A stretch of 64,000 nt of DNA. Source: Neptunomonas sp. (lineage in GTDB: Bacteria; Pseudomonadota; Gammaproteobacteria; Pseudomonadales; Balneatricaceae). The stretch lies in NCBI RefSeq assembly GCF_016744175.1, contig NZ_JADGEV010000014.1, positions 11,806 to 75,805 on the forward strand, given 5' to 3'. The translations under genes and the position numbers were made by a program. Shown here piece by piece: positions 1 through 64,000 of the stretch. Below the pieces are notes generated by a model. The model was not told the origin of the DNA, did not search any database, and saw only the letters and a program-made list of their open reading frames with translations. Each line of letters opens with the position of its first letter. Within the stretch, counting starts at the first letter, position 1.

Positions 1-1479
1 AGCACACTTGCCGTTGTTGACCTTAAAGCTGAAGATGGCCCACAAACAACACAAGTGATTGAAGCCAGTAAAGGTAACATCACCAACTTCCAAATGCTGC
101 TAGGTGGAAATGCTGTACTCATCGCCGATGATTTAGGAAAGGTATCGCAATGGTTTCTTATTCGAGACGAAGATACTGATTGGAAATTCACTAAGATTCG
201 TGAATTTAGTGGAGGCAACGCAGCCATTGTTGACCTTACCATCGAGCATCGCCGCAAAGGTTTCGCCTCTATTGATGAGCTAGGAACTCTGCGCTTGTTC
301 AATACAACAGCTGAACGCAACGCACTCACCGCAACGGTTATTGAAGGTGCTGCAGACAGTATCAGTTATGCTCCACGCTCAAATGCCATGTTTATCGAAA
401 AAGATGGGCAACTATCTTTACTAGAAATTCATAATGAGCACCCCGATGTTTCTTGGTCTGCGTTGTGGGATAAAGTCTGGTATGAAGGCTATGAAGAACC
501 AGAGTATATCTGGCAGTCATCTGCGGCCAACAATGACTTCGAACCTAAATATAGCTTAATGCCATTAGCTTTCGGTACGTTGAAAGCCGCTTTTTATGCC
601 ATGTTATTAGGTACGCCACTGGCCATTTGTGGTGCAATCTACACTGCTTACTTCATGATTCCTGCGATGCGTCGTAAGGTAAAACCTTTCATCGAATTAA
701 TGGAAGCATTACCTACTGTTATTCTCGGTTTCCTTGCAGGGTTATGGCTGGCGCCATTTATGGAGAACCAGCTAGCAGGCATCTTTGTCACCCTTCTTTT
801 CGTGCCTATCGCGATAGTTGTATTTGGCTTTGCCTGGGCACAAGTGCCTAACAAATACCGTTTCATGATTCCTGAGGGCTGGGATGCAGCGCTGCTTCTT
901 CCTGTCGTTATTCTAGCTACGCTGTTCAGCTTATCTGTATCAGATGGTATCGAAACCTTATTATTTGGTGGTGATATGCGCCTGTGGATGAGTAATGAGC
1001 TGGATATCTCATACGATCAACGTAACGCGCTCGTTGTTGGTATTGCCATGGGCTTTGCTGTCATTCCTACCATATTCTCGATTACTGAAGATGCTATCTT
1101 TGCGGTACCTAAGCACTTGAGCTACGGCTCATTGGCGTTGGGAGCTACACCATGGCAAACACTCACACGCGTTGTGCTACCAACAGCTAGTCCGGGGATC
1201 TTCTCCGCCTTGATGATAGGTATGGGGCGTGCAGTTGGTGAAACCATGATCGTATTAATGGCCACCGGCAACACCCCCATTATGGATATGAATATCTTTG
1301 AAGGGATGCGCACCTTAGCGGCCAACATTGCAGTAGAAGTACCGGAGTCAGAAGTGGGTAGCACTCATTACCGTATTTTGTTCCTCGCGGCCTTTGTTCT
1401 ATTCATGTTTACCTTTGTGGTCAATACATTGGCCGAGTTGGTACGACAACACTTACGTAAAAAATACGGTTCTCTGTAA
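1..1479 (+). CDS. pstC: Phosphate ABC transporter permease PstC (long form), 5'-truncated by the window edge
   Basis: Frame open from base 1; C-terminal permease domain with EAA-like loop (YGSLALGATPWQTLTRVVLPTASPGIFSA); followed by pstA/pstB/phoU. Confidence 0.93.
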   Translation, partial: STLAVVDLKAEDGPQTTQVIEASKGNITNFQMLLGGNAVLIADDLGKVSQWFLIRDEDTDWKFTKIREFSGGNAAIVDLTIEHRRKGFASIDELGTLRLFNTTAERNALTATVIEGAADSISYAPRSNAMFIEKDGQLSLLEIHNEHPDVSWSALWDKVWYEGYEEPEYIWQSSAANNDFEPKYSLMPLAFGTLKAAFYAMLLGTPLAICGAIYTAYFMIPAMRRKVKPFIELMEALPTVILGFLAGLWLAPFMENQLAGIFVTLLFVPIAIVVFGFAWAQVPNKYRFMIPEGWDAALLLPVVILATLFSLSVSDGIETLLFGGDMRLWMSNELDISYDQRNALVVGIAMGFAVIPTIFSITEDAIFAVPKHLSYGSLALGATPWQTLTRVVLPTASPGIFSALMIGMGRAVGETMIVLMATGNTPIMDMNIFEGMRTLAANIAVEVPESEVGSTHYRILFLAAFVLFMFTFVVNTLAELVRQHLRKKYGSL

Positions 1480-1506
1480 CCCATTGATGATTAAGGATTA
1501 AAGACG

Positions 1507-3195
1507 ATGAGAGTCTCTTTTACAGAATGGACCAAATCCGGTTCACCATGGGTCTGGCTAAATGCAGGGGCTGTCGCCATCTGTGTGATTATGGTCGTAG
1601 GCCTGCTTTCCCTGATTGCTGTACGTGGCCTTGGGCACTTTTGGCCAGCAGACATCCAGCAAGCAACCTATTCTCTTAATGGCGAAAAAAGCCGTGTTAT
1701 CGGTGAGATTGTAGAGTCGGAACAAGTACCTGCTGAACAGCTACGTGATGCCGGTGTCATCGTTCCTGAAGGAACACTGATGATGCGCCGCGACCTAATG
1801 AAGATTGGTAACCGCGATGTTACCGGAACCGACTTTACCTGGGTCTTGGATGATAACTTATCTGATCGTAGTAACCCCGAAATGCTGTTCACCGCAGAGC
1901 GTCGTGAGTGGGGTAATTTTTATGGTTACCTGCGCGCGCTTAAGGAAGGCGACAAACTAGTTGGCCAGTATGATGGTTATGAAAAGACCCCTGAGTACGT
2001 GGCATTATGGGAAAGCGTTAAAGCCAGTATTGAACGTGCTCTGATCATACGTAAAGATATTTACCAGATTGAAAAACATGAAATTGGTTCCATCAACTAT
2101 GAGCTTGAGCGCCTGCGTTTAAAGCAACGTGCGCTTGAGTTAAAAGAGATTTCTGATCCGGCACCTTATGCAGAAATCGAAGCACGCAGGAAAGAGCTGA
2201 ATACTTCTTATGAAGGACTACAGCAAAGCTTGATTGACCTTTATACAGAGATCAACCGAGATACTATTATTGCCGAAGTATCTGATGGTCAACAGATTGA
2301 TATTGCTGTCGCTAAAATTGTTCGCGCATTTCGCCCGAATGATATGTCTGTCGGCGCTAAGCTAATTCACTATGCAGAAAAAATCAAAGAGTTCGTCTCA
2401 GATGATCCTCGTGAAGCCAACACAGAAGGCGGTATATTCCCTGCTATCTTTGGTACCGTGATGATGGTCGTTCTGATGTCAATACTGGTCACCCCGTTTG
2501 GTGTTATTGCAGCGGTTTATCTGCGTGAATATGCAAAGCAAGGCTTTACCACTCGTTTGATCCGCATCGCCGTTAACAACTTGGCGGGCGTTCCATCAAT
2601 CGTTTATGGTGTGTTTGGGCTAGGCTTCTTTGTTTACTTCTTAGGAGGAAACATCGACAGATTGTTTTACCCAGAAGCATTACCATCACCCACTTTTGGT
2701 ACAGGCGGTCTAATGTGGGCATCAATCACACTAGCACTATTGACGGTACCGGTTGTTATTGTTGCTACAGAAGAGGGATTATCACGAATCCCTCGTGCAG
2801 TACGTGAAGGTTCACTTGCACTAGGCGCTACCAAAGCAGAAACCTTGTGGAAAGTTGTCTTACCTATGGCCAGCCCAGCCATGATGACGGGCGTTATCTT
2901 GGCTATTGCACGTGCCGCAGGAGAGGTAGCTCCGCTGATGTTAGTCGGGGTAGTTAAATTGGCACCGAGCCTACCGCTTGATGCTAACTACCCGTTCTTG
3001 CATTTGGATCAGAAATTTATGCACTTGGGCTTCCATATCTATGATGTTGGTTTCCAAAGCCCAAATGTAGAAGCAGCACGCCCGTTGGTCTATGCAACAG
3101 CTCTGCTTCTGGTTGCGGTTATTGCACTACTGAATATTTCAGCAGTACAAATTCGTAACCACCTACGTGAAAAGTATAAATCGCTAGAAATGTAA
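1507..3195 (+). CDS. pstA: Phosphate ABC transporter permease PstA with long N-terminal soluble extension
   Basis: EAA loop (REGSLALGATKAETLWKVVLPMASPAMMTG); position between pstC and pstB. Confidence 0.94.
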   Translation: MRVSFTEWTKSGSPWVWLNAGAVAICVIMVVGLLSLIAVRGLGHFWPADIQQATYSLNGEKSRVIGEIVESEQVPAEQLRDAGVIVPEGTLMMRRDLMKIGNRDVTGTDFTWVLDDNLSDRSNPEMLFTAERREWGNFYGYLRALKEGDKLVGQYDGYEKTPEYVALWESVKASIERALIIRKDIYQIEKHEIGSINYELERLRLKQRALELKEISDPAPYAEIEARRKELNTSYEGLQQSLIDLYTEINRDTIIAEVSDGQQIDIAVAKIVRAFRPNDMSVGAKLIHYAEKIKEFVSDDPREANTEGGIFPAIFGTVMMVVLMSILVTPFGVIAAVYLREYAKQGFTTRLIRIAVNNLAGVPSIVYGVFGLGFFVYFLGGNIDRLFYPEALPSPTFGTGGLMWASITLALLTVPVVIVATEEGLSRIPRAVREGSLALGATKAETLWKVVLPMASPAMMTGVILAIARAAGEVAPLMLVGVVKLAPSLPLDANYPFLHLDQKFMHLGFHIYDVGFQSPNVEAARPLVYATALLLVAVIALLNISAVQIRNHLREKYKSLEM

Positions 3196-3228
3196 CGCTG
3201 TATAACGAATAACTTTGAGAAGGTTAGA

Positions 3229-4068
3229 ATGAAAATGACAACTAACGCTAAAACACATGGTATCGATATCTCATCGTTGCAGCGTGAAGCCAGAACTTTA
3301 GATCTGGATACCGAAACAACGACGCTTAAGGTAAGGGATCTACGCTTAACTTATGGCGATAAAGAAGCACTCCATGGCATTAACATGGACATCCCCAAAA
3401 AGCGTGTCACCGCTTTCATCGGACCCTCCGGTTGTGGTAAATCAACGTTGTTACGCTGCTTTAACCGTATGAATGACTTGGTAGATGGATGCAATATCAC
3501 GGGCCAGATTCTACTTGACGACAACAACATCTTTGATCGCACAGTAGATGTTGCTGACTTACGCCGCCGTGTTGGCATGGTTTTCCAGAAACCCAATCCA
3601 TTCCCAAAATCGATTTATGAGAACGTTGCATACGGCTTACGTATTCAAGGCATTAAAAAGAAACGTGACATAGACGAAACAGTAGAGTGGGCACTAAGAT
3701 CTGCTGCTTTGTGGGATGAAGTTAAAGACCGTCTACATGAAAGCGCGCTAGGTATGTCCGGTGGACAACAACAACGTTTGGTTATTGCTCGAACGATCGC
3801 CGTAAAGCCAGAAGTATTACTTCTAGATGAGCCGGCATCAGCATTGGACCCTATCTCCACATTGAAAATTGAAGAACTAATTCATGAACTGAAAAACGAT
3901 TTCACTATCGTTATTGTGACACACAACATGCAACAGGCCGCGCGCGTGTCAGACTATACTGCTTTCATGTATATGGGTGACCTTATTGAATTTGGCGTGA
4001 CTGATACTCTCTTTACCAACCCAGAAAAGAAGCAGACCGAAGACTACATTACTGGCCGTTACGGTTAA
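3229..4068 (+). CDS. pstB: Phosphate ABC transporter ATP-binding protein PstB
   Basis: Walker [10 protein letters not shown], signature MSGGQQQR, Walker [13 protein letters not shown]; pst operon context. Confidence 0.97.
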
Positions 4069-4126
4069 TAAAAAACATATATACTTTTCGTTTGTGAATC
4101 ATTAATAAGGACGGAGTACCGTTACC

Positions 4127-4870
4127 GTGGAACTCACTAAAGATACCTATTCGACCCATATTTCTCAGCAGTTCAATAATGAACTCGAGCAAATCCGCAC
4201 CGAACTTCTCACTATGGGCGGCATAGTCGAGCGCCAGGTGCACGATGCAGTGGAAGCACTATTAACCGGCGATGCCGAATTAGCAGAGCGCTCACGTCGC
4301 GTTGATAAACAAACCAATGATATGGAGCTGATGATCGATGAGCGCTGTACCACCATCATCGCTAAACGTCAGCCTGCAGCAAGTGACCTACGCTTAATCG
4401 TTGCCATATCCAAAGCCGTTAATGATCTTGAGCGGATGGGTGATGAAGCCAGCCGCATTTGCCGTCATGCTATCGAGTTAGTAGAAGATGGTGAATCGCA
4501 GCGTGGTTATCAAGAAGTACGTCATATAGGCAACTTAGTACGCTCTATGGTAAAAGATGTATTAACAGCCTTTGCACGTAACGATACAGAGCTTGCTTAT
4601 CATGTTGCTAAGCAGGATAAAGCCGTTGACCAAGAATATCGTACAGCAATGCGCTCTTTAATGACGTATATGATGGAAGACTCACGAGCAATCTCCAGTT
4701 GTTTGAATGTCATTTGGGTATTGCGCAGCTTAGAGCGTATTGGCGATCACTCTCGCAATATGGCTGAACACCTCATTTATCTTGTGAGTGGCACCGACGT
4801 TCGTCACCAACCACTTTCAAAGATTAAGCAAACAGCAGGAATCAGCGAGCCTGAAGAACCAAAAGCGTAA
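4127..4870 (+). CDS. phoU: Phosphate signalling protein PhoU (GTG start)
   Basis: PhoU-type helical repeats (DLRLIVAISKAVNDLERMGDEA; RSLERIGDHSRNMAEHLIYLVSG); follows pstB. Confidence 0.96.
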   Translation: MELTKDTYSTHISQQFNNELEQIRTELLTMGGIVERQVHDAVEALLTGDAELAERSRRVDKQTNDMELMIDERCTTIIAKRQPAASDLRLIVAISKAVNDLERMGDEASRICRHAIELVEDGESQRGYQEVRHIGNLVRSMVKDVLTAFARNDTELAYHVAKQDKAVDQEYRTAMRSLMTYMMEDSRAISSCLNVIWVLRSLERIGDHSRNMAEHLIYLVSGTDVRHQPLSKIKQTAGISEPEEPKA

Positions 4871-4890
4871 TCTTATATAAGTGATACTTA

Positions 4891-4914
4891 AAACAGCCTC
4901 TATGGCTGTTTTTG
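4891..4914 (+). terminator. Rho-independent terminator after phoU
   Basis: AAACAGCC-tctat-GGCTGTTTTT stem-loop with T tract. Confidence 0.8.
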
Positions 4915-5004
4915 GGCCTATAGCAAAACAACGAAAACGACATATCGCAAAAGTTTTACCCTGACTAGCCGCTAACCTTATTATAAGAACAAGTGGTATT
5001 ACTC

Positions 5005-6531
5005 ATGTCTAACGCAGCGAAAAACCAATATATCGTTTATGGCGATCTTAACTGTCCATATAGCTACGCTTTGCACGAACGCCTGAAAGCACTCAACCTC
5101 CTCGACAAAGTCGACTATCGCTTAGTCGAACACGCTCAAGATATCGGTTTGTATGGGAATACTCCCGATATGCTTGCCGAACTTGCCAGTGATGTCTTTT
5201 CAGTGCGTAGCTACGCGAGTGAGATCCCCATTGCTTTACCCCCAGAGCGCCCAGATAGTCGCTTCGCTATTTTATGTGTTATCGCCGCCGCTCAAATCGA
5301 TACCCATAAAGCGATTACTTTTAGAGAACTTTTTTATAAAGCGATGTGGGTAGAAGGGCAGGATATTGCGAGTCCAACTGTCATTTATGATTGTTTAGAA
5401 GCCGCCGGATTACCGACAGAACTATCAGTTGATATGGATACTGAAGAAATCCTAGAAGATTGGCAAGAAGACTGGGAAAGAAGTCATACTGGTTCACGTG
5501 TGCCGGTTATTCTTTCACCGGATAATCGCAAATTAGTTGGCCTTGCATCGGTTAGTGAGATTAGTTCTTTTTTTGATGGAGAAGATAACAAAGTCGAATA
5601 CGATTCACGAGAGATGTGTAAGTACTCAGAACATCATACGATTGCCGTTTTTGCGAGCGAAGGTCTAACACCGGTATGGCAACTGATTGATGCATTACGC
5701 AGCGACTATAATATTCTACTTCCAGCCACATTAAGTGACCTTAAACAACAATTAAACTCAGTCGAGCAAACCCCTGATTTAGTATTAATACATGCGACAG
5801 ACGACTGGCTGAATAATCTGTTGCTTTGCCAACGCCTGATCCAAAAAATTAATAATGCCTTTGTCCCTATTGCGATAGTCGGCGCAGAAAATGATGATAA
5901 ACAAGAACTCCAAGCCTATGCACATGGAGCCTCGGACTATCTCGTACAAGATCGCGCTGCGGGTATCCTTCGTGCCCGAATCAGCATGATGCTAGAACTA
6001 AAACGATCACGCGACTTTCTTGAACGATCAGCTCGTATTGACGGCTTAACCGGAGTCAATAATAGACGTGAATTTGAAAAAAGCTTAGAAATGGAATGGC
6101 GCCGCAGTGCTCGTACTCGTCAACCTATCTCTCTTATCATGCTAGATGTTGACCATTTCAAAGCATTTAATGATCGTTATGGCCACTTAGCCGGAGACAG
6201 CTGTTTACGGCGTATTGCTGGCGTGATGCAAACAACGGTTAACCGCTCCCACGATGCTGTATGCCGTTATGGCGGAGAAGAGTTCGCTATTCTTTTACCT
6301 GATACAGACAAAAATGGTGCTAAACGTGTAGCACAAGCTATTCGTGACCAAATCATGTTATTAGGCATTGCCCACGATCGCTCATCAACAGGATTAGTTG
6401 TTACTGTTAGCCAAGGCGTAGCTACTTTAATACCTTCCAGCAGCAACAGCCCTCATGAGCTTGTTGAGTATGCAGACCAAGCACTTTATAAAGCAAAAGA
6501 TAGCCAACGGAACTGTGTAGTAGCTGCTTAA
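5005..6531 (+). CDS. Diguanylate cyclase with N-terminal DsbA/thioredoxin-fold-like domain and middle REC-like domain
   Basis: N-term YGDLNCPYSYALHERL; C-term GGEEF active site with RxxD I-site (RSHDAVCRYGGEEF). ORF track start is GTG 4993; ATG at 5005 seems likelier. Confidence 0.85.
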   Translation: MSNAAKNQYIVYGDLNCPYSYALHERLKALNLLDKVDYRLVEHAQDIGLYGNTPDMLAELASDVFSVRSYASEIPIALPPERPDSRFAILCVIAAAQIDTHKAITFRELFYKAMWVEGQDIASPTVIYDCLEAAGLPTELSVDMDTEEILEDWQEDWERSHTGSRVPVILSPDNRKLVGLASVSEISSFFDGEDNKVEYDSREMCKYSEHHTIAVFASEGLTPVWQLIDALRSDYNILLPATLSDLKQQLNSVEQTPDLVLIHATDDWLNNLLLCQRLIQKINNAFVPIAIVGAENDDKQELQAYAHGASDYLVQDRAAGILRARISMMLELKRSRDFLERSARIDGLTGVNNRREFEKSLEMEWRRSARTRQPISLIMLDVDHFKAFNDRYGHLAGDSCLRRIAGVMQTTVNRSHDAVCRYGGEEFAILLPDTDKNGAKRVAQAIRDQIMLLGIAHDRSSTGLVVTVSQGVATLIPSSSNSPHELVEYADQALYKAKDSQRNCVVAA

Positions 6532-7109
6532 TCAATAAAATCTTCAAAGGGCGGAAAGCGCTTTATAAGGCCTTCACGCCCCATATCTTGTAGCAACTTA
6601 ATATTACGCTCAGGAATCTCTTCCGGATTCTTATAATGCATCAGTACACGACTCATTTGACCTTCGCGGATAATATGCACCATTGGAAACGGAGACCGGT
6701 TCGTCCAATGGCTCAAGTCTTCTGGAGCTACTCCAGCAAACACGTATGCTGGATGAAAACTCGCTAGTTGAAACACTCCTGATAACCCGGCCTTATCTAA
6801 CAGTTTCTCGAATTGGGCCAGCAGGTCAAGATAGTCATAAAAATCAGTTAGCCCTTGCGGCATAATTAGCAAGGTTGTCGCAATAACCTTCTCATCCGTA
6901 TCTTGAATTAAATTAAGCTCTTTCAGAAAATCGCTAGAAAGTGCCTCGACAGTCTGCGCCTCACAAACCGCATAACGCAGAGTATCATGCCGTACTACGG
7001 GCGAAGCAAAAGGGCATAAGTTCAGGCCAACCACGATAGCCTCGACCCAGTCACGGCTTATACTGATAATCTCTTCACGTTTATATTCAACACTTGTGTT
7101 ATTTTTCAT
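6528..7109 (-). CDS. DUF1415 family protein
   Basis: Family-like sequence WVEAIVVGLNLCPFASPV...FHPAYVFAG. Confidence 0.8.
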   Translation of the reverse strand: MKNNTSVEYKREEIISISRDWVEAIVVGLNLCPFASPVVRHDTLRYAVCEAQTVEALSSDFLKELNLIQDTDEKVIATTLLIMPQGLTDFYDYLDLLAQFEKLLDKAGLSGVFQLASFHPAYVFAGVAPEDLSHWTNRSPFPMVHIIREGQMSRVLMHYKNPEEIPERNIKLLQDMGREGLIKRFPPFEDFID

Positions 7110-7207
7110 AGCAGCATCCTAATCCAAACAGCGTCAATGAACCAGCCAGATATACTGTTTGTGGACAGATAAGGTAGAATGTAGCCCGGCTAAATAAGGA
7201 AGACACT

Positions 7208-7753
7208 GTGCCTATTCCCTCAGCTCTGACCTCCATGAACTTTGATGTTCGCTGGACCGGCTTGCGACGTGTCACACGTTTGCATGCTCCACTGTGCTGG
7301 CAACGCTGGCTAACCGACCGTGCATCGTTAACTCAACACTTAATCAATGCCAGCAACGGCAAGTTTCAAGTACAAGTCGTTCGCCAAGGCTGGGCCCGCC
7401 CTACCCGTTCTGAAGCCTTAACACTAGGCATCCCCATCCGCCAACTAGCACTCATTCGTGAGGTGCATTTGCTAGGCAATGATCAGATATGGGTTTATGC
7501 ACGCTCAATCATTCCAGCATCAACAATGACAGGTTGTGAGCGCCAGCTCAGCCATGTAGGAAACCGTTCACTGGGAAGTATCTTGTTTAGTGACCCGACA
7601 ATGCGACGTGGCCCATTACAGATTTCGCGCTTACGCTTATCTAATCAACAAACCGTATGGGCGCGCCGTTCCAAGTTCTTCCTCTCAGGAAAGCCTCTCT
7701 TGGTTTGCGAAGTTTTTCTCCCGGCACTTGAGCAGGTACACTACACTCCATAA
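7208..7753 (+). CDS. ubiC: Chorismate--pyruvate lyase UbiC
   Basis: REVHLLGNDQIWVYARSIIP motif; immediately upstream of ubiA. Confidence 0.9.
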   Translation: MPIPSALTSMNFDVRWTGLRRVTRLHAPLCWQRWLTDRASLTQHLINASNGKFQVQVVRQGWARPTRSEALTLGIPIRQLALIREVHLLGNDQIWVYARSIIPASTMTGCERQLSHVGNRSLGSILFSDPTMRRGPLQISRLRLSNQQTVWARRSKFFLSGKPLLVCEVFLPALEQVHYTP

Positions 7754-7776
7754 CTCAATTTACCGATACCAAACCG

Positions 7777-8667
7777 ATGTCAGACACCACACAAAACTCT
7801 GCTTTATCCCTTCGAGATCGCTTTTCGATCTATATTGATCTAACAAGGTTTGACCGGCCCATTGGTACCTACCTGCTTCTTTGGCCAACGCTTTGCGCAT
7901 TATGGATAGCCTCTGAAGGTATTCCGGATACAAAGTTAATCATTATTTTTGTATTAGGTGTATTCCTCACCCGTTCAGCAGGATGTGTTATCAATGACTT
8001 TGCTGATAGAAAAATAGATGCTCATGTGAAGCGAACATCACAACGGCCACTTGCAACTGGGCGCATTAGCAGTAAGGAAGCACTCACTCTCTTTGCAGCA
8101 CTTATGTTATTTGCCTTCGGTCTTGTACTGTTTACTAATAAAATGACTATTCTGATGTCATTTGGAGGCCTATTTTTAGCCTCACTTTACCCCTTCATGA
8201 AGCGCCATACTCACTTGCCCCAAGTAGCGCTAGGTGCTGCCTTTGGCTGGGCAATTCCTATGGCTTTCACCGCAGTAAACGAGTCGATACCTACCATTGC
8301 ATGGCTAATTTACATGGCCAAGATATTATGGACTGTTGCTTACGATACAATGTATGCCATGGTCGACCGCGATGATGATTTAAAGATCGGAGTTAAGTCG
8401 ACAGCAATTTTATTTGGAGATCAAGACAAGATAATTGTGGGTGCTTTACAGCTGCTTACAATAAGTATTTTTCTTATCATAGGGCTTCAACTTAGCTTTA
8501 ACTGGCCCTTCTATGCAGGCTTAGCCATAGCAGCCATGCTCTTTGTCTATCAGCAGTTTTTAATTAAAAACCGAGACCGAGATGCCTGTTTTAAAGCCTT
8601 TCTCAATAACCATTATGCTGGATTAGCGATTTTTGTAGGTGTTTTTCTGCACTATATAGCCTTTTAA
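7777..8667 (+). CDS. ubiA: 4-hydroxybenzoate octaprenyltransferase UbiA
   Basis: GCVINDFADRKIDAHVKRTSQRPLATG and YDTMYAMVDRDDDLKIGVKSTAILFG motifs. Confidence 0.97.
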   Translation: MSDTTQNSALSLRDRFSIYIDLTRFDRPIGTYLLLWPTLCALWIASEGIPDTKLIIIFVLGVFLTRSAGCVINDFADRKIDAHVKRTSQRPLATGRISSKEALTLFAALMLFAFGLVLFTNKMTILMSFGGLFLASLYPFMKRHTHLPQVALGAAFGWAIPMAFTAVNESIPTIAWLIYMAKILWTVAYDTMYAMVDRDDDLKIGVKSTAILFGDQDKIIVGALQLLTISIFLIIGLQLSFNWPFYAGLAIAAMLFVYQQFLIKNRDRDACFKAFLNNHYAGLAIFVGVFLHYIAF

Positions 8668-8674
8668 TATCGAC

Positions 8675-8692
8675 ATGTAACATTTATGTCAT
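8675..8692 (+). promoter_or_regulatory. Putative Pho box upstream of phoB
   Basis: ATGTAAC-attt-ATGTCAT: two 7-mers spaced 4 bp, as in the CTGTCAT-N4-CTGTCAT Pho box. Confidence 0.55.
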
Positions 8693-8743
8693 ATAAAAGC
8701 AGTGTAATACTCCCGACATATTTTATGCGTAGGGACGGTTAAC

Positions 8744-9439
8744 ATGTCTACCAGTAAACAAGTTCTAATTGTTGATGATGAAGCACCCATTCGTGAAATG
8801 ATTGCCGTAGCACTAGAAATGGCAGGATATACTTGCAGTGAAGCAGACAATGCGCAAACAGCACATGCCATGATTGTTGATCAACAGCCTGACATGATAT
8901 TGCTTGATTGGATGATGCCTAATATGAGCGGTATTGAACTAGCAAGGCGCTTGCGAAAAGATGAAACAACCTCTGATATTCCCATCATTATGCTGACAGC
9001 CAAAGGTGAGGAAGAAAATAAAATAAAGGGGCTAGAAGCAGGTGTAGATGATTACATCACTAAACCCTTTTCTCCTCGTGAATTAGTTGCCCGCCTAAAA
9101 GCCGTATTAAGGCGTGCAACTCCCAAAGGAATCGAAGACCCTGTATCTGTCGACGGGTTAACACTTGACCCAGTTTCACATCGCGTTACATCTAATGAAA
9201 GCCCCGTTGACCTTGGTCCAACTGAGTTCCGTTTATTGCAATTTTTTATGACTCACCAAGACCGTGCATACTCACGTGGACAATTATTAGATATGGTATG
9301 GGGAGGTAACGTTTATGTTGAAGAACGAACAGTCGATGTACATATTCGCCGTTTGCGTAAAGCATTAGGCAGCCAACATGATTATTTAGTACAAACTGTC
9401 AGAGGAACAGGTTATCGTTTCTCGATAAAAATAGCCTAA
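8744..9439 (+). CDS. phoB: Phosphate regulon response regulator PhoB
   Basis: REC domain plus winged-helix DNA-binding domain; followed by phoR. Confidence 0.96.
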   Translation: MSTSKQVLIVDDEAPIREMIAVALEMAGYTCSEADNAQTAHAMIVDQQPDMILLDWMMPNMSGIELARRLRKDETTSDIPIIMLTAKGEEENKIKGLEAGVDDYITKPFSPRELVARLKAVLRRATPKGIEDPVSVDGLTLDPVSHRVTSNESPVDLGPTEFRLLQFFMTHQDRAYSRGQLLDMVWGGNVYVEERTVDVHIRRLRKALGSQHDYLVQTVRGTGYRFSIKIA

Positions 9440-9473
9440 TATGCTGTTCATTCGATAGAGTTCGACTAACTTT

Positions 9474-10787
9474 ATGCAAAATTCTCCACATGCATCCTTC
9501 GGCAATCTACTAATTATTGTAATCGTATCTGCAGTATTAGGACTCTTTTTTGGATACCTTAGTTGGGGACTGGTACTTGGCTTATCAGTCTGGTGTATTT
9601 TGCAAATACGCCAGACCGAAAAATTGAGGAATTGGCTACACCAGTCAGATACAGTACCTCCTGAGGCTCAAGGGCCATGGGGTGAAATCTTTGATGATTT
9701 AGCGCGTATTCAAAAACGCCAACAAGCCAAAACAAAGCAGCTAAAAGACATCATTATTCGCTTCCAGCAATCATCTTCTGCGCTTGCAGATGCATTTGTC
9801 ATTATTGATAGTCACAACAATCTTGAGTGGTGGAACCTTTCAGCGGACCGGCTATTAGGCCTTAAAGCATCAGCTGACCGCGGCAAACCTGTCATCAATT
9901 TATTGCGTGACCCTCGCTTTATTCGTTACTTTCGTAAAGGTAATTATGACGATCCGTTGCAACTACCAAGCCCCGTATTAAATGACACGGTCTTACAATA
10001 CCAAATTACTGAGTTCGGCTTCGGCGACCGGCTGTTGGTGGCACGAGATATTACTCAGCTCGTTCGACTTGAGCAGACTCGCCAAGATTTTGTAGCCAAT
10101 GCCTCCCATGAGTTACGAACACCGCTCACTGTTATTCGCGGTTATTTAGAAACCTTTCTCGACCAAGAACTACCAAAACCACTAACCAGAGCTATGAACC
10201 AAATGCAAACTCAAGCTAGCCGCATGGAAAGCTTAGTTTCTGATTTACTTTTCCTCTCTCGCTTAGAGGCGAGCCAACATATTCTTGATGAGAGTCCCGT
10301 CTACATAAAAGAAATGCTTTCTTCAATCCAACAAGATGCCTTAGTTTTGGCTCGCGCACAGGGTAAAGAGCACAACATCAGCCTTTCTATTGATTCAGAA
10401 TACGATTTACTAGGCCAAGCCCAAGAGCTCCACAGCGTGTTCTCAAACTTAATATTTAATGCGGTAAGATACTCACCATTGAAGGGAAAGATAGATATTA
10501 AGTGGACCGTAAATCAAGAAGGTGGGCACTTCTCAGTACAGGATAATGGCCTTGGTATTGAATCCATTCACTTATCACGTCTCACTGAAAGATTTTATCG
10601 CGTAGATGAGGGACGTTCCTCCTCAACCGGAGGCACAGGGCTCGGGTTAGCCATAGTAAAACATGCGTTGTATCGGCATGGCGCTCAACTGACCATTGAA
10701 AGTCAGTTTGGTAAAGGCAGCTTGTTCAGCTGCCATTTTCCTTTAGATATGCTGGAAAAAGTGAATAGCGCAAACGCGGCAACCTAA
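9474..10787 (+). CDS. phoR: Phosphate regulon sensor histidine kinase PhoR
   Basis: N-terminal TM, PAS, HisKA (FVANASHELRTPLTVIRGYLE), HATPase (GGTGLGLAIVKH). Confidence 0.96.
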   Translation: MQNSPHASFGNLLIIVIVSAVLGLFFGYLSWGLVLGLSVWCILQIRQTEKLRNWLHQSDTVPPEAQGPWGEIFDDLARIQKRQQAKTKQLKDIIIRFQQSSSALADAFVIIDSHNNLEWWNLSADRLLGLKASADRGKPVINLLRDPRFIRYFRKGNYDDPLQLPSPVLNDTVLQYQITEFGFGDRLLVARDITQLVRLEQTRQDFVANASHELRTPLTVIRGYLETFLDQELPKPLTRAMNQMQTQASRMESLVSDLLFLSRLEASQHILDESPVYIKEMLSSIQQDALVLARAQGKEHNISLSIDSEYDLLGQAQELHSVFSNLIFNAVRYSPLKGKIDIKWTVNQEGGHFSVQDNGLGIESIHLSRLTERFYRVDEGRSSSTGGTGLGLAIVKHALYRHGAQLTIESQFGKGSLFSCHFPLDMLEKVNSANAAT

Positions 10788-11530
10788 CTGCTTGCTTCTT
10801 GGTTAGCGCAGTGTTCTTCACACCAATATAATGTCGCTCCTATCACAGCAGCAGGCATCACCACCAGGTTTACGAGCGGTATCATCATTCCAACTTGGAC
10901 AATTGCTCCAAAACTTACAGATGTTAATCGACGCTTAGCTAACATCACCTTCATTTGCCTAAAACTTACTTTATTATTATCCATCGGATAATCACAGTAT
11001 TGTATAGCCATCATCCAAGCACCGAACAAAAACCATAAAAAAGGCGCTAAAATATTCACGACAGGAATAAAACTAAGAATAAGTAATAACAGCAACCGCG
11101 GTAAATAGTAAGCCAGTTTAGACAGTTCACGCTGCAACGCTCGCGGCACCATCGCCAACATACCTTTCCAACCCTCATCTTCCATGATCGCACCATTTTG
11201 CATTCTCTCTACTTTCTCAGATAAAAAACCATTGAAAGGAGCAGCAATTAGGTTAGCAACCATTGAAAACCCGTAGTACACAGTAACCAATACTAATACA
11301 GCAAACAACGGCCACAAAAGCCAATCAAGAAACGACATCCACTGTGGCAGGTGACCCAGCCAATAATTCACCCAGCCCTCAAATTCATTAACCAGTAACC
11401 AGATAGCCCCAGAAAATAAAAATATATTGATCATCATAGGAATCAATACAAACCGTCGAATACCAGGTTCAGGTAACATACTGAACCCTCTAAGCAAATA
11501 CCCCGCCCCTTTTACTGGATTCCCTCGCAT
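10784..11530 (-). CDS. CysZ/EI24-family membrane protein
   Basis: GAGYLLRGFSMLPEPGIRRFVLIPMMIN; FNGFLSEKVE; EI24/CysZ-like TM protein. Confidence 0.75.
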   Translation of the reverse strand: MRGNPVKGAGYLLRGFSMLPEPGIRRFVLIPMMINIFLFSGAIWLLVNEFEGWVNYWLGHLPQWMSFLDWLLWPLFAVLVLVTVYYGFSMVANLIAAPFNGFLSEKVERMQNGAIMEDEGWKGMLAMVPRALQRELSKLAYYLPRLLLLLILSFIPVVNILAPFLWFLFGAWMMAIQYCDYPMDNNKVSFRQMKVMLAKRRLTSVSFGAIVQVGMMIPLVNLVVMPAAVIGATLYWCEEHCANQEASS

Positions 11531-11543
11531 TTTCTCTCCTTTC

Positions 11544-11771
11544 TTATGCTATAAAATTAACCGCAAGACGTAAAACCAAACCAACAATCATCATCGTCAT
11601 ACCTGCGCGATTAATCTTGAACTCTTTTGGGCTAAACTCAATGGTGGGCTGCCAGAACATCAATAAAGATTTATAGTCTTTTGTCCTGCCGGCATACATA
11701 GCCAGAGATACCAGAAAAACACTAAGACCACCCCAAAACAGTATTTGTTCAAGCAAAATCAAAAAGTACAT
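11544..11771 (-). CDS. Small membrane protein of unknown function
   Basis: Two predicted TM segments; probable start MYFLILLEQ within the longer ORF 11544..11840. Confidence 0.5.
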   Translation of the reverse strand: MYFLILLEQILFWGGLSVFLVSLAMYAGRTKDYKSLLMFWQPTIEFSPKEFKINRAGMTMMIVGLVLRLAVNFIA

Positions 11772-11912
11772 CGCTTCCTCTCTTATACACCCGATTTTCA
11801 AACAGACAAGACTAACAGAATTGCTTTGTGCAGGCTGCAAAGATAACCTCTAATATTATGGTAATAGTCGATAACCCTGGCTAACAATAAAAGCCCGCCT
11901 AGGAGTACACGC

Positions 11913-12851
11913 ATGAAAGCGATCCGAATTCACACCTTCGGTGGACCAGAAGCCTTACTATTTGAGGAAGTTCCCAAGCCACAACTAAAAGTGGATGAAG
12001 TACTGGTAAAAACGCATGCCGCGGGGGTAAACCCTATAGACTGGAAAACCTGTAGTGGCGGAGGTGCTGCTCCATTTATAGGCGATCTTCCCTTTATACC
12101 TGGCTGGGAGTTTTCAGGGACTATTATTGCTTGCGGTGCGGACGTATCGGGTTTTCAGCGTGGGGATAAAGTGTTTGGCTTTATCAGATTTCCAAATGCT
12201 GCCGGCTGCTATGCTGAAGAAATAGCAGCGCCTGCTAACCAAATCAGTTTATTGCCAAAGGGGTGTGATCTAACTGCATCTGCAGGACTTTCGCTTGCAG
12301 GACTTACCGCATGGCAAGCACTTTTTGATAAAGGACAACTCCACCCAAAACAAAAAGTACTTATTCTGGCTGCGGCAGGAGGTGTGGGACACTTGGCAAC
12401 TCAACTTGCGAAATGGAAAGGCGCTACTGTTATCGGTACGGCATCAAAGAATAATCAGCTATTTTTGACACAGCTAGGGTGCGACCAAGTCATCGACTAT
12501 AACCAACAACAAGTGGGGAGTTCTTTACAAGATATTGATCTTATTATTGATGGCGTTGGCGGGCAAACAGCTATCGAAGCGCTCTCATGCCTGAAAGCAT
12601 CGGGCACAATGGTTACACTTCCCTCTGTTACAAAAGATGAAGTGATAGCCGCGGGAGAAAAACTGGGAGTAAACGTATTACCGTTGCGCGTTGAGCCAAA
12701 TGCTGAACAACTAAATTCATTAGCTGAACTCAGTGCTTGCAATCAGCTAACGTTAAACATCAGCTCGACCTATCCCATTGAAAGCATCTCAGATGCTTTT
12801 CAAGATATTGCTTCTAGTCACACTCAAGGCAAGGTGATCCTGACCTTATAA
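11913..12851 (+). CDS. NADP-dependent quinone oxidoreductase-like MDR protein
   Basis: MKAIRIHTFGGPEALLFEEVPKP and AAAGGVGHLATQLAKWKGATVIGTAS (Rossmann). Confidence 0.88.
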   Translation: MKAIRIHTFGGPEALLFEEVPKPQLKVDEVLVKTHAAGVNPIDWKTCSGGGAAPFIGDLPFIPGWEFSGTIIACGADVSGFQRGDKVFGFIRFPNAAGCYAEEIAAPANQISLLPKGCDLTASAGLSLAGLTAWQALFDKGQLHPKQKVLILAAAGGVGHLATQLAKWKGATVIGTASKNNQLFLTQLGCDQVIDYNQQQVGSSLQDIDLIIDGVGGQTAIEALSCLKASGTMVTLPSVTKDEVIAAGEKLGVNVLPLRVEPNAEQLNSLAELSACNQLTLNISSTYPIESISDAFQDIASSHTQGKVILTL

Positions 12852-12905
12852 AAAGAGGAATACTACACAAAAACCTCTACGCTCCTGTACCTTTTTCGGG
12901 AGCTT

Positions 12906-13562
12906 TTATCTTGCCAGTTGCGCATTAAATGAGCGAACAGTGTGAACTGCACCTTGAAGATATCGGCTTCTATCAGCTTTATCCTCAATTTCTGATGCAA
13001 GCACCTTTATAAGCTCCGCAATTTTAGATCGCTTCACCCCATGGGTCGTCTTCCATTGATCATAAGCATCATCAAACACTATCTCAGCAGCAGGGCCTAT
13101 ATATTCTGCTAACCCTTCCTGAAGTTTCCCCATTAACCCCATCAGTTCAACTTCCATTCTTCCTTGGTTTGCTCTGTTAGGAGCGGGCGCCTGTCCTCCT
13201 TGAGGAGCTACAGCTTCGGCACTTTGAGGAGCTAACTGCTTTTTAATTCGCCCTAAGGATGAGCGCACACTCGTGTTTATCAGTGCTAAATTGACTTCTT
13301 TTTCTGTCAACATAGCCAAAACCGTTTCATCGGTTATGTAATAACCAATTAATAAATTATCATCTAACTCAATAAATATTTCGCGATGAGTACAGCCCAT
13401 CCCCTCAACTGCCATAAACATCTGATAGAGTACACGGCAAGCACCTGTCATATTTTCTTCTAAAAGCTCCGGAAATGTCGAAGCCTTCATCTCATCGCTA
13501 TGCATTAAACAGCAATGATGTATTCCGCCCAAAAGCTCAAAACCTTTTAGTATCTTATCCAT
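12906..13562 (-). CDS. Hypothetical protein with Roadblock/LC7-like N-terminus and DUF8082-like C-terminus
   Basis: N-term resembles Roadblock fold; C-term LxxxLxEYIGPAAEIVFDDA resembles DUF8082; directly downstream of the GTPase-Roadblock gene. Confidence 0.5.
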   Translation of the reverse strand: MDKILKGFELLGGIHHCCLMHSDEMKASTFPELLEENMTGACRVLYQMFMAVEGMGCTHREIFIELDDNLLIGYYITDETVLAMLTEKEVNLALINTSVRSSLGRIKKQLAPQSAEAVAPQGGQAPAPNRANQGRMEVELMGLMGKLQEGLAEYIGPAAEIVFDDAYDQWKTTHGVKRSKIAELIKVLASEIEDKADRSRYLQGAVHTVRSFNAQLAR

Positions 13563-13568
13563 TCCTAT

Positions 13569-14558
13569 TTAGCTCCACTGCAATAAGTCATCAACTTGCT
13601 GTTTTAGCGTTCTGACAGATACCCGATTAGAAGACTGAACTCCTAAGGCTTTATCACCACCAACAAAAATAGAAAGATTATCTTCGGTGTTACTCTTTAC
13701 ACAGATGTTGTGAACAGAACCTAAACCAGAGGCTTCTTCAAATACCTTTACAACACCGGCAACAAAGCCAACAAAATCATTTACTTCTGGCGATTCTATA
13801 GATGAAGTAATTATCTCACCCATATCATCCGTCAATACAGCCCCGCGGACACCCTTCAGGTTCATTACATCATCAATGATTGCGTCTTTCATAACGACCT
13901 CTTCCCCAATGTACTCTTGAATAGCAAAATGGGCGTCATCCTGCTCCGGTACGACTTCTTCGAACACCATGTCCTTTTCATTGCTCAGCGCTTGGTTGGT
14001 CAAATCCGACCAACTGTCGAAGCTAACCAACTCCCCCACCAACTCTTTTACTAAAGGTAGAACACTGCTCGCCTTACGTGCATCAATAAAGCGAACTGCC
14101 GCATCGATACCTAATTCTTGAAGTGCCTTTTGATAATCAAGAACCGTAGGGTCATCGCGCAAATCTGATCGTGTCACCCCCAAAATAACTTTTTTACGGG
14201 CAATAAGTTCAGAAAATTCATGGGAGTAATATTTAAGATCACGCATTGGATAATTTCGCGTATTGTCGACGAGAAATACGATACCAGCGCAGTCAGCGGC
14301 TAAATTATTTGCAAGTAATTCCCACATAAACTTAAAGCGGGATTGTCCTGGAGTGCCGTAGAACTGCACACTCTCATTATCGTTCAGCGTAAGACAGCCA
14401 TAGTCCATCGCAACGGTTGTGGTCGCCTTGCGTAACCCTGTCATATCAGATGCTTTCGCTTCTGTTTCAAGATTATCGTGGTCATCACAAACGGCACGAA
14501 TAGCTGATGTTTTACCAGCCCCTACTGGACCGATAAAGAGTAACTTATGATAGTCCAT
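13569..14558 (-). CDS. Small Ras/MglA-like GTPase fused to a C-terminal Roadblock/LC7-like domain
   Basis: G1 GPVGAGKTS, switch TTVAMDYG, G3 YGTPGQSRFKFMW, G4 TRSD; C-term VMNLKGVRGAVLTDDMGEIITSS Roadblock-like. Confidence 0.8.
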   Translation of the reverse strand: MDYHKLLFIGPVGAGKTSAIRAVCDDHDNLETEAKASDMTGLRKATTTVAMDYGCLTLNDNESVQFYGTPGQSRFKFMWELLANNLAADCAGIVFLVDNTRNYPMRDLKYYSHEFSELIARKKVILGVTRSDLRDDPTVLDYQKALQELGIDAAVRFIDARKASSVLPLVKELVGELVSFDSWSDLTNQALSNEKDMVFEEVVPEQDDAHFAIQEYIGEEVVMKDAIIDDVMNLKGVRGAVLTDDMGEIITSSIESPEVNDFVGFVAGVVKVFEEASGLGSVHNICVKSNTEDNLSIFVGGDKALGVQSSNRVSVRTLKQQVDDLLQWS

Positions 14559-14731
14559 ATGTACCCAAAGTTATTATTGTTTTTATGTCATTTAGGTCGA
14601 TCATTTATCAACCGACTACTTGTTGCTCAGCATTTAGTATTAAGCAGACATTAAAAATAGTCGATATATGCAAATTATTGAAGTAAGAACCGACTGTTAT
14701 TATAAGAATGATTGAAATAACCTAAAAATGT

Positions 14732-15160
14732 CTACTTTTGGCTACAGAAATATTGTTGCTGTTTCATTAGAAAACGACAACCTTCCCCTTTAATATTATT
14801 GTTCCAGCAGTAATATTTAGCCCATGCTTTATCATCTTCTGTAGGCTTTTCTCGATACTCAGGTACGCTATCACAAAAATCTGGCGTGGCCTCTGCTTGG
14901 CTCAAGCAAGCCTTCAAAAACACACCTTGATTTACCGTACAACTAAAGCCAAGACATCCGTCAAATTGTTGCAAGGCGGTATCTAAACACTGTTGCTGAT
15001 CTACTTCTTGCCCTAAAGAAGCACCTTTTTGTTTAAACTCTGTTGTTTTAACAACTCTTTCTTGATTGAAGCTCGCCAGCCAACTATCTCGATTAAGCCA
15101 GCCATACACCGCAGCGAAAACCAGTATCAATGACATAGCCAAAAGTGATTTTTTTAACAT
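14732..15160 (-). CDS. Cys-rich exported or membrane-anchored hypothetical protein
   Basis: N-terminal hydrophobic segment then 8 Cys residues. Confidence 0.55.
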   Translation of the reverse strand: MLKKSLLAMSLILVFAAVYGWLNRDSWLASFNQERVVKTTEFKQKGASLGQEVDQQQCLDTALQQFDGCLGFSCTVNQGVFLKACLSQAEATPDFCDSVPEYREKPTEDDKAWAKYYCWNNNIKGEGCRFLMKQQQYFCSQK

Positions 15161-15181
15161 AACTGTTCTTTCTAGTTCCGA

Positions 15182-15439
15182 TTAACTGCGCTTATACAAA
15201 CCAATAGTGCAAGCAAGTAACCCAATTATAGACAGCAGCATACCGCCATTTACAAATAGGGGGTGTCTTGCCATATAAGGTATGAAGGGGTTGTTGTTAT
15301 CCTGATCGCACGTCAGAAGCTCATAATTAAATGAACCTCCTTGATCCAAACAGCTACTGACGAGAGACTGTTCATACATATAGCCCCCCATCAATAACAA
15401 GCAGGGGACTACCAGTAGTATTAATCCAATTTTCAGCAT
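15182..15439 (-). CDS. Small membrane protein, hypothetical
   Basis: Two TM segments flanking SSCLDQGGSFNYELLTCD. Confidence 0.5.
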   Translation of the reverse strand: MLKIGLILLVVPCLLLMGGYMYEQSLVSSCLDQGGSFNYELLTCDQDNNNPFIPYMARHPLFVNGGMLLSIIGLLACTIGLYKRS

Positions 15440-16047
15440 CAGGCGTCTTCGTCACTTATTCCAATATTACTTACACCTTGATTATTGGCTAATGCTCTCA
15501 GGTCATTGATAAATACTTTATCCAACTGTTTGACGTTCATTAAGCGCTCAACCACCTCTTCCTGAAACTCATCTTCCTGAATCATCAGGTCGTGGTTATT
15601 TATCAGGCGAATAATCTCTACATCTGACATCTGATTATCACCTTCTGACACTTCGATAAACATCGCCACGCACTCACGGGAAACATTTCCAACAGCAATC
15701 GCTTCATCAACATCCGCTTCTAAAATACAAATAAGAGTTGAATACAAAGAAACGACGGCATCTAATGCTGGCGACGCACCATACATTTCATGCTCATCTA
15801 GATCAGGCATATTGGAATCAACTCTATCCAACTGCACCTCAAAGTTCATTTTAGCGCCGCCTGGCACCAACGACTGCCACACCCCGTCTAATACTGTTTC
15901 CAATTGTTTCAAATCGCCAAACTTAACTAGCTTATTGAAAAGTACAAAATTTGGAAATTGGCGTTCTGTTAAAGCAACACAGTAAGCGGCCAACTTTTTG
16001 TGGTCCAATGAGCGTAATTGCGCCTCAACGGGCAGTTTGTCAGTCAT
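15439..16047 (-). CDS. DUF416 (YjaG-like) family protein
   Basis: AAYCVALTERQFPNFVLF...PALDAVVSLYSTL resembles YjaG. Confidence 0.75.
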   Translation of the reverse strand: MTDKLPVEAQLRSLDHKKLAAYCVALTERQFPNFVLFNKLVKFGDLKQLETVLDGVWQSLVPGGAKMNFEVQLDRVDSNMPDLDEHEMYGASPALDAVVSLYSTLICILEADVDEAIAVGNVSRECVAMFIEVSEGDNQMSDVEIIRLINNHDLMIQEDEFQEEVVERLMNVKQLDKVFINDLRALANNQGVSNIGISDEDA

Positions 16048-16163
16048 ATACAGGTCTCTGGTTGGGTAAGTAACGTGGCTATTGTAAGGGATTTAAACGA
16101 TTTTGTAGCCATTACGTAAGTAAACCGGTGGAATTACGGATAAATATACCCGTTTTTTGTTGT

Positions 16164-16180
16164 TATACTTTTAAAGTATA
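16164..16180. promoter_or_regulatory. Inverted repeat upstream of dctQ, possible operator
   Basis: TATACTT-tta-AAGTATA, within GTTGTTATACTTTTAAAGTATACAAC. Confidence 0.45.
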
Positions 16181-16216
16181 CAACTTTGAACCTACCTTGC
16201 TAATAAGAGAAGAATA

Positions 16217-16768
16217 ATGCAAAGCAAATTTCTTAGTCAGTTAGTCCGCTTAATCGACGGTCTCAGTGAATGGACTGGCCGTACAGTCTCGTGGCTGACC
16301 TTATTCATGGTCATTGTCACTTTTGTAATCGTTGTTATGCGCTATGTATTCAACATGGGCAACATTGCTTTACAAGAATCTGTCGTTTACATGCATAGCT
16401 TTGTTTTTTTACTGGGTGCAGCTTACACACTAAAACACGATGGCCATGTCCGGGTCGATATTTTCTATCGACCTTTAAGTGAGCGCGGCAAAGCCTGGAT
16501 AAATATCTTAGGTGTTTTACTGCTCTTATTTCCTGTCGCTGGTTTTATCGGCTACATATCATGGGAGTATGTAGCTACATCGTGGTCTCTACTGGAGGGC
16601 TCTCAAGAGTCTGGTGGTCTAGATTTTCGATATATTCTCAAGACAGCCCTAGTCGCTATGCCTGTCTTAATTATCTTACAAGGAATATCAGAACTTTGTC
16701 GTTGCATCTTGGTGCTAACAGGCCAAGGGCACCTCCTTGAAGAAGATGTTTCGGAGCACACTGTATGA
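16217..16768 (+). CDS. TRAP transporter small permease (DctQ)
   Basis: 4-TM DctQ-like sequence; 4-bp overlap with the DctM gene. Confidence 0.9.
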   Translation: MQSKFLSQLVRLIDGLSEWTGRTVSWLTLFMVIVTFVIVVMRYVFNMGNIALQESVVYMHSFVFLLGAAYTLKHDGHVRVDIFYRPLSERGKAWINILGVLLLLFPVAGFIGYISWEYVATSWSLLEGSQESGGLDFRYILKTALVAMPVLIILQGISELCRCILVLTGQGHLLEEDVSEHTV

Positions 16769-18144
16769 TGGAATACCTTTCTCTCTTTCTCTTTTTAGGC
16801 GCTGTTCTCGTTCTATTAATGGGTTACTCTGTTGCCTTTTCTCTTGCTGGAACAGGTCTTCTCTTTGCCGGTATCGGCGCATTAACCGGGCACTTTGACT
16901 CAGTATTCCTTGAAGCGATCCCTAATCGATTATTCGGCATTATGAATAATGAAGTACTCATCGCTGTCCCTCTGTTTGTTTTCATGGGTGTTATGCTGGA
17001 GAAATCCAAAATTGCCGAAGGCCTTCTCGATACCATGTCGATACTCTTTGGTTCCATGAACGGCGGATTAGGTATATCAGTTACCATCGTAGGAATGTTA
17101 CTGGCAGCCAGTACCGGTATTGTAGGTGCGACTGTAGTGACAATGGGTTTGTTATCTCTGCCCACCATGTTACGCCGTGGTTACGACCCTCAGGTTGCTT
17201 GTGGCGTAATATGCGCATCAGGAACATTGGGACAAATAATCCCACCTTCTATCGTGCTTGTTCTATTAGGTGATGTCATTAGTTCCGCCTATCAACAATC
17301 GCAAATCGACCAAGGTTTATTTTCTCCAGAAACGGTTACTGTTGGTGATCTCTTCTTAGGGGCGTTAATTCCTGGGTTATTACTGGTGCTGGCATATACA
17401 CTTTATATTGTAGGAAAAGCCATTACCTCTCCCTCTTCTGTTCCTGCTATTCCAAAAGAAGAGCGCGATGCTGTTGATAACCTTTGGAGTAAGGTTCTCA
17501 GTGCACTAGTACCTCCAATTTTACTTATTGGGCTTGTATTAGGATCAATCCTAGGCGGGTTAGCGACACCGACAGAAGCGGCGGCTGTGGGCGCTGTAGG
17601 AGCGGTGGTGTTGGCTATCTTTAAGCGTAATTTCAACATGAAAACGCTGACCAGCGTAATGCGCTCGACAACTCAAGTTAGTTCGATGGTATTCATCATT
17701 CTCGTTGGTGCATCCATCTTTTCACTGGTGTTCCGTGGTTTTGGTGGCGATGATATGGTCCGGGACTTTCTAACCGACCTTCCTGGTGGCGTTTGGGGTG
17801 CTCTGGCGATGGTTATGTTGGTGATGTTCTTACTAGGATTCTTCCTAGACTTCATCGAGATAACATTTGTTGTTGTTCCTATTGTCGCTCCCATCTTGCT
17901 GACCATGGGTCTAGACCCTATCTGGTTAGGTATTATGATTGCACTTAACCTGCAAACATCTTTCCTAACACCACCCTTTGGCTTTGCCCTATTCTACTTA
18001 CGAGGCGTTGCCCCTGAGTCCATTTCAACAGGACAAATTTATCGGGGTGTTATCCCCTTCATTGCCATTCAGCTCACCATGTTAGGCCTGTTAGCTGCGT
18101 GGCCAGCACTCGCTACATGGTTACCTCACGCTGTTTATGGTTAA
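16765..18144 (+). CDS. TRAP transporter large permease (DctM)
   Basis: NEVLIAVPLFVFMGVMLEKS, IIPPSIVLVLLGD, LQTSFLTPPFGFALFYLRGVAP. Confidence 0.95.
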   Translation: MMEYLSLFLFLGAVLVLLMGYSVAFSLAGTGLLFAGIGALTGHFDSVFLEAIPNRLFGIMNNEVLIAVPLFVFMGVMLEKSKIAEGLLDTMSILFGSMNGGLGISVTIVGMLLAASTGIVGATVVTMGLLSLPTMLRRGYDPQVACGVICASGTLGQIIPPSIVLVLLGDVISSAYQQSQIDQGLFSPETVTVGDLFLGALIPGLLLVLAYTLYIVGKAITSPSSVPAIPKEERDAVDNLWSKVLSALVPPILLIGLVLGSILGGLATPTEAAAVGAVGAVVLAIFKRNFNMKTLTSVMRSTTQVSSMVFIILVGASIFSLVFRGFGGDDMVRDFLTDLPGGVWGALAMVMLVMFLLGFFLDFIEITFVVVPIVAPILLTMGLDPIWLGIMIALNLQTSFLTPPFGFALFYLRGVAPESISTGQIYRGVIPFIAIQLTMLGLLAAWPALATWLPHAVYG

Positions 18145-18162
18145 TTATTAGTGCACGAAAAA

Positions 18163-18187
18163 GCCACCTCTTTAGGTGGCTTTTTTT
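18163..18187 (+). terminator. Terminator downstream of dctM
   Basis: GCCACC-tcttta-GGTGGC then TTTTTTT. Confidence 0.85.
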
Positions 18188-18520
18188 GTTCTAAAATAGA
18201 GAAAGACTTTATAGCTAACTAGCACTGAAAGATGAAACCCCACTCTTCTTAGACAAACAATATACACCTATTTATTTTTCGATTAAGAGACCCTGCCTAC
18301 ACTTAAAAAATAGAACACCTTCCTTACCACAAAGATATCTGCGTCTGGCTAATCAAGAACAATGGGTAAACTCAACAAGGGGTGTATTACGAGCAACAAA
18401 CGATAGAAGGCCTCACTTAGAAGCGAGACTACTCACAGGAAACAGCTAAATCGCATACGATTAGCGTTCATGAGAACACTAACTAAACAACGAATAGCAT
18501 TAATTGCTAACACTAAAACA

Positions 18521-18543
18521 TAAAAAAGCCGGCTAATGCCGGC
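18521..18543 (-). terminator. Terminator downstream of dctP-like gene
   Basis: AGCCGGC-taat-GCCGGCT; minus strand reads into TTTTTT. Confidence 0.8.
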
Positions 18544-18576
18544 TTTAAACTAAAAGCTCTTTAACCCATAAAAGGT

Positions 18577-19656
18577 TTAAACAGGGTTACGCGCGTTAAG
18601 GTACGCCTGCTCAGATACTTGATGCCATTTAGTTGCTTGATCACGGAATTTAACGAACGAATCAAATACTTTCTTCGTCATTTCATCATTCGCCGCTTCT
18701 TCAGCAATAACTTCATCAGACAGAGATTTCAACGTAGCCAATACATCGTCTGGGAATTTACGTAATTGAACATTATGCTCGTTAACCAACTGCTCTAGTG
18801 AACGGTTGTTTTTCGCTGTGAAGTCAGCAAGCATATCTTGGTTAGCTACGCGAATCGCATTTCGCACGATAACCTGTAAATCAGCAGGCAACTTCTCAAA
18901 TGCTTCTTTATTCATGAAACACTCAAGTGTCGTACCTGGCTCATGCCATCCTGGGTAATAGTAGAATTTCGCCGCTTTATGCAAACCAAATGCTGCATCG
19001 TTATAAGGGCCTACCCATTCAGTTGCATCAATAGCACCCGATTGCAGTGCAGGGAAAATCTCACCGCCCGGCAATAGTACTGGAGTACCACCAGCACGCT
19101 TCAATACTTCGCCACCTAAACCAGGCATACGCATTTTCAAGCCTTTAAGGTCACCTACGGAGTTGATCTCTTTATTGAACCAACCACCCATCTGTACACC
19201 GGTGTTTCCTGCAGCACCAGGAACAAGACCAAACGGTGCATACGCTTCCTCCCAAAGCTCCATACCACCGCCGTGATACAACCAGCTATTCATCTCTTGA
19301 GCGGTTAAACCAAACGGTACAGCTGCAAAGAATTGCGCTGCACGGCTTTTACCTTTCCAGTAATAAGAAGCGCCGTGTCCCATTTCTGCCGTTCCGCGCG
19401 AAACCGCATCAAAAATTTCTAATGCTCCGACTAGCTCTTTCGCACCGTAAACTTTAACTTGAACTCGACCGCCAGTCATATCAGTGATTAGCTTAGCTAA
19501 ATTGTTTGCACCTACACCTAGACCAGGAAAGTTCTTAGGCCAGGTGGTTACCATTTTCCACTTAAACTCTGGTGCAGCTTGTGCTGCGGTAGACATCATA
19601 GCGCCTGTTGCTACTGTAGCTGCTCCGGCACCTTTTAGAAATTGACGACGTTTCAA
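18577..19656 (-). CDS. TRAP transporter substrate-binding protein (DctP/TakP-like) with Tat signal
   Basis: MKRRQFLKGAG twin-arginine motif; WKMVTTWPKNFPGLGVGANNLAKLITDMTGGRVQVKVYGA. Confidence 0.93.
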   Translation of the reverse strand: MKRRQFLKGAGAATVATGAMMSTAAQAAPEFKWKMVTTWPKNFPGLGVGANNLAKLITDMTGGRVQVKVYGAKELVGALEIFDAVSRGTAEMGHGASYYWKGKSRAAQFFAAVPFGLTAQEMNSWLYHGGGMELWEEAYAPFGLVPGAAGNTGVQMGGWFNKEINSVGDLKGLKMRMPGLGGEVLKRAGGTPVLLPGGEIFPALQSGAIDATEWVGPYNDAAFGLHKAAKFYYYPGWHEPGTTLECFMNKEAFEKLPADLQVIVRNAIRVANQDMLADFTAKNNRSLEQLVNEHNVQLRKFPDDVLATLKSLSDEVIAEEAANDEMTKKVFDSFVKFRDQATKWHQVSEQAYLNARNPV

Positions 19657-19926
19657 AGGCCTGCTCCTTACTTTATTATTTTCAGTTATTTACATTAAAC
19701 ATATCACGCACTATAAGCCCCTGCAACGCCCACTAACAGCTCTTTTATTACGTACGTGATAATACCCAGACAGCGTAAAATACGTATCAAACACGATCGA
19801 GCCCTCGCATTCTTATCTATTAATTGTGCTCACCTTTTATTACGATAAATCCTAATGAAATTATGTGCTTTCATATTTCGTTGATATACTGATACGTTAC
19901 GTAATAGCGCTTAACGAGAATTACTT

Positions 19927-20811
19927 TTGAACGCAGTAAACTTACTAAAATCAATCACTGACGCTCGCCCTAAGCTCCGTAAGTCAGAGCAGAAAGTAGC
20001 TGATTTCGTATTGGCTAACCCACAAGAAGTTATCCACATGCGAATCGTCGACCTCGCTTCTGAAGCGAATGTCAGCGAACCTACCGTCGTGAGATTTTGT
20101 CGTGCACTGCATTATGATGGCTTTCAAGACTTCAAGTTAACACTTGCCCAAGGCTTAGCAAGCAATCCTAATTTTGAGCAGTTTGCATTAGATTCTAAAG
20201 ATACTGTTTCAGAGTTTAAGCAAAAGATTTTTGACTCCATGATCGGCAACTTGATCAATATGCGTGACCAGCTAGATGCTGAAACGCTGGAAAGTGCGAT
20301 TGATGCATTAGTCAAAGCTAAGCGCATTGAGTTTTATGGGTTTGGCGCATCCGCTGCGGTATGTAGTGACGCGCAGCATAAATTCTATCGTTTGCAAATC
20401 TCAGCAGCCGCTTATTCTGATCCTCATATGCAAACAATCTCTGCTGTATCTATGTCAGCAGGAGATGTAGTGGTTGCGATCTCACAAACAGGCCGCACCA
20501 AAGATTTACTGCATACGGTGAAGTTGGTCAAAGAAACCGGTGCAACAGTGATCACTTTATGCCCTGGCAATACGCTACTCGCTGACTTAGCTGATATCGC
20601 CATTCATATTGATGTAGAAGAAGATAAAGACTTAAGCACACTCATGTCCTCGCGCGTCCTTCATCTTGTTGTCATTGATGTATTAGCCGTCGGTGTGGCG
20701 ATGCGTCTTGGCCCTGCTCTGCTGGATCACTTGAAAACAATTAAGCGCAGCTTACGTAGCTTAAGACAAAATGATAAGCGTCTCTTAGCACGGCCTGATG
20801 CTGAAATATAA
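19927..20811 (+). CDS. MurR/RpiR-family regulator, HexR-like (TTG start)
   Basis: N-terminal HTH_6 (VSEPTVVRFCRALHYDGFQDFKLTLAQGLA) plus SIS domain. Confidence 0.88.
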   Translation: MNAVNLLKSITDARPKLRKSEQKVADFVLANPQEVIHMRIVDLASEANVSEPTVVRFCRALHYDGFQDFKLTLAQGLASNPNFEQFALDSKDTVSEFKQKIFDSMIGNLINMRDQLDAETLESAIDALVKAKRIEFYGFGASAAVCSDAQHKFYRLQISAAAYSDPHMQTISAVSMSAGDVVVAISQTGRTKDLLHTVKLVKETGATVITLCPGNTLLADLADIAIHIDVEEDKDLSTLMSSRVLHLVVIDVLAVGVAMRLGPALLDHLKTIKRSLRSLRQNDKRLLARPDAEI

Positions 20812-20981
20812 TAGCCTCTAAACTCCCCCTTAACATTTCTGCAACCTAAAGAAACTACTCTACCCCTAACAAACAGCGGGCCTAACTAGGTGCGCTTTAT
20901 ACTCGGTGAAGTAATTTTGTATCAATAAGTCGTCCGCCTAAACTCACAACCAGCACGGCAGACAACGATAAAAGGTTAATT

Positions 20982-21191
20982 ATGATGTTAAAGCAAAACA
21001 TGAACTCTCTTAGCGAAGTGCAGCTTGAAATCATGAATGCGTTAATGGGCTACCAAGATGCTAAAAACCAAACCAATAAAAAACAAGCAACCAAACGCTT
21101 GTTCACAGCTAGACGAGCTATTGAAGAACGCCGAGAAATGAATGGCCTAGCAAAAGAGATAGATAGAGAAGCCTGGTACGACTCACTTTAG
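20982..21191 (+). CDS. Small basic protein, possibly PA3496-family
   Basis: KQATKRLFTARRAIEERREMNGLAKEID resembles small PA3496-like proteins. Confidence 0.45.
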   Translation: MMLKQNMNSLSEVQLEIMNALMGYQDAKNQTNKKQATKRLFTARRAIEERREMNGLAKEIDREAWYDSL

Positions 21192-21204
21192 ACTTCTCTA
21201 TTGG

Positions 21205-22698
21205 TTAGTGCTCTGGATAAATAATATTCAGAGGTACCGAGTTACCTCCATCCATCACGATAGCAGCATGATGACGTTTTAACTGGCGTGGTTCTGAAAC
21301 ACCACAAGAGTGAGCAATAATCTCTACTTCATGCACTAAATTGTGATGAAAGTGAGCCACTCGCTCAGCCTTACTTTCCGGCACTAGGCCCTGTTGCAAA
21401 TCTGGGTCGTGCGTTGTGATACCTGTTGGGCAGGTGTTCTTATTACACTGCAGCGCTTGAATACATCCCAACGAAAACATAAAGCCACGTGCACTAACGA
21501 CAAAATCCGCACCAATACACAAGGCTGCAGCCACATCTGTTGGGTTAATCATTTTACCGGATACAATCACGCGTATCCGCTCACGCAACTCATGTTGGTG
21601 TAATTTGTTCACCAAAACTGGCAAGCTTTCACGCACAGGTAAACCAACGCTATCCATTAAAGGCATAGGCGCTGCGCCTGTACCACCGTCCGAGCTATCT
21701 AAAGTAATAAAGTCCGGAGCATTTTCAATACCACGTTTATTAACCGTCTCAAAAAACTGATCAAGCCATTCTGTGGTGCCTAAGACCAATTTAAACCCAC
21801 ACGGCTTACCCGTCACCCTACGGATACGTTCAACTACATCAAGAAGGTCATCAATAGATGCTATATCAGAATGCCTGTTAGGGCTGATAGAAGCTTGCCC
21901 TTCAGGGATTCCTCTTATATCAGCAATGGCTTTACTTACTTTCTCTGCAGGTAATATTCCACCTTTTCCGGGTTTAGCACCTTGTGAGAGTTTAATCTCA
22001 AACATTTTAACCTGAGTAATCGAGGCTTTTTCTTTCAATTTCTCATCTGAAAGCTCCCCATCGGCATCTCTTACTCCATATTTGGCCGTTCCTATCTGGT
22101 ATACAAGGTCACAGCCACCCTCTAAATGAAAAGGAGATAAACCACCTTCACCTGTATTCATCCAGCACCCTGCTTTAGCTGCGCCATGAGAAAGCGCTTG
22201 GACAGCAGGCTTTGATAAAGCACCATAACTCATACCCGAAACATTAAAGAACGATGGAGCATCGTAAGGGTGCTCACAATAAGGCCCAATACGTGAGGGT
22301 TGTGAAGGTGCTGAGTCTTCAGATAATGTAGGAAAAGGACAATTAAGAAAGTAGTGAGTGCCCGGACGGCGTAGGTCTCGTGTCGATCCAAAGGCTATTG
22401 TATTATCGATATTCTTTGAAGCGCGGTATACCCAACTACGCTGTGCTCGGTTGAAAGGCAACTCCTCTCGGTCCATAGCAAAAAAGTATTGACGAAAAAA
22501 CTCACCAAGATGCTCAAATATATAACGAAAACGGCCAATTAATGGATAGTTACGTCGAATTGTTTGGGCGGTTTGTTTCTTGTCATTTTGATAAAGAATG
22601 AAGCCCGTAATCAATAAAACAACCACAACTAATAGAAATAAAATCCCAATAGTTGCGATAAAGTTAATTGCAAAAATAGTAACCGTATCGTTCATCAT
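21205..22698 (-). CDS. Membrane-anchored FMN-binding glutamate synthase-domain protein
   Basis: N-term TM; GltB FMN domain motifs, SSDGGTGAAPMPLMD, CNKNTCPTGITTHDP. Confidence 0.9.
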   Translation of the reverse strand: MMNDTVTIFAINFIATIGILFLLVVVVLLITGFILYQNDKKQTAQTIRRNYPLIGRFRYIFEHLGEFFRQYFFAMDREELPFNRAQRSWVYRASKNIDNTIAFGSTRDLRRPGTHYFLNCPFPTLSEDSAPSQPSRIGPYCEHPYDAPSFFNVSGMSYGALSKPAVQALSHGAAKAGCWMNTGEGGLSPFHLEGGCDLVYQIGTAKYGVRDADGELSDEKLKEKASITQVKMFEIKLSQGAKPGKGGILPAEKVSKAIADIRGIPEGQASISPNRHSDIASIDDLLDVVERIRRVTGKPCGFKLVLGTTEWLDQFFETVNKRGIENAPDFITLDSSDGGTGAAPMPLMDSVGLPVRESLPVLVNKLHQHELRERIRVIVSGKMINPTDVAAALCIGADFVVSARGFMFSLGCIQALQCNKNTCPTGITTHDPDLQQGLVPESKAERVAHFHHNLVHEVEIIAHSCGVSEPRQLKRHHAAIVMDGGNSVPLNIIYPEH

Positions 22699-22771
22699 GC
22701 ACCCCCCTAACTCATTGATAGACCTATCCTACTCTAGAGTTAGCGTAGGTGAATATAATAAATCCGCTTAA

Positions 22772-23971
22772 CTACGCTATTCGCTCAAAACCTGCTTCTA
22801 GGTCTTTTATTAGCTCATCTACATTTTCCAAACCAATATGAACACGAATTAAAGTCCCCTCAAAATCAACATCGCCAGAGGGACGAATAGCATTAATTTC
22901 TTCAGGTTGATTTGCAAGGATGAGAGATTCAAAGCCACCCCAAGAGTAAGCCATGCTGAAGTGCTTAAAATTATCTAAGTATTGCTCCAGTTGATCGTCA
23001 GCCAGGCGTTTTTTCAAAATAAATGAGAACAGCCCATTGCAGCCGTTAAAATCACGGGTATAAAACTCATGCCCTCTACAGCTAGGTAGTGCTGGATGAT
23101 TAACACGTTCAACTTCTGGTCGTTCACTTAACCAAGTAGCAGCAGCGATACTGTTTATCTCATGCTGTTTTAGCCTAATCCCCATTGTTCTTAGGCCCCG
23201 AGCCGCCATATATGCGGTATCGGCATCAACCATCTGCCCCATGAGATATGAGCGCTCACGTAATCGATCCCAGCAGCGTTCGTTGGATACCGCCGTACCC
23301 AACATAGCATCAGAATGGCCAACAATGTATTTAGTGCCAGCCTGAATCGAAATATCGATATCATGGTCGAACGCTTTGAACAGCACTCCTGCAGCCCATG
23401 TATTATCTATCATAACAATAATGTCAGGATTAATAGCCCGAGCCGCTTTAACCATAGCCGGTATATCGGGTACTTCCATCGTGATAGAGCTCGGCGATTC
23501 TAAAAATAAGAGCTTGGTATTTTTCTGTACTAGCTGGCGAATACCTGCACCGATTGTCGGCTCATAATATGTGGTGCTTACATTCATATCATTCAAAATA
23601 ATATTACAAAAATCTTGCGTGGGCTCATAAGCCCCACCAGTCATCAATACATGATCTCCTGCCACTACGAAGGAAAGAATAGCATTAGACACCGCAGCAG
23701 CACCGCAAGGGTACAGAGCACAACCAACGCCTCCTTCGAGCTCAACCATCGCTTCTTGAAGTGAAAAATGAGTCAGGGTGCCACGACGGCCATAGAAAAG
23801 CTCACCATTAGCACGGTTGGCTGTGGCTATTTTTTTATCTTTGACCGAATCAAAAACTAACGATGATGCTCGTTGAATGATGGTATTTACTGAACCCTTT
23901 CCAAATTTCTTTGAGCGTCCTGCCGTAATAAGTGATGTTGCAATTTTATCGAGATACATGGGGGCTCTCAT
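22772..23971 (-). CDS. metC: Cystathionine beta-lyase (Cys/Met metabolism PLP enzyme)
   Basis: [24 protein letters not shown]-lysine motif; ORF reaches 24151 but overlaps the upstream gene, so start placed at [10 protein letters not shown]. Confidence 0.85.
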
Positions 23972-24008
23972 ATTAAAAATATTTGTAGCGAAGGTAGTTT
24001 TTAGCTTT

Positions 24009-25004
24009 TCATGACAGTACTTCTCGATAGGCAAATAGCCCCTGACTTCCACCCGTGTGCAAGAACAGAATATTTTTATTTGCTGATAAAACACCCGTGC
24101 GGCATTTATCAATAAGTCCTGCCATCCCTTTACCTGTATACACGGGATCAAGCAGTATACCTTCTAGCTGAGCACACATTTGCACTGCCTCTATTGTTGC
24201 AGGCGTAGTAATACCGTAACCCTCACCATAATAACCTCCATCGGCTACAACACGTCCATTAGCTAGCTCAGGGTCGAGCCCCATATGCTGGAGCGTCTTT
24301 GCCAACAACGTATGGACCAACTCTTGCTGCGCTTGTGTATCACGGCTTACCGCAATACCTAGCACGGGAATACCAGCACCCGCCGCGATGAGGCCCGCTA
24401 ACAACCCTGCTTGCGTTCCAGCACTACCCGATGCGAGAACGATTTGGTCCACGCTAATACCTTGCTCTACTATTTGCGCCAACATCTCATTTGCGCAGCG
24501 AACATAGCCAAGACTACCTACTTCATTAGAGCCACCTACCGGTATAAGGTAAGGCTTTTTCCCAGCGTCAATCAATGTAGCCATTAATTGATCGGCAAAT
24601 GCAACGCTATCCACCCCTTCAGCTACCGCGTGAATAGTTGCGCCAAACAGTTTATCCAACAAGATATTTCCGTTGTTATAGTAATCTTGCTTTGGCGTCC
24701 CTTCTACATCTTCAAGCACCAATTCACAGGCAAAACCAAACTTTGCAGCGGCAGCGGCAGTCTGGCGGGCATGGTTAGATTGCAATCCGCCAATAGTGAC
24801 CAAGGTATCAGCGCCAGCTTCATGCGCAGCAGCCAGTAAATACTCCAGCTTACGCGTTTTGTTACCGCCACCCGCCAACCCTGTGCAATCATCTCGCTTA
24901 ATAAACAAGTTACAATCTAAGGCTTGCGACAACCGAGGCATGGCTTCAAGTGGTGTTGGACCATGGCTAATAACCATGCGAGGAAAGGAATCAAAATCGA
25001 TCAT
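24009..25004 (-). CDS. D-cysteine desulfhydrase / L-cysteate sulfo-lyase / ACC-deaminase family PLP enzyme
   Basis: [57 protein letters not shown]. Confidence 0.85.
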
Positions 25005-25161
25005 GAACAGCACACTCCTAGAACACCCAGTAGGTGAGTATTCCTTCGATATAATTATTTAACTATGTGGGTAGAAACATCGAAATAGCGTACATCCTTG
25101 TACGAAGACTTGAACAAAAATACCGATAAAGCTAAGACTTTACGTACTTTAGCAACTCGTA

Positions 25162-25926
25162 TTAGTGCCCTAAAATTTGACTTAGGAACAATTGTGTACG
25201 CTCATTTTGCGGGTTATCAAAGAACTCGTGAGGTGTATTTTCTTCAATAATGCTGCCTTCATCCATAAAAATAACTCGATCAGCTACTTGCTTAGCAAAC
25301 CCCATTTCATGCGTTACACAAATCATAGTGGTGCCTTCTTCAGCTAGCTCCACCATTACATCCAATACTTCCTTGATCATTTCTGGATCGAGCGCAGACG
25401 TTGGCTCATCAAACAACATCACTCGCGGGTTGGAACACAGTGCTCGAGCAATAGCCACTCGCTGTTGTTGCCCGCCTGATAGTTGTCCTGGAAACTTGTT
25501 TGCCTGCTGAGGAATTTTAACTCGCTCAAGATAACTCATCGCCATATCTTCAGCGTCTTTCCTAGGCATTTTATTTACTAGACGCGGCGCTAACGTCAAG
25601 TTGTCTAGGATTGTCATATGCGGGAATAAATTAAAGTGCTGAAACACCATCGCGACTTCTTTGCGTACAGCTTCCAAATTTTTCACATTGTCATCCAGCA
25701 AAATACCATCGATCAATATTTCACCAGCCTGGTATTTTTCCAGACGATTCATACAACGAATCATAGTTGACTTGCCCGAGCCAGAAGGCCCGCAAATAAT
25801 GATTTTTTCGCCTTTTTTAACGTGTAAATTAATATCTTTCAATACATGAAAGTCGCCATACCATTTATTCAAATTATTTACATGAATCAGCATATCATCA
25901 GCAGATGTTTGGCCATTTGAACTCAT
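25162..25926 (-). CDS. aapP: Amino-acid ABC transporter ATP-binding protein (AapP-like)
   Basis: [24 protein letters not shown], polar amino-acid transporter context. Confidence 0.93.
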
Positions 25927-25974
25927 AAATTATACCTATACTCAATTCTGTGGTGTTATCAAACAGAGGCGCTA

Positions 25975-27054
25975 TTAATGCTGCTCGCCTTTACGCAATT
26001 CTGTTTCAAGGTTATTCGCATATGAAGCCATCGAATAGCAAAAGACAAAATAAATCGCCGCCACAAAGATATACACTTCAATGTAGAAGGCTCGCCATAC
26101 AGGGTCTGTAATCGCTACTTTTGCCGTGGCCAGTAAATCAAATAAACCAATGATTAAAACCAATGAGGTGTCTTTAAACATTGAAATAAAGCTATTTACC
26201 GTCGGTGGAATGACAATACGTAATGCTTGTGGCATCACCACAACGCGCATCGTTTGCCAGTACGTCAACCCCATCGCGGCGGCGGCTTCGTACTGCCCTT
26301 TAGGCACAGCCTGCAAACCACCTCGAAAGACCTCAGCAAGGTACGCCGATGTAAATAAAATGATACCTATTTGCGCTCTGAGCAGTTTATCGATAGTAAC
26401 GCCTTCGGGTAAGAATAACGGGAACATCACCGAAGCCATGAACAACACACTTATCAGCGGAACTCCACGCACCAACTCAATAAAAGCAACACACCAAACA
26501 CGAATTAAAGGGAGCTCAGAACGGCGCCCTAAGGCGAGTAAAATACCCAGAGGAAAAGCAGCAACGGTACCAACAACAGATAGCATTAGCGTTAACGGCA
26601 GGCCACCCCATTGTGTATTTTCTACGTAGCTTAAACCCAGCACACCACCCCACATCAAGACACCTAAACCAATCAAACTGGCGACCCATAGCGGAATTAA
26701 CCACAGCTTCCAGAACGATCGGTGTAAACTGCAAACAATCAAACCAACAAACCACACCATCGCAATTAACGGCCGCAACTGCTCATCGGCAGGATATGTA
26801 CCAAAAATTATAAAACGGTACTTTTCTGAAATAATCCCCCAGCACGCGCCATCAGACGCCGCTTTACAAGCGGAAGCATCCGCAGCAAATACTGCATTTA
26901 AAATACCCCAATCCACCACACCGACTAAAAACTTAACAATAAAATAGATACAGATGATAGATATCACCGTATTCAGCTTATTACTGAACAAGTTTTCCTT
27001 CATCCAATTGACGATTCCACCCTGACTTGGCGGCTTTATAGCTACATTACTCAT
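25975..27054 (-). CDS. aapM: Amino-acid ABC transporter permease (AapM-like)
   Basis: FIELVRGVPLISVLFMASVMFPLF; EAAAAMGLTYWQTMRVVVMPQALRIVIPP. Confidence 0.92.
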   Translation of the reverse strand: MSNVAIKPPSQGGIVNWMKENLFSNKLNTVISIICIYFIVKFLVGVVDWGILNAVFAADASACKAASDGACWGIISEKYRFIIFGTYPADEQLRPLIAMVWFVGLIVCSLHRSFWKLWLIPLWVASLIGLGVLMWGGVLGLSYVENTQWGGLPLTLMLSVVGTVAAFPLGILLALGRRSELPLIRVWCVAFIELVRGVPLISVLFMASVMFPLFLPEGVTIDKLLRAQIGIILFTSAYLAEVFRGGLQAVPKGQYEAAAAMGLTYWQTMRVVVMPQALRIVIPPTVNSFISMFKDTSLVLIIGLFDLLATAKVAITDPVWRAFYIEVYIFVAAIYFVFCYSMASYANNLETELRKGEQH

Positions 27055-27056
27055 AT

Positions 27057-28238
27057 CTATCGCTCCACCAGTGCCATCTTCTTGTTATACCAATTCATGA
27101 ATAAAGAAATAGCGAGACTAAGCCCGAGATATACACCCATGAAGATTGAGATTGCTTCGATCGCCTGCCCTGTTTGATTCATTGTGGTATTCGACAATGA
27201 CACCAAATCAGGATAACCCACAGCTACCGCCAAAGAGCTGTTTTTGGTTAAGTTGAGATATTGACTGGTTAGTGGAGGAATCATGACTCGTGATGCTTGA
27301 GGTAATACAACATGCACCAGCGTTTGACTTGGTTTTAAACCTAAATCCGTAGAGGCCTCTTCTTGACCTTTTGGCACCGACTGTAAGCCACTTCGAACGA
27401 TGTCGGCGATATAGGTTGATGTATATAAAGATAAACCAATCAGCAAAGACAAGAACTCGGGAGATAGCTTAGCACCGCCTTTAAAGTTAAAACCTTTAAG
27501 TACAGGCGTGCTCATTTCGGTAGGAGCACCACAAACAATATAGGTGATAAAAACACTGACTATGACTAATGCCAATCCTGCCCATGCATACGGAAACGAC
27601 TGGCCCGTTCTGTCTTGACGCGCTAATGCCCAGCGACGTAATAACCACACGCCTGCCAATGCAATAACAAACACAACCCCCATCCAAAAGTAGGCAGGGT
27701 GATCAGCAGGAACTGGGAATAACACACCACGGTTACTCAAAAAAACATCTGGCAAAACTTCCAAAGCTCGCTTAGGGCTAGGAAAGCCATTGTTAATCAA
27801 TGTGTACCAAAAAATAAGTTGCAATAATACGGGGATGTTACGAAACAGGTTGATATATACCGCAGCGATACGACTCAATATCCAGTTCTTGGACATCCGC
27901 GAAACGCCCACTACAAAGCCGATCAATGACGCAAATATGATGCCTAATAAGGAGACTTTCATGGTATTAAGCAAGCCAACCATGAGGGCCCGGCCATAAC
28001 TATCAGCAGGCGTGAACTCAATCATATGCTCGCTGATACCGAAGGAGGACTCTAACGATAAAAAGCTATAGCCCGTAGCTATACCTTGATTAGCTAAGTT
28101 TTCGAAGGTGTTTGAAATAAGATACCAAGCAATAAATGCAATACCCCCAGTGACGAGTATCTGAGCAAAAACACCTCGCGCCTTCTCACTGTAGATTAAA
28201 CTGGATAGCTTTTTACGGCTCTTTACTGGTTCGGACAT
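27057..28238 (-). CDS. aapQ: Amino-acid ABC transporter permease (AapQ-like)
   Basis: NLFRNIPVLLQLIFWY; EASTDLGLKPSQTLVHVVLPQASRVMIPPL. Confidence 0.92.
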   Translation of the reverse strand: MSEPVKSRKKLSSLIYSEKARGVFAQILVTGGIAFIAWYLISNTFENLANQGIATGYSFLSLESSFGISEHMIEFTPADSYGRALMVGLLNTMKVSLLGIIFASLIGFVVGVSRMSKNWILSRIAAVYINLFRNIPVLLQLIFWYTLINNGFPSPKRALEVLPDVFLSNRGVLFPVPADHPAYFWMGVVFVIALAGVWLLRRWALARQDRTGQSFPYAWAGLALVIVSVFITYIVCGAPTEMSTPVLKGFNFKGGAKLSPEFLSLLIGLSLYTSTYIADIVRSGLQSVPKGQEEASTDLGLKPSQTLVHVVLPQASRVMIPPLTSQYLNLTKNSSLAVAVGYPDLVSLSNTTMNQTGQAIEAISIFMGVYLGLSLAISLFMNWYNKKMALVER

Positions 28239-28400
28239 TAGCCTGCCTCTTTAATTATTATCTGAGCATATTTATTTTCATCACCGCTATATGAACACAT
28301 AACGGCATGCTTACCCAATAAAGCACATTAACTATTAACGCGTATTGATAATAAGCAAAAGGGGTTAATCCATATGCATCAATCTTAGAAACCCCTTAAA

Positions 28401-28422
28401 AAAAGCCCCGATAATCGGGGCT
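28401..28422 (-). terminator. Hairpin between aapJ and aapQ
   Basis: AGCCCCG-ata-ATCGGGGCT; minus-strand T tract. Confidence 0.75.
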
Positions 28423-28436
28423 CAAGTCAAACTGTC

Positions 28437-29456
28437 TTAACGAATAGGTGCTGGATACATCAAGCCACCATCAGTCCACAACGCATTCAATCCACGTTCA
28501 AGACCCAATTTAGCTTTAACATTACGGTCAAAGCTTTCACCGTAGTTCCCCACTTGTTTAATGATGTTATATGCCCAGTCATCACTAACACCTAGTGCTT
28601 TACCCATGTCACCTGTTGTACCTAACAAGCGTTGAATACCTGGGTCTTTACTATCTTTTTTGAAAGTATCAACGTTAGCTGATGTAATACCTTTCTCTTC
28701 TGCTTCAAGCATTGCAATATGAGTCCAGCGTACGATATCTGCAAACTCCTCATCACCATGACGAACCGCTGGGCCTAAAGGTTCTTTAGAAATAATTTCA
28801 GGCAAAACCATAAAATCATCAGGATTTGGTGCTGTTTGACGGTAAGAGGCTAAGCCTGACGCATCCGTTGTATAAACATCACAACGACCAGAGAAGAATG
28901 TTTGTACCGCTTCTACAGCGTTTTCGATAACCACTGGCTCAAAAGACATGCCCTGTGCACGGAAGTAATCTGCAAGGTTTAGTTCTGTTGTCGTACCGGG
29001 CTCGATACACACAGTTGCACCATCTAATTCGGTAGCGCTAGTAATACCAGATGCTTTTGCAACCATGAAACCTTGGCCGTCGTAGTAGTTAACACCGGCA
29101 AAGTTAAGGCCAACCTTAGTATCTCGTGACAGTGTCCAGGTTGTATTACGCGCTAGCAAGTCAACTTCTTTAGACTGCAAAGCAGTAAAGCGCTGAGCGG
29201 CAGTCAACGGTGTAAAGCGCGCTTTTGAAGCATCACCTAAAATAGCAGCCGCTACTGCATGACAAAGATCTATGTCTAAGCCTTCCCACTTACCTTCAGA
29301 AGTTGGGGCTGAAAAACCAGCCAACGCAGTATTGGCACCACATTGTACGTAACCTTTTGCCTTGATCGAATCGACAGTTTCACCTGCCATAGCAAAAGTA
29401 CTCAAAGCTGCTGTTGCTGCGATAGTACCGCCAACGATCAGTTTCAATGATTTCAT
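28437..29456 (-). CDS. aapJ: General L-amino-acid ABC transporter substrate-binding protein (AapJ-like)
   Basis: Signal peptide; KAKGYVQCGANTALAGFSAPTSEGKWEGLDIDLCHAVAAAILGD. Confidence 0.94.
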   Translation of the reverse strand: MKSLKLIVGGTIAATAALSTFAMAGETVDSIKAKGYVQCGANTALAGFSAPTSEGKWEGLDIDLCHAVAAAILGDASKARFTPLTAAQRFTALQSKEVDLLARNTTWTLSRDTKVGLNFAGVNYYDGQGFMVAKASGITSATELDGATVCIEPGTTTELNLADYFRAQGMSFEPVVIENAVEAVQTFFSGRCDVYTTDASGLASYRQTAPNPDDFMVLPEIISKEPLGPAVRHGDEEFADIVRWTHIAMLEAEEKGITSANVDTFKKDSKDPGIQRLLGTTGDMGKALGVSDDWAYNIIKQVGNYGESFDRNVKAKLGLERGLNALWTDGGLMYPAPIR

Positions 29457-29924
29457 ATATTGCTCTCTTCTTTGTTTTTATTAAATAAGTGTTCAAGTAC
29501 AACTTATCACTAAATAAGTAGCACGAAAACAAAATAACCTTTGAATCTAAAGGATTTTTTTAACTTCGGTAAAAAATCTCAACTATATATCTGGTCAACA
29601 ACCTAAATTATCCAATTTATTGACTTTATGTTACAACACGAATCGAATATCGAAAGTTCTGGTCTCATTTTCTTAACCCAATCCTAATTCTGTTTTTACT
29701 CAATGAAATAAAATTGTAAACGCTATGAAGAGGGACAATGTGCCTAATTCAACAGTAAAAATCTAATTTGTGGAAAATACTTCCCTTTTTATGAAAATAT
29801 TGACACGTTATGTCATTTTTATAAGCTAATTCAGAACATAGTAGTTTTGGCTACTAAGCCACCCATTGTGTGATACCTACTAATAAATATAAGCGACAGC
29901 AATGCGCTGTTAAATTAACTCACC

Positions 29925-30401
29925 TTAGTTACTAATGTACTCTAACGGTAACTGAGTTGTTTGCTTCATTGTTTCCATAACAAAGCTGGAACTCACATCA
30001 AATAAATCTGCTTTTATAAAGCTTTTATAGAGTCGGTCATAACCTGGCATATCCGTCACCACTGCTTTTATTAGGTAGTCCAAGTCTCCACTCATTCGAT
30101 ACACCTCTAGCACCAAGGGGATTTCTTCTATTACTTTCTTAAACTGCTCAGCCCACTGATCATTATGCTGGTTGGTGCGAATAGATATGTAAACAGTGAG
30201 AGGCAGATTAACCTGCTCTTGATTTAGTAAAGTCACACGGGCGCAAATAACATTATCTTGTTCAAGCTTCTGGATTCTTCGCCAGCAAGCAGATTTAGAA
30301 ATCCCCACTCGCTCCGCAACATCTCCTATTGAAAGAGAAGCATCCCGTTGCAGAAGCTCCAAAATCGCTCGGTCTTGTTTATCCAGCTTTGCCTTAATCA
30401 T
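29925..30401 (-). CDS. Lrp/AsnC-family transcriptional regulator
   Basis: LDKQDRAILELLQRDASLSIGDVAERVGISKSACWRRIQKLE plus RAM domain; start taken at MIKAKLDK. Confidence 0.93.
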   Translation of the reverse strand: MIKAKLDKQDRAILELLQRDASLSIGDVAERVGISKSACWRRIQKLEQDNVICARVTLLNQEQVNLPLTVYISIRTNQHNDQWAEQFKKVIEEIPLVLEVYRMSGDLDYLIKAVVTDMPGYDRLYKSFIKADLFDVSSSFVMETMKQTTQLPLEYISN

Positions 30402-30587
30402 GCAACACCCACTCAATAAAAATAATACATAATCCTTATATTAATTCATTTAGTGAAATTTTATTCCTATATTTATAATAATAACGAAACTTAAAACCAA
30501 CAATAGCTATTCTTGTAATTCAATTAGAGACATTGTTTATCAATAGTTAGCCTAAAATTACACCTCAAGCATACTAGGCACAGAAAT

Positions 30588-32267
30588 ATGAACACACTGA
30601 TAGATAAAATTCGAGCGTCTGTTATTGGTGAAAATAACATCATAAATACCTCCTTCGGCCAGCAACCACTTGTTTACGCCGACTACACAGCCTCAGGTCG
30701 CTCCTTGGGGTTTATCGAAGATTATATCCGTCAGCAGGTTCTACCGTTCTATGCTAACACTCATACGGAGACTTCCTATACAGGAGCTCAAACCAGTACT
30801 TTTCGAGAAGAGGCCCGTCAAGAAATCCGTAGCGCTATTAATGCAAGAGAAGAAGATCAAGTGATTTTTTGTGGCTCGGGGGCTACCGCCGCCATAAATA
30901 AGCTAATCGACATGATGAATATTCGCCTTCCGTATGACTTAGATAACCGCTACAAGCTGCAGCAACATATACCCGAAGATGAGCGCCCTGTTGTCTTTAT
31001 TGGTCCCTATGAGCACCACTCCAACGAGCTACCCTGGCGTGAAAGCATCGCAGAGTTAGTTGTTATTCCATTAACTCATGATGGCCTCTTGGACTTAGTT
31101 GCACTTGAAGCCCAGTTAAAAAGATACAGTAACAGGCCCATGAAAATTGGCAGCTTTTCTGCTGCCTCCAATGTAACCGGGCTGAAAACTGATATCGAAG
31201 CTGTTGCACAATTACTGCACAGATACGATGCACTCTCTTTTTGGGACTATGCAGCGGCAGCGCCCTACGTAGGCATAGACATGAGAGATAGCAAAAACAC
31301 GTTAAGCAACAGCAGCAAAGATGCGGTATTCATTTCGCCTCACAAGTTTATTGGAGGCCCTGGAACACCAGGAATTCTGGTTGTGAACCAACGAGTCATC
31401 AACAATCTAGTACCCGCTGTTCCCGGTGGTGGCACTGTTCTCTATGTTACCCCAGAAGATCACCGGTATATAACCAACATTGAGCGTCGTGAAGAAGGCG
31501 GTACACCAGCAATAATTGAGTCTATTCGGGCAGGGTTAGTATTTAAGTTACAACAAGCCGTTGGCACACAAGAGATTGAAAGACGGGAGGCATTGTTCGT
31601 AAAGCACGCTCTAACGCGTTGGTCGACCTATGACAATATAGAGATCCTTGGCAACCTGAATGCTCCCCGGTTATCGATTATATCTTTGCGAATAAAACAC
31701 AATGATAAAGACCTACACTACGGATTTGTAGTTGCCTTGCTCAATGACCTTTTCGGTATTCAAGCTCGCGGAGGCTGCTCTTGTGCAGGCCCTTACGGTC
31801 ACAGCTTACTCGGTATGGATATGGCCTATAGCAAGGCTCTCGAGGAACAACTCCTTGAGGGTCAGATGATTTTGAGACCGGGCTGGGTTCGCCTAAATTT
31901 CAATTATTTTATTAGTGAAGAAAGCTTTAATTACATTGTTCGCGCAATAGAGCTAATAGCGCAGTACGGCTGCAAGCTTTTGCCGTTTTACAACTTTGAT
32001 CAGTCAAGTGGTGTATGGCGATACCAGGATATAAAAAGCACTCAACACTCTAGCCTAGCTGCTTTAGATTTTAATTATATTAACGATAACCTAAATCATA
32101 CTACCGGCCTCCCTTCTGATATGGACTTGTCAGATTACATGAGCATAGCCGAACAAGAGATTCGCAAAAACAATAGAGAAGGCTTGCAGTACGAACTGAC
32201 TCTTCCTGAAGCCGCCGAGAAATTACGCTGGTTTGCGTTACCACAAGAAGCTCGCGTACTGGAATAA
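30588..32267 (+). CDS. Class-V aminotransferase / cysteine-desulfurase-like PLP enzyme with C-terminal extension
   Basis: GSGATAAINKLIDMM, SPHKFIGGPGTPGILV PLP-lysine region, RGGCSCAGPYGH. Confidence 0.85.
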   Translation: MNTLIDKIRASVIGENNIINTSFGQQPLVYADYTASGRSLGFIEDYIRQQVLPFYANTHTETSYTGAQTSTFREEARQEIRSAINAREEDQVIFCGSGATAAINKLIDMMNIRLPYDLDNRYKLQQHIPEDERPVVFIGPYEHHSNELPWRESIAELVVIPLTHDGLLDLVALEAQLKRYSNRPMKIGSFSAASNVTGLKTDIEAVAQLLHRYDALSFWDYAAAAPYVGIDMRDSKNTLSNSSKDAVFISPHKFIGGPGTPGILVVNQRVINNLVPAVPGGGTVLYVTPEDHRYITNIERREEGGTPAIIESIRAGLVFKLQQAVGTQEIERREALFVKHALTRWSTYDNIEILGNLNAPRLSIISLRIKHNDKDLHYGFVVALLNDLFGIQARGGCSCAGPYGHSLLGMDMAYSKALEEQLLEGQMILRPGWVRLNFNYFISEESFNYIVRAIELIAQYGCKLLPFYNFDQSSGVWRYQDIKSTQHSSLAALDFNYINDNLNHTTGLPSDMDLSDYMSIAEQEIRKNNREGLQYELTLPEAAEKLRWFALPQEARVLE

Positions 32268-32318
32268 AAAGTCGGATGCCTCCCTTTTATCACACTTACT
32301 TTACTGTAATACACGAGA

Positions 32319-33488
32319 ATGAATATGACCTCAAAGACAGCTCAGTTTTCCACTAAGGTGATACATGCAGGCGAGCAAACAGACCCTGCATACAATGCTA
32401 TTATTACACCCATTGTTACGGCTAGCTCCTTTGTAAAACCCAACATAGATGCATCCGCTCAATTTAGTTATAGCCGCGGCGAAAACCCTACACGACATGC
32501 ATTAGAAACCTGTTTAGCATCATTGGAGGGCGGAGTTGGAGCGGTAGCTTGTGCCTCAGGGATGGCCGCCACAGCAACAGTAATGGAACTATTGCCTAAA
32601 GACGCTCACGTGATTGTTACTGATAGTGTATATGGCGGTACATTTCGTTTATTAGAAGATTGTCGTTCTAAAACATCCGGCTTTACAACCACTTACGTTG
32701 ACCTTAACGATAGAAAAGCCGTAGAAGCGAGTATTCAAGATAACACTGCATTAATCTGGATAGAAACACCCACTAACCCACTCTTGAAGTTGGTTGATCT
32801 AGAAGCAATTGCAAAAATCGCACACAAATATAATATCCTGAGCTGTGTAGATAACACTTTCTCATCACCGTGGAACCAACAACCACTTCTGCACGGTATT
32901 GATTTAGTCATGCACTCAACCAGCAAATATATCGGAGGTCATTCCGACTTAATTGGTGGCGCTGTAGTTGCTTCTAATGAAGAATTGTTTACACAATTGA
33001 AATTTGTATCAATGGCGGTGGGCGCCATTCAAGGCCCGTTCGATAGCTACCTAGCATTGCGTGGATTAAAAACACTTGATCTACGAATGCAGCGCCAAAG
33101 TGATAACGCACTTGTCATTGCATGCCATCTTGAGAAGCATAAAAGCATTGAAGCCGTTTTCTATCCAGGTTTGAAAAGCCACCCTCAACATAACTTGTGC
33201 CGCCGCCAAATGGTAAGTGGAGGTGCTGTAATAGCAATTCGTTTGTTAGGCGGTCTAGAAGAAACGAAAAGATTTATAGCACGTTTACATTACTTTGTTT
33301 TGGCTGACTCTTTGGGAGGTGTCGAAAGCATGATAAACCATTCGTTCTCAATGTCTCATGGGGGAATGCCGGCAAAAGACAAAGAGGCAGCGGGTATTAC
33401 AGAAAACTTATTACGTTTATCTGTCGGCGCTGAATCTGTTGAGGACTTATTAAATGAGCTCGACTATGCACTTGAGGTAATAACTTAA
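32319..33488 (+). CDS. Trans-sulfuration PLP enzyme (cystathionine gamma-synthase/lyase or methionine gamma-lyase family)
   Basis: SYSRGENPTRHALETCLASLEGG; DLVMHSTSKYIGGHSDLIGGAVV; ADSLGGVESMINHSFSMSH. Confidence 0.9.
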   Translation: MNMTSKTAQFSTKVIHAGEQTDPAYNAIITPIVTASSFVKPNIDASAQFSYSRGENPTRHALETCLASLEGGVGAVACASGMAATATVMELLPKDAHVIVTDSVYGGTFRLLEDCRSKTSGFTTTYVDLNDRKAVEASIQDNTALIWIETPTNPLLKLVDLEAIAKIAHKYNILSCVDNTFSSPWNQQPLLHGIDLVMHSTSKYIGGHSDLIGGAVVASNEELFTQLKFVSMAVGAIQGPFDSYLALRGLKTLDLRMQRQSDNALVIACHLEKHKSIEAVFYPGLKSHPQHNLCRRQMVSGGAVIAIRLLGGLEETKRFIARLHYFVLADSLGGVESMINHSFSMSHGGMPAKDKEAAGITENLLRLSVGAESVEDLLNELDYALEVIT

Positions 33489-33523
33489 CACTAACGAGGT
33501 TGTCGGTTGTTCTTAAAATACTT

Positions 33524-33562
33524 CTCTTACATCAACTTTCCATATCGAAAGTGATGTAAGAG
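33524..33562. terminator. Long inverted repeat between convergent genes, likely bidirectional terminator
   Basis: CTCTTACATCAACTTTC...GAAAGTGATGTAAGAG. Confidence 0.7.
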
Positions 33563-33574
33563 CATACTTAAAAT

Positions 33575-35401
33575 TTATTCCACTGTTACTGATTTAGCCA
33601 AATTACGAGGCTGATCAACGTCGGTACCTTTCAGAACAGCCACATGATAAGACAGCAGCTGCAATGGGATCGTATAAACAATCGGTTCAAGTATTTCAGG
33701 CATATCAGGCATACCTAATACGTGAATGCCTTCACCCGGTTGCACTTTTTGTGTACAACCAGCAAAAACAAACAACTCACCCCCACGTGCACTGACTTCC
33801 TGTAAGTTAGCTTTGAGCTTATCCAACATGTCATTGCGTGGAGCTACCGTAACAACCGGCATGTCTTTATCAACTAACGCTAATGGACCATGTTTCAGCT
33901 CTCCTGCTGGATAAGCTTCTGCGTGTATATAAGAGATCTCTTTAAGCTTTAAAGCACCTTCCATTGCTACTGGATACAGCGTTCCTCGCCCTAAAAACAA
34001 AGAGTGTTGCTTCTCCGCAAAGGCTTGCGACATTAACTCAATATCACTATCCATTTGCAGTGATTCTTCAATTAATCCTGGCAATAGCATTATTGATTCA
34101 ACTATTTGGCGCTCGACCACTTCTGTTATTTTAAAACGTCGACCAATAACAAGCGTCGTTAACAACAAGCATACTAATTGAGTAGTAAATGCTTTAGTTG
34201 AAGCCACACCAATCTCAGGTCCTGCATTTGTCATTAAGCACAGGTCAGATTCGCGAACCAGCGAACTTCCCGGAACATTACAGATTGTTAGACTCGCTAA
34301 GATTTGATCTTTAACGTCACGTAATGCAGCGAGTGTATCTGCGGTCTCTCCTGATTGGGAGATAGATATAAATAACGTTCCTTCCTGAATAACAACGGGC
34401 CTATATCGATACTCACTTGCCACTTCAACATGACATGGAATACCTGCCAAGCCTTCCATCCAATACTTAGCAATCAAACCCGCGTGGTAACTAGTACCAC
34501 ACGCTATTATTTGGATTTGCTTAACTTGATCAAAGACAGCTGAAGCCTGCTCACCAAATGCTCTCTCATTAACTAAAGCACCTTGGATTCGATCCTGAAA
34601 AGCAGCCAAAGTAACCGTTGGCTGCTCATAGATCTCTTTCATCATGTAATGCTTGAACTTACCCTTTTCAGTCGCTGAAGTGGCATGCTCATATTGAGTG
34701 ATTTCTCGCTCAACAATATCACCCTTGATATTCCAAACAGTAATATCATCTCTTGTTAGGTGTGCAATATCACCCTCTTCTAAGAACATGAAACGATCGG
34801 TAACAGGTAATAGTGCTAATTGATCTGATGCTATAAAGTTTTCACCAATACCTACGCCAATAACTAACGGGCTACCTTGTCTTGCCGCTATCAATTCACC
34901 GGGCTTATCTTTATGGATGACACCTAAGGCAAAAGCACCATCTAAAGAAGCAACGGCATCTTTAACAGCCGATAAATGATCAGCACCACCTTTAATAGCC
35001 CTGTCTAATAAATGAGCAATTACTTCTGTGTCAGTTTCAGAGCTAAAGCGATATCCTGAAATCATTAATTCAGATTTCAGTTCTTCAAAGTTTTCAATAA
35101 TACCGTTATGAACGACAGCTAATGACGTGCCTGACATATGCGGGTGAGCATTATCTTCAGTAGGCTTTCCATGTGTTGCCCAGCGTGTGTGTGCTATCCC
35201 AGCAGAACCGGTTAATGGTTGCCCATCAAGAGCATCAGCTAATGCCTGCACTTTTCCTGCACGGCGTAACCGGTGGATTAAGTCACCATCCCAGACAGCC
35301 ATACCCGCAGAGTCATATCCCCTGTACTCCAGACGACGCAGACCTTCTAATAATATCCCTGATACTGAACGCTCAGCTGTAGCTCCAACAATACCGCACA
35401 T
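33575..35401 (-). CDS. glmS: Glutamine--fructose-6-phosphate aminotransferase GlmS
   Basis: MCGIVGATAERSVSGILLEGLRRLEYRGYDSAG; tandem SIS domains; C-term PRNLAKSVTVE. Confidence 0.98.
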   Translation of the reverse strand: MCGIVGATAERSVSGILLEGLRRLEYRGYDSAGMAVWDGDLIHRLRRAGKVQALADALDGQPLTGSAGIAHTRWATHGKPTEDNAHPHMSGTSLAVVHNGIIENFEELKSELMISGYRFSSETDTEVIAHLLDRAIKGGADHLSAVKDAVASLDGAFALGVIHKDKPGELIAARQGSPLVIGVGIGENFIASDQLALLPVTDRFMFLEEGDIAHLTRDDITVWNIKGDIVEREITQYEHATSATEKGKFKHYMMKEIYEQPTVTLAAFQDRIQGALVNERAFGEQASAVFDQVKQIQIIACGTSYHAGLIAKYWMEGLAGIPCHVEVASEYRYRPVVIQEGTLFISISQSGETADTLAALRDVKDQILASLTICNVPGSSLVRESDLCLMTNAGPEIGVASTKAFTTQLVCLLLTTLVIGRRFKITEVVERQIVESIMLLPGLIEESLQMDSDIELMSQAFAEKQHSLFLGRGTLYPVAMEGALKLKEISYIHAEAYPAGELKHGPLALVDKDMPVVTVAPRNDMLDKLKANLQEVSARGGELFVFAGCTQKVQPGEGIHVLGMPDMPEILEPIVYTIPLQLLSYHVAVLKGTDVDQPRNLAKSVTVE

Positions 35402-35413
35402 ACTTGCTTCTCC

Positions 35414-36778
35414 TTAGCCTTTCTTTACTGGGCGTTGCCAGTTAGACAAATTAGTTTGTTTGCCACGTGCTACCGCAAGCTGGTTTTCTGTCACTTCTTT
35501 AGTAATGATAGAACCCGCACCTACTGTCGCCCCCGATCCAACTTTAATGGGCGCAACTAAGGCAGTATTTGAGCCTATAAATACTTGGTCACCAATTTCA
35601 GTCAACGATTTATTCACACCATCATAGTTACAGGTGATTGTGCCTGCGCCAATATTAGTGTTTTTACCGATAACCGCATCACCCACATAACTAAGATGAT
35701 TAATTTTAGATCCTTCGCCGACTATCGCTTTTTTAATCTCTACAAAATTCCCCACTTTAGCACCCGCAGCAAGCTGTGTGCCCGGACGAATTCGAGCAAA
35801 AGGTCCTACGTCGCAATTAGCCGCAATAGTAGAGTCTTCAATAACACTATTAGCACGGATATGCGTATTATCGCCAATCGTTGCATTTTTAATGATGCAA
35901 TTAGGTTCAATCAAGACGCCGTGGCCCAACACTACATCACCTTCAAAGACCACGTTGACATCAATAATGACATCACCAGCAACCGATACATTCCCTCTCA
36001 CATCAACACGTGATGGATCAGCTAGCGTTGCCCCATTCAACATGAGCGTTTCAGCTTGTTGTAGTTGGTGCCAACGCTCTAGTTCAGCCAATTGAACGCG
36101 ATTGTTAACCCCTTGCACTTCCTGCTCACAGGCAGGATGTTGTGTTTCTATAGAAACATCTTGCTCTGAGGCCATAGCAATAATATCGGTCAGATAATAT
36201 TCGCCCTGAGCATTATTAGAAGAAAGCTTTGGTAACCATTCAAGCAATAGCTTAGTTGGAACAGCCATGATGCCAGTATTAACTTCCGTTACTTTAAGCT
36301 GCTCTTGAGATGCATCTTTCTGCTCAACAATGGCAATAACTTTATTAGCATCATTACGTATGATCCGACCATAACCCGCTGGATTTTGTAAATGTACCGT
36401 CAATAAGCCCAAATGTCCTTTAGTCGCACTATTAACCAACTGCTGCATCGTTTCAGAGCGTGTTAGCGGAACATCACCATAAAGAATCAGAGTAATGCCT
36501 TCAGGATCAACATTAGGCAATGCTTGTGCAACTGCATGCCCTGTTCCCAACTGCTCCTTTTGTAGAGAGAACGTTAGTTGCTCACCATCAAGAGCGGTTT
36601 CTAATAATTCTGCACCGTGCCCGATCACTACATGAAGCTTGGCTTGTTCAATGTTGCGAGCCTGATCCAATACATGCTTGACCATCGGCTTTCCAGCGAC
36701 GGCATGTAGCACTTTTGGCAGAGAAGATTTCATGCGGCTTCCCTGGCCCGCTGCAAGGATTACAATATCCGTTGTCAT
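35414..36778 (-). CDS. glmU: Bifunctional GlmU (UDP-GlcNAc pyrophosphorylase/acetyltransferase)
   Basis: ILAAGQGSRMKSSLPKVLHAVAGKPM; left-handed beta-helix repeats; NYDGVNKSLTEIGD. Confidence 0.98.
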   Translation of the reverse strand: MTTDIVILAAGQGSRMKSSLPKVLHAVAGKPMVKHVLDQARNIEQAKLHVVIGHGAELLETALDGEQLTFSLQKEQLGTGHAVAQALPNVDPEGITLILYGDVPLTRSETMQQLVNSATKGHLGLLTVHLQNPAGYGRIIRNDANKVIAIVEQKDASQEQLKVTEVNTGIMAVPTKLLLEWLPKLSSNNAQGEYYLTDIIAMASEQDVSIETQHPACEQEVQGVNNRVQLAELERWHQLQQAETLMLNGATLADPSRVDVRGNVSVAGDVIIDVNVVFEGDVVLGHGVLIEPNCIIKNATIGDNTHIRANSVIEDSTIAANCDVGPFARIRPGTQLAAGAKVGNFVEIKKAIVGEGSKINHLSYVGDAVIGKNTNIGAGTITCNYDGVNKSLTEIGDQVFIGSNTALVAPIKVGSGATVGAGSIITKEVTENQLAVARGKQTNLSNWQRPVKKG

Positions 36779-36891
36779 TACCCGATCCTATAGCATCTTA
36801 TGATGTGTTATTGGCATAATTTATTTACTGTGCGCTAATCTATATTATAGTTAAATATATACAATACTTTTTGTCTGGAAAATTTTGACAA

Positions 36892-37632
36892 ATGCAGCAT
36901 TCAATTCTAGAAAGACTCGGCTTTGATCAGCGAGAAATAACAATATACAGAGCCTTATTATCTCTAGGACCCAGTCCTATTAGGAGTATTGCTGATAAAG
37001 CGGGTATTAATCGTGGCACAACATATGATTGCCTAAAAGGCCTTCTTCAGAAAGGTATTGTCAGTTATTTACCAAAAGGAAAACGTCGCCTATTCTCTCC
37101 TCGCAACCCTGAAGTACTCTTACAGCTAGCTGAACAAAGACAACATGAGATAGAAAATACCATTCAGCAACTAAAAACATCGATCATTCCAGAGCTAAAC
37201 CATCTAAAACCAGACTTTTCAGCTGCTAATGTTCAGTTCTATGAAGGTGATGATGGGATTGAGTTTGTTCTGAGAGATATTTTAAGCAGTGTTTCTAAAA
37301 GTAATGAACGGCATTATTCTGTTTTCTCATCAAAGCCAATACGGTCTCATCTCTATAGACCCTTCCCAAATTACACTGCTCAACGGATTCAAAAGCAGAT
37401 TGGGGTTCGAGTTATTGCTATTGGTGATGGCGGCGAAGATGCTGAACTTTCAGAGAGAAAATGGATTAAAACAGAGGGTCATGTAGATGCCGCTTATATT
37501 GCAATTTATCCACCCAAGTGTGCAATTATTTCTTTAGCATCCAATAATTATCCAACGGCAGTGCTTATTGACTCAAAAGAGGTGTCTGCCGCTCAGAAGA
37601 TAATATTTGATACATTATGGGCTGTGTTGTAA
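36892..37632 (+). CDS. TrmB-family HTH transcriptional regulator
   Basis: LGFDQREITIYRALLSLGPSPIRSIADKAGINRGTTYDCLKGLLQKGIVSY; TrmB-like HTH and C-terminal domain. Confidence 0.8.
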   Translation: MQHSILERLGFDQREITIYRALLSLGPSPIRSIADKAGINRGTTYDCLKGLLQKGIVSYLPKGKRRLFSPRNPEVLLQLAEQRQHEIENTIQQLKTSIIPELNHLKPDFSAANVQFYEGDDGIEFVLRDILSSVSKSNERHYSVFSSKPIRSHLYRPFPNYTAQRIQKQIGVRVIAIGDGGEDAELSERKWIKTEGHVDAAYIAIYPPKCAIISLASNNYPTAVLIDSKEVSAAQKIIFDTLWAVL

Positions 37633-37650
37633 TAATTAGAAGTACAGATA

Positions 37651-37680
37651 CAAAAAAGGCAGCCTAGGCTGCCTTTTTAT
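37651..37680. terminator. Bidirectional terminator between trmB-like gene and atpC
   Basis: AAAAAAGGCAGCCTAGGCTGCCTTTTTAT palindrome. Confidence 0.9.
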
Positions 37681-37706
37681 TCGATTGTAACTCAACGACG
37701 TCAGTC

Positions 37707-38132
37707 TTATTTACCGAGCTTTTTGCGAATTTGCTGTAGTGTGCGGAGTTGAGCCGCAGCTTCAGCCAGTTGAGTAGCAGCGCGACCATATTCGAATTCG
37801 CTTTGCTTATCACCCATCGCTTGTTCAGCATGCTTCTGCGCTTCAAGAGCTGCCGCCTCGTCCAGATCACCTGCATGCATTGCAGTATCTGCCAAAACGA
37901 TAATCTTGTTAGGCTGAACTTCTAGGAAGCCGCCAGATACGTAGAAGATATCCTGTTCGCCGCCCTGCTTACGCATTTCGACAGGGCCTGGTTTCAGTTC
38001 CGTCAGAAGCGGAGCGTGACCTGGGTAGATACCCAGATCACCCAGGCTACCTGTTACTGATACGAATTCGATTAGACCAGAGAAGATCTCTTCTTCAGCA
38101 CTTACGATATCGCAATGAACAGTCATAGCCAT
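37707..38132 (-). CDS. atpC: F0F1 ATP synthase subunit epsilon
   Basis: [15 protein letters not shown]...[19 protein letters not shown]. Confidence 0.97.
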
Positions 38133-38165
38133 GTTGTTTTCCTTCTAAAGGTTTACCAAAAGCAA

Positions 38166-39554
<1,389 letters not shown>

Positions 39555-39578
39555 TTAAATTTTAACCCGTTCACCGCA

Positions 39579-40442
39579 TTAAACAGCCGCAGCACCACTA
39601 ACAATTTCAGAAATTTCCTGAGTAATTGCCGCTTGACGAGCCTTGTTATAAATCATTTGAAGTTCGTCAATCAAATCGCCGGCGTTGTCAGTTGCACTTT
39701 TCATTGCCAGCATTCGCGCCGCCTGTTCACAGGCGTTATTCTCAACTACTGCCTGATACACTTCGGACTCAACATAACGCATAAGAAGGCCATTCAGCAG
39801 TTCTTTAGCATCAGGTTCATAAATATAGTCCCAGTGATGATTCAGCAGCGCCTCATCGTCTTCTGCTTTCAGTGGAAGCACTTGTTCAACCTGCGGGTTC
39901 TGCGTCATTGTGTTAACAAACGTGTTAGCCACAACGTACAGACGATCCAGCTTGCCCTCAGAATAAGAGTCCAGCATAACCTTCACAGCACCGATCAGAT
40001 CCGTTACTTCTGGTTGATCACCCAAATGGGTTTTTGCTGCTACTACATTACCGCCGTAGGTCTTAAAAAATGAGACTGCTTTAGATCCCAACGCACAAAC
40101 GTCAATTTCAACGCCTTTGTCATTGAACTCTTTCATGCTTAACATGGCTTTCTTGAACGCGTTAACGTTAAGGCCACCACAAAGTCCACGGTCAGTTGCT
40201 ACAACAATATAACCAACACGTTTAACTTCGCGTTCTTGCATGTAAAGATGCTTGTATTCAGGATTTGATTTAGACAAATGCTGAATAACACCACGGATAC
40301 TGCGAGCGTACGGGCGGGAAGAATGCATGCGATCTTGAGCTTTGCGCATTTTTGACGCAGCAACCATTTCCATGGCGCTGGTAATCTTGCGCGTGCTACC
40401 GATACTCGCTATTTGCGTCTTAATCTCTTTTCCGACTGCCAT
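39579..40442 (-). CDS. atpG: F0F1 ATP synthase subunit gamma
   Basis: [33 protein letters not shown]. Confidence 0.98.
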
Positions 40443-40511
40443 AGTTCCGCCTATAAAACCTTAACTTAGTAAAGGCCTGCATAAATCTGCAGGCCACCAC
40501 TCAATGAGTGC

Positions 40512-42056
40512 TTACCAAGTCTGAGTTGACTTGAACTTATCAATACCTGCTTTGAACTGTGCAGCGATTTCATCGCTGAAGCCACCGCTCTTGTTGATAT
40601 CATTCATCAAGTCAGCATTTTCGCTGTTAAAGAATGAGATCAGAGCAGCTTCAAAACTACCGATTTTGTTAATTTCAACGTCTTTCAGGAAACCTTCGTT
40701 TGCTGCAAATAGGCTAAGACCCATTTCTGCAACAGACATTGGTGAGTACTGTTTCTGCTTCATTAGCTCAGTAACAGCCTGACCATGCTCCAATTGTGCA
40801 CGTGTTGCATCGTCAAGATCTGATGCGAACTGCGCGAACGCAGCCAATTCACGATACTGAGCAAGTGCCAAACGTACACCACCACCCAACTTCTTGATGA
40901 TCTTAGTCTGTGCTGCACCACCTACACGGGATACAGACAAACCAGCGTTGATCGCTGGACGTACACCTGCGTTAAACAGGCTACTTTCCAAGAAGATCTG
41001 ACCATCAGTAATGGAAATAACGTTGGTTGGTACGAAAGCAGAAACGTCACCGCCCTGAGTTTCGATTACCGGTAGAGCTGTCAAAGATCCAGTCTGACCT
41101 TTCACTTCACCATTCGTGAATTTTTCTACGTAATCAGCGTTTACACGAGCAGCACGCTCAAGTAGACGAGAATGCAAATAGAAAACATCACCAGGATAAG
41201 CTTCACGACCAGGTGGACGGCGTAACAACAGGGATATCTGACGGTATGCCCATGCCTGTTTAGTCAGGTCATCGTATACAATCAAAGCATCTTCGCCGCG
41301 GTCACGGAAATATTCACCCATAGAGCAACCAGCATAAGGAGCTAGAAACTGCATAGATGCAGGGTCAGCAGCACCGGCAGCCACGACAATGGTATGATCC
41401 ATTGCACCGTGCTCTTCCAGCTTGCGCACTACGTTAGAGATAGTAGATTGCTTCTGACCAATGGCAACGTAGATACACGTTACACCAGTACCTTTCTGGT
41501 TGATGATCGCATCAATCGCGATAGCTGTTTTACCGATTTGACGGTCACCGATAATCAACTCACGCTGACCACGGCCTACAGGTACCATCGCATCAATTGC
41601 TTTTAAACCTGTTTGTACAGGTTGGTCAACTGATTGACGATCAATTACACCTGGCGCTACTTTTTCAACAGCGTCAGACAATTTAGCCTCAATAGGGCCT
41701 TTTCCGTCGATTGGGTTACCAAGCGCGTCAACAACGCGACCTCGTAGTTCCGGTCCGACCGGTACTTCAAGGATACGGCCAGTACAACGAGCAGTCATGC
41801 CCTCGACTAGTCCTTGGTAATCTCCTAATACTACTGCACCGACAGAGTCACGCTCAAGGTTGAGCGCCATACCGTAAACGCCGCCAGGGAATTCGATCAT
41901 TTCCCCGTACATTACGTCAGCTAGGCCGTGGATCAAAATGATACCATCGGATACGCTGACGATAGTGCCCTCATTTCGGGCTTCAGAAGACACATCCAGC
42001 TTTTCGATGCGCTTCTTGAGAATCTCGCTGATCTCAGATGGATTCAGTTGCTGCAT
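40512..42056 (-). CDS. atpA: F0F1 ATP synthase subunit alpha
   Basis: [20 protein letters not shown]; operon context. Confidence 0.99.
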
Positions 42057-42071
42057 GGTTATTCCTCATAC

Positions 42072-42608
42072 TCAGGAATTAAGTGCTTCAGCTAGTTTCG
42101 CCAAACGGGCGCGAACTGAGCCGTCGATTACCAGGTCTTGTGTCCGTACTACAACACCACCCAAGATAGTTTTATCTACGGTTGATGTTAGTGTTACGTC
42201 CCGACCCAGCTTAGCGCTGAGTGCCTGAGTTAATTTCTGTTGCTGTTGCTCATCCAGTTCATAAGCAGTTGTCAAATCGATATCGACTGACTTCAGCAAA
42301 TTTGCTTTGAGCTGCTCGAACTGCGCATTAACTTCTTGGAGCAAACCAAGGCGCTGATTTCCAGCTAGTAACCGTATGAAATTCTCACCTGCTTCATCCA
42401 GGTGGTCTTTACATACCGATACCATAGCGCCTGCTTTTTGCTCACTCGTTAGCGCAGGATTGCCCAACACATTAGCCATCACGCTATCATTAGCTACTAC
42501 AGCAGCTGTTGTTAGCATTGTTGACCACTGCTCTAAATTGCCCTTTTCTTGAGCGAATTCAAATGCAGCTTTTGTGTAAGGACGAGCGACTGTATTGAGT
42601 TCAGCCAT
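42072..42608 (-). CDS. atpH: F0F1 ATP synthase subunit delta
   Basis: VARPYTKAAFEFAQE...TSTVDKTILGGVVVRTQDLVIDGSVRARLAKLAEAL. Confidence 0.97.
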   Translation of the reverse strand: MAELNTVARPYTKAAFEFAQEKGNLEQWSTMLTTAAVVANDSVMANVLGNPALTSEQKAGAMVSVCKDHLDEAGENFIRLLAGNQRLGLLQEVNAQFEQLKANLLKSVDIDLTTAYELDEQQQQKLTQALSAKLGRDVTLTSTVDKTILGGVVVRTQDLVIDGSVRARLAKLAEALNS

Positions 42609-42620
42609 CGTAAACCTCGC

Positions 42621-43091
42621 TTAAAGCTCCGCTGCTAGTTTATCAACCAGCTGAGCGTGGGCTGCTTTGTCGACCGACTTCTCAAGAATCTTTTCAGCTC
42701 CGGCAACTGCTAATGCAGCAACCTGTGAGCGAAGCGTTTCTTTCGCACGGTTAACATCCTGTTCGATTTCTGCCTGAGCAGCGTGTTTGATGCGTTCTGC
42801 TTCAACACGAGCTTGCTCTTTAGCTTCATCGACTAGTTGACTAGCCCGCTTATTAGCCTGTTCGATGATGGCGGCTGCTTGCTCTTTGCTTTCACGCATA
42901 TTCGCAACAGCTTTTTCTTGTGCCAATTGCAAATCGCGCTGAGCGCGTTCAGCAGCGTCCAGACCTTCAGCAATCTTTTTCTTACGTTCTGCTAGGGCAC
43001 CTGTAATTGGTGGCCATACATACTTCATGCAGAACATAACAAAGATAGCGAATGCGATGGCCTGACCAATGATGGTTAGATTGATATTCAC
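42621..43091 (-). CDS. atpF: F0F1 ATP synthase subunit B
   Basis: [29 protein letters not shown]; coiled coil. Confidence 0.98.
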
Positions 43092-43162
43092 GCCATTACC
43101 TCTCGCGGTTGTTCTAAAAAGTAGTTACCCATATTACTGGGAATGGTTTGCATCTCTACTTA

Positions 43163-44329
<1,167 letters not shown>

Positions 44330-44791
44330 TTAAAGTTTTAGGAATCGGTGATTTGCCTTCATCTGCAGGTACCAACCGGATACCTGTAGCAATATGAAAG
44401 CGAAAAATAAGGAAAATGGGCTCAAAGGACGAACCATGATAAAGACAGCTGAAAAACCTACTATCGATATCGCCATTTTCCATATTTGACCGATATACAT
44501 TTCTGCCAGAGCCCGATTTGGCGAGCTTTTCTGACCACCGAACAGGATACGTTTTGCAAAATAGGCATTGGGTAGCAAATAAAGCAGCCCTCCCAGTAGT
44601 ACTGAGTAGGCTTGTGTCACTCCATAAATCAATGTAATGACGGCCATTACTGCTATCAAAAGAGCTTGTATCAGAAATATCCTGATAACTCTGTGTCGTG
44701 TTGCCTGAGTATGCTTTCCTGGCTTCAGGTTCATATCCAAGTTCCACTCACGATGAGTCCCTTTTGCACTATTTTGGAAATCTGTTTCCAA
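44330..44791 (-). CDS. atpI: ATP synthase subunit I
   Basis: 4-TM AtpI-like protein upstream of atpB; start could be internal (MNLKPGKHTQ). Confidence 0.85.
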   Translation of the reverse strand: METDFQNSAKGTHREWNLDMNLKPGKHTQATRHRVIRIFLIQALLIAVMAVITLIYGVTQAYSVLLGGLLYLLPNAYFAKRILFGGQKSSPNRALAEMYIGQIWKMAISIVGFSAVFIMVRPLSPFSLFFAFILLQVSGWYLQMKANHRFLKL

Positions 44792-44909
44792 TCAGCGTGC
44801 CGATTATATGGGGTTAGCCCGAGAGACTCAACCTGATAGTAAGGGTTTTGCACTAATGTCTTATCGCAGATCATACTTAAGTCCTTAAAACATCAACCTT
44901 GTAGCGTTT

Positions 44910-45794
44910 TTACTCTGCAAAATTTTTAAGAATATTTTTTAATGCATCAGGCGAGTCGTATGCAATCGTGATTTTTCCTTTACCTTTGTTGCTTTGATTT
45001 ATCGATACTTTTGCCGCAAAGCGACGTGATAAATCACTTGATATCTGCTCAAGCTGAGGATCTGGTTTTTTTACTTCCCGTATAGGCTTAACAATATCAC
45101 CAGCTTGCCACTTTCTAACAAGCTCTTCTGTTTGCCTAACTGAAAGCGCTTTGCCTACAACTTCTTGAGCGGCTAATATCTGTTGCTCTAGGTCTAAGCC
45201 AAGCAGAGCTCGCGCATGCCCCATCTCTATGTCGCCATATTCCAACATTTTTCGGACATCATCAGTCAACTTCATCAAGCGTAGTAAATTGGCTACGCTC
45301 GAGCGCGACTTTCCAACCGCATCAGCAACTTCTTGCTGTGTTAGTTCAAATTCATCTTGTAAGCGTTGCAGTGCTATCGCTTCTTCCATTGGGTTTAAAT
45401 CTTCACGCTGGATATTTTCTATCAGCGCCATTGCAATAGCAGCTTCGTCAGGCACATTTTTTACAATAACAGGTATCTCATCCAGCCCTGCCATTTGTGA
45501 AGCTCTCCAACGGCGTTCACCAGCTATAATTTCATAAAAGTCATCTTCAACCAAACGAATGATTATTGGTTGCATCACACCCTGTACGCGAATAGAACTA
45601 GCCAAGTCTTCTAATGCAGAAGGCTCCAAGTCACGGCGAGGTTGATAACGGCCACGCTGAATTTTGTGAACAGACATGAGCTCATAGCCACTATGCGGAG
45701 CATTTACTGTTTGTTCTATAGATGCTTCATCTTCGGTATTAATACCCGCTAATAACGCATCCAATCCGCGACCTAAACCTCTTTTTTTAACCAT
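44910..45794 (-). CDS. parB: Chromosome partitioning protein ParB
   Basis: KKRGLGRGLDALL; ParB/Spo0J HTH and GERRWRAS. Confidence 0.97.
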   Translation of the reverse strand: MVKKRGLGRGLDALLAGINTEDEASIEQTVNAPHSGYELMSVHKIQRGRYQPRRDLEPSALEDLASSIRVQGVMQPIIIRLVEDDFYEIIAGERRWRASQMAGLDEIPVIVKNVPDEAAIAMALIENIQREDLNPMEEAIALQRLQDEFELTQQEVADAVGKSRSSVANLLRLMKLTDDVRKMLEYGDIEMGHARALLGLDLEQQILAAQEVVGKALSVRQTEELVRKWQAGDIVKPIREVKKPDPQLEQISSDLSRRFAAKVSINQSNKGKGKITIAYDSPDALKNILKNFAE

Positions 45795-45796
45795 TA

Positions 45797-46603
45797 CTAT
45801 GCTTCCTGTTGATCGGCTTTCAGAGAATTTTTCAATTCTTGCTTTGTTTTTCTTATCAACTCCCCTGCTAAAGCAAGGTAAGCTACCGATCCACGCGAAT
45901 TTTTATCGTAGAACAAAACCGGTAAACCATGAGATGGCGCTTCAGCCAACCGAACATTACGTGGAATGACTGTGCGATAAACCTTATCACCAAAATAATC
46001 TACTAAATGATTAGAAACATCTTTGGTCAGACTCATTCTTGGATCAAACATAGTACGCAAAATCCCTTCAATTCTTAAATTAGGGTTTAGACGCTGGTTT
46101 ATTTTATCAATAGTGCCAATTAGCGAACTGATACCTTCAAGGGCATAGTATTCACATTGCATGGGTATGATGACGCCTGACGATGCAGCAAGAGCATTAA
46201 CTGTCAGTAAGTTTAGAGATGGCGGATTATCGATTAGCACAAAATCATAATTTTCTATGATAGGCGCTAGTGCTGTTTTTAAACGAAACTCTCTTCTGGG
46301 CAATTGTAATAATTCAACTTCAGCAGCGGTTAGATCCCCGTTTGAACCAATAACATCGTAACCCACCTTCGGGTTTTTAATAATGGCATCGGCAGCTGTA
46401 GACTTTCCTGTCAGCAACTCATAGGCAGAGTGCTGCAAATCATGCTTATCAACGCCACTACCCATAGTAGCGTTGCCTTGAGGGTCAAGGTCAACCATCA
46501 ACACACGTTTTTTAGTTGCAGCAAGGGACGCAGAAAGATTAACGCATGTTGTCGTCTTCCCCACACCGCCCTTCTGATTAGTTATTGTCAGGATCTTAGC
46601 CAC
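45797..46603 (-). CDS. parA: Chromosome partitioning ATPase ParA/Soj
   Basis: KILTITNQKGGVGKTTTCVNLSASLA deviant Walker A. Confidence 0.98.
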   Translation of the reverse strand: MAKILTITNQKGGVGKTTTCVNLSASLAATKKRVLMVDLDPQGNATMGSGVDKHDLQHSAYELLTGKSTAADAIIKNPKVGYDVIGSNGDLTAAEVELLQLPRREFRLKTALAPIIENYDFVLIDNPPSLNLLTVNALAASSGVIIPMQCEYYALEGISSLIGTIDKINQRLNPNLRIEGILRTMFDPRMSLTKDVSNHLVDYFGDKVYRTVIPRNVRLAEAPSHGLPVLFYDKNSRGSVAYLALAGELIRKTKQELKNSLKADQQEA

Positions 46604-46605
46604 AG

Positions 46606-47235
46606 TTACCCTCTCCCAAGCACCATTAAGTGTCGTGCGCCATGTGTACCTGATACATTCAATGAATGACTGGCTTTTAACTCAATATCGGCAGGCAGCT
46701 GAGTTAACTCTTCAGTAGGGTACAAGCCTTTCATGGCAAGAAACACTCCATCTTGGCGGCACAATTGATGTGTCCATTTGATCATATCCGCTATAGAAGC
46801 AAAGGCGCGCGATACTACCTCATTGTAGGGTTCATCATCGCATTGCTCTGCACGGCCATTAATAACGGTTAGGTTACTCAAACCCAGTTCAACTTTAACC
46901 TGATTTTGGAACCGTGTTTTTTTACCATTACTATCTAGTGTAGTCACATCTAAATCTGGGCAACAAATAGCCAGTGGAATTCCTGGTAATCCAGGTCCAC
47001 TTCCCACATCGATAATTCGAGGCCCTTTTACAAATGGCAACAAACTTAAACTATCGAGTAAGTGTCGAGTAACCATTTCAGCGGGGTCTTTTACGGCAGT
47101 GAGATTATAAGCTTTATTCCACTTCTCTAATAACTGTAAATAAGCCATTAGCTTATCTACTTGTTCATCCGATAACGAAAGCTTCATTTCTTGCGATTGT
47201 CGTACCAATGAAGCACGTAATTCTGTCAAATCCAT
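46606..47235 (-). CDS. rsmG: 16S rRNA (guanine527-N7)-methyltransferase RsmG
   Basis: WNKAYNLTAVKDPAEMVTRHLLDSLSLLPF; start overlaps mnmG stop by 1 nt. Confidence 0.97.
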   Translation of the reverse strand: MDLTELRASLVRQSQEMKLSLSDEQVDKLMAYLQLLEKWNKAYNLTAVKDPAEMVTRHLLDSLSLLPFVKGPRIIDVGSGPGLPGIPLAICCPDLDVTTLDSNGKKTRFQNQVKVELGLSNLTVINGRAEQCDDEPYNEVVSRAFASIADMIKWTHQLCRQDGVFLAMKGLYPTEELTQLPADIELKASHSLNVSGTHGARHLMVLGRG

Positions 47236-49130
47236 TAACCCGTGGCCTTTTGTTGCTTCTTAATCATCTGTTGCTTTTTAATATTAACCAACAGTAACGA
47301 AATTGCCGCAGGCGTCATCCCTTGAATCCGAGATGCGTGCGCAATACTGACAGGTCGCTGCTCTTGTAGCTTGCTTTTTAACTCATTTGAAAGACCACCC
47401 ACCACCTCATAATCAAAATTATCAGGTAGAGGGGTATTTTCTTGTAATTTAACACGCTCTATATCTTCAATTTGACGGTTGATATAACCCTCGTATTTAA
47501 ACTGTATTTCCACTTGCTCCGCAACCAACGGATCAGTCACTGCCTGCCCTTTTAATTCAGCAACATCCGCATATTTCAGTTCGGGACGGCGAATGAGATC
47601 TGCTAAATTGTATTCACGTTGCATTACAGAAGAGAGTTTATCTTTAATTTTCTCCGCCGCTTCAGTGCCCGGCTGTATCCATGTGCTGCTTAAGCGTTGC
47701 TTTTCTATATCAATAGCTTCACGTTTCTTACAAAAAGCAGCCCAGCGCTCATCACCGACTAAACCAAGCTCGCGGCCTTTTTCCGTTAAGCGAAGATCAG
47801 CATTATCTTCTCTTAAGATGAGTCGGTATTCCGCACGACTAGTAAACATCCGATAAGGTTCGGATGTTCCCATTGTGATGAGGTCATCCACTAGCACTCC
47901 AATATATGCCTCATCTCGACGTGGATACCATTGATCTTGATCTAAAGCACTTGCCGCAGCATTTAGCCCTGCAAGTAAACCTTGAGCCGCAGCTTCTTCA
48001 TAACCTGTCGTACCATTAATCTGACCGGCAAAATAAAGCCCCTGAATAAATTTCGTCTCTAATGTGTGTTTCAAATCCTGTGGATTGAAGAAGTCATACT
48101 CAATTGCATAACCAGGCCTGAGTATATGAGCGTTTTCAAAACCACGAATAGAACGAACAGCGGCTAACTGGACATCAAATGGTAAGCTGGTTGATATTCC
48201 ATTCGGATATAGTTCGTGAGTCGTTAGCCCTTCAGGTTCAACAAAAATCTGGTGTTGATTCTTATCAGCAAAACGCATGATTTTATCTTCAATTGAAGGG
48301 CAGTAGCGTGGTCCAGCACCTTCAATAACGCCAGTATATAAAGGAGATCTATCTAATGCGGCGCGAAGAATATCATGAGTATGTTCATTAGTATGTGTAA
48401 TAAAACAACTGATCTGTTCAGGATGGTCTGCTTGAGAACCCATAAACGACATTACCGGCCTTGGTGTATCACCTGGTTGGGCCTGCATAACTGAGAAATC
48501 TACGCTACGAGCGTCTATGCGCGGTGGCGTACCCGTTTTTAAGCGTTCGACACGAAATGGAAGTTCTCGTAAGCGCTTAGCTAACGCGATTGATGGAGGA
48601 TCGCCTGCTCTACCTCCTGAGAAATTCTCCATTCCTATATGGATTAATCCGCCTAAAAAAGTTCCTGCTGTTAGCACTACTGATTTCGCATTAAAACGAA
48701 TGCCTGTTTGAGTGACGACGCCTTTAACTTCGTCTTGCTCAACAATTAAATCATCTGCTGATTGTTGGAATATTTGTAGATTAGGTTGATTTTCAAGAAT
48801 GTTACGTATGGCAGCTTTGTAAAGAACTCTATCTGCTTGAGCTCGTGTAGCACGTACCGCAGGCCCTTTACGAGAATTCAAAACTCGAAATTGAATACCT
48901 CCTTTGTCAGTTGCACGAGCCATTGCTCCATCCAGAGCATCAATTTCTTTTACAAGATGGCTTTTCCCAATACCACCAATTGCTGGATTACATGACATCT
49001 GACCAAGCGTTTCGATGTTATGTGTTAGCAATAGTGTTTTAGCGCCTTTACGAGCAGAAGCTAATGCAGCTTCTGTTCCCGCATGTCCTCCGCCAATAAT
49101 AATGACATCAAATTGATCAGGATAGTCCAA
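47235..49130 (-). CDS. mnmG: tRNA uridine-5-carboxymethylaminomethyl modification enzyme MnmG/GidA
   Basis: [61 protein letters not shown]. Confidence 0.99.
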
Positions 49131-49139
49131 TGCTTTTAC

Positions 49140-49780
49140 CTCGATATAAAGCAGGTTACTTATCTATTTACAACGAAACAGATTTGATAGGACGAGCATT
49201 ATACAGTCTTAATTGATCGAAGGAATGTCTAAAAATTGATCAACTTTATTCTTTATTTGTTTTCTTCTAAATAAATATTAAAGGTATATGAATATATATA
49301 TAAGATTATTGTTGTTGTTATTATTAAGGAGCTACTTATCTGTTCTTAAGCCTATATTTATCAGCAAAAACAAAGAGATAGACGGGTTGAAACAGGGTCT
49401 TGAAACTGTCAGATACCTCTGCTGTACAAGTACATAAGGTGTGCATAAAAGGGCAAGTTATGCACAGGTAAAACTACCCCCAACTTGATCACCTAGATAT
49501 CCCCTGTTTTACACAGACGTTACTAACAACAAGAATAAAAGTGTTTAACTAATGAATAACCTAAAACCTTGCTGTGGATAAACCTGTGTAAAGTGTTAAT
49601 AACTTTACTTGGGGATAATCCATCTGGAAATAGAAAAGAAGCTCTTGTTATTTTATCAACAGTGGATAAGTCTTTGGTAATTGTAATTATTCTTTTTTAA
49701 TCAATGTGTTATATCTGTATATAATTATACATGTAGATAACTTTTGTGTAAGGAAATGTGAGTAATTCACTGTTTTAGAG
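49140..49780. other. oriC: Putative chromosomal replication origin (oriC): AT-rich DUE-like segment, DnaA boxes, IHF-like site
   Basis: TTATCCACA on minus strand at 49573-49581; TTATGCACA at 49440-49448(-) and 49458-49466(+); TTTTACACA at 49507-49515; several one-mismatch boxes; IHF consensus AATCAATGTGTTA at 49699-49711; AT-rich tract ~49240-49330; adjacent to mnmG/rsmG/parAB. Confidence 0.8.
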
Positions 49781-49784
49781 AAAA

Positions 49785-49808
49785 GATCAGCCTATAGAAA
49801 GGCTGATC
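49785..49808 (-). terminator. Terminator downstream of the GMC oxidoreductase
   Basis: GATCAGCC-tatagaaa-GGCTGATC, T tract on minus strand. Confidence 0.7.
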
Positions 49809-49837
49809 GGAACAAAAAAAGTAGAAAATAATTTCAA

Positions 49838-51439
49838 TTATTTGCTTAAAATCATCTCTGCAGCCTTTTCTGCAATCATAATTGTGGGTGAATTGGTATT
49901 TCCGGAGGTTATCGTGGGCATAATCGATGCGTCGACGACTCGCAGTTGATCAATTCCGTGGACTTTTAATTGAGAGTCGACAACTGACATTGGGCTGTTG
50001 CCCATCTGACAAGTACCGACAGGATGAAAAATAGTGGTGGCAATATCGCCCGCTGCTTTAATGAGCTCTTCATCAGTATGAATCTCAATACCTGGCTTAA
50101 ACTCTTCTGGTTGGTATTGTTTAAAGGCATCTGCTTTGCAGATATTTCTACTGAGTTTAAGTGCATCAGCAGCCACTTGTTTGTCTTCTTCATGGCTTAG
50201 GTAGTTAGGGGTGATGATAGGGGCTGAATAGGGGTTTGCAGAGCTTAATCGAATATGGCCCCGGCTTTTGGGCCTGAGGTTGCAAACAGAAACGGTAATA
50301 GCTGGGAACTTATGAAGTGGGTCACCCAACTTTTCGCAACTCAGTGGCTGAATATGGTATTCGAGATTAGCTGTATCGTACTTCTTATCGCTTTTCGCAA
50401 AGCCTCCTAACTGACTGGGAGCCATGGATAAAGGGCCTCGTCTGAAAAAAGCATAATCAAAAGCCATTTTAGCCTTGCCAAGCCAGCTATTCGCCTGCTC
50501 ATTGAGGGTGTCAGCATTTTTGACTTTAAACACTGCCCTAACTTGTAGGTGATCTTGTAGGTTTTCTCCGACACCTGGAAGTTTATGGACAAGGTCTATA
50601 TTGTGCTGTTTTAAGAGGCGTGGGTTGCCGATGCCTGAGCGCTGTAAAATAATAGGAGAGACAACTGCACCGGCCGATAATATGACTTCTTTATTCGCTC
50701 GAGCGTAGGTAGGAACGCCTTGAATATCGAACGCCACGCCTAAGGCTTTTTTATTTTCAATATGTAAGCGGTCAACGTGAGCGCAGGTGATAATTGTTAG
50801 GTTGGGCCTATGTGCTATTGGATGTAAAAACCCACTTGCGGATGACCAGCGCTTGCCTTTTTTCTGGTTTACTTGGAAATAGCTAAAGCCTTCGTTATCT
50901 CCCGTATTAAAATCATCTATTGATGGTATACCTGTTTCTGCTGCCGCTTGTCTGAAGCTATCGAGTATTTTCCATGAGAGACGTTGTTCCTCTACGCGCC
51001 ATTCTCCGTTGGCTCCATGGATGTTTGATTCACCTAAGAAATGGTCTTCAGACTTTTTGAAATATGGCAGAAGATCATCCCAACCCCATCCCTCATTACC
51101 TAAAGCGGCCCAATGGTCATAATCTTGTTTTTGACCACGCATATAGATCATGCCATTAATGGAAGATGATCCTCCTAACACTTTGCCGCGAGGGTAGTTC
51201 AGGGCTCGCCCGTTCAGACCGGCATCTGCCTGTGTTTTAAAACACCAATCAGTTTTAGGATTGTTCATCGTGTAGATGTAACCGATAGGAATATGAATCC
51301 AGGGGTAAGTGTCTTTTGTTCCGGCTTCTAATAGCAGAACTTTATTTTTTGGATCAGCTGAGAGCCTATTAGCTAATACGCAGCCTGCTGAACCTGCTCC
51401 AATAATGATATAATCAGCCTGAAATTCACACGGGTGCAT
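49838..51439 (-). CDS. GMC-family oxidoreductase (choline/alcohol dehydrogenase-like)
   Basis: DYIIIGAGSAGCVLANRLSADP; GGSSSINGMIYMRGQKQDYDHWA; HPVGTCQMG. Confidence 0.93.
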   Translation of the reverse strand: MHPCEFQADYIIIGAGSAGCVLANRLSADPKNKVLLLEAGTKDTYPWIHIPIGYIYTMNNPKTDWCFKTQADAGLNGRALNYPRGKVLGGSSSINGMIYMRGQKQDYDHWAALGNEGWGWDDLLPYFKKSEDHFLGESNIHGANGEWRVEEQRLSWKILDSFRQAAAETGIPSIDDFNTGDNEGFSYFQVNQKKGKRWSSASGFLHPIAHRPNLTIITCAHVDRLHIENKKALGVAFDIQGVPTYARANKEVILSAGAVVSPIILQRSGIGNPRLLKQHNIDLVHKLPGVGENLQDHLQVRAVFKVKNADTLNEQANSWLGKAKMAFDYAFFRRGPLSMAPSQLGGFAKSDKKYDTANLEYHIQPLSCEKLGDPLHKFPAITVSVCNLRPKSRGHIRLSSANPYSAPIITPNYLSHEEDKQVAADALKLSRNICKADAFKQYQPEEFKPGIEIHTDEELIKAAGDIATTIFHPVGTCQMGNSPMSVVDSQLKVHGIDQLRVVDASIMPTITSGNTNSPTIMIAEKAAEMILSK

Positions 51440-51558
51440 AACTTCTCCTGATACTCTTTCGCCTGCTTGGCTAAGAGTTGTTGTTTTTATTTGTTATATT
51501 CCCTTTTTAGCAAGTTATGAGCCTTTTTCATACGCTCAATTAATCGACTAACAACGGT

Positions 51559-51591
51559 AGTGCTTAGTGAGTGCTTAGTGAGTGATTAGCT
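51559..51591. repeat. Three tandem 11-bp units upstream of mtgA
   Basis: AGTGCTTAGTG AGTGCTTAGTG AGTGATTAGCT. Confidence 0.7.
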
Positions 51592-51666
51592 GAGTTCTTA
51601 CATTCTATGTTGCTTCAGCCCTTACTGTATAAAGAGGTACATACTTTGCCATTTGGAGGTGGTTGA

Positions 51667-52374
51667 GTGGCAAACAGATCAATTTTACGCTCACTCTGGC
51701 GATATACATTTTTAACATTACTATCGGTATGTTTTATATCTTTAGGCATTGTCGGTTTTATTAAGTTTGTTAACCCTCCGACATCTTCCTTTATGTTGAT
51801 TGACCAATGGCAGAACCCAGAACGTAAGGTTAGACATCTTTGGGTTGAGCTTGAGGATATTTCGCAGTGGATGCCGTTAGCTGTTATTGCTAGTGAAGAT
51901 CAATCTTTTGTTAAGCATTGGGGGATTGATACGCAACAATTACTGACTGCTTTAAAGGACTATCGCAAGAAAGGCTCTTTGCGAGGAGCAAGTACGATCT
52001 CTCAACAGACAGCAAAAAATTTATTCCTTTGGAACGGAAGACATTACATTAGGAAGGTTTTAGAGTTGGGTTTTACATTGGAGATGGAAGGCTTATGGTC
52101 AAAGCGGCGTATTATCGAAATTTATCTTAATATTGCAGAATTTGGTAATGGCGTTTACGGTGTTGAAGCGGCTAGTCAGCACTTTTTTGGAATAAAATCC
52201 CGTGATCTAACGCAAAAACAAGCGGCCATTTTGGCTGCGGTATTACCCAATCCTAAAAAATATAATGCAGCTCAACCCTCTGCCTATATCAGACAGCGAA
52301 TAAAATGGATTATCCGCCAAATGAATCAGTTAGGGGGTACCCATTCCATACAGCCACTGTTACAACAAAAGTAA
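51667..52374 (+). CDS. mtgA: Monofunctional biosynthetic peptidoglycan transglycosylase MtgA
   Basis: GT51 motifs ASEDQSFVKHWGID, RGASTISQQTAKNLFLW; GTG start. Confidence 0.95.
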   Translation: MANRSILRSLWRYTFLTLLSVCFISLGIVGFIKFVNPPTSSFMLIDQWQNPERKVRHLWVELEDISQWMPLAVIASEDQSFVKHWGIDTQQLLTALKDYRKKGSLRGASTISQQTAKNLFLWNGRHYIRKVLELGFTLEMEGLWSKRRIIEIYLNIAEFGNGVYGVEAASQHFFGIKSRDLTQKQAAILAAVLPNPKKYNAAQPSAYIRQRIKWIIRQMNQLGGTHSIQPLLQQK

Positions 52375-52376
52375 GG

Positions 52377-53558
52377 TTAGTGTTTTTGTAGCCAGTCCGC
52401 GAGCGCTATTCTTTCTTTGTCTGTCATACCTGTTTTATTCATAAATGGCATATCTTTTGAGATAACGGCGCGCGCATGAATGCGCGGAAGCCAGTTCATT
52501 ATTTGATCTTTTGTATCGTAAATGACACCTGCTGGTGCTGTTGTAAATAATTCGTCAGTGGGAGTAGCGCTATGGCAACTACGACAGCGTTGCTGAATTA
52601 AACTGATGGCTTCATTTTCAGAAAGAGCCTTACTTGAAGCATCAAGTTTCATTGGTTTAGGCGCTACTGTCCAAGCCAGAGCTATAAACGCTAAAAATGC
52701 TGTGACTAGAATAAAGGGTCTAACGATGCCTTTATGTCGTAAGTTAAAGAAATGACGTGCCCACGCTGCAATTAACATTATTGTCCCTAGAACTAGCCAG
52801 CTGTATTCATGGCCGTACGTCATAGGGTAGTGGCTGCTTAACATAATAAAGAGTACAGGTAAGGTTGCGTAGTTATTATGGGTTGAACGTAACTTAGCGT
52901 TAATTCCGTATTTGGGGTCAGGCGCTTCGCCTTTTTCTACAGCGGCTACCAATGTGCGCTGTGCAGGCATAATTCCGACGAGTACGTTGGCTGCCATACA
53001 GGTACCAATAATTGCACCTACGTGAATATAAGTACCTCTATCACTTAAGACCAAGCCTAAACCAAAGGCAATTAGGGTAAGTAAAACCAACATAACCAAA
53101 CCAAATATCAAGCCATAATTAACTAATGGTGACTTACAGGCTAAATCATAAATAACGACCCCGCCCAGAATACTACCCAATCCAATAGCAATAGCCGATA
53201 GTTGAGATATGTTGGCTTTATTTGTATCGATTAAGTAGGCATCAGCACCGACATAATAGATCAAGCTGAGTAATAAAAAGCCAGTAATCCAGGTACTGTA
53301 TGCTTCCCATTTGAACCAGTGTAGTGTCTCTGGCATTTGTTCAGGCGCTAAGCGGTATTTGGCTACTTCGTAGAAACCCCCACCGTGTATTGCCCAGAGG
53401 TCACCAGAGATTCCTTTGTCTTTTTTCCATTGCGGGGGGCTTTGTAGCGTGTTATCTAACCAAATAAAATAGAAAGAGGCGCCAATCCAAGCTATTGCTG
53501 TGACTACATGTAAAAAACGCAGTATTAAGCTGATCCAATCTATTAGGTAAGGATCCAT
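52377..53558 (-). CDS. puuD: Urate hydroxylase PuuD with C-terminal cytochrome c domain
   Basis: WISLILRFLHVVTAIAWIGASFYFIWLDN; C-terminal heme motif CRSCH. Confidence 0.9.
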   Translation of the reverse strand: MDPYLIDWISLILRFLHVVTAIAWIGASFYFIWLDNTLQSPPQWKKDKGISGDLWAIHGGGFYEVAKYRLAPEQMPETLHWFKWEAYSTWITGFLLLSLIYYVGADAYLIDTNKANISQLSAIAIGLGSILGGVVIYDLACKSPLVNYGLIFGLVMLVLLTLIAFGLGLVLSDRGTYIHVGAIIGTCMAANVLVGIMPAQRTLVAAVEKGEAPDPKYGINAKLRSTHNNYATLPVLFIMLSSHYPMTYGHEYSWLVLGTIMLIAAWARHFFNLRHKGIVRPFILVTAFLAFIALAWTVAPKPMKLDASSKALSENEAISLIQQRCRSCHSATPTDELFTTAPAGVIYDTKDQIMNWLPRIHARAVISKDMPFMNKTGMTDKERIALADWLQKH

Positions 53559-53862
53559 AGTTCATGCCTCTTATTACGTCACTAACATGATAAAATGCGT
53601 GGACTTAGTGCATTACAGAATTGAGAAGTATCTGTTTATCAAAGGTAACGAATATTTAATAGTTTGTTTTTGAATGATTTTTTATTTCTTGGGAGGCTTA
53701 TTTAGCGACCATCTGAAATAATATTTGTATTCAAGTCATCCTAAAACTTGTCTTATTAGTCAGGTTTTGTACTAATTCTGCCACTGTGCGTTAAAAATAA
53801 GAATCTATTTTTGAACGGTTGGCTGGTTTTTTGCATTTCTGAGAGAAACTAATTTTACGTTA

Positions 53863-53876
53863 GTACTGTGCAGTAC
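53863..53876. promoter_or_regulatory. Palindrome upstream of the purine transporter operon, possible operator
   Basis: GTACTG-tg-CAGTAC, flanked by the inverted pair TTTTTGCAT (53828-53836) / ATGCAAAAA (53880-53888). Confidence 0.45.
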
Positions 53877-53915
53877 GTGATGCAAAAATCGTTCAACGGT
53901 GAGAAGAGGACACAC

Positions 53916-55529
53916 ATGAATACTCCTACAGCCAGTTTTCAGCCCGATCGCCCTAAACGGCTTATTATGCAAGGTATTACCAAGCAATATCCCGGTTGCC
54001 TAGCGAACGATAGTATTGATATTGATATCGGCGTGGGAGAGATACATGCCTTGCTGGGTGAGAACGGTGCAGGTAAAAGCACCTTAATGAAGATTATTTA
54101 CGGTCTAGTCAAGCCTGATGCCGGAGAGATAACCTGGGAAGGTGACAAGATCCGCATTAAAGATCCTGCACATGCTAGAAAATTAGGCATAGGTATGGTA
54201 TTTCAACACTTTTCCTTATTTGAAACGCTCACCGTTACCGAAAATATTGCTTTAGCCTTGGGCGATGAAGCTAAGGACATGAAAGTTTTAGCTGAAAAAA
54301 TTCGTACGGTATCAGCACGCTATGGCATGGCACTTAACCCTGATCGCTATGTACACTCCTTGTCTGTAGGAGAAAGGCAGCGGGTTGAGATAGTACGTTG
54401 TCTAGTACAGGACATTCGTTTGTTAATCTTGGATGAACCTACATCAGTATTAACCCCGCAAGAGGTCGATACGCTTTTCGTTACGCTACGTCGTTTAGCG
54501 GAAGAAGGCTGCAGTATTTTGTTTATTAGTCACAAGTTAAACGAAGTTAAGGCTCTATGCCATCGTGCCACTGTGTTACGAGCTGGACATGTATCAGGCG
54601 CTTGCCTTCCTACAGAAGAAGATGCATCCAGTATGGCGCGGATGATGGTTGGCGATGAAACCCCTATTAGCATGGCGTATGACAAAGTTCAGGGGCAGGA
54701 TATCTTTTTACAAATTCGCGGTTTGAGTCGTATTAGTGAGGATCCTTTTGGTGTTGATCTGAAAAATATCAATTTGGATGTACACGCCGGTGAAATTGTA
54801 GGTATTGCCGGAGTGGCGGGTAATGGCCAAGAAGAATTATTGGCAGCGTTGAGTGGTGAAGATATCATCAAAAATCACGATGCTATTCATTTTCCGTGTG
54901 GCCCCGTTGGGAATTTATCCCCAGAAAAGCGTCGCGGTAAAGGGCTTGCCTTTGTACCTGAAGAGCGCTTGGGACGCGGTGCTGTCCCTGATATGAGTTT
55001 GAAAGATAATGCTCTTTTAACAGGCTTTCTAACAGGCTTGATTAAAAACGGCATGATAGACCATGAGAGTACTGATAGCTTTGCTAAAAAAATCATTAAA
55101 AAGTTTAAAGTAAAGACGCCTAACAGTGGCACCCATGCTAAAAGCTTGTCGGGTGGTAACCTTCAAAAATTTATTATTGGTCGTGAGATAATGCAAAATC
55201 CGCGGTTGTTAATAGCAGCTCACCCGACGTGGGGAGTCGATATTGGCGCGGCAACGGCTATTCATCAGGCGTTGATTGAATTACGAGATAACGGTGCTGC
55301 TATTTTGATCGTTTCTGAAGATATCGATGAGCTATTTCAAATATCAGATCGTTTATGTGCACTTTGCGATGGTGCACTCTCTCCTATTAAGCCTGCCCCT
55401 TCGACAACAGTCGAAGAAGTAGGACGTTGGATGGCAGGGATATTTGATACAGACGTTTGTGATGATGAATTGTTTGATAAAAAATCAGTTTCTGCACAAG
55501 CCACGGCTACAGCCGTTCAGACTCATTAA
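53916..55529 (+). CDS. BMP-family purine/nucleoside ABC transporter ATP-binding protein (two ABC domains)
   Basis: GENGAGKSTLMKIIYG; second domain GVAGNGQEELLAAL; ATG at 53916 follows an RBS-like AGAGGA (track start is GTG 53868). Confidence 0.92.
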   Translation: MNTPTASFQPDRPKRLIMQGITKQYPGCLANDSIDIDIGVGEIHALLGENGAGKSTLMKIIYGLVKPDAGEITWEGDKIRIKDPAHARKLGIGMVFQHFSLFETLTVTENIALALGDEAKDMKVLAEKIRTVSARYGMALNPDRYVHSLSVGERQRVEIVRCLVQDIRLLILDEPTSVLTPQEVDTLFVTLRRLAEEGCSILFISHKLNEVKALCHRATVLRAGHVSGACLPTEEDASSMARMMVGDETPISMAYDKVQGQDIFLQIRGLSRISEDPFGVDLKNINLDVHAGEIVGIAGVAGNGQEELLAALSGEDIIKNHDAIHFPCGPVGNLSPEKRRGKGLAFVPEERLGRGAVPDMSLKDNALLTGFLTGLIKNGMIDHESTDSFAKKIIKKFKVKTPNSGTHAKSLSGGNLQKFIIGREIMQNPRLLIAAHPTWGVDIGAATAIHQALIELRDNGAAILIVSEDIDELFQISDRLCALCDGALSPIKPAPSTTVEEVGRWMAGIFDTDVCDDELFDKKSVSAQATATAVQTH

Positions 55530-55539
55530 GGAGTGGTAG

Positions 55540-56637
55540 ATGTTTCTTAAGTTAGTACCTCGTGCAGAGCACTCCCGCAAGATGGCATATTTATCACCTC
55601 TGCTAGCCGGAGTTCTAACCCTGGTTACGGGGGGAATCTTTTTTTATCTGCAAGGGCATGATCCTCTTTTTGCTCTAAAAACGATGCTTTATACGCCTAT
55701 ATCAGATACCTATGGCTTAGCTGAGTTATGCGTTAAAACGGCTCCTATTTTACTGTGTGCTATTGGTCTGGCTATCGTGTTTAAGGCACAAGTGTGGAAT
55801 ATCGGTGCGGAAGGGCAGCTATTAATGGGGGGGCTCACTGCGAGCGCGTTAGCGGTCAATATCATAGAAGTAGAGGCTGCATGGGCTTTGCCGGTAGTGA
55901 TGTTGGCGGGAATTGCTGGTGGTGCTTTATGGGCATTACTGGCTGCTTGGTTAAAAACCCACTTTAACGCTAACGAAATTCTAACAACCATCATGTTTAA
56001 CTATATCGCACTCAACTTACTAATATTCTCGGTGCATGGTCCGTTAAAAGATCCTGATGGGTATAACTTCCCTGAATCCGCCTTGTTCGGCGATGCCTCT
56101 TTGTTACCAATTCTAGTGGAGGATACACGTGTACATGCTGGGATATTGTTTGCCTTGCTGGCGGTTGTCATTATTTGGGTTTTATTGGCTCGTAGCTTTA
56201 TCGGCTTTCAAATAAAAGTATTGGGGTTGGATGCTAGCGCTGCAAGACTGGCCGGTTTTAAAGATAAAAAGCTTGTATGGATTGCTATGTTAATCAGTGG
56301 TGGTTTGGCTGGGCTAGCAGGTGCCGGTGAAGTTGCTGGTCCACTAGGGCAGCTCGTACCGCAAATATCACCCGGGTATGGTTATGCAGCTATCATTGTT
56401 GCTTTCTTAGGACGTTTACACCCTGTTGGTATTTTGTTTGCCAGCTTATTAATGGCCCTTATTTATATGGGTGGAGAGATGGCTCAAATTGAACTGAATA
56501 TGCCGCTGGCTATTACCGGTTTGTTTCAAGGCATGTTGCTGTTTTATCTCCTTGCATGCGATGTATTGATTGGTTACAAAATTAAATTTCCTTGGTCAGG
56601 TGTGAAAACAGTGACAAGCCGTGTGGAGCAACAATAA
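55540..56637 (+). CDS. BMP-family ABC transporter permease 1
   Basis: KAQVWNIGAEGQLLMGGL motif of BPD_transp_2 nucleoside permeases. Confidence 0.92.
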   Translation: MFLKLVPRAEHSRKMAYLSPLLAGVLTLVTGGIFFYLQGHDPLFALKTMLYTPISDTYGLAELCVKTAPILLCAIGLAIVFKAQVWNIGAEGQLLMGGLTASALAVNIIEVEAAWALPVVMLAGIAGGALWALLAAWLKTHFNANEILTTIMFNYIALNLLIFSVHGPLKDPDGYNFPESALFGDASLLPILVEDTRVHAGILFALLAVVIIWVLLARSFIGFQIKVLGLDASAARLAGFKDKKLVWIAMLISGGLAGLAGAGEVAGPLGQLVPQISPGYGYAAIIVAFLGRLHPVGILFASLLMALIYMGGEMAQIELNMPLAITGLFQGMLLFYLLACDVLIGYKIKFPWSGVKTVTSRVEQQ

Positions 56638-57563
56638 TGGATATTGATCTTATTACGAATATTCTCTACGCCATGATACGTACCGGGACCCCGCTACTGA
56701 TTGTAGCCTTAGGTGAAATGGTATGTGAAAAAAGCGGTGTTTTAAATTTAGGCCAAGAAGGCATGATGTTGATGGGCGCTGTGGCAGGGTTTATAGCAAC
56801 CTGGCTGACCGGTAGTTTGTTTTTTGGCTTCTTGATGGCGATCGTTGCGGGAGTGGTAATGTCGCAACTATTTGCCATGATAGCGTTGGGGCTTAACGCT
56901 AACCAAGTAGCGACAGGATTAGCATTGACCATTTTTGGAGGCGGTTTATCTGCGTTTATTGGTTCAAGCTTTGTGGGTAAACCTATAGACGGGCTAGAAA
57001 TTATTGCTATCCCGTTTCTCAGTGATATTCCTGTGATCGGCAAGATGTTATTTGCTCAAGACTTAATCGTTTACTTATCTTTTGTCTTATTCGGTATTAT
57101 TTTTTGGTTTTTCCGTTCCAGCCGTACCGGCTTAATTGTAAAGGCTGTTGGAGAGAATCCGCATGCGGCTAACGCTATTGGCTTGCCTGTTTTGCGTACT
57201 CGTTATTTAGCCGTGGCTTTTGGTGGCGCAATGGCGGGTTTAGCGGGCGGCTATTTATCACTAGCCTATACGCCTTTATGGGCTGAGAATATGACCGCCG
57301 GGCGCGGTTGGATTGCACTAGCATTGGTTGTTTTTGCTAGCTGGCGTACTGAGAGAATCCTGCTGGGGGCTTATTTGTTTGGTTTAGCCAGTATTCTACA
57401 TCTGGTAGCACAAGGCTTAGGCTTTGCTGTTTCTCCTAATCTATTAGCGATGTTACCTTACATTGCTACAGTACTGGTTTTGGTGATGATGTCCCGTAAT
57501 CAGGGGCGCAGCAAAATGTATGCGCCAATATCATTAGGCAAACCGTTTCATGCGGGAGCTTAA
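56637..57563 (+). CDS. BMP-family ABC transporter permease 2
   Basis: EKSGVLNLGQEGMMLMGAVAGF; ATG overlaps preceding stop (TAATG). Confidence 0.92.
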   Translation: MDIDLITNILYAMIRTGTPLLIVALGEMVCEKSGVLNLGQEGMMLMGAVAGFIATWLTGSLFFGFLMAIVAGVVMSQLFAMIALGLNANQVATGLALTIFGGGLSAFIGSSFVGKPIDGLEIIAIPFLSDIPVIGKMLFAQDLIVYLSFVLFGIIFWFFRSSRTGLIVKAVGENPHAANAIGLPVLRTRYLAVAFGGAMAGLAGGYLSLAYTPLWAENMTAGRGWIALALVVFASWRTERILLGAYLFGLASILHLVAQGLGFAVSPNLLAMLPYIATVLVLVMMSRNQGRSKMYAPISLGKPFHAGA

Positions 57564-57568
57564 GGTAA

Positions 57569-58936
57569 ATGATTAAAAACAGTTCCCTGTGGATAAAAAA
57601 TCCACTGGCTATTTTGTCTAACCCAAAAGAAGATGCTCGTGGTGGTATTGTTGTTTCAGGCGGTAAAATTACTGAGCTGGTGGCTGTAGGGGCATTGCCC
57701 TCTCAGCCATATGATCAGATTTATGATGCTAGTCGACATGTCATATTGCCGGGGTTGATTAATACTCACCATCACTTCTATCAAACACTAACTCGAGCCT
57801 ACCCTGACGCGCTGAATAAAGAACTATTTCCTTGGTTAAAGACACTCTACCCTCTGTGGGCAGGTTTAGAGCCTGAGATGCTAGCCTCTGCTAGCCGCTT
57901 GGCGTTAACAGAGCTGATGTTATCGGGCTGTACATTGGCAGCTGATCATCATTATCTGTTTCCTGAAGGTATGGAAAACGCCATCGATGTACAGGTTGCT
58001 GAGGCTGAGAAGCTCGGTATACGGGCGATGTTGACACGTGGTTCAATGAGCCTTGGTGAGAAAGATGGTGGCTTACCACCACAAACAACGGTTCAGAGTG
58101 AAGAACAAATATTGAGTGATAGTGAGCGACTTATTCAGCGTTATCACCAGCGCGGTGAAGGTGCTATGACCCAAATAGCATTGGCCCCCTGCTCGCCTTT
58201 TTCGGTAACGCCAGAAATTATGCAAGCAAGTGCATTGCTGGCGGAAGGCCATGATGTACGTCTACATACTCACTTAGCAGAAACCATCGACGAAGAAACA
58301 TTCTGCCTGCAACGTTTTGGTATGCGCACAGTTGACTACCTTGAGAGCGTAGGCTGGTTATCGTCACGCACGTGGTTAGCACATGGTATTCACTTTGATG
58401 ATGAAGAGATTCGTCGTTTAGGCCACGCCGGTGTGGGTGTATGCCACTGCCCGACATCTAACATGATGCTAGCATCAGGTATTGCCCGCACAAAAGAGTT
58501 AGAAGCGGCGGGCGTAGCTGTTGGCTTAGGTGTGGATGGATCAGCATCAAATGATGGCTCCAATATGATTCAGGAGGTCCGCCAGGCTTTATATCTTCAA
58601 CGTTTACGCTATGGGTCATCGGCTGTAACCCATTTCGATGCATACCGCTGGGCGACACAGGGCTCTGCTGCTGTCTTAGGGCGAAGTGATGTAGGAGAAA
58701 TAGCGCTGGGTAAGCAAGCAGACGTGGCGATGTTTACATTAGATGAGCTGCGCTTTTCAGGCAGTCATGACCCATTAGCCGCTTTACTACTGTGCGGCGC
58801 TGATAGAGCTGATCGTGTCATGATTGCGGGCCGATGGACTGTCGAGGATGGTGAGGTACCAGGCGTTGACAGGCATGCGCTCATTGCAGAGCACAGTGCG
58901 TTAGCTAACAAGCTTGCGGTTAAGTTGCAGCACTAG
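57569..58936 (+). CDS. Amidohydrolase, probable 8-oxoguanine/guanine deaminase
   Basis: LPGLINTHHHFYQTLTRAYPDALNKELFPWLKTLYPLWAGL; HTHLAET; GLGVDGSASND. Confidence 0.85.
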   Translation: MIKNSSLWIKNPLAILSNPKEDARGGIVVSGGKITELVAVGALPSQPYDQIYDASRHVILPGLINTHHHFYQTLTRAYPDALNKELFPWLKTLYPLWAGLEPEMLASASRLALTELMLSGCTLAADHHYLFPEGMENAIDVQVAEAEKLGIRAMLTRGSMSLGEKDGGLPPQTTVQSEEQILSDSERLIQRYHQRGEGAMTQIALAPCSPFSVTPEIMQASALLAEGHDVRLHTHLAETIDEETFCLQRFGMRTVDYLESVGWLSSRTWLAHGIHFDDEEIRRLGHAGVGVCHCPTSNMMLASGIARTKELEAAGVAVGLGVDGSASNDGSNMIQEVRQALYLQRLRYGSSAVTHFDAYRWATQGSAAVLGRSDVGEIALGKQADVAMFTLDELRFSGSHDPLAALLLCGADRADRVMIAGRWTVEDGEVPGVDRHALIAEHSALANKLAVKLQH

Positions 58937-59046
58937 AATATTTTTACACTAGAAAAACCTGACTATTAGGTTATGATTTCTGGCAATGCTATGTCTTGCC
59001 ATGTTTTTGTAAGGCATATTAAATTTTGGTTGATGAGGAATATTTG

Positions 59047-59556
59047 ATGGGACAGTCGCCATACAGTAAAGATTTTCCAGTGACTTGGGAGGAGCTGCAC
59101 CGTAACTCCCGTGCGTTATCATGGCGTTTACTGGAGTTGGGCCCGTGGAAAGGTATTATTGCTATCACGCGTGGGGGGTTAGTACCTGCGGCCATTTTGG
59201 CTCGTGAGCTGGATATTCGTTTGATCGATACCGTGTGTGTTACTAGCTATGGTGTAAATAACGAAGGTGATGCAGCGATGCATCAGGGTGAGTTGAACAT
59301 TCTTAAAGGCGTGGAAGGCGATGGCGAAGGCTTTTTGCTGGTAGATGACTTAGTTGATACGGGCAAAACAGCTCGCTGTGTACGTGAAATGTTACCTAAA
59401 GCCCATTTCGTAACTTTATATGCTAAGCCTGCTGGTCGACCTTTGGTTGATACTTACGCAATGGAAGTGAGCCAAGATACTTGGATTCGTTTTCCATGGG
59501 ATATGGAATACACTTTCTCAACACCTTTAGCAGATAGAACAAATACCGCAGGCTGA
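59047..59556 (+). CDS. gpt: Xanthine-guanine phosphoribosyltransferase
   Basis: [50 protein letters not shown] 59047 preferred over TTG 59026. Confidence 0.92.
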
Positions 59557-59601
59557 GCGTCTTAGCCAACAATAATAAGTGTCTTAACGAGGATTTCCGT
59601 A

Positions 59602-60687
59602 ATGAAGAAAATCGTGTTAAAAAAACTCCTAACGGGCTTAATTGCTGGCGTAGGTTTAGTGGCTACATTAGGCGCTCAGGCAGCAGACCCTTTTAAAGTA
59701 GGTTTTGTGTACGTAGGGCCCGTAGGTGATCATGGATGGAGTTATCAGCATGATCAGGGGCGCTTGGCTGTTGAAAAGCATTTTGGCGATAAGGTAAAAA
59801 CCACTTACGTTGAAAATGTACCAGAAGGTGCTGATGCTGAACGTGTTATCCGTAATCTTGCTAAAACGGGCCACGATCTGATTTTTACAACGTCCTTTGG
59901 TTTTATGAATCCAACGTTAAAAGTTGCTAAGCGTTTTCCTAAAGTAACGTTTGAACATGCGACAGGCTATAAACTGAAAAAAAACGTAGGTACTTACATA
60001 TCTAATACCTATGAAGGACGTTATGTCGCGGGCTTTACTGCTGCAAAAATGACCAAGTCTAATAAAATTGGTTATATTGCTTCCTTCCCTATTCCTGAGG
60101 TTATTCGTGATATCAACGCTGTGCAGATGGCGTTAAATAAATATAACCCGGATGCTGAACTGAAAATCATTTGGGTCAATAGCTGGTTTGATCCAGGTAA
60201 AGAAGCGGATGCCGCTAATGCGATGATGGATCAGGGCGTGGATGTTATTTTGCAACACACGGATAGCCCGGCAGCAATGCAAGCCGCTAATAGACGCGGT
60301 GCCTATGCTGTAGGACAGGCATCTGATATGTCTAGTTTTGGTAAGAAGGCGCACATTCTTTCGGTTGTGGATAACTGGTCTCCCTTCTACATCAAGCGTG
60401 TTCAGCAAGTGATGGATGGTACTTGGAAGTCTGAAGATCATTGGGGTGGAATGGCTGAAGAAGAGATTGTTATTCCTGAGTTCAGTGATAGTGTCCCTGC
60501 GGATGTGGTAGCTGAAGCTCAAGCGATGATTGCTCAGATTAAAGCCGGAACTCTGCATCCGTTCGCCGGCCCTATTAAAAACCAAGCGGGCGAACTTAAA
60601 GTAGCTGAAGGCGAAATTTTACCGCATGATGAATTAGCGGGTATGAGCTGGTATATAGAAGGTGTTCCAGGAGAAATTCCTAGATAA
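59602..60687 (+). CDS. BMP-family ABC transporter substrate-binding protein
   Basis: Signal peptide; KVGFVYVGPVGDHGWSYQHDQGRLAVEKHFGDKVKTTYVENVPEG. Confidence 0.93.
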   Translation: MKKIVLKKLLTGLIAGVGLVATLGAQAADPFKVGFVYVGPVGDHGWSYQHDQGRLAVEKHFGDKVKTTYVENVPEGADAERVIRNLAKTGHDLIFTTSFGFMNPTLKVAKRFPKVTFEHATGYKLKKNVGTYISNTYEGRYVAGFTAAKMTKSNKIGYIASFPIPEVIRDINAVQMALNKYNPDAELKIIWVNSWFDPGKEADAANAMMDQGVDVILQHTDSPAAMQAANRRGAYAVGQASDMSSFGKKAHILSVVDNWSPFYIKRVQQVMDGTWKSEDHWGGMAEEEIVIPEFSDSVPADVVAEAQAMIAQIKAGTLHPFAGPIKNQAGELKVAEGEILPHDELAGMSWYIEGVPGEIPR

Positions 60688-60714
60688 ATAGGAAAGATAA
60701 CCTAAGGAACACTA

Positions 60715-61771
<1,057 letters not shown>

Positions 61772-61846
61772 ATTTAGACGCGCTATTCATATTACTTCGG
61801 TTTAGTATATGGCTCCCACTAAACCATTACCTGCGGCAGTAGTGCT

Positions 61847-62827
61847 ATGAATAAACAGCCTTTTTTTGAATTAAAACCTGATACCGTCCTGTATGCCGTA
61901 GAGTCTCTTGGTTACTTAAGTGATGGGCGCATAATGGCTCTAAATAGCTACGAGAACCGCGTATATCAAGTAGGTATTGATGAGAAGACACCCCTTATTG
62001 CAAAATTTTATCGACCAGAGCGTTGGAGTGATGAGCAGATACTAGAAGAACATCAGTTCATGTATGAGCTGGTGGACCAAGAGCTTTCTGTTGTTGCGCC
62101 GATGAGAAATGAAAAAGGCGACAGCCTTTTTTGTTATGAAGATTTTCGTTTTTCCTTATTTGAGCGCCGTGGTGGTCGTGCTCCAGAATTAGATGATCCA
62201 GAACATCAGTTTCAATTGGGACGCACTATCGGCCGGATACATCAAGTCGGCCAGTCTCATGATTTTATCCACAGGCCTACTATGGATATTCAAAGCTATG
62301 GAATTGACAGTGTCGATTTTATAAGCCGGGAATTTATCCCCAGTTCTTTAAAAAATGCGTATGACAGCCTTACATCTGATCTTTTACGTGAAATTGACGC
62401 TGCTTTTAAACGTGCCGGTAATGTGAAGTTGATACGTGTGCATGGTGATTGCCATGCAGGGAATATTTTATGGAGGGATGATACGCCACACTTTGTAGAT
62501 TTTGATGATGCTCGCATGGCACCGGCTATCCAAGATTTGTGGATGTTTTTAACTGGGGATAGGCATCAACAACAATTACAAATTGGTGAAGTCATTGAAG
62601 GCTACAATGAGTTTGCGGATTTTGACCCTCGTGAACTGCATTTAGTTGAAGCGCTACGTACACTTCGGATGATGTACTACGCGGCGTGGATTGCTCGCCG
62701 TTGGGATGATCCTGCTTTTCCTCACAGTTTTTCTTGGTTTAATACCGAACGTTACTGGGGAGAACATCTTTTACAGTTACGAGAGCAATTTTTTGCATTG
62801 CAGCAACCCGTGCTAAAACTACTTTGA
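61847..62827 (+). CDS. srkA: Stress response kinase A (SrkA/YihE)
   Basis: ALNSYENRVYQVGIDEKTPLIAKFYRPERWSDEQILEEHQF; RVHGDCHAGNILWRDDTPHFVDFDDARMAPAIQDLWM. Confidence 0.93.
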   Translation: MNKQPFFELKPDTVLYAVESLGYLSDGRIMALNSYENRVYQVGIDEKTPLIAKFYRPERWSDEQILEEHQFMYELVDQELSVVAPMRNEKGDSLFCYEDFRFSLFERRGGRAPELDDPEHQFQLGRTIGRIHQVGQSHDFIHRPTMDIQSYGIDSVDFISREFIPSSLKNAYDSLTSDLLREIDAAFKRAGNVKLIRVHGDCHAGNILWRDDTPHFVDFDDARMAPAIQDLWMFLTGDRHQQQLQIGEVIEGYNEFADFDPRELHLVEALRTLRMMYYAAWIARRWDDPAFPHSFSWFNTERYWGEHLLQLREQFFALQQPVLKLL

Positions 62828-62896
62828 TATCCCTATATTGATGTAGGTGTTCGAGAGAGCTTTTAGATAGATTTTGAGATGGCTTTGAATTAACGA

Positions 62897-64000
62897 ATGT
62901 CTAATCATCAGTCGAGTAGCCAACCTATCAGCCCTGCTCATGTGCGCGTGGCAGGAATTACGCTGTATCTAATGATATTGTTCTCAGTCGTGAATGGACT
63001 GAGCGATGCTATTCCTAGCTGGTGGGCAGGTGTAGCAGGTTGGTGCGCTGCTTTGTTGTTAATACGCCGTGTACGTAAGATGCAGCTCCTCCAGTCGGGG
63101 CTTATGATGCTGGTGGGTCTTAGCTGTTTGTTATGGAGCTTCTCACAAAGTGAAACGGTGCTTTGGTTAAAAGCCTTGAGTGCCAACCAAGCTCTGGTGG
63201 CGATGTTGGCTGCGGTAAGCTTTCTGCGATTGGTCGCTGCTTCTTCGATGAGTAAAGGCCACAGGGAACCACAAGGTAAAAAAGCTTTCTGGAAAACCCT
63301 GCTAGGTGTCCACCTTTTTGGTTCTGTTATTAATTTGTCGGCGATGATGATTATGGCCGAACGCCTTAACCAAAAGCAGCCTTTAAGCATGACACAGGCT
63401 GCGACGCTTTCTCGTGGTTTTGGTACTGTTGTGCTTTGGTCGCCGATTACTGCAGCGATGGGAGTTGCACTTACGAATACAGCTGGAGCAAACCTGTTTG
63501 TACTGGCTATGGCTGGACTACCTATTGCTGCTGTTGCTTTGTGGCTTGCAGGAACAGATATCACAACAGAGATAAAGGTTGAGCAGTTTAAAGGTTATCC
63601 ACTGGACTTATCGGCTTTATGGATGCCTTCGTTGTTGGCCATATCAATTATGGCGTGTCATTTTTTATTACCACTGGTTCCAGTACTTACACTGATCTCT
63701 TTTTTATCCATTTTACTACCACTTATTGTGCTCGCTTTTAAAAAGTCCACTATACGTGGAAAGCCTCCGACAGGCTTACCTGTGTATAAACATCACGTTC
63801 TTAATGTTATCCCCAATATTGGTTCAGAATTACTGCTGTTTCTTGCGGCGGGTGTCTTGGCTGTCGGTATTGGGTCGGTGATGACATCGGCTGACATAGT
63901 ACTTGGTTTTACCCATGTTGGTGCATGGCAAGCCAGTGTGCTGCTGACAGTGTCTGTCGTTTTAGCTATTGTTGGTGTACATCCAGTGATCACTGTAGCA
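62897..64000 (+). CDS. Polytopic membrane protein, 3'-truncated by window end (not in ORF track)
   Basis: ATG at 62897 open to 64000 (368 codons): MSNHQSSSQPISPAHVRVAGITLYLMILFSVVNGLSDAIPSWW...; many hydrophobic segments. Confidence 0.75.
   Translation, partial: MSNHQSSSQPISPAHVRVAGITLYLMILFSVVNGLSDAIPSWWAGVAGWCAALLLIRRVRKMQLLQSGLMMLVGLSCLLWSFSQSETVLWLKALSANQALVAMLAAVSFLRLVAASSMSKGHREPQGKKAFWKTLLGVHLFGSVINLSAMMIMAERLNQKQPLSMTQAATLSRGFGTVVLWSPITAAMGVALTNTAGANLFVLAMAGLPIAAVALWLAGTDITTEIKVEQFKGYPLDLSALWMPSLLAISIMACHFLLPLVPVLTLISFLSILLPLIVLAFKKSTIRGKPPTGLPVYKHHVLNVIPNIGSELLLFLAAGVLAVGIGSVMTSADIVLGFTHVGAWQASVLLTVSVVLAIVGVHPVITVA

Follow-up and report, generated by a model that had tools for sequence, protein, structure and literature searches.

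A GTPase–Roadblock fusion with a co-inherited Roadblock partner in Neptunomonas: a possible Rag-like switch related to Group 3 MglA/MglB

The module lies in a window of 64,000 nucleotides (the whole stretch of DNA that was analysed) from the 4.2 Mb genome of a Neptunomonas sp. It contains two genes on the minus strand: the upstream gene 1 (13569..14558), encoding a GTPase–Roadblock fusion of 329 amino acids that resembles Group 3 MglA, and the downstream gene 2 (12906..13562), encoding a partner of 218 amino acids, with an intergenic gap of 6 bp (13563..13568). The two open reading frames and their spacing agree with an earlier description made from the letters of the DNA (the sequence-only reading), which also noted that no kinase or motility gene is adjacent, and this is correct for the immediate neighbours of the module. 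The nearest kinase gene, encoding a PhoR-like histidine kinase, is located at 9474..10787 on the opposite strand. The search for an own promoter of the module gave few sigma-70-like matches, fewer than expected from shuffling. Just upstream of the module, at 14732..15160, is the gene for a Cys-rich protein of 142 residues, which has one N-terminal membrane segment and no Pfam match. This membrane-anchored protein was ruled out as a component of the module, being widespread in the family with or without it.

The G domain of gene 1 comprises residues 1–175 (14034..14558), and the GTPase is the only confident Pfam assignment in this protein (ATP_bind_1, E=1.5e-10). Its motifs were correctly recognized in the sequence-only reading, namely GPVGAGKTS in G1, the switch TTTVAMDYG, GTPGQ in G3 and TRSD in G4; G2 is represented by TT and G5 by DAR. 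The motifs are invariant or nearly so in alignment A3, which contains 22 fused proteins and was the input for the AlphaFold2 model of gene 1. There, GTPGQ does not vary (two rows of alignment A1 have GAPGQ), and neither do Thr47 and Thr48, where threonine replaces the intrinsic Arg finger in G2. G4 has no lysine (TRSD, THSD or TGSD), while Asp159 and Arg161 of the G5 motif FIDAR are invariant. Threonine in place of the Arg finger is a criterion for Group 3 of the MglA proteins (PMC4316618), to which MglA of Neisseria and Snodgrassella has been assigned (PMC4316618, PMC11112851).

The remainder of the fusion was characterized from its predicted structure, with AlphaFold2 applied to single chains, one per protein. 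The model of gene 1 (mean pLDDT 80.8) contains the G domain, a linker and a second domain with Roadblock topology. The linker, residues 176–222 (13893..14033), begins with a helix (183–196), followed by a low-confidence segment (198–219) with pLDDT below 50. The cis Roadblock domain is formed by residues 223–329 (13572..13892), of which 227–328 adopt the order H-E-E-H-E-E-E-H with block pLDDT values of 77–92. In a Foldseek comparison with the PDB, the 16 best matches are all Rag/Gtr GTPases whose domains come in the same order, among them 8fw5_D (4.1e-12) and LokiRagO (8yl2, 3.6e-10), with alignments of about 350 columns each. The TM-score of about 0.4 and rmsd near 21 for these chains are consistent with both domains matching but being oriented differently to each other. 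Foldseek also identified the Roadblock 7yh1, and an independent profile search matched the Thorarchaeota Roadblock 7f8m to profile positions 211–302 (E=0.0014). Pfam scores of gene 1 were below the cut-offs both for Robl_LC7, run on the single sequence (13.4 bits against 23, E=0.065), and for Gtr1_RagA, PF04670 (15 bits against 22). The C-terminal Roadblock proposed in the sequence-only reading is thus borne out by topology, profile and fold comparison at a sub-threshold Pfam score, and the C-terminus, whose failure to fold as a Roadblock would have spoken against that reading, does take this fold in the prediction.

Judged by comparison with congeneric orthologues, both folded domains are under strong purifying selection, with pN of about 0.05–0.12 and pS of 0.6–0.8, whereas the linker is clearly more variable. 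The low pN relative to pS indicates that gene 1 is not a chance open reading frame. A frameshift or assembly artefact as the source of the fusion is ruled out by the 42 copies with open frames.

The partner encoded by gene 2 is made of a Roadblock domain, residues 1–112 (13227..13562), and a C-terminal three-helix domain, residues 130–218 (12909..13175). Its AlphaFold2 model (mean pLDDT 89.3) has Roadblock topology for residues 1–110, in the same H-E-E-H-E-E-E-H order as the cis Roadblock, followed by a disordered stretch and three helices. The best Foldseek matches are Roadblocks (3kye with 6.7e-7, and 7f8m) and then MglB and Ragulator subunits, in line with the Roadblock-like N-terminus suggested before; Pfam gave no match on the partner sequence, Robl_LC7 included. 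Homology between the cis and trans Roadblocks is detectable, although their profile match is modest (hhalign E-values of 1.5e-4 and 4.3e-5 with probabilities of 52% and 69%, correspondingly). Such homology is as expected for two halves of a dimer. The C-terminus had been called DUF8082-like. A Ser/Thr kinase encoded in a genome of the same family (G018) does end in two tandem copies of this helical domain, but the name finds no Pfam match: neither the partner C-terminus nor the similar kinase tail gave one with a Pfam set that may not include DUF8082. A Ser/Thr kinase with two tandem copies of this domain is found at 1498..2844 of locus L143.

The partner gene directly follows 36 of the 42 fused copies. 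In the related locus of a congener (G005) the flanking genes are kept on both sides and both module genes are absent together. The GTPase–Roadblock gene and the partner gene are therefore one unit, and the sequence-only reading, which would have been contradicted by a pair not conserved together in related genomes, holds on this point. From sequence and predicted fold, the unit combines an intact MglA-type G domain, a flexible linker and a Roadblock with a separate, co-inherited and homologous Roadblock that carries a helical tail. The six fused copies that have no partner gene form a single Amphritea-type clade (100/100), and they indicate that the cis Roadblock can exist without the partner. 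These GTPases (L046, L064, L065, L067, L068 and L069) are on a long branch and have a diverged C-terminus.

The Amphritea-type copies, which retain the fusion without the partner gene, and the variability of the linker, which fits a flexible tether, would suit a purely cis arrangement, where control of the G domain rests with the fused Roadblock alone and the partner serves not as a regulator but as a downstream effector. This is very unlikely, since Roadblock proteins normally work as dimers and the partner, which is a Roadblock too and is related to the cis domain, is co-retained in all copies that are not of the Amphritea type. The autoregulation in cis considered in the sequence-only reading is accordingly sound in that the GTPase is fused to a Roadblock, but purely cis regulation is less likely than regulation by a heterodimer of the cis and trans Roadblocks because of the partner gene found at 36 of the 42 copies.

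The family analysed consists of 42 fused and 53 unfused G domains, collected by a genome scan and by searches of relatives after removal of two duplicate records. In the search for related loci the single-sequence query found nothing, while the alignment query retrieved the family. The maximum-likelihood tree places the 42 fused copies together with one more protein, L047, on one side of a branch with 97/91 support, and Neisseria, Snodgrassella, Methylococcaceae, Thiothrix and others on the other side; the tree was built without MglA Groups 1, 2, 4 and 5, and its root position is therefore not fixed. The G domain of gene 1 probably belongs beside the Group 3 MglA proteins of beta- and gammaproteobacteria. 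L047 (7768..8367, Pontibacterium-type genome G014) is a GTPase of 199 amino acids that groups with the fused clade and has no Roadblock domain, probably through secondary loss. L055, from a record labelled as an Aquificaceae MAG, has module sequences that nest among Thiotrichaceae, and its label is probably a binning error.

The GTPase is present in 38 of 229 gammaproteobacterial genomes drawn evenly, and only the window genome has the full-length fusion in one uninterrupted match. The module is conserved across Oceanospirillaceae and Thiotrichaceae. The window genome carries a second fused copy, on contig C95, and Neptuniibacter has two tandem fused copies, each with its own partner gene.

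Other arrangements of the same GTPase were observed. In L158 (G064:C161:1-5000) and L159 (G268:C36:109000-114000), from other gammaproteobacteria, the GTPase follows a Ser/Thr protein kinase domain, recognized by eye, in one open frame of 499 and 576 amino acids, correspondingly. In Oceanobacter mangrovi (L071, 3998..7434) an unfused GTPase is followed by a 442-amino-acid protein with ABC-ATPase and dual-specificity phosphatase parts, a 233-amino-acid protein and a pair of Roadblock genes. Locus L050 (6871..9115) has a split system that is very divergent and the second one in its genus; it encodes a 295-amino-acid protein, a 175-amino-acid GTPase and two small proteins, the first of which is Roadblock-like with an E-value of 0.00023, below the cut-off.

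At 12 distinct copies a third gene follows on the same strand, always adjoining the partner gene. It encodes a receptor of 371–397 amino acids that combines a PF21623/dCache sensor domain with a HAMP domain near the C-terminus; the protein ends at HAMP, and no kinase or other output domain was found in it. Across 38 genomes, the closest receptor matches (E < 1e-130) are all at modules, the rest being sensor domains in other proteins. The ratio of long to short partners is 12/0 at receptor-bearing copies and 11/13 at receptor-less ones (Fisher p = 0.002, relatedness ignored), an association that is suggestive only, since the short partners are one clade.

No receptor gene adjoins the window copy, and the search of the window genome for a free-standing receptor gave as its only match a sensor domain that is part of a longer reading frame. 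The clade of the window copy (100/99) is sister to the receptor-bearing copies with moderate support (85/84), a position which suggests that the window lineage likely either lost the receptor or arose by duplication without it. The description of the switch as self-contained, given in the sequence-only reading, fits the window copy but does not extend to the family, where sister and deeper copies have an adjacent dCache-HAMP receptor.

A framework for the function of the two genes is provided by Myxococcus, where MglA is controlled by MglB in the form of an asymmetric dimer (PMC11016934). A linked MglA-MglB1 coexpressed with MglB2 is functional in vitro, with MglB1 acting as GEF and MglB2 as GAP, and the linked protein was likened by its authors to Rag GTPases (PMC11016934). 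The two genes may likewise form a Rag-like bacterial switch of the MglA-MglB1-MglB2 type, derived from Group 3 MglA/MglB, a reading to which a probability of roughly one half is assigned. The cis and trans Roadblocks would heterodimerize, and the tethered G domain would sit on the heterodimer; the resulting complex, fixed in its asymmetry, would correspond to MglA-MglB1-MglB2. The cis Roadblock would take the place of MglB1, in nucleotide exchange and anchoring, and the partner that of MglB2, organizing switch I for hydrolysis. An Asp-Gly pair reported for the MglBs of Groups 2–5 is, in our own reading of the alignments, conserved in neither Roadblock, so that GAP or GEF activity may be lost or the chemistry may differ.

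A closer analogy with the eukaryotic enzymes is less probable, though still to be taken seriously. Two GTPase–Roadblock chains would then dimerize through their cis Roadblocks, either as a homodimer or by pairing of the window copy and the other fused copy, that on contig C95, and the partner would be a docked scaffold resembling Ragulator. The best structural matches are Rag/Gtr proteins, whose cis Roadblocks pair, LokiRagO is a homotetramer according to the PDB, and more than one fused copy is present in the window genome and in Neptuniibacter. However, several genomes (G005, G011 and G021) have a single fused copy, and the presence of a separate partner gene for each tandem copy fits 1:1 pairing better than a shared scaffold.

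Within the heterodimer reading, the helical tail of the partner would in the family couple the complex to the dCache-HAMP membrane receptor of the adjacent gene, and an extracytoplasmic ligand would set the nucleotide state with no phosphorylation step. Control of the module by the receptor, without phosphorylation, would be ancestral. In the window copy, which has no receptor gene, the input must come from the cytoplasm or from another protein. As a wider proposal, which is tentative and somewhat less probable than the heterodimer itself, the family represents a kinase-free receptor–G-protein system, where a dCache-HAMP receptor that lacks an output domain acts directly on the nucleotide state of a Rag-like fusion by way of a dedicated second Roadblock, and receptor-less paralogues, the window copy included, have been recruited to other inputs. 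If it is true, the Rag architecture has an origin in bacteria separate from that in archaea and eukaryotes.

As for the output, type IV pili are possible, though no result of the analysis points to them. Where MglA systems have been characterized, they govern type IV pili and polarity; in Snodgrassella, a Group 3 organism, an orphan mglB was reported to alter pilus-dependent motility (PMC11112851), and every searched genome has PilB-family matches, whether or not it carries the module. It is nevertheless unlikely that the fusion is without essential consequence and that the module works as a standard MglA/MglB polarity switch acting on type IV pili. The listed neighbourhoods of fused copies showed no pilus or motility gene, and the receiver-like/wHTH gene of Group 3 is not beside fused copies. 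The universal occurrence of PilB-family matches also means that co-occurrence gives no association with type IV pili.

GTPases with a Roadblock in cis are known from eukaryotic Rags and Asgard archaea (PMC10933270), whereas no report of a bacterial GTPase–Roadblock fusion was found in the open-access literature. According to a paper from 2024, only Rag GTPases have a Roadblock in cis; the same paper describes an artificial MglA-MglB fusion, built to study the asymmetry of the complex (PMC11016934). The module appears to be a natural bacterial counterpart of that fusion, with a separate and diverged second Roadblock, and it makes the question of which Roadblock serves exchange and which hydrolysis testable without engineering. 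Its relatives suggest that a Ras-like GTPase may respond to a membrane receptor with no kinase involved.

Among known systems, the actinobacterial conservons (AGPS, CvnA-D; PMC13343842) share with the receptor-bearing relatives a HAMP membrane sensor, a Roadblock and an MglA GTPase encoded together. Unlike in conservons, the receptor has no kinase module, no CvnC was recognized, and the GTPase is fused to one Roadblock; no histidine-kinase-like sensor of the CvnA type is found next to the window copy.

The Group 3 MglA/MglB systems of Neisseria, Snodgrassella and Xanthomonas (PMC4316618, PMC11112851) have in common with the module GTPGQ, threonine in G2, G4 without lysine, DAR, and one or more Roadblock genes beside the GTPase. 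An MglB-type Roadblock gene, looked for within four genes, is here the very next gene, a Roadblock by its predicted fold. Group 3 loci encode a separate GTPase of about 178 amino acids, then a protein of about 213 amino acids and a 120-amino-acid Roadblock, with a receiver-like/wHTH protein preceding the GTPase. MglA is characteristically a single-domain GTPase of 160–180 amino acids, whereas here the 329-amino-acid chain has a C-terminal Roadblock, the tail of the second Roadblock differs and there is no receiver-like gene, REC homologues having turned up at unfused loci only. Profile comparisons gave no sign that either Roadblock descends from the 120-amino-acid Roadblock or the 213-amino-acid protein of the unfused operon, the probabilities being about 1% or less.

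Rag/Gtr and the Asgard Rag-like GTPases (LokiRagO, 8yl2) likewise have a G domain and a C-terminal Roadblock in one chain, and because of them the fusion as such is not unprecedented. The sequence-only reading was right that GTPase and Roadblock are fused, but the arrangement has this precedent. The human Rag GTPases, which function in nutrient sensing, share the built-in regulator, a GTPase joined in one chain to a normally separate type of regulator. The module differs from Rag/Gtr in its MglA-type motifs and in the sub-cut-off PF04670 match. As its G domain is nearest to bacterial MglA, the bacterial fusion probably arose independently of the Rag and Asgard ones, making the module an apparently independent origin of the Rag layout. 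The engineered MglA-link-MglB1 with MglB2 from Myxococcus xanthus (PMC11016934) has the same order of GTPase, linker, Roadblock 1 and free Roadblock 2. While that complex is man-made and belongs to Group 1, the module is natural and its two Roadblocks have diverged.
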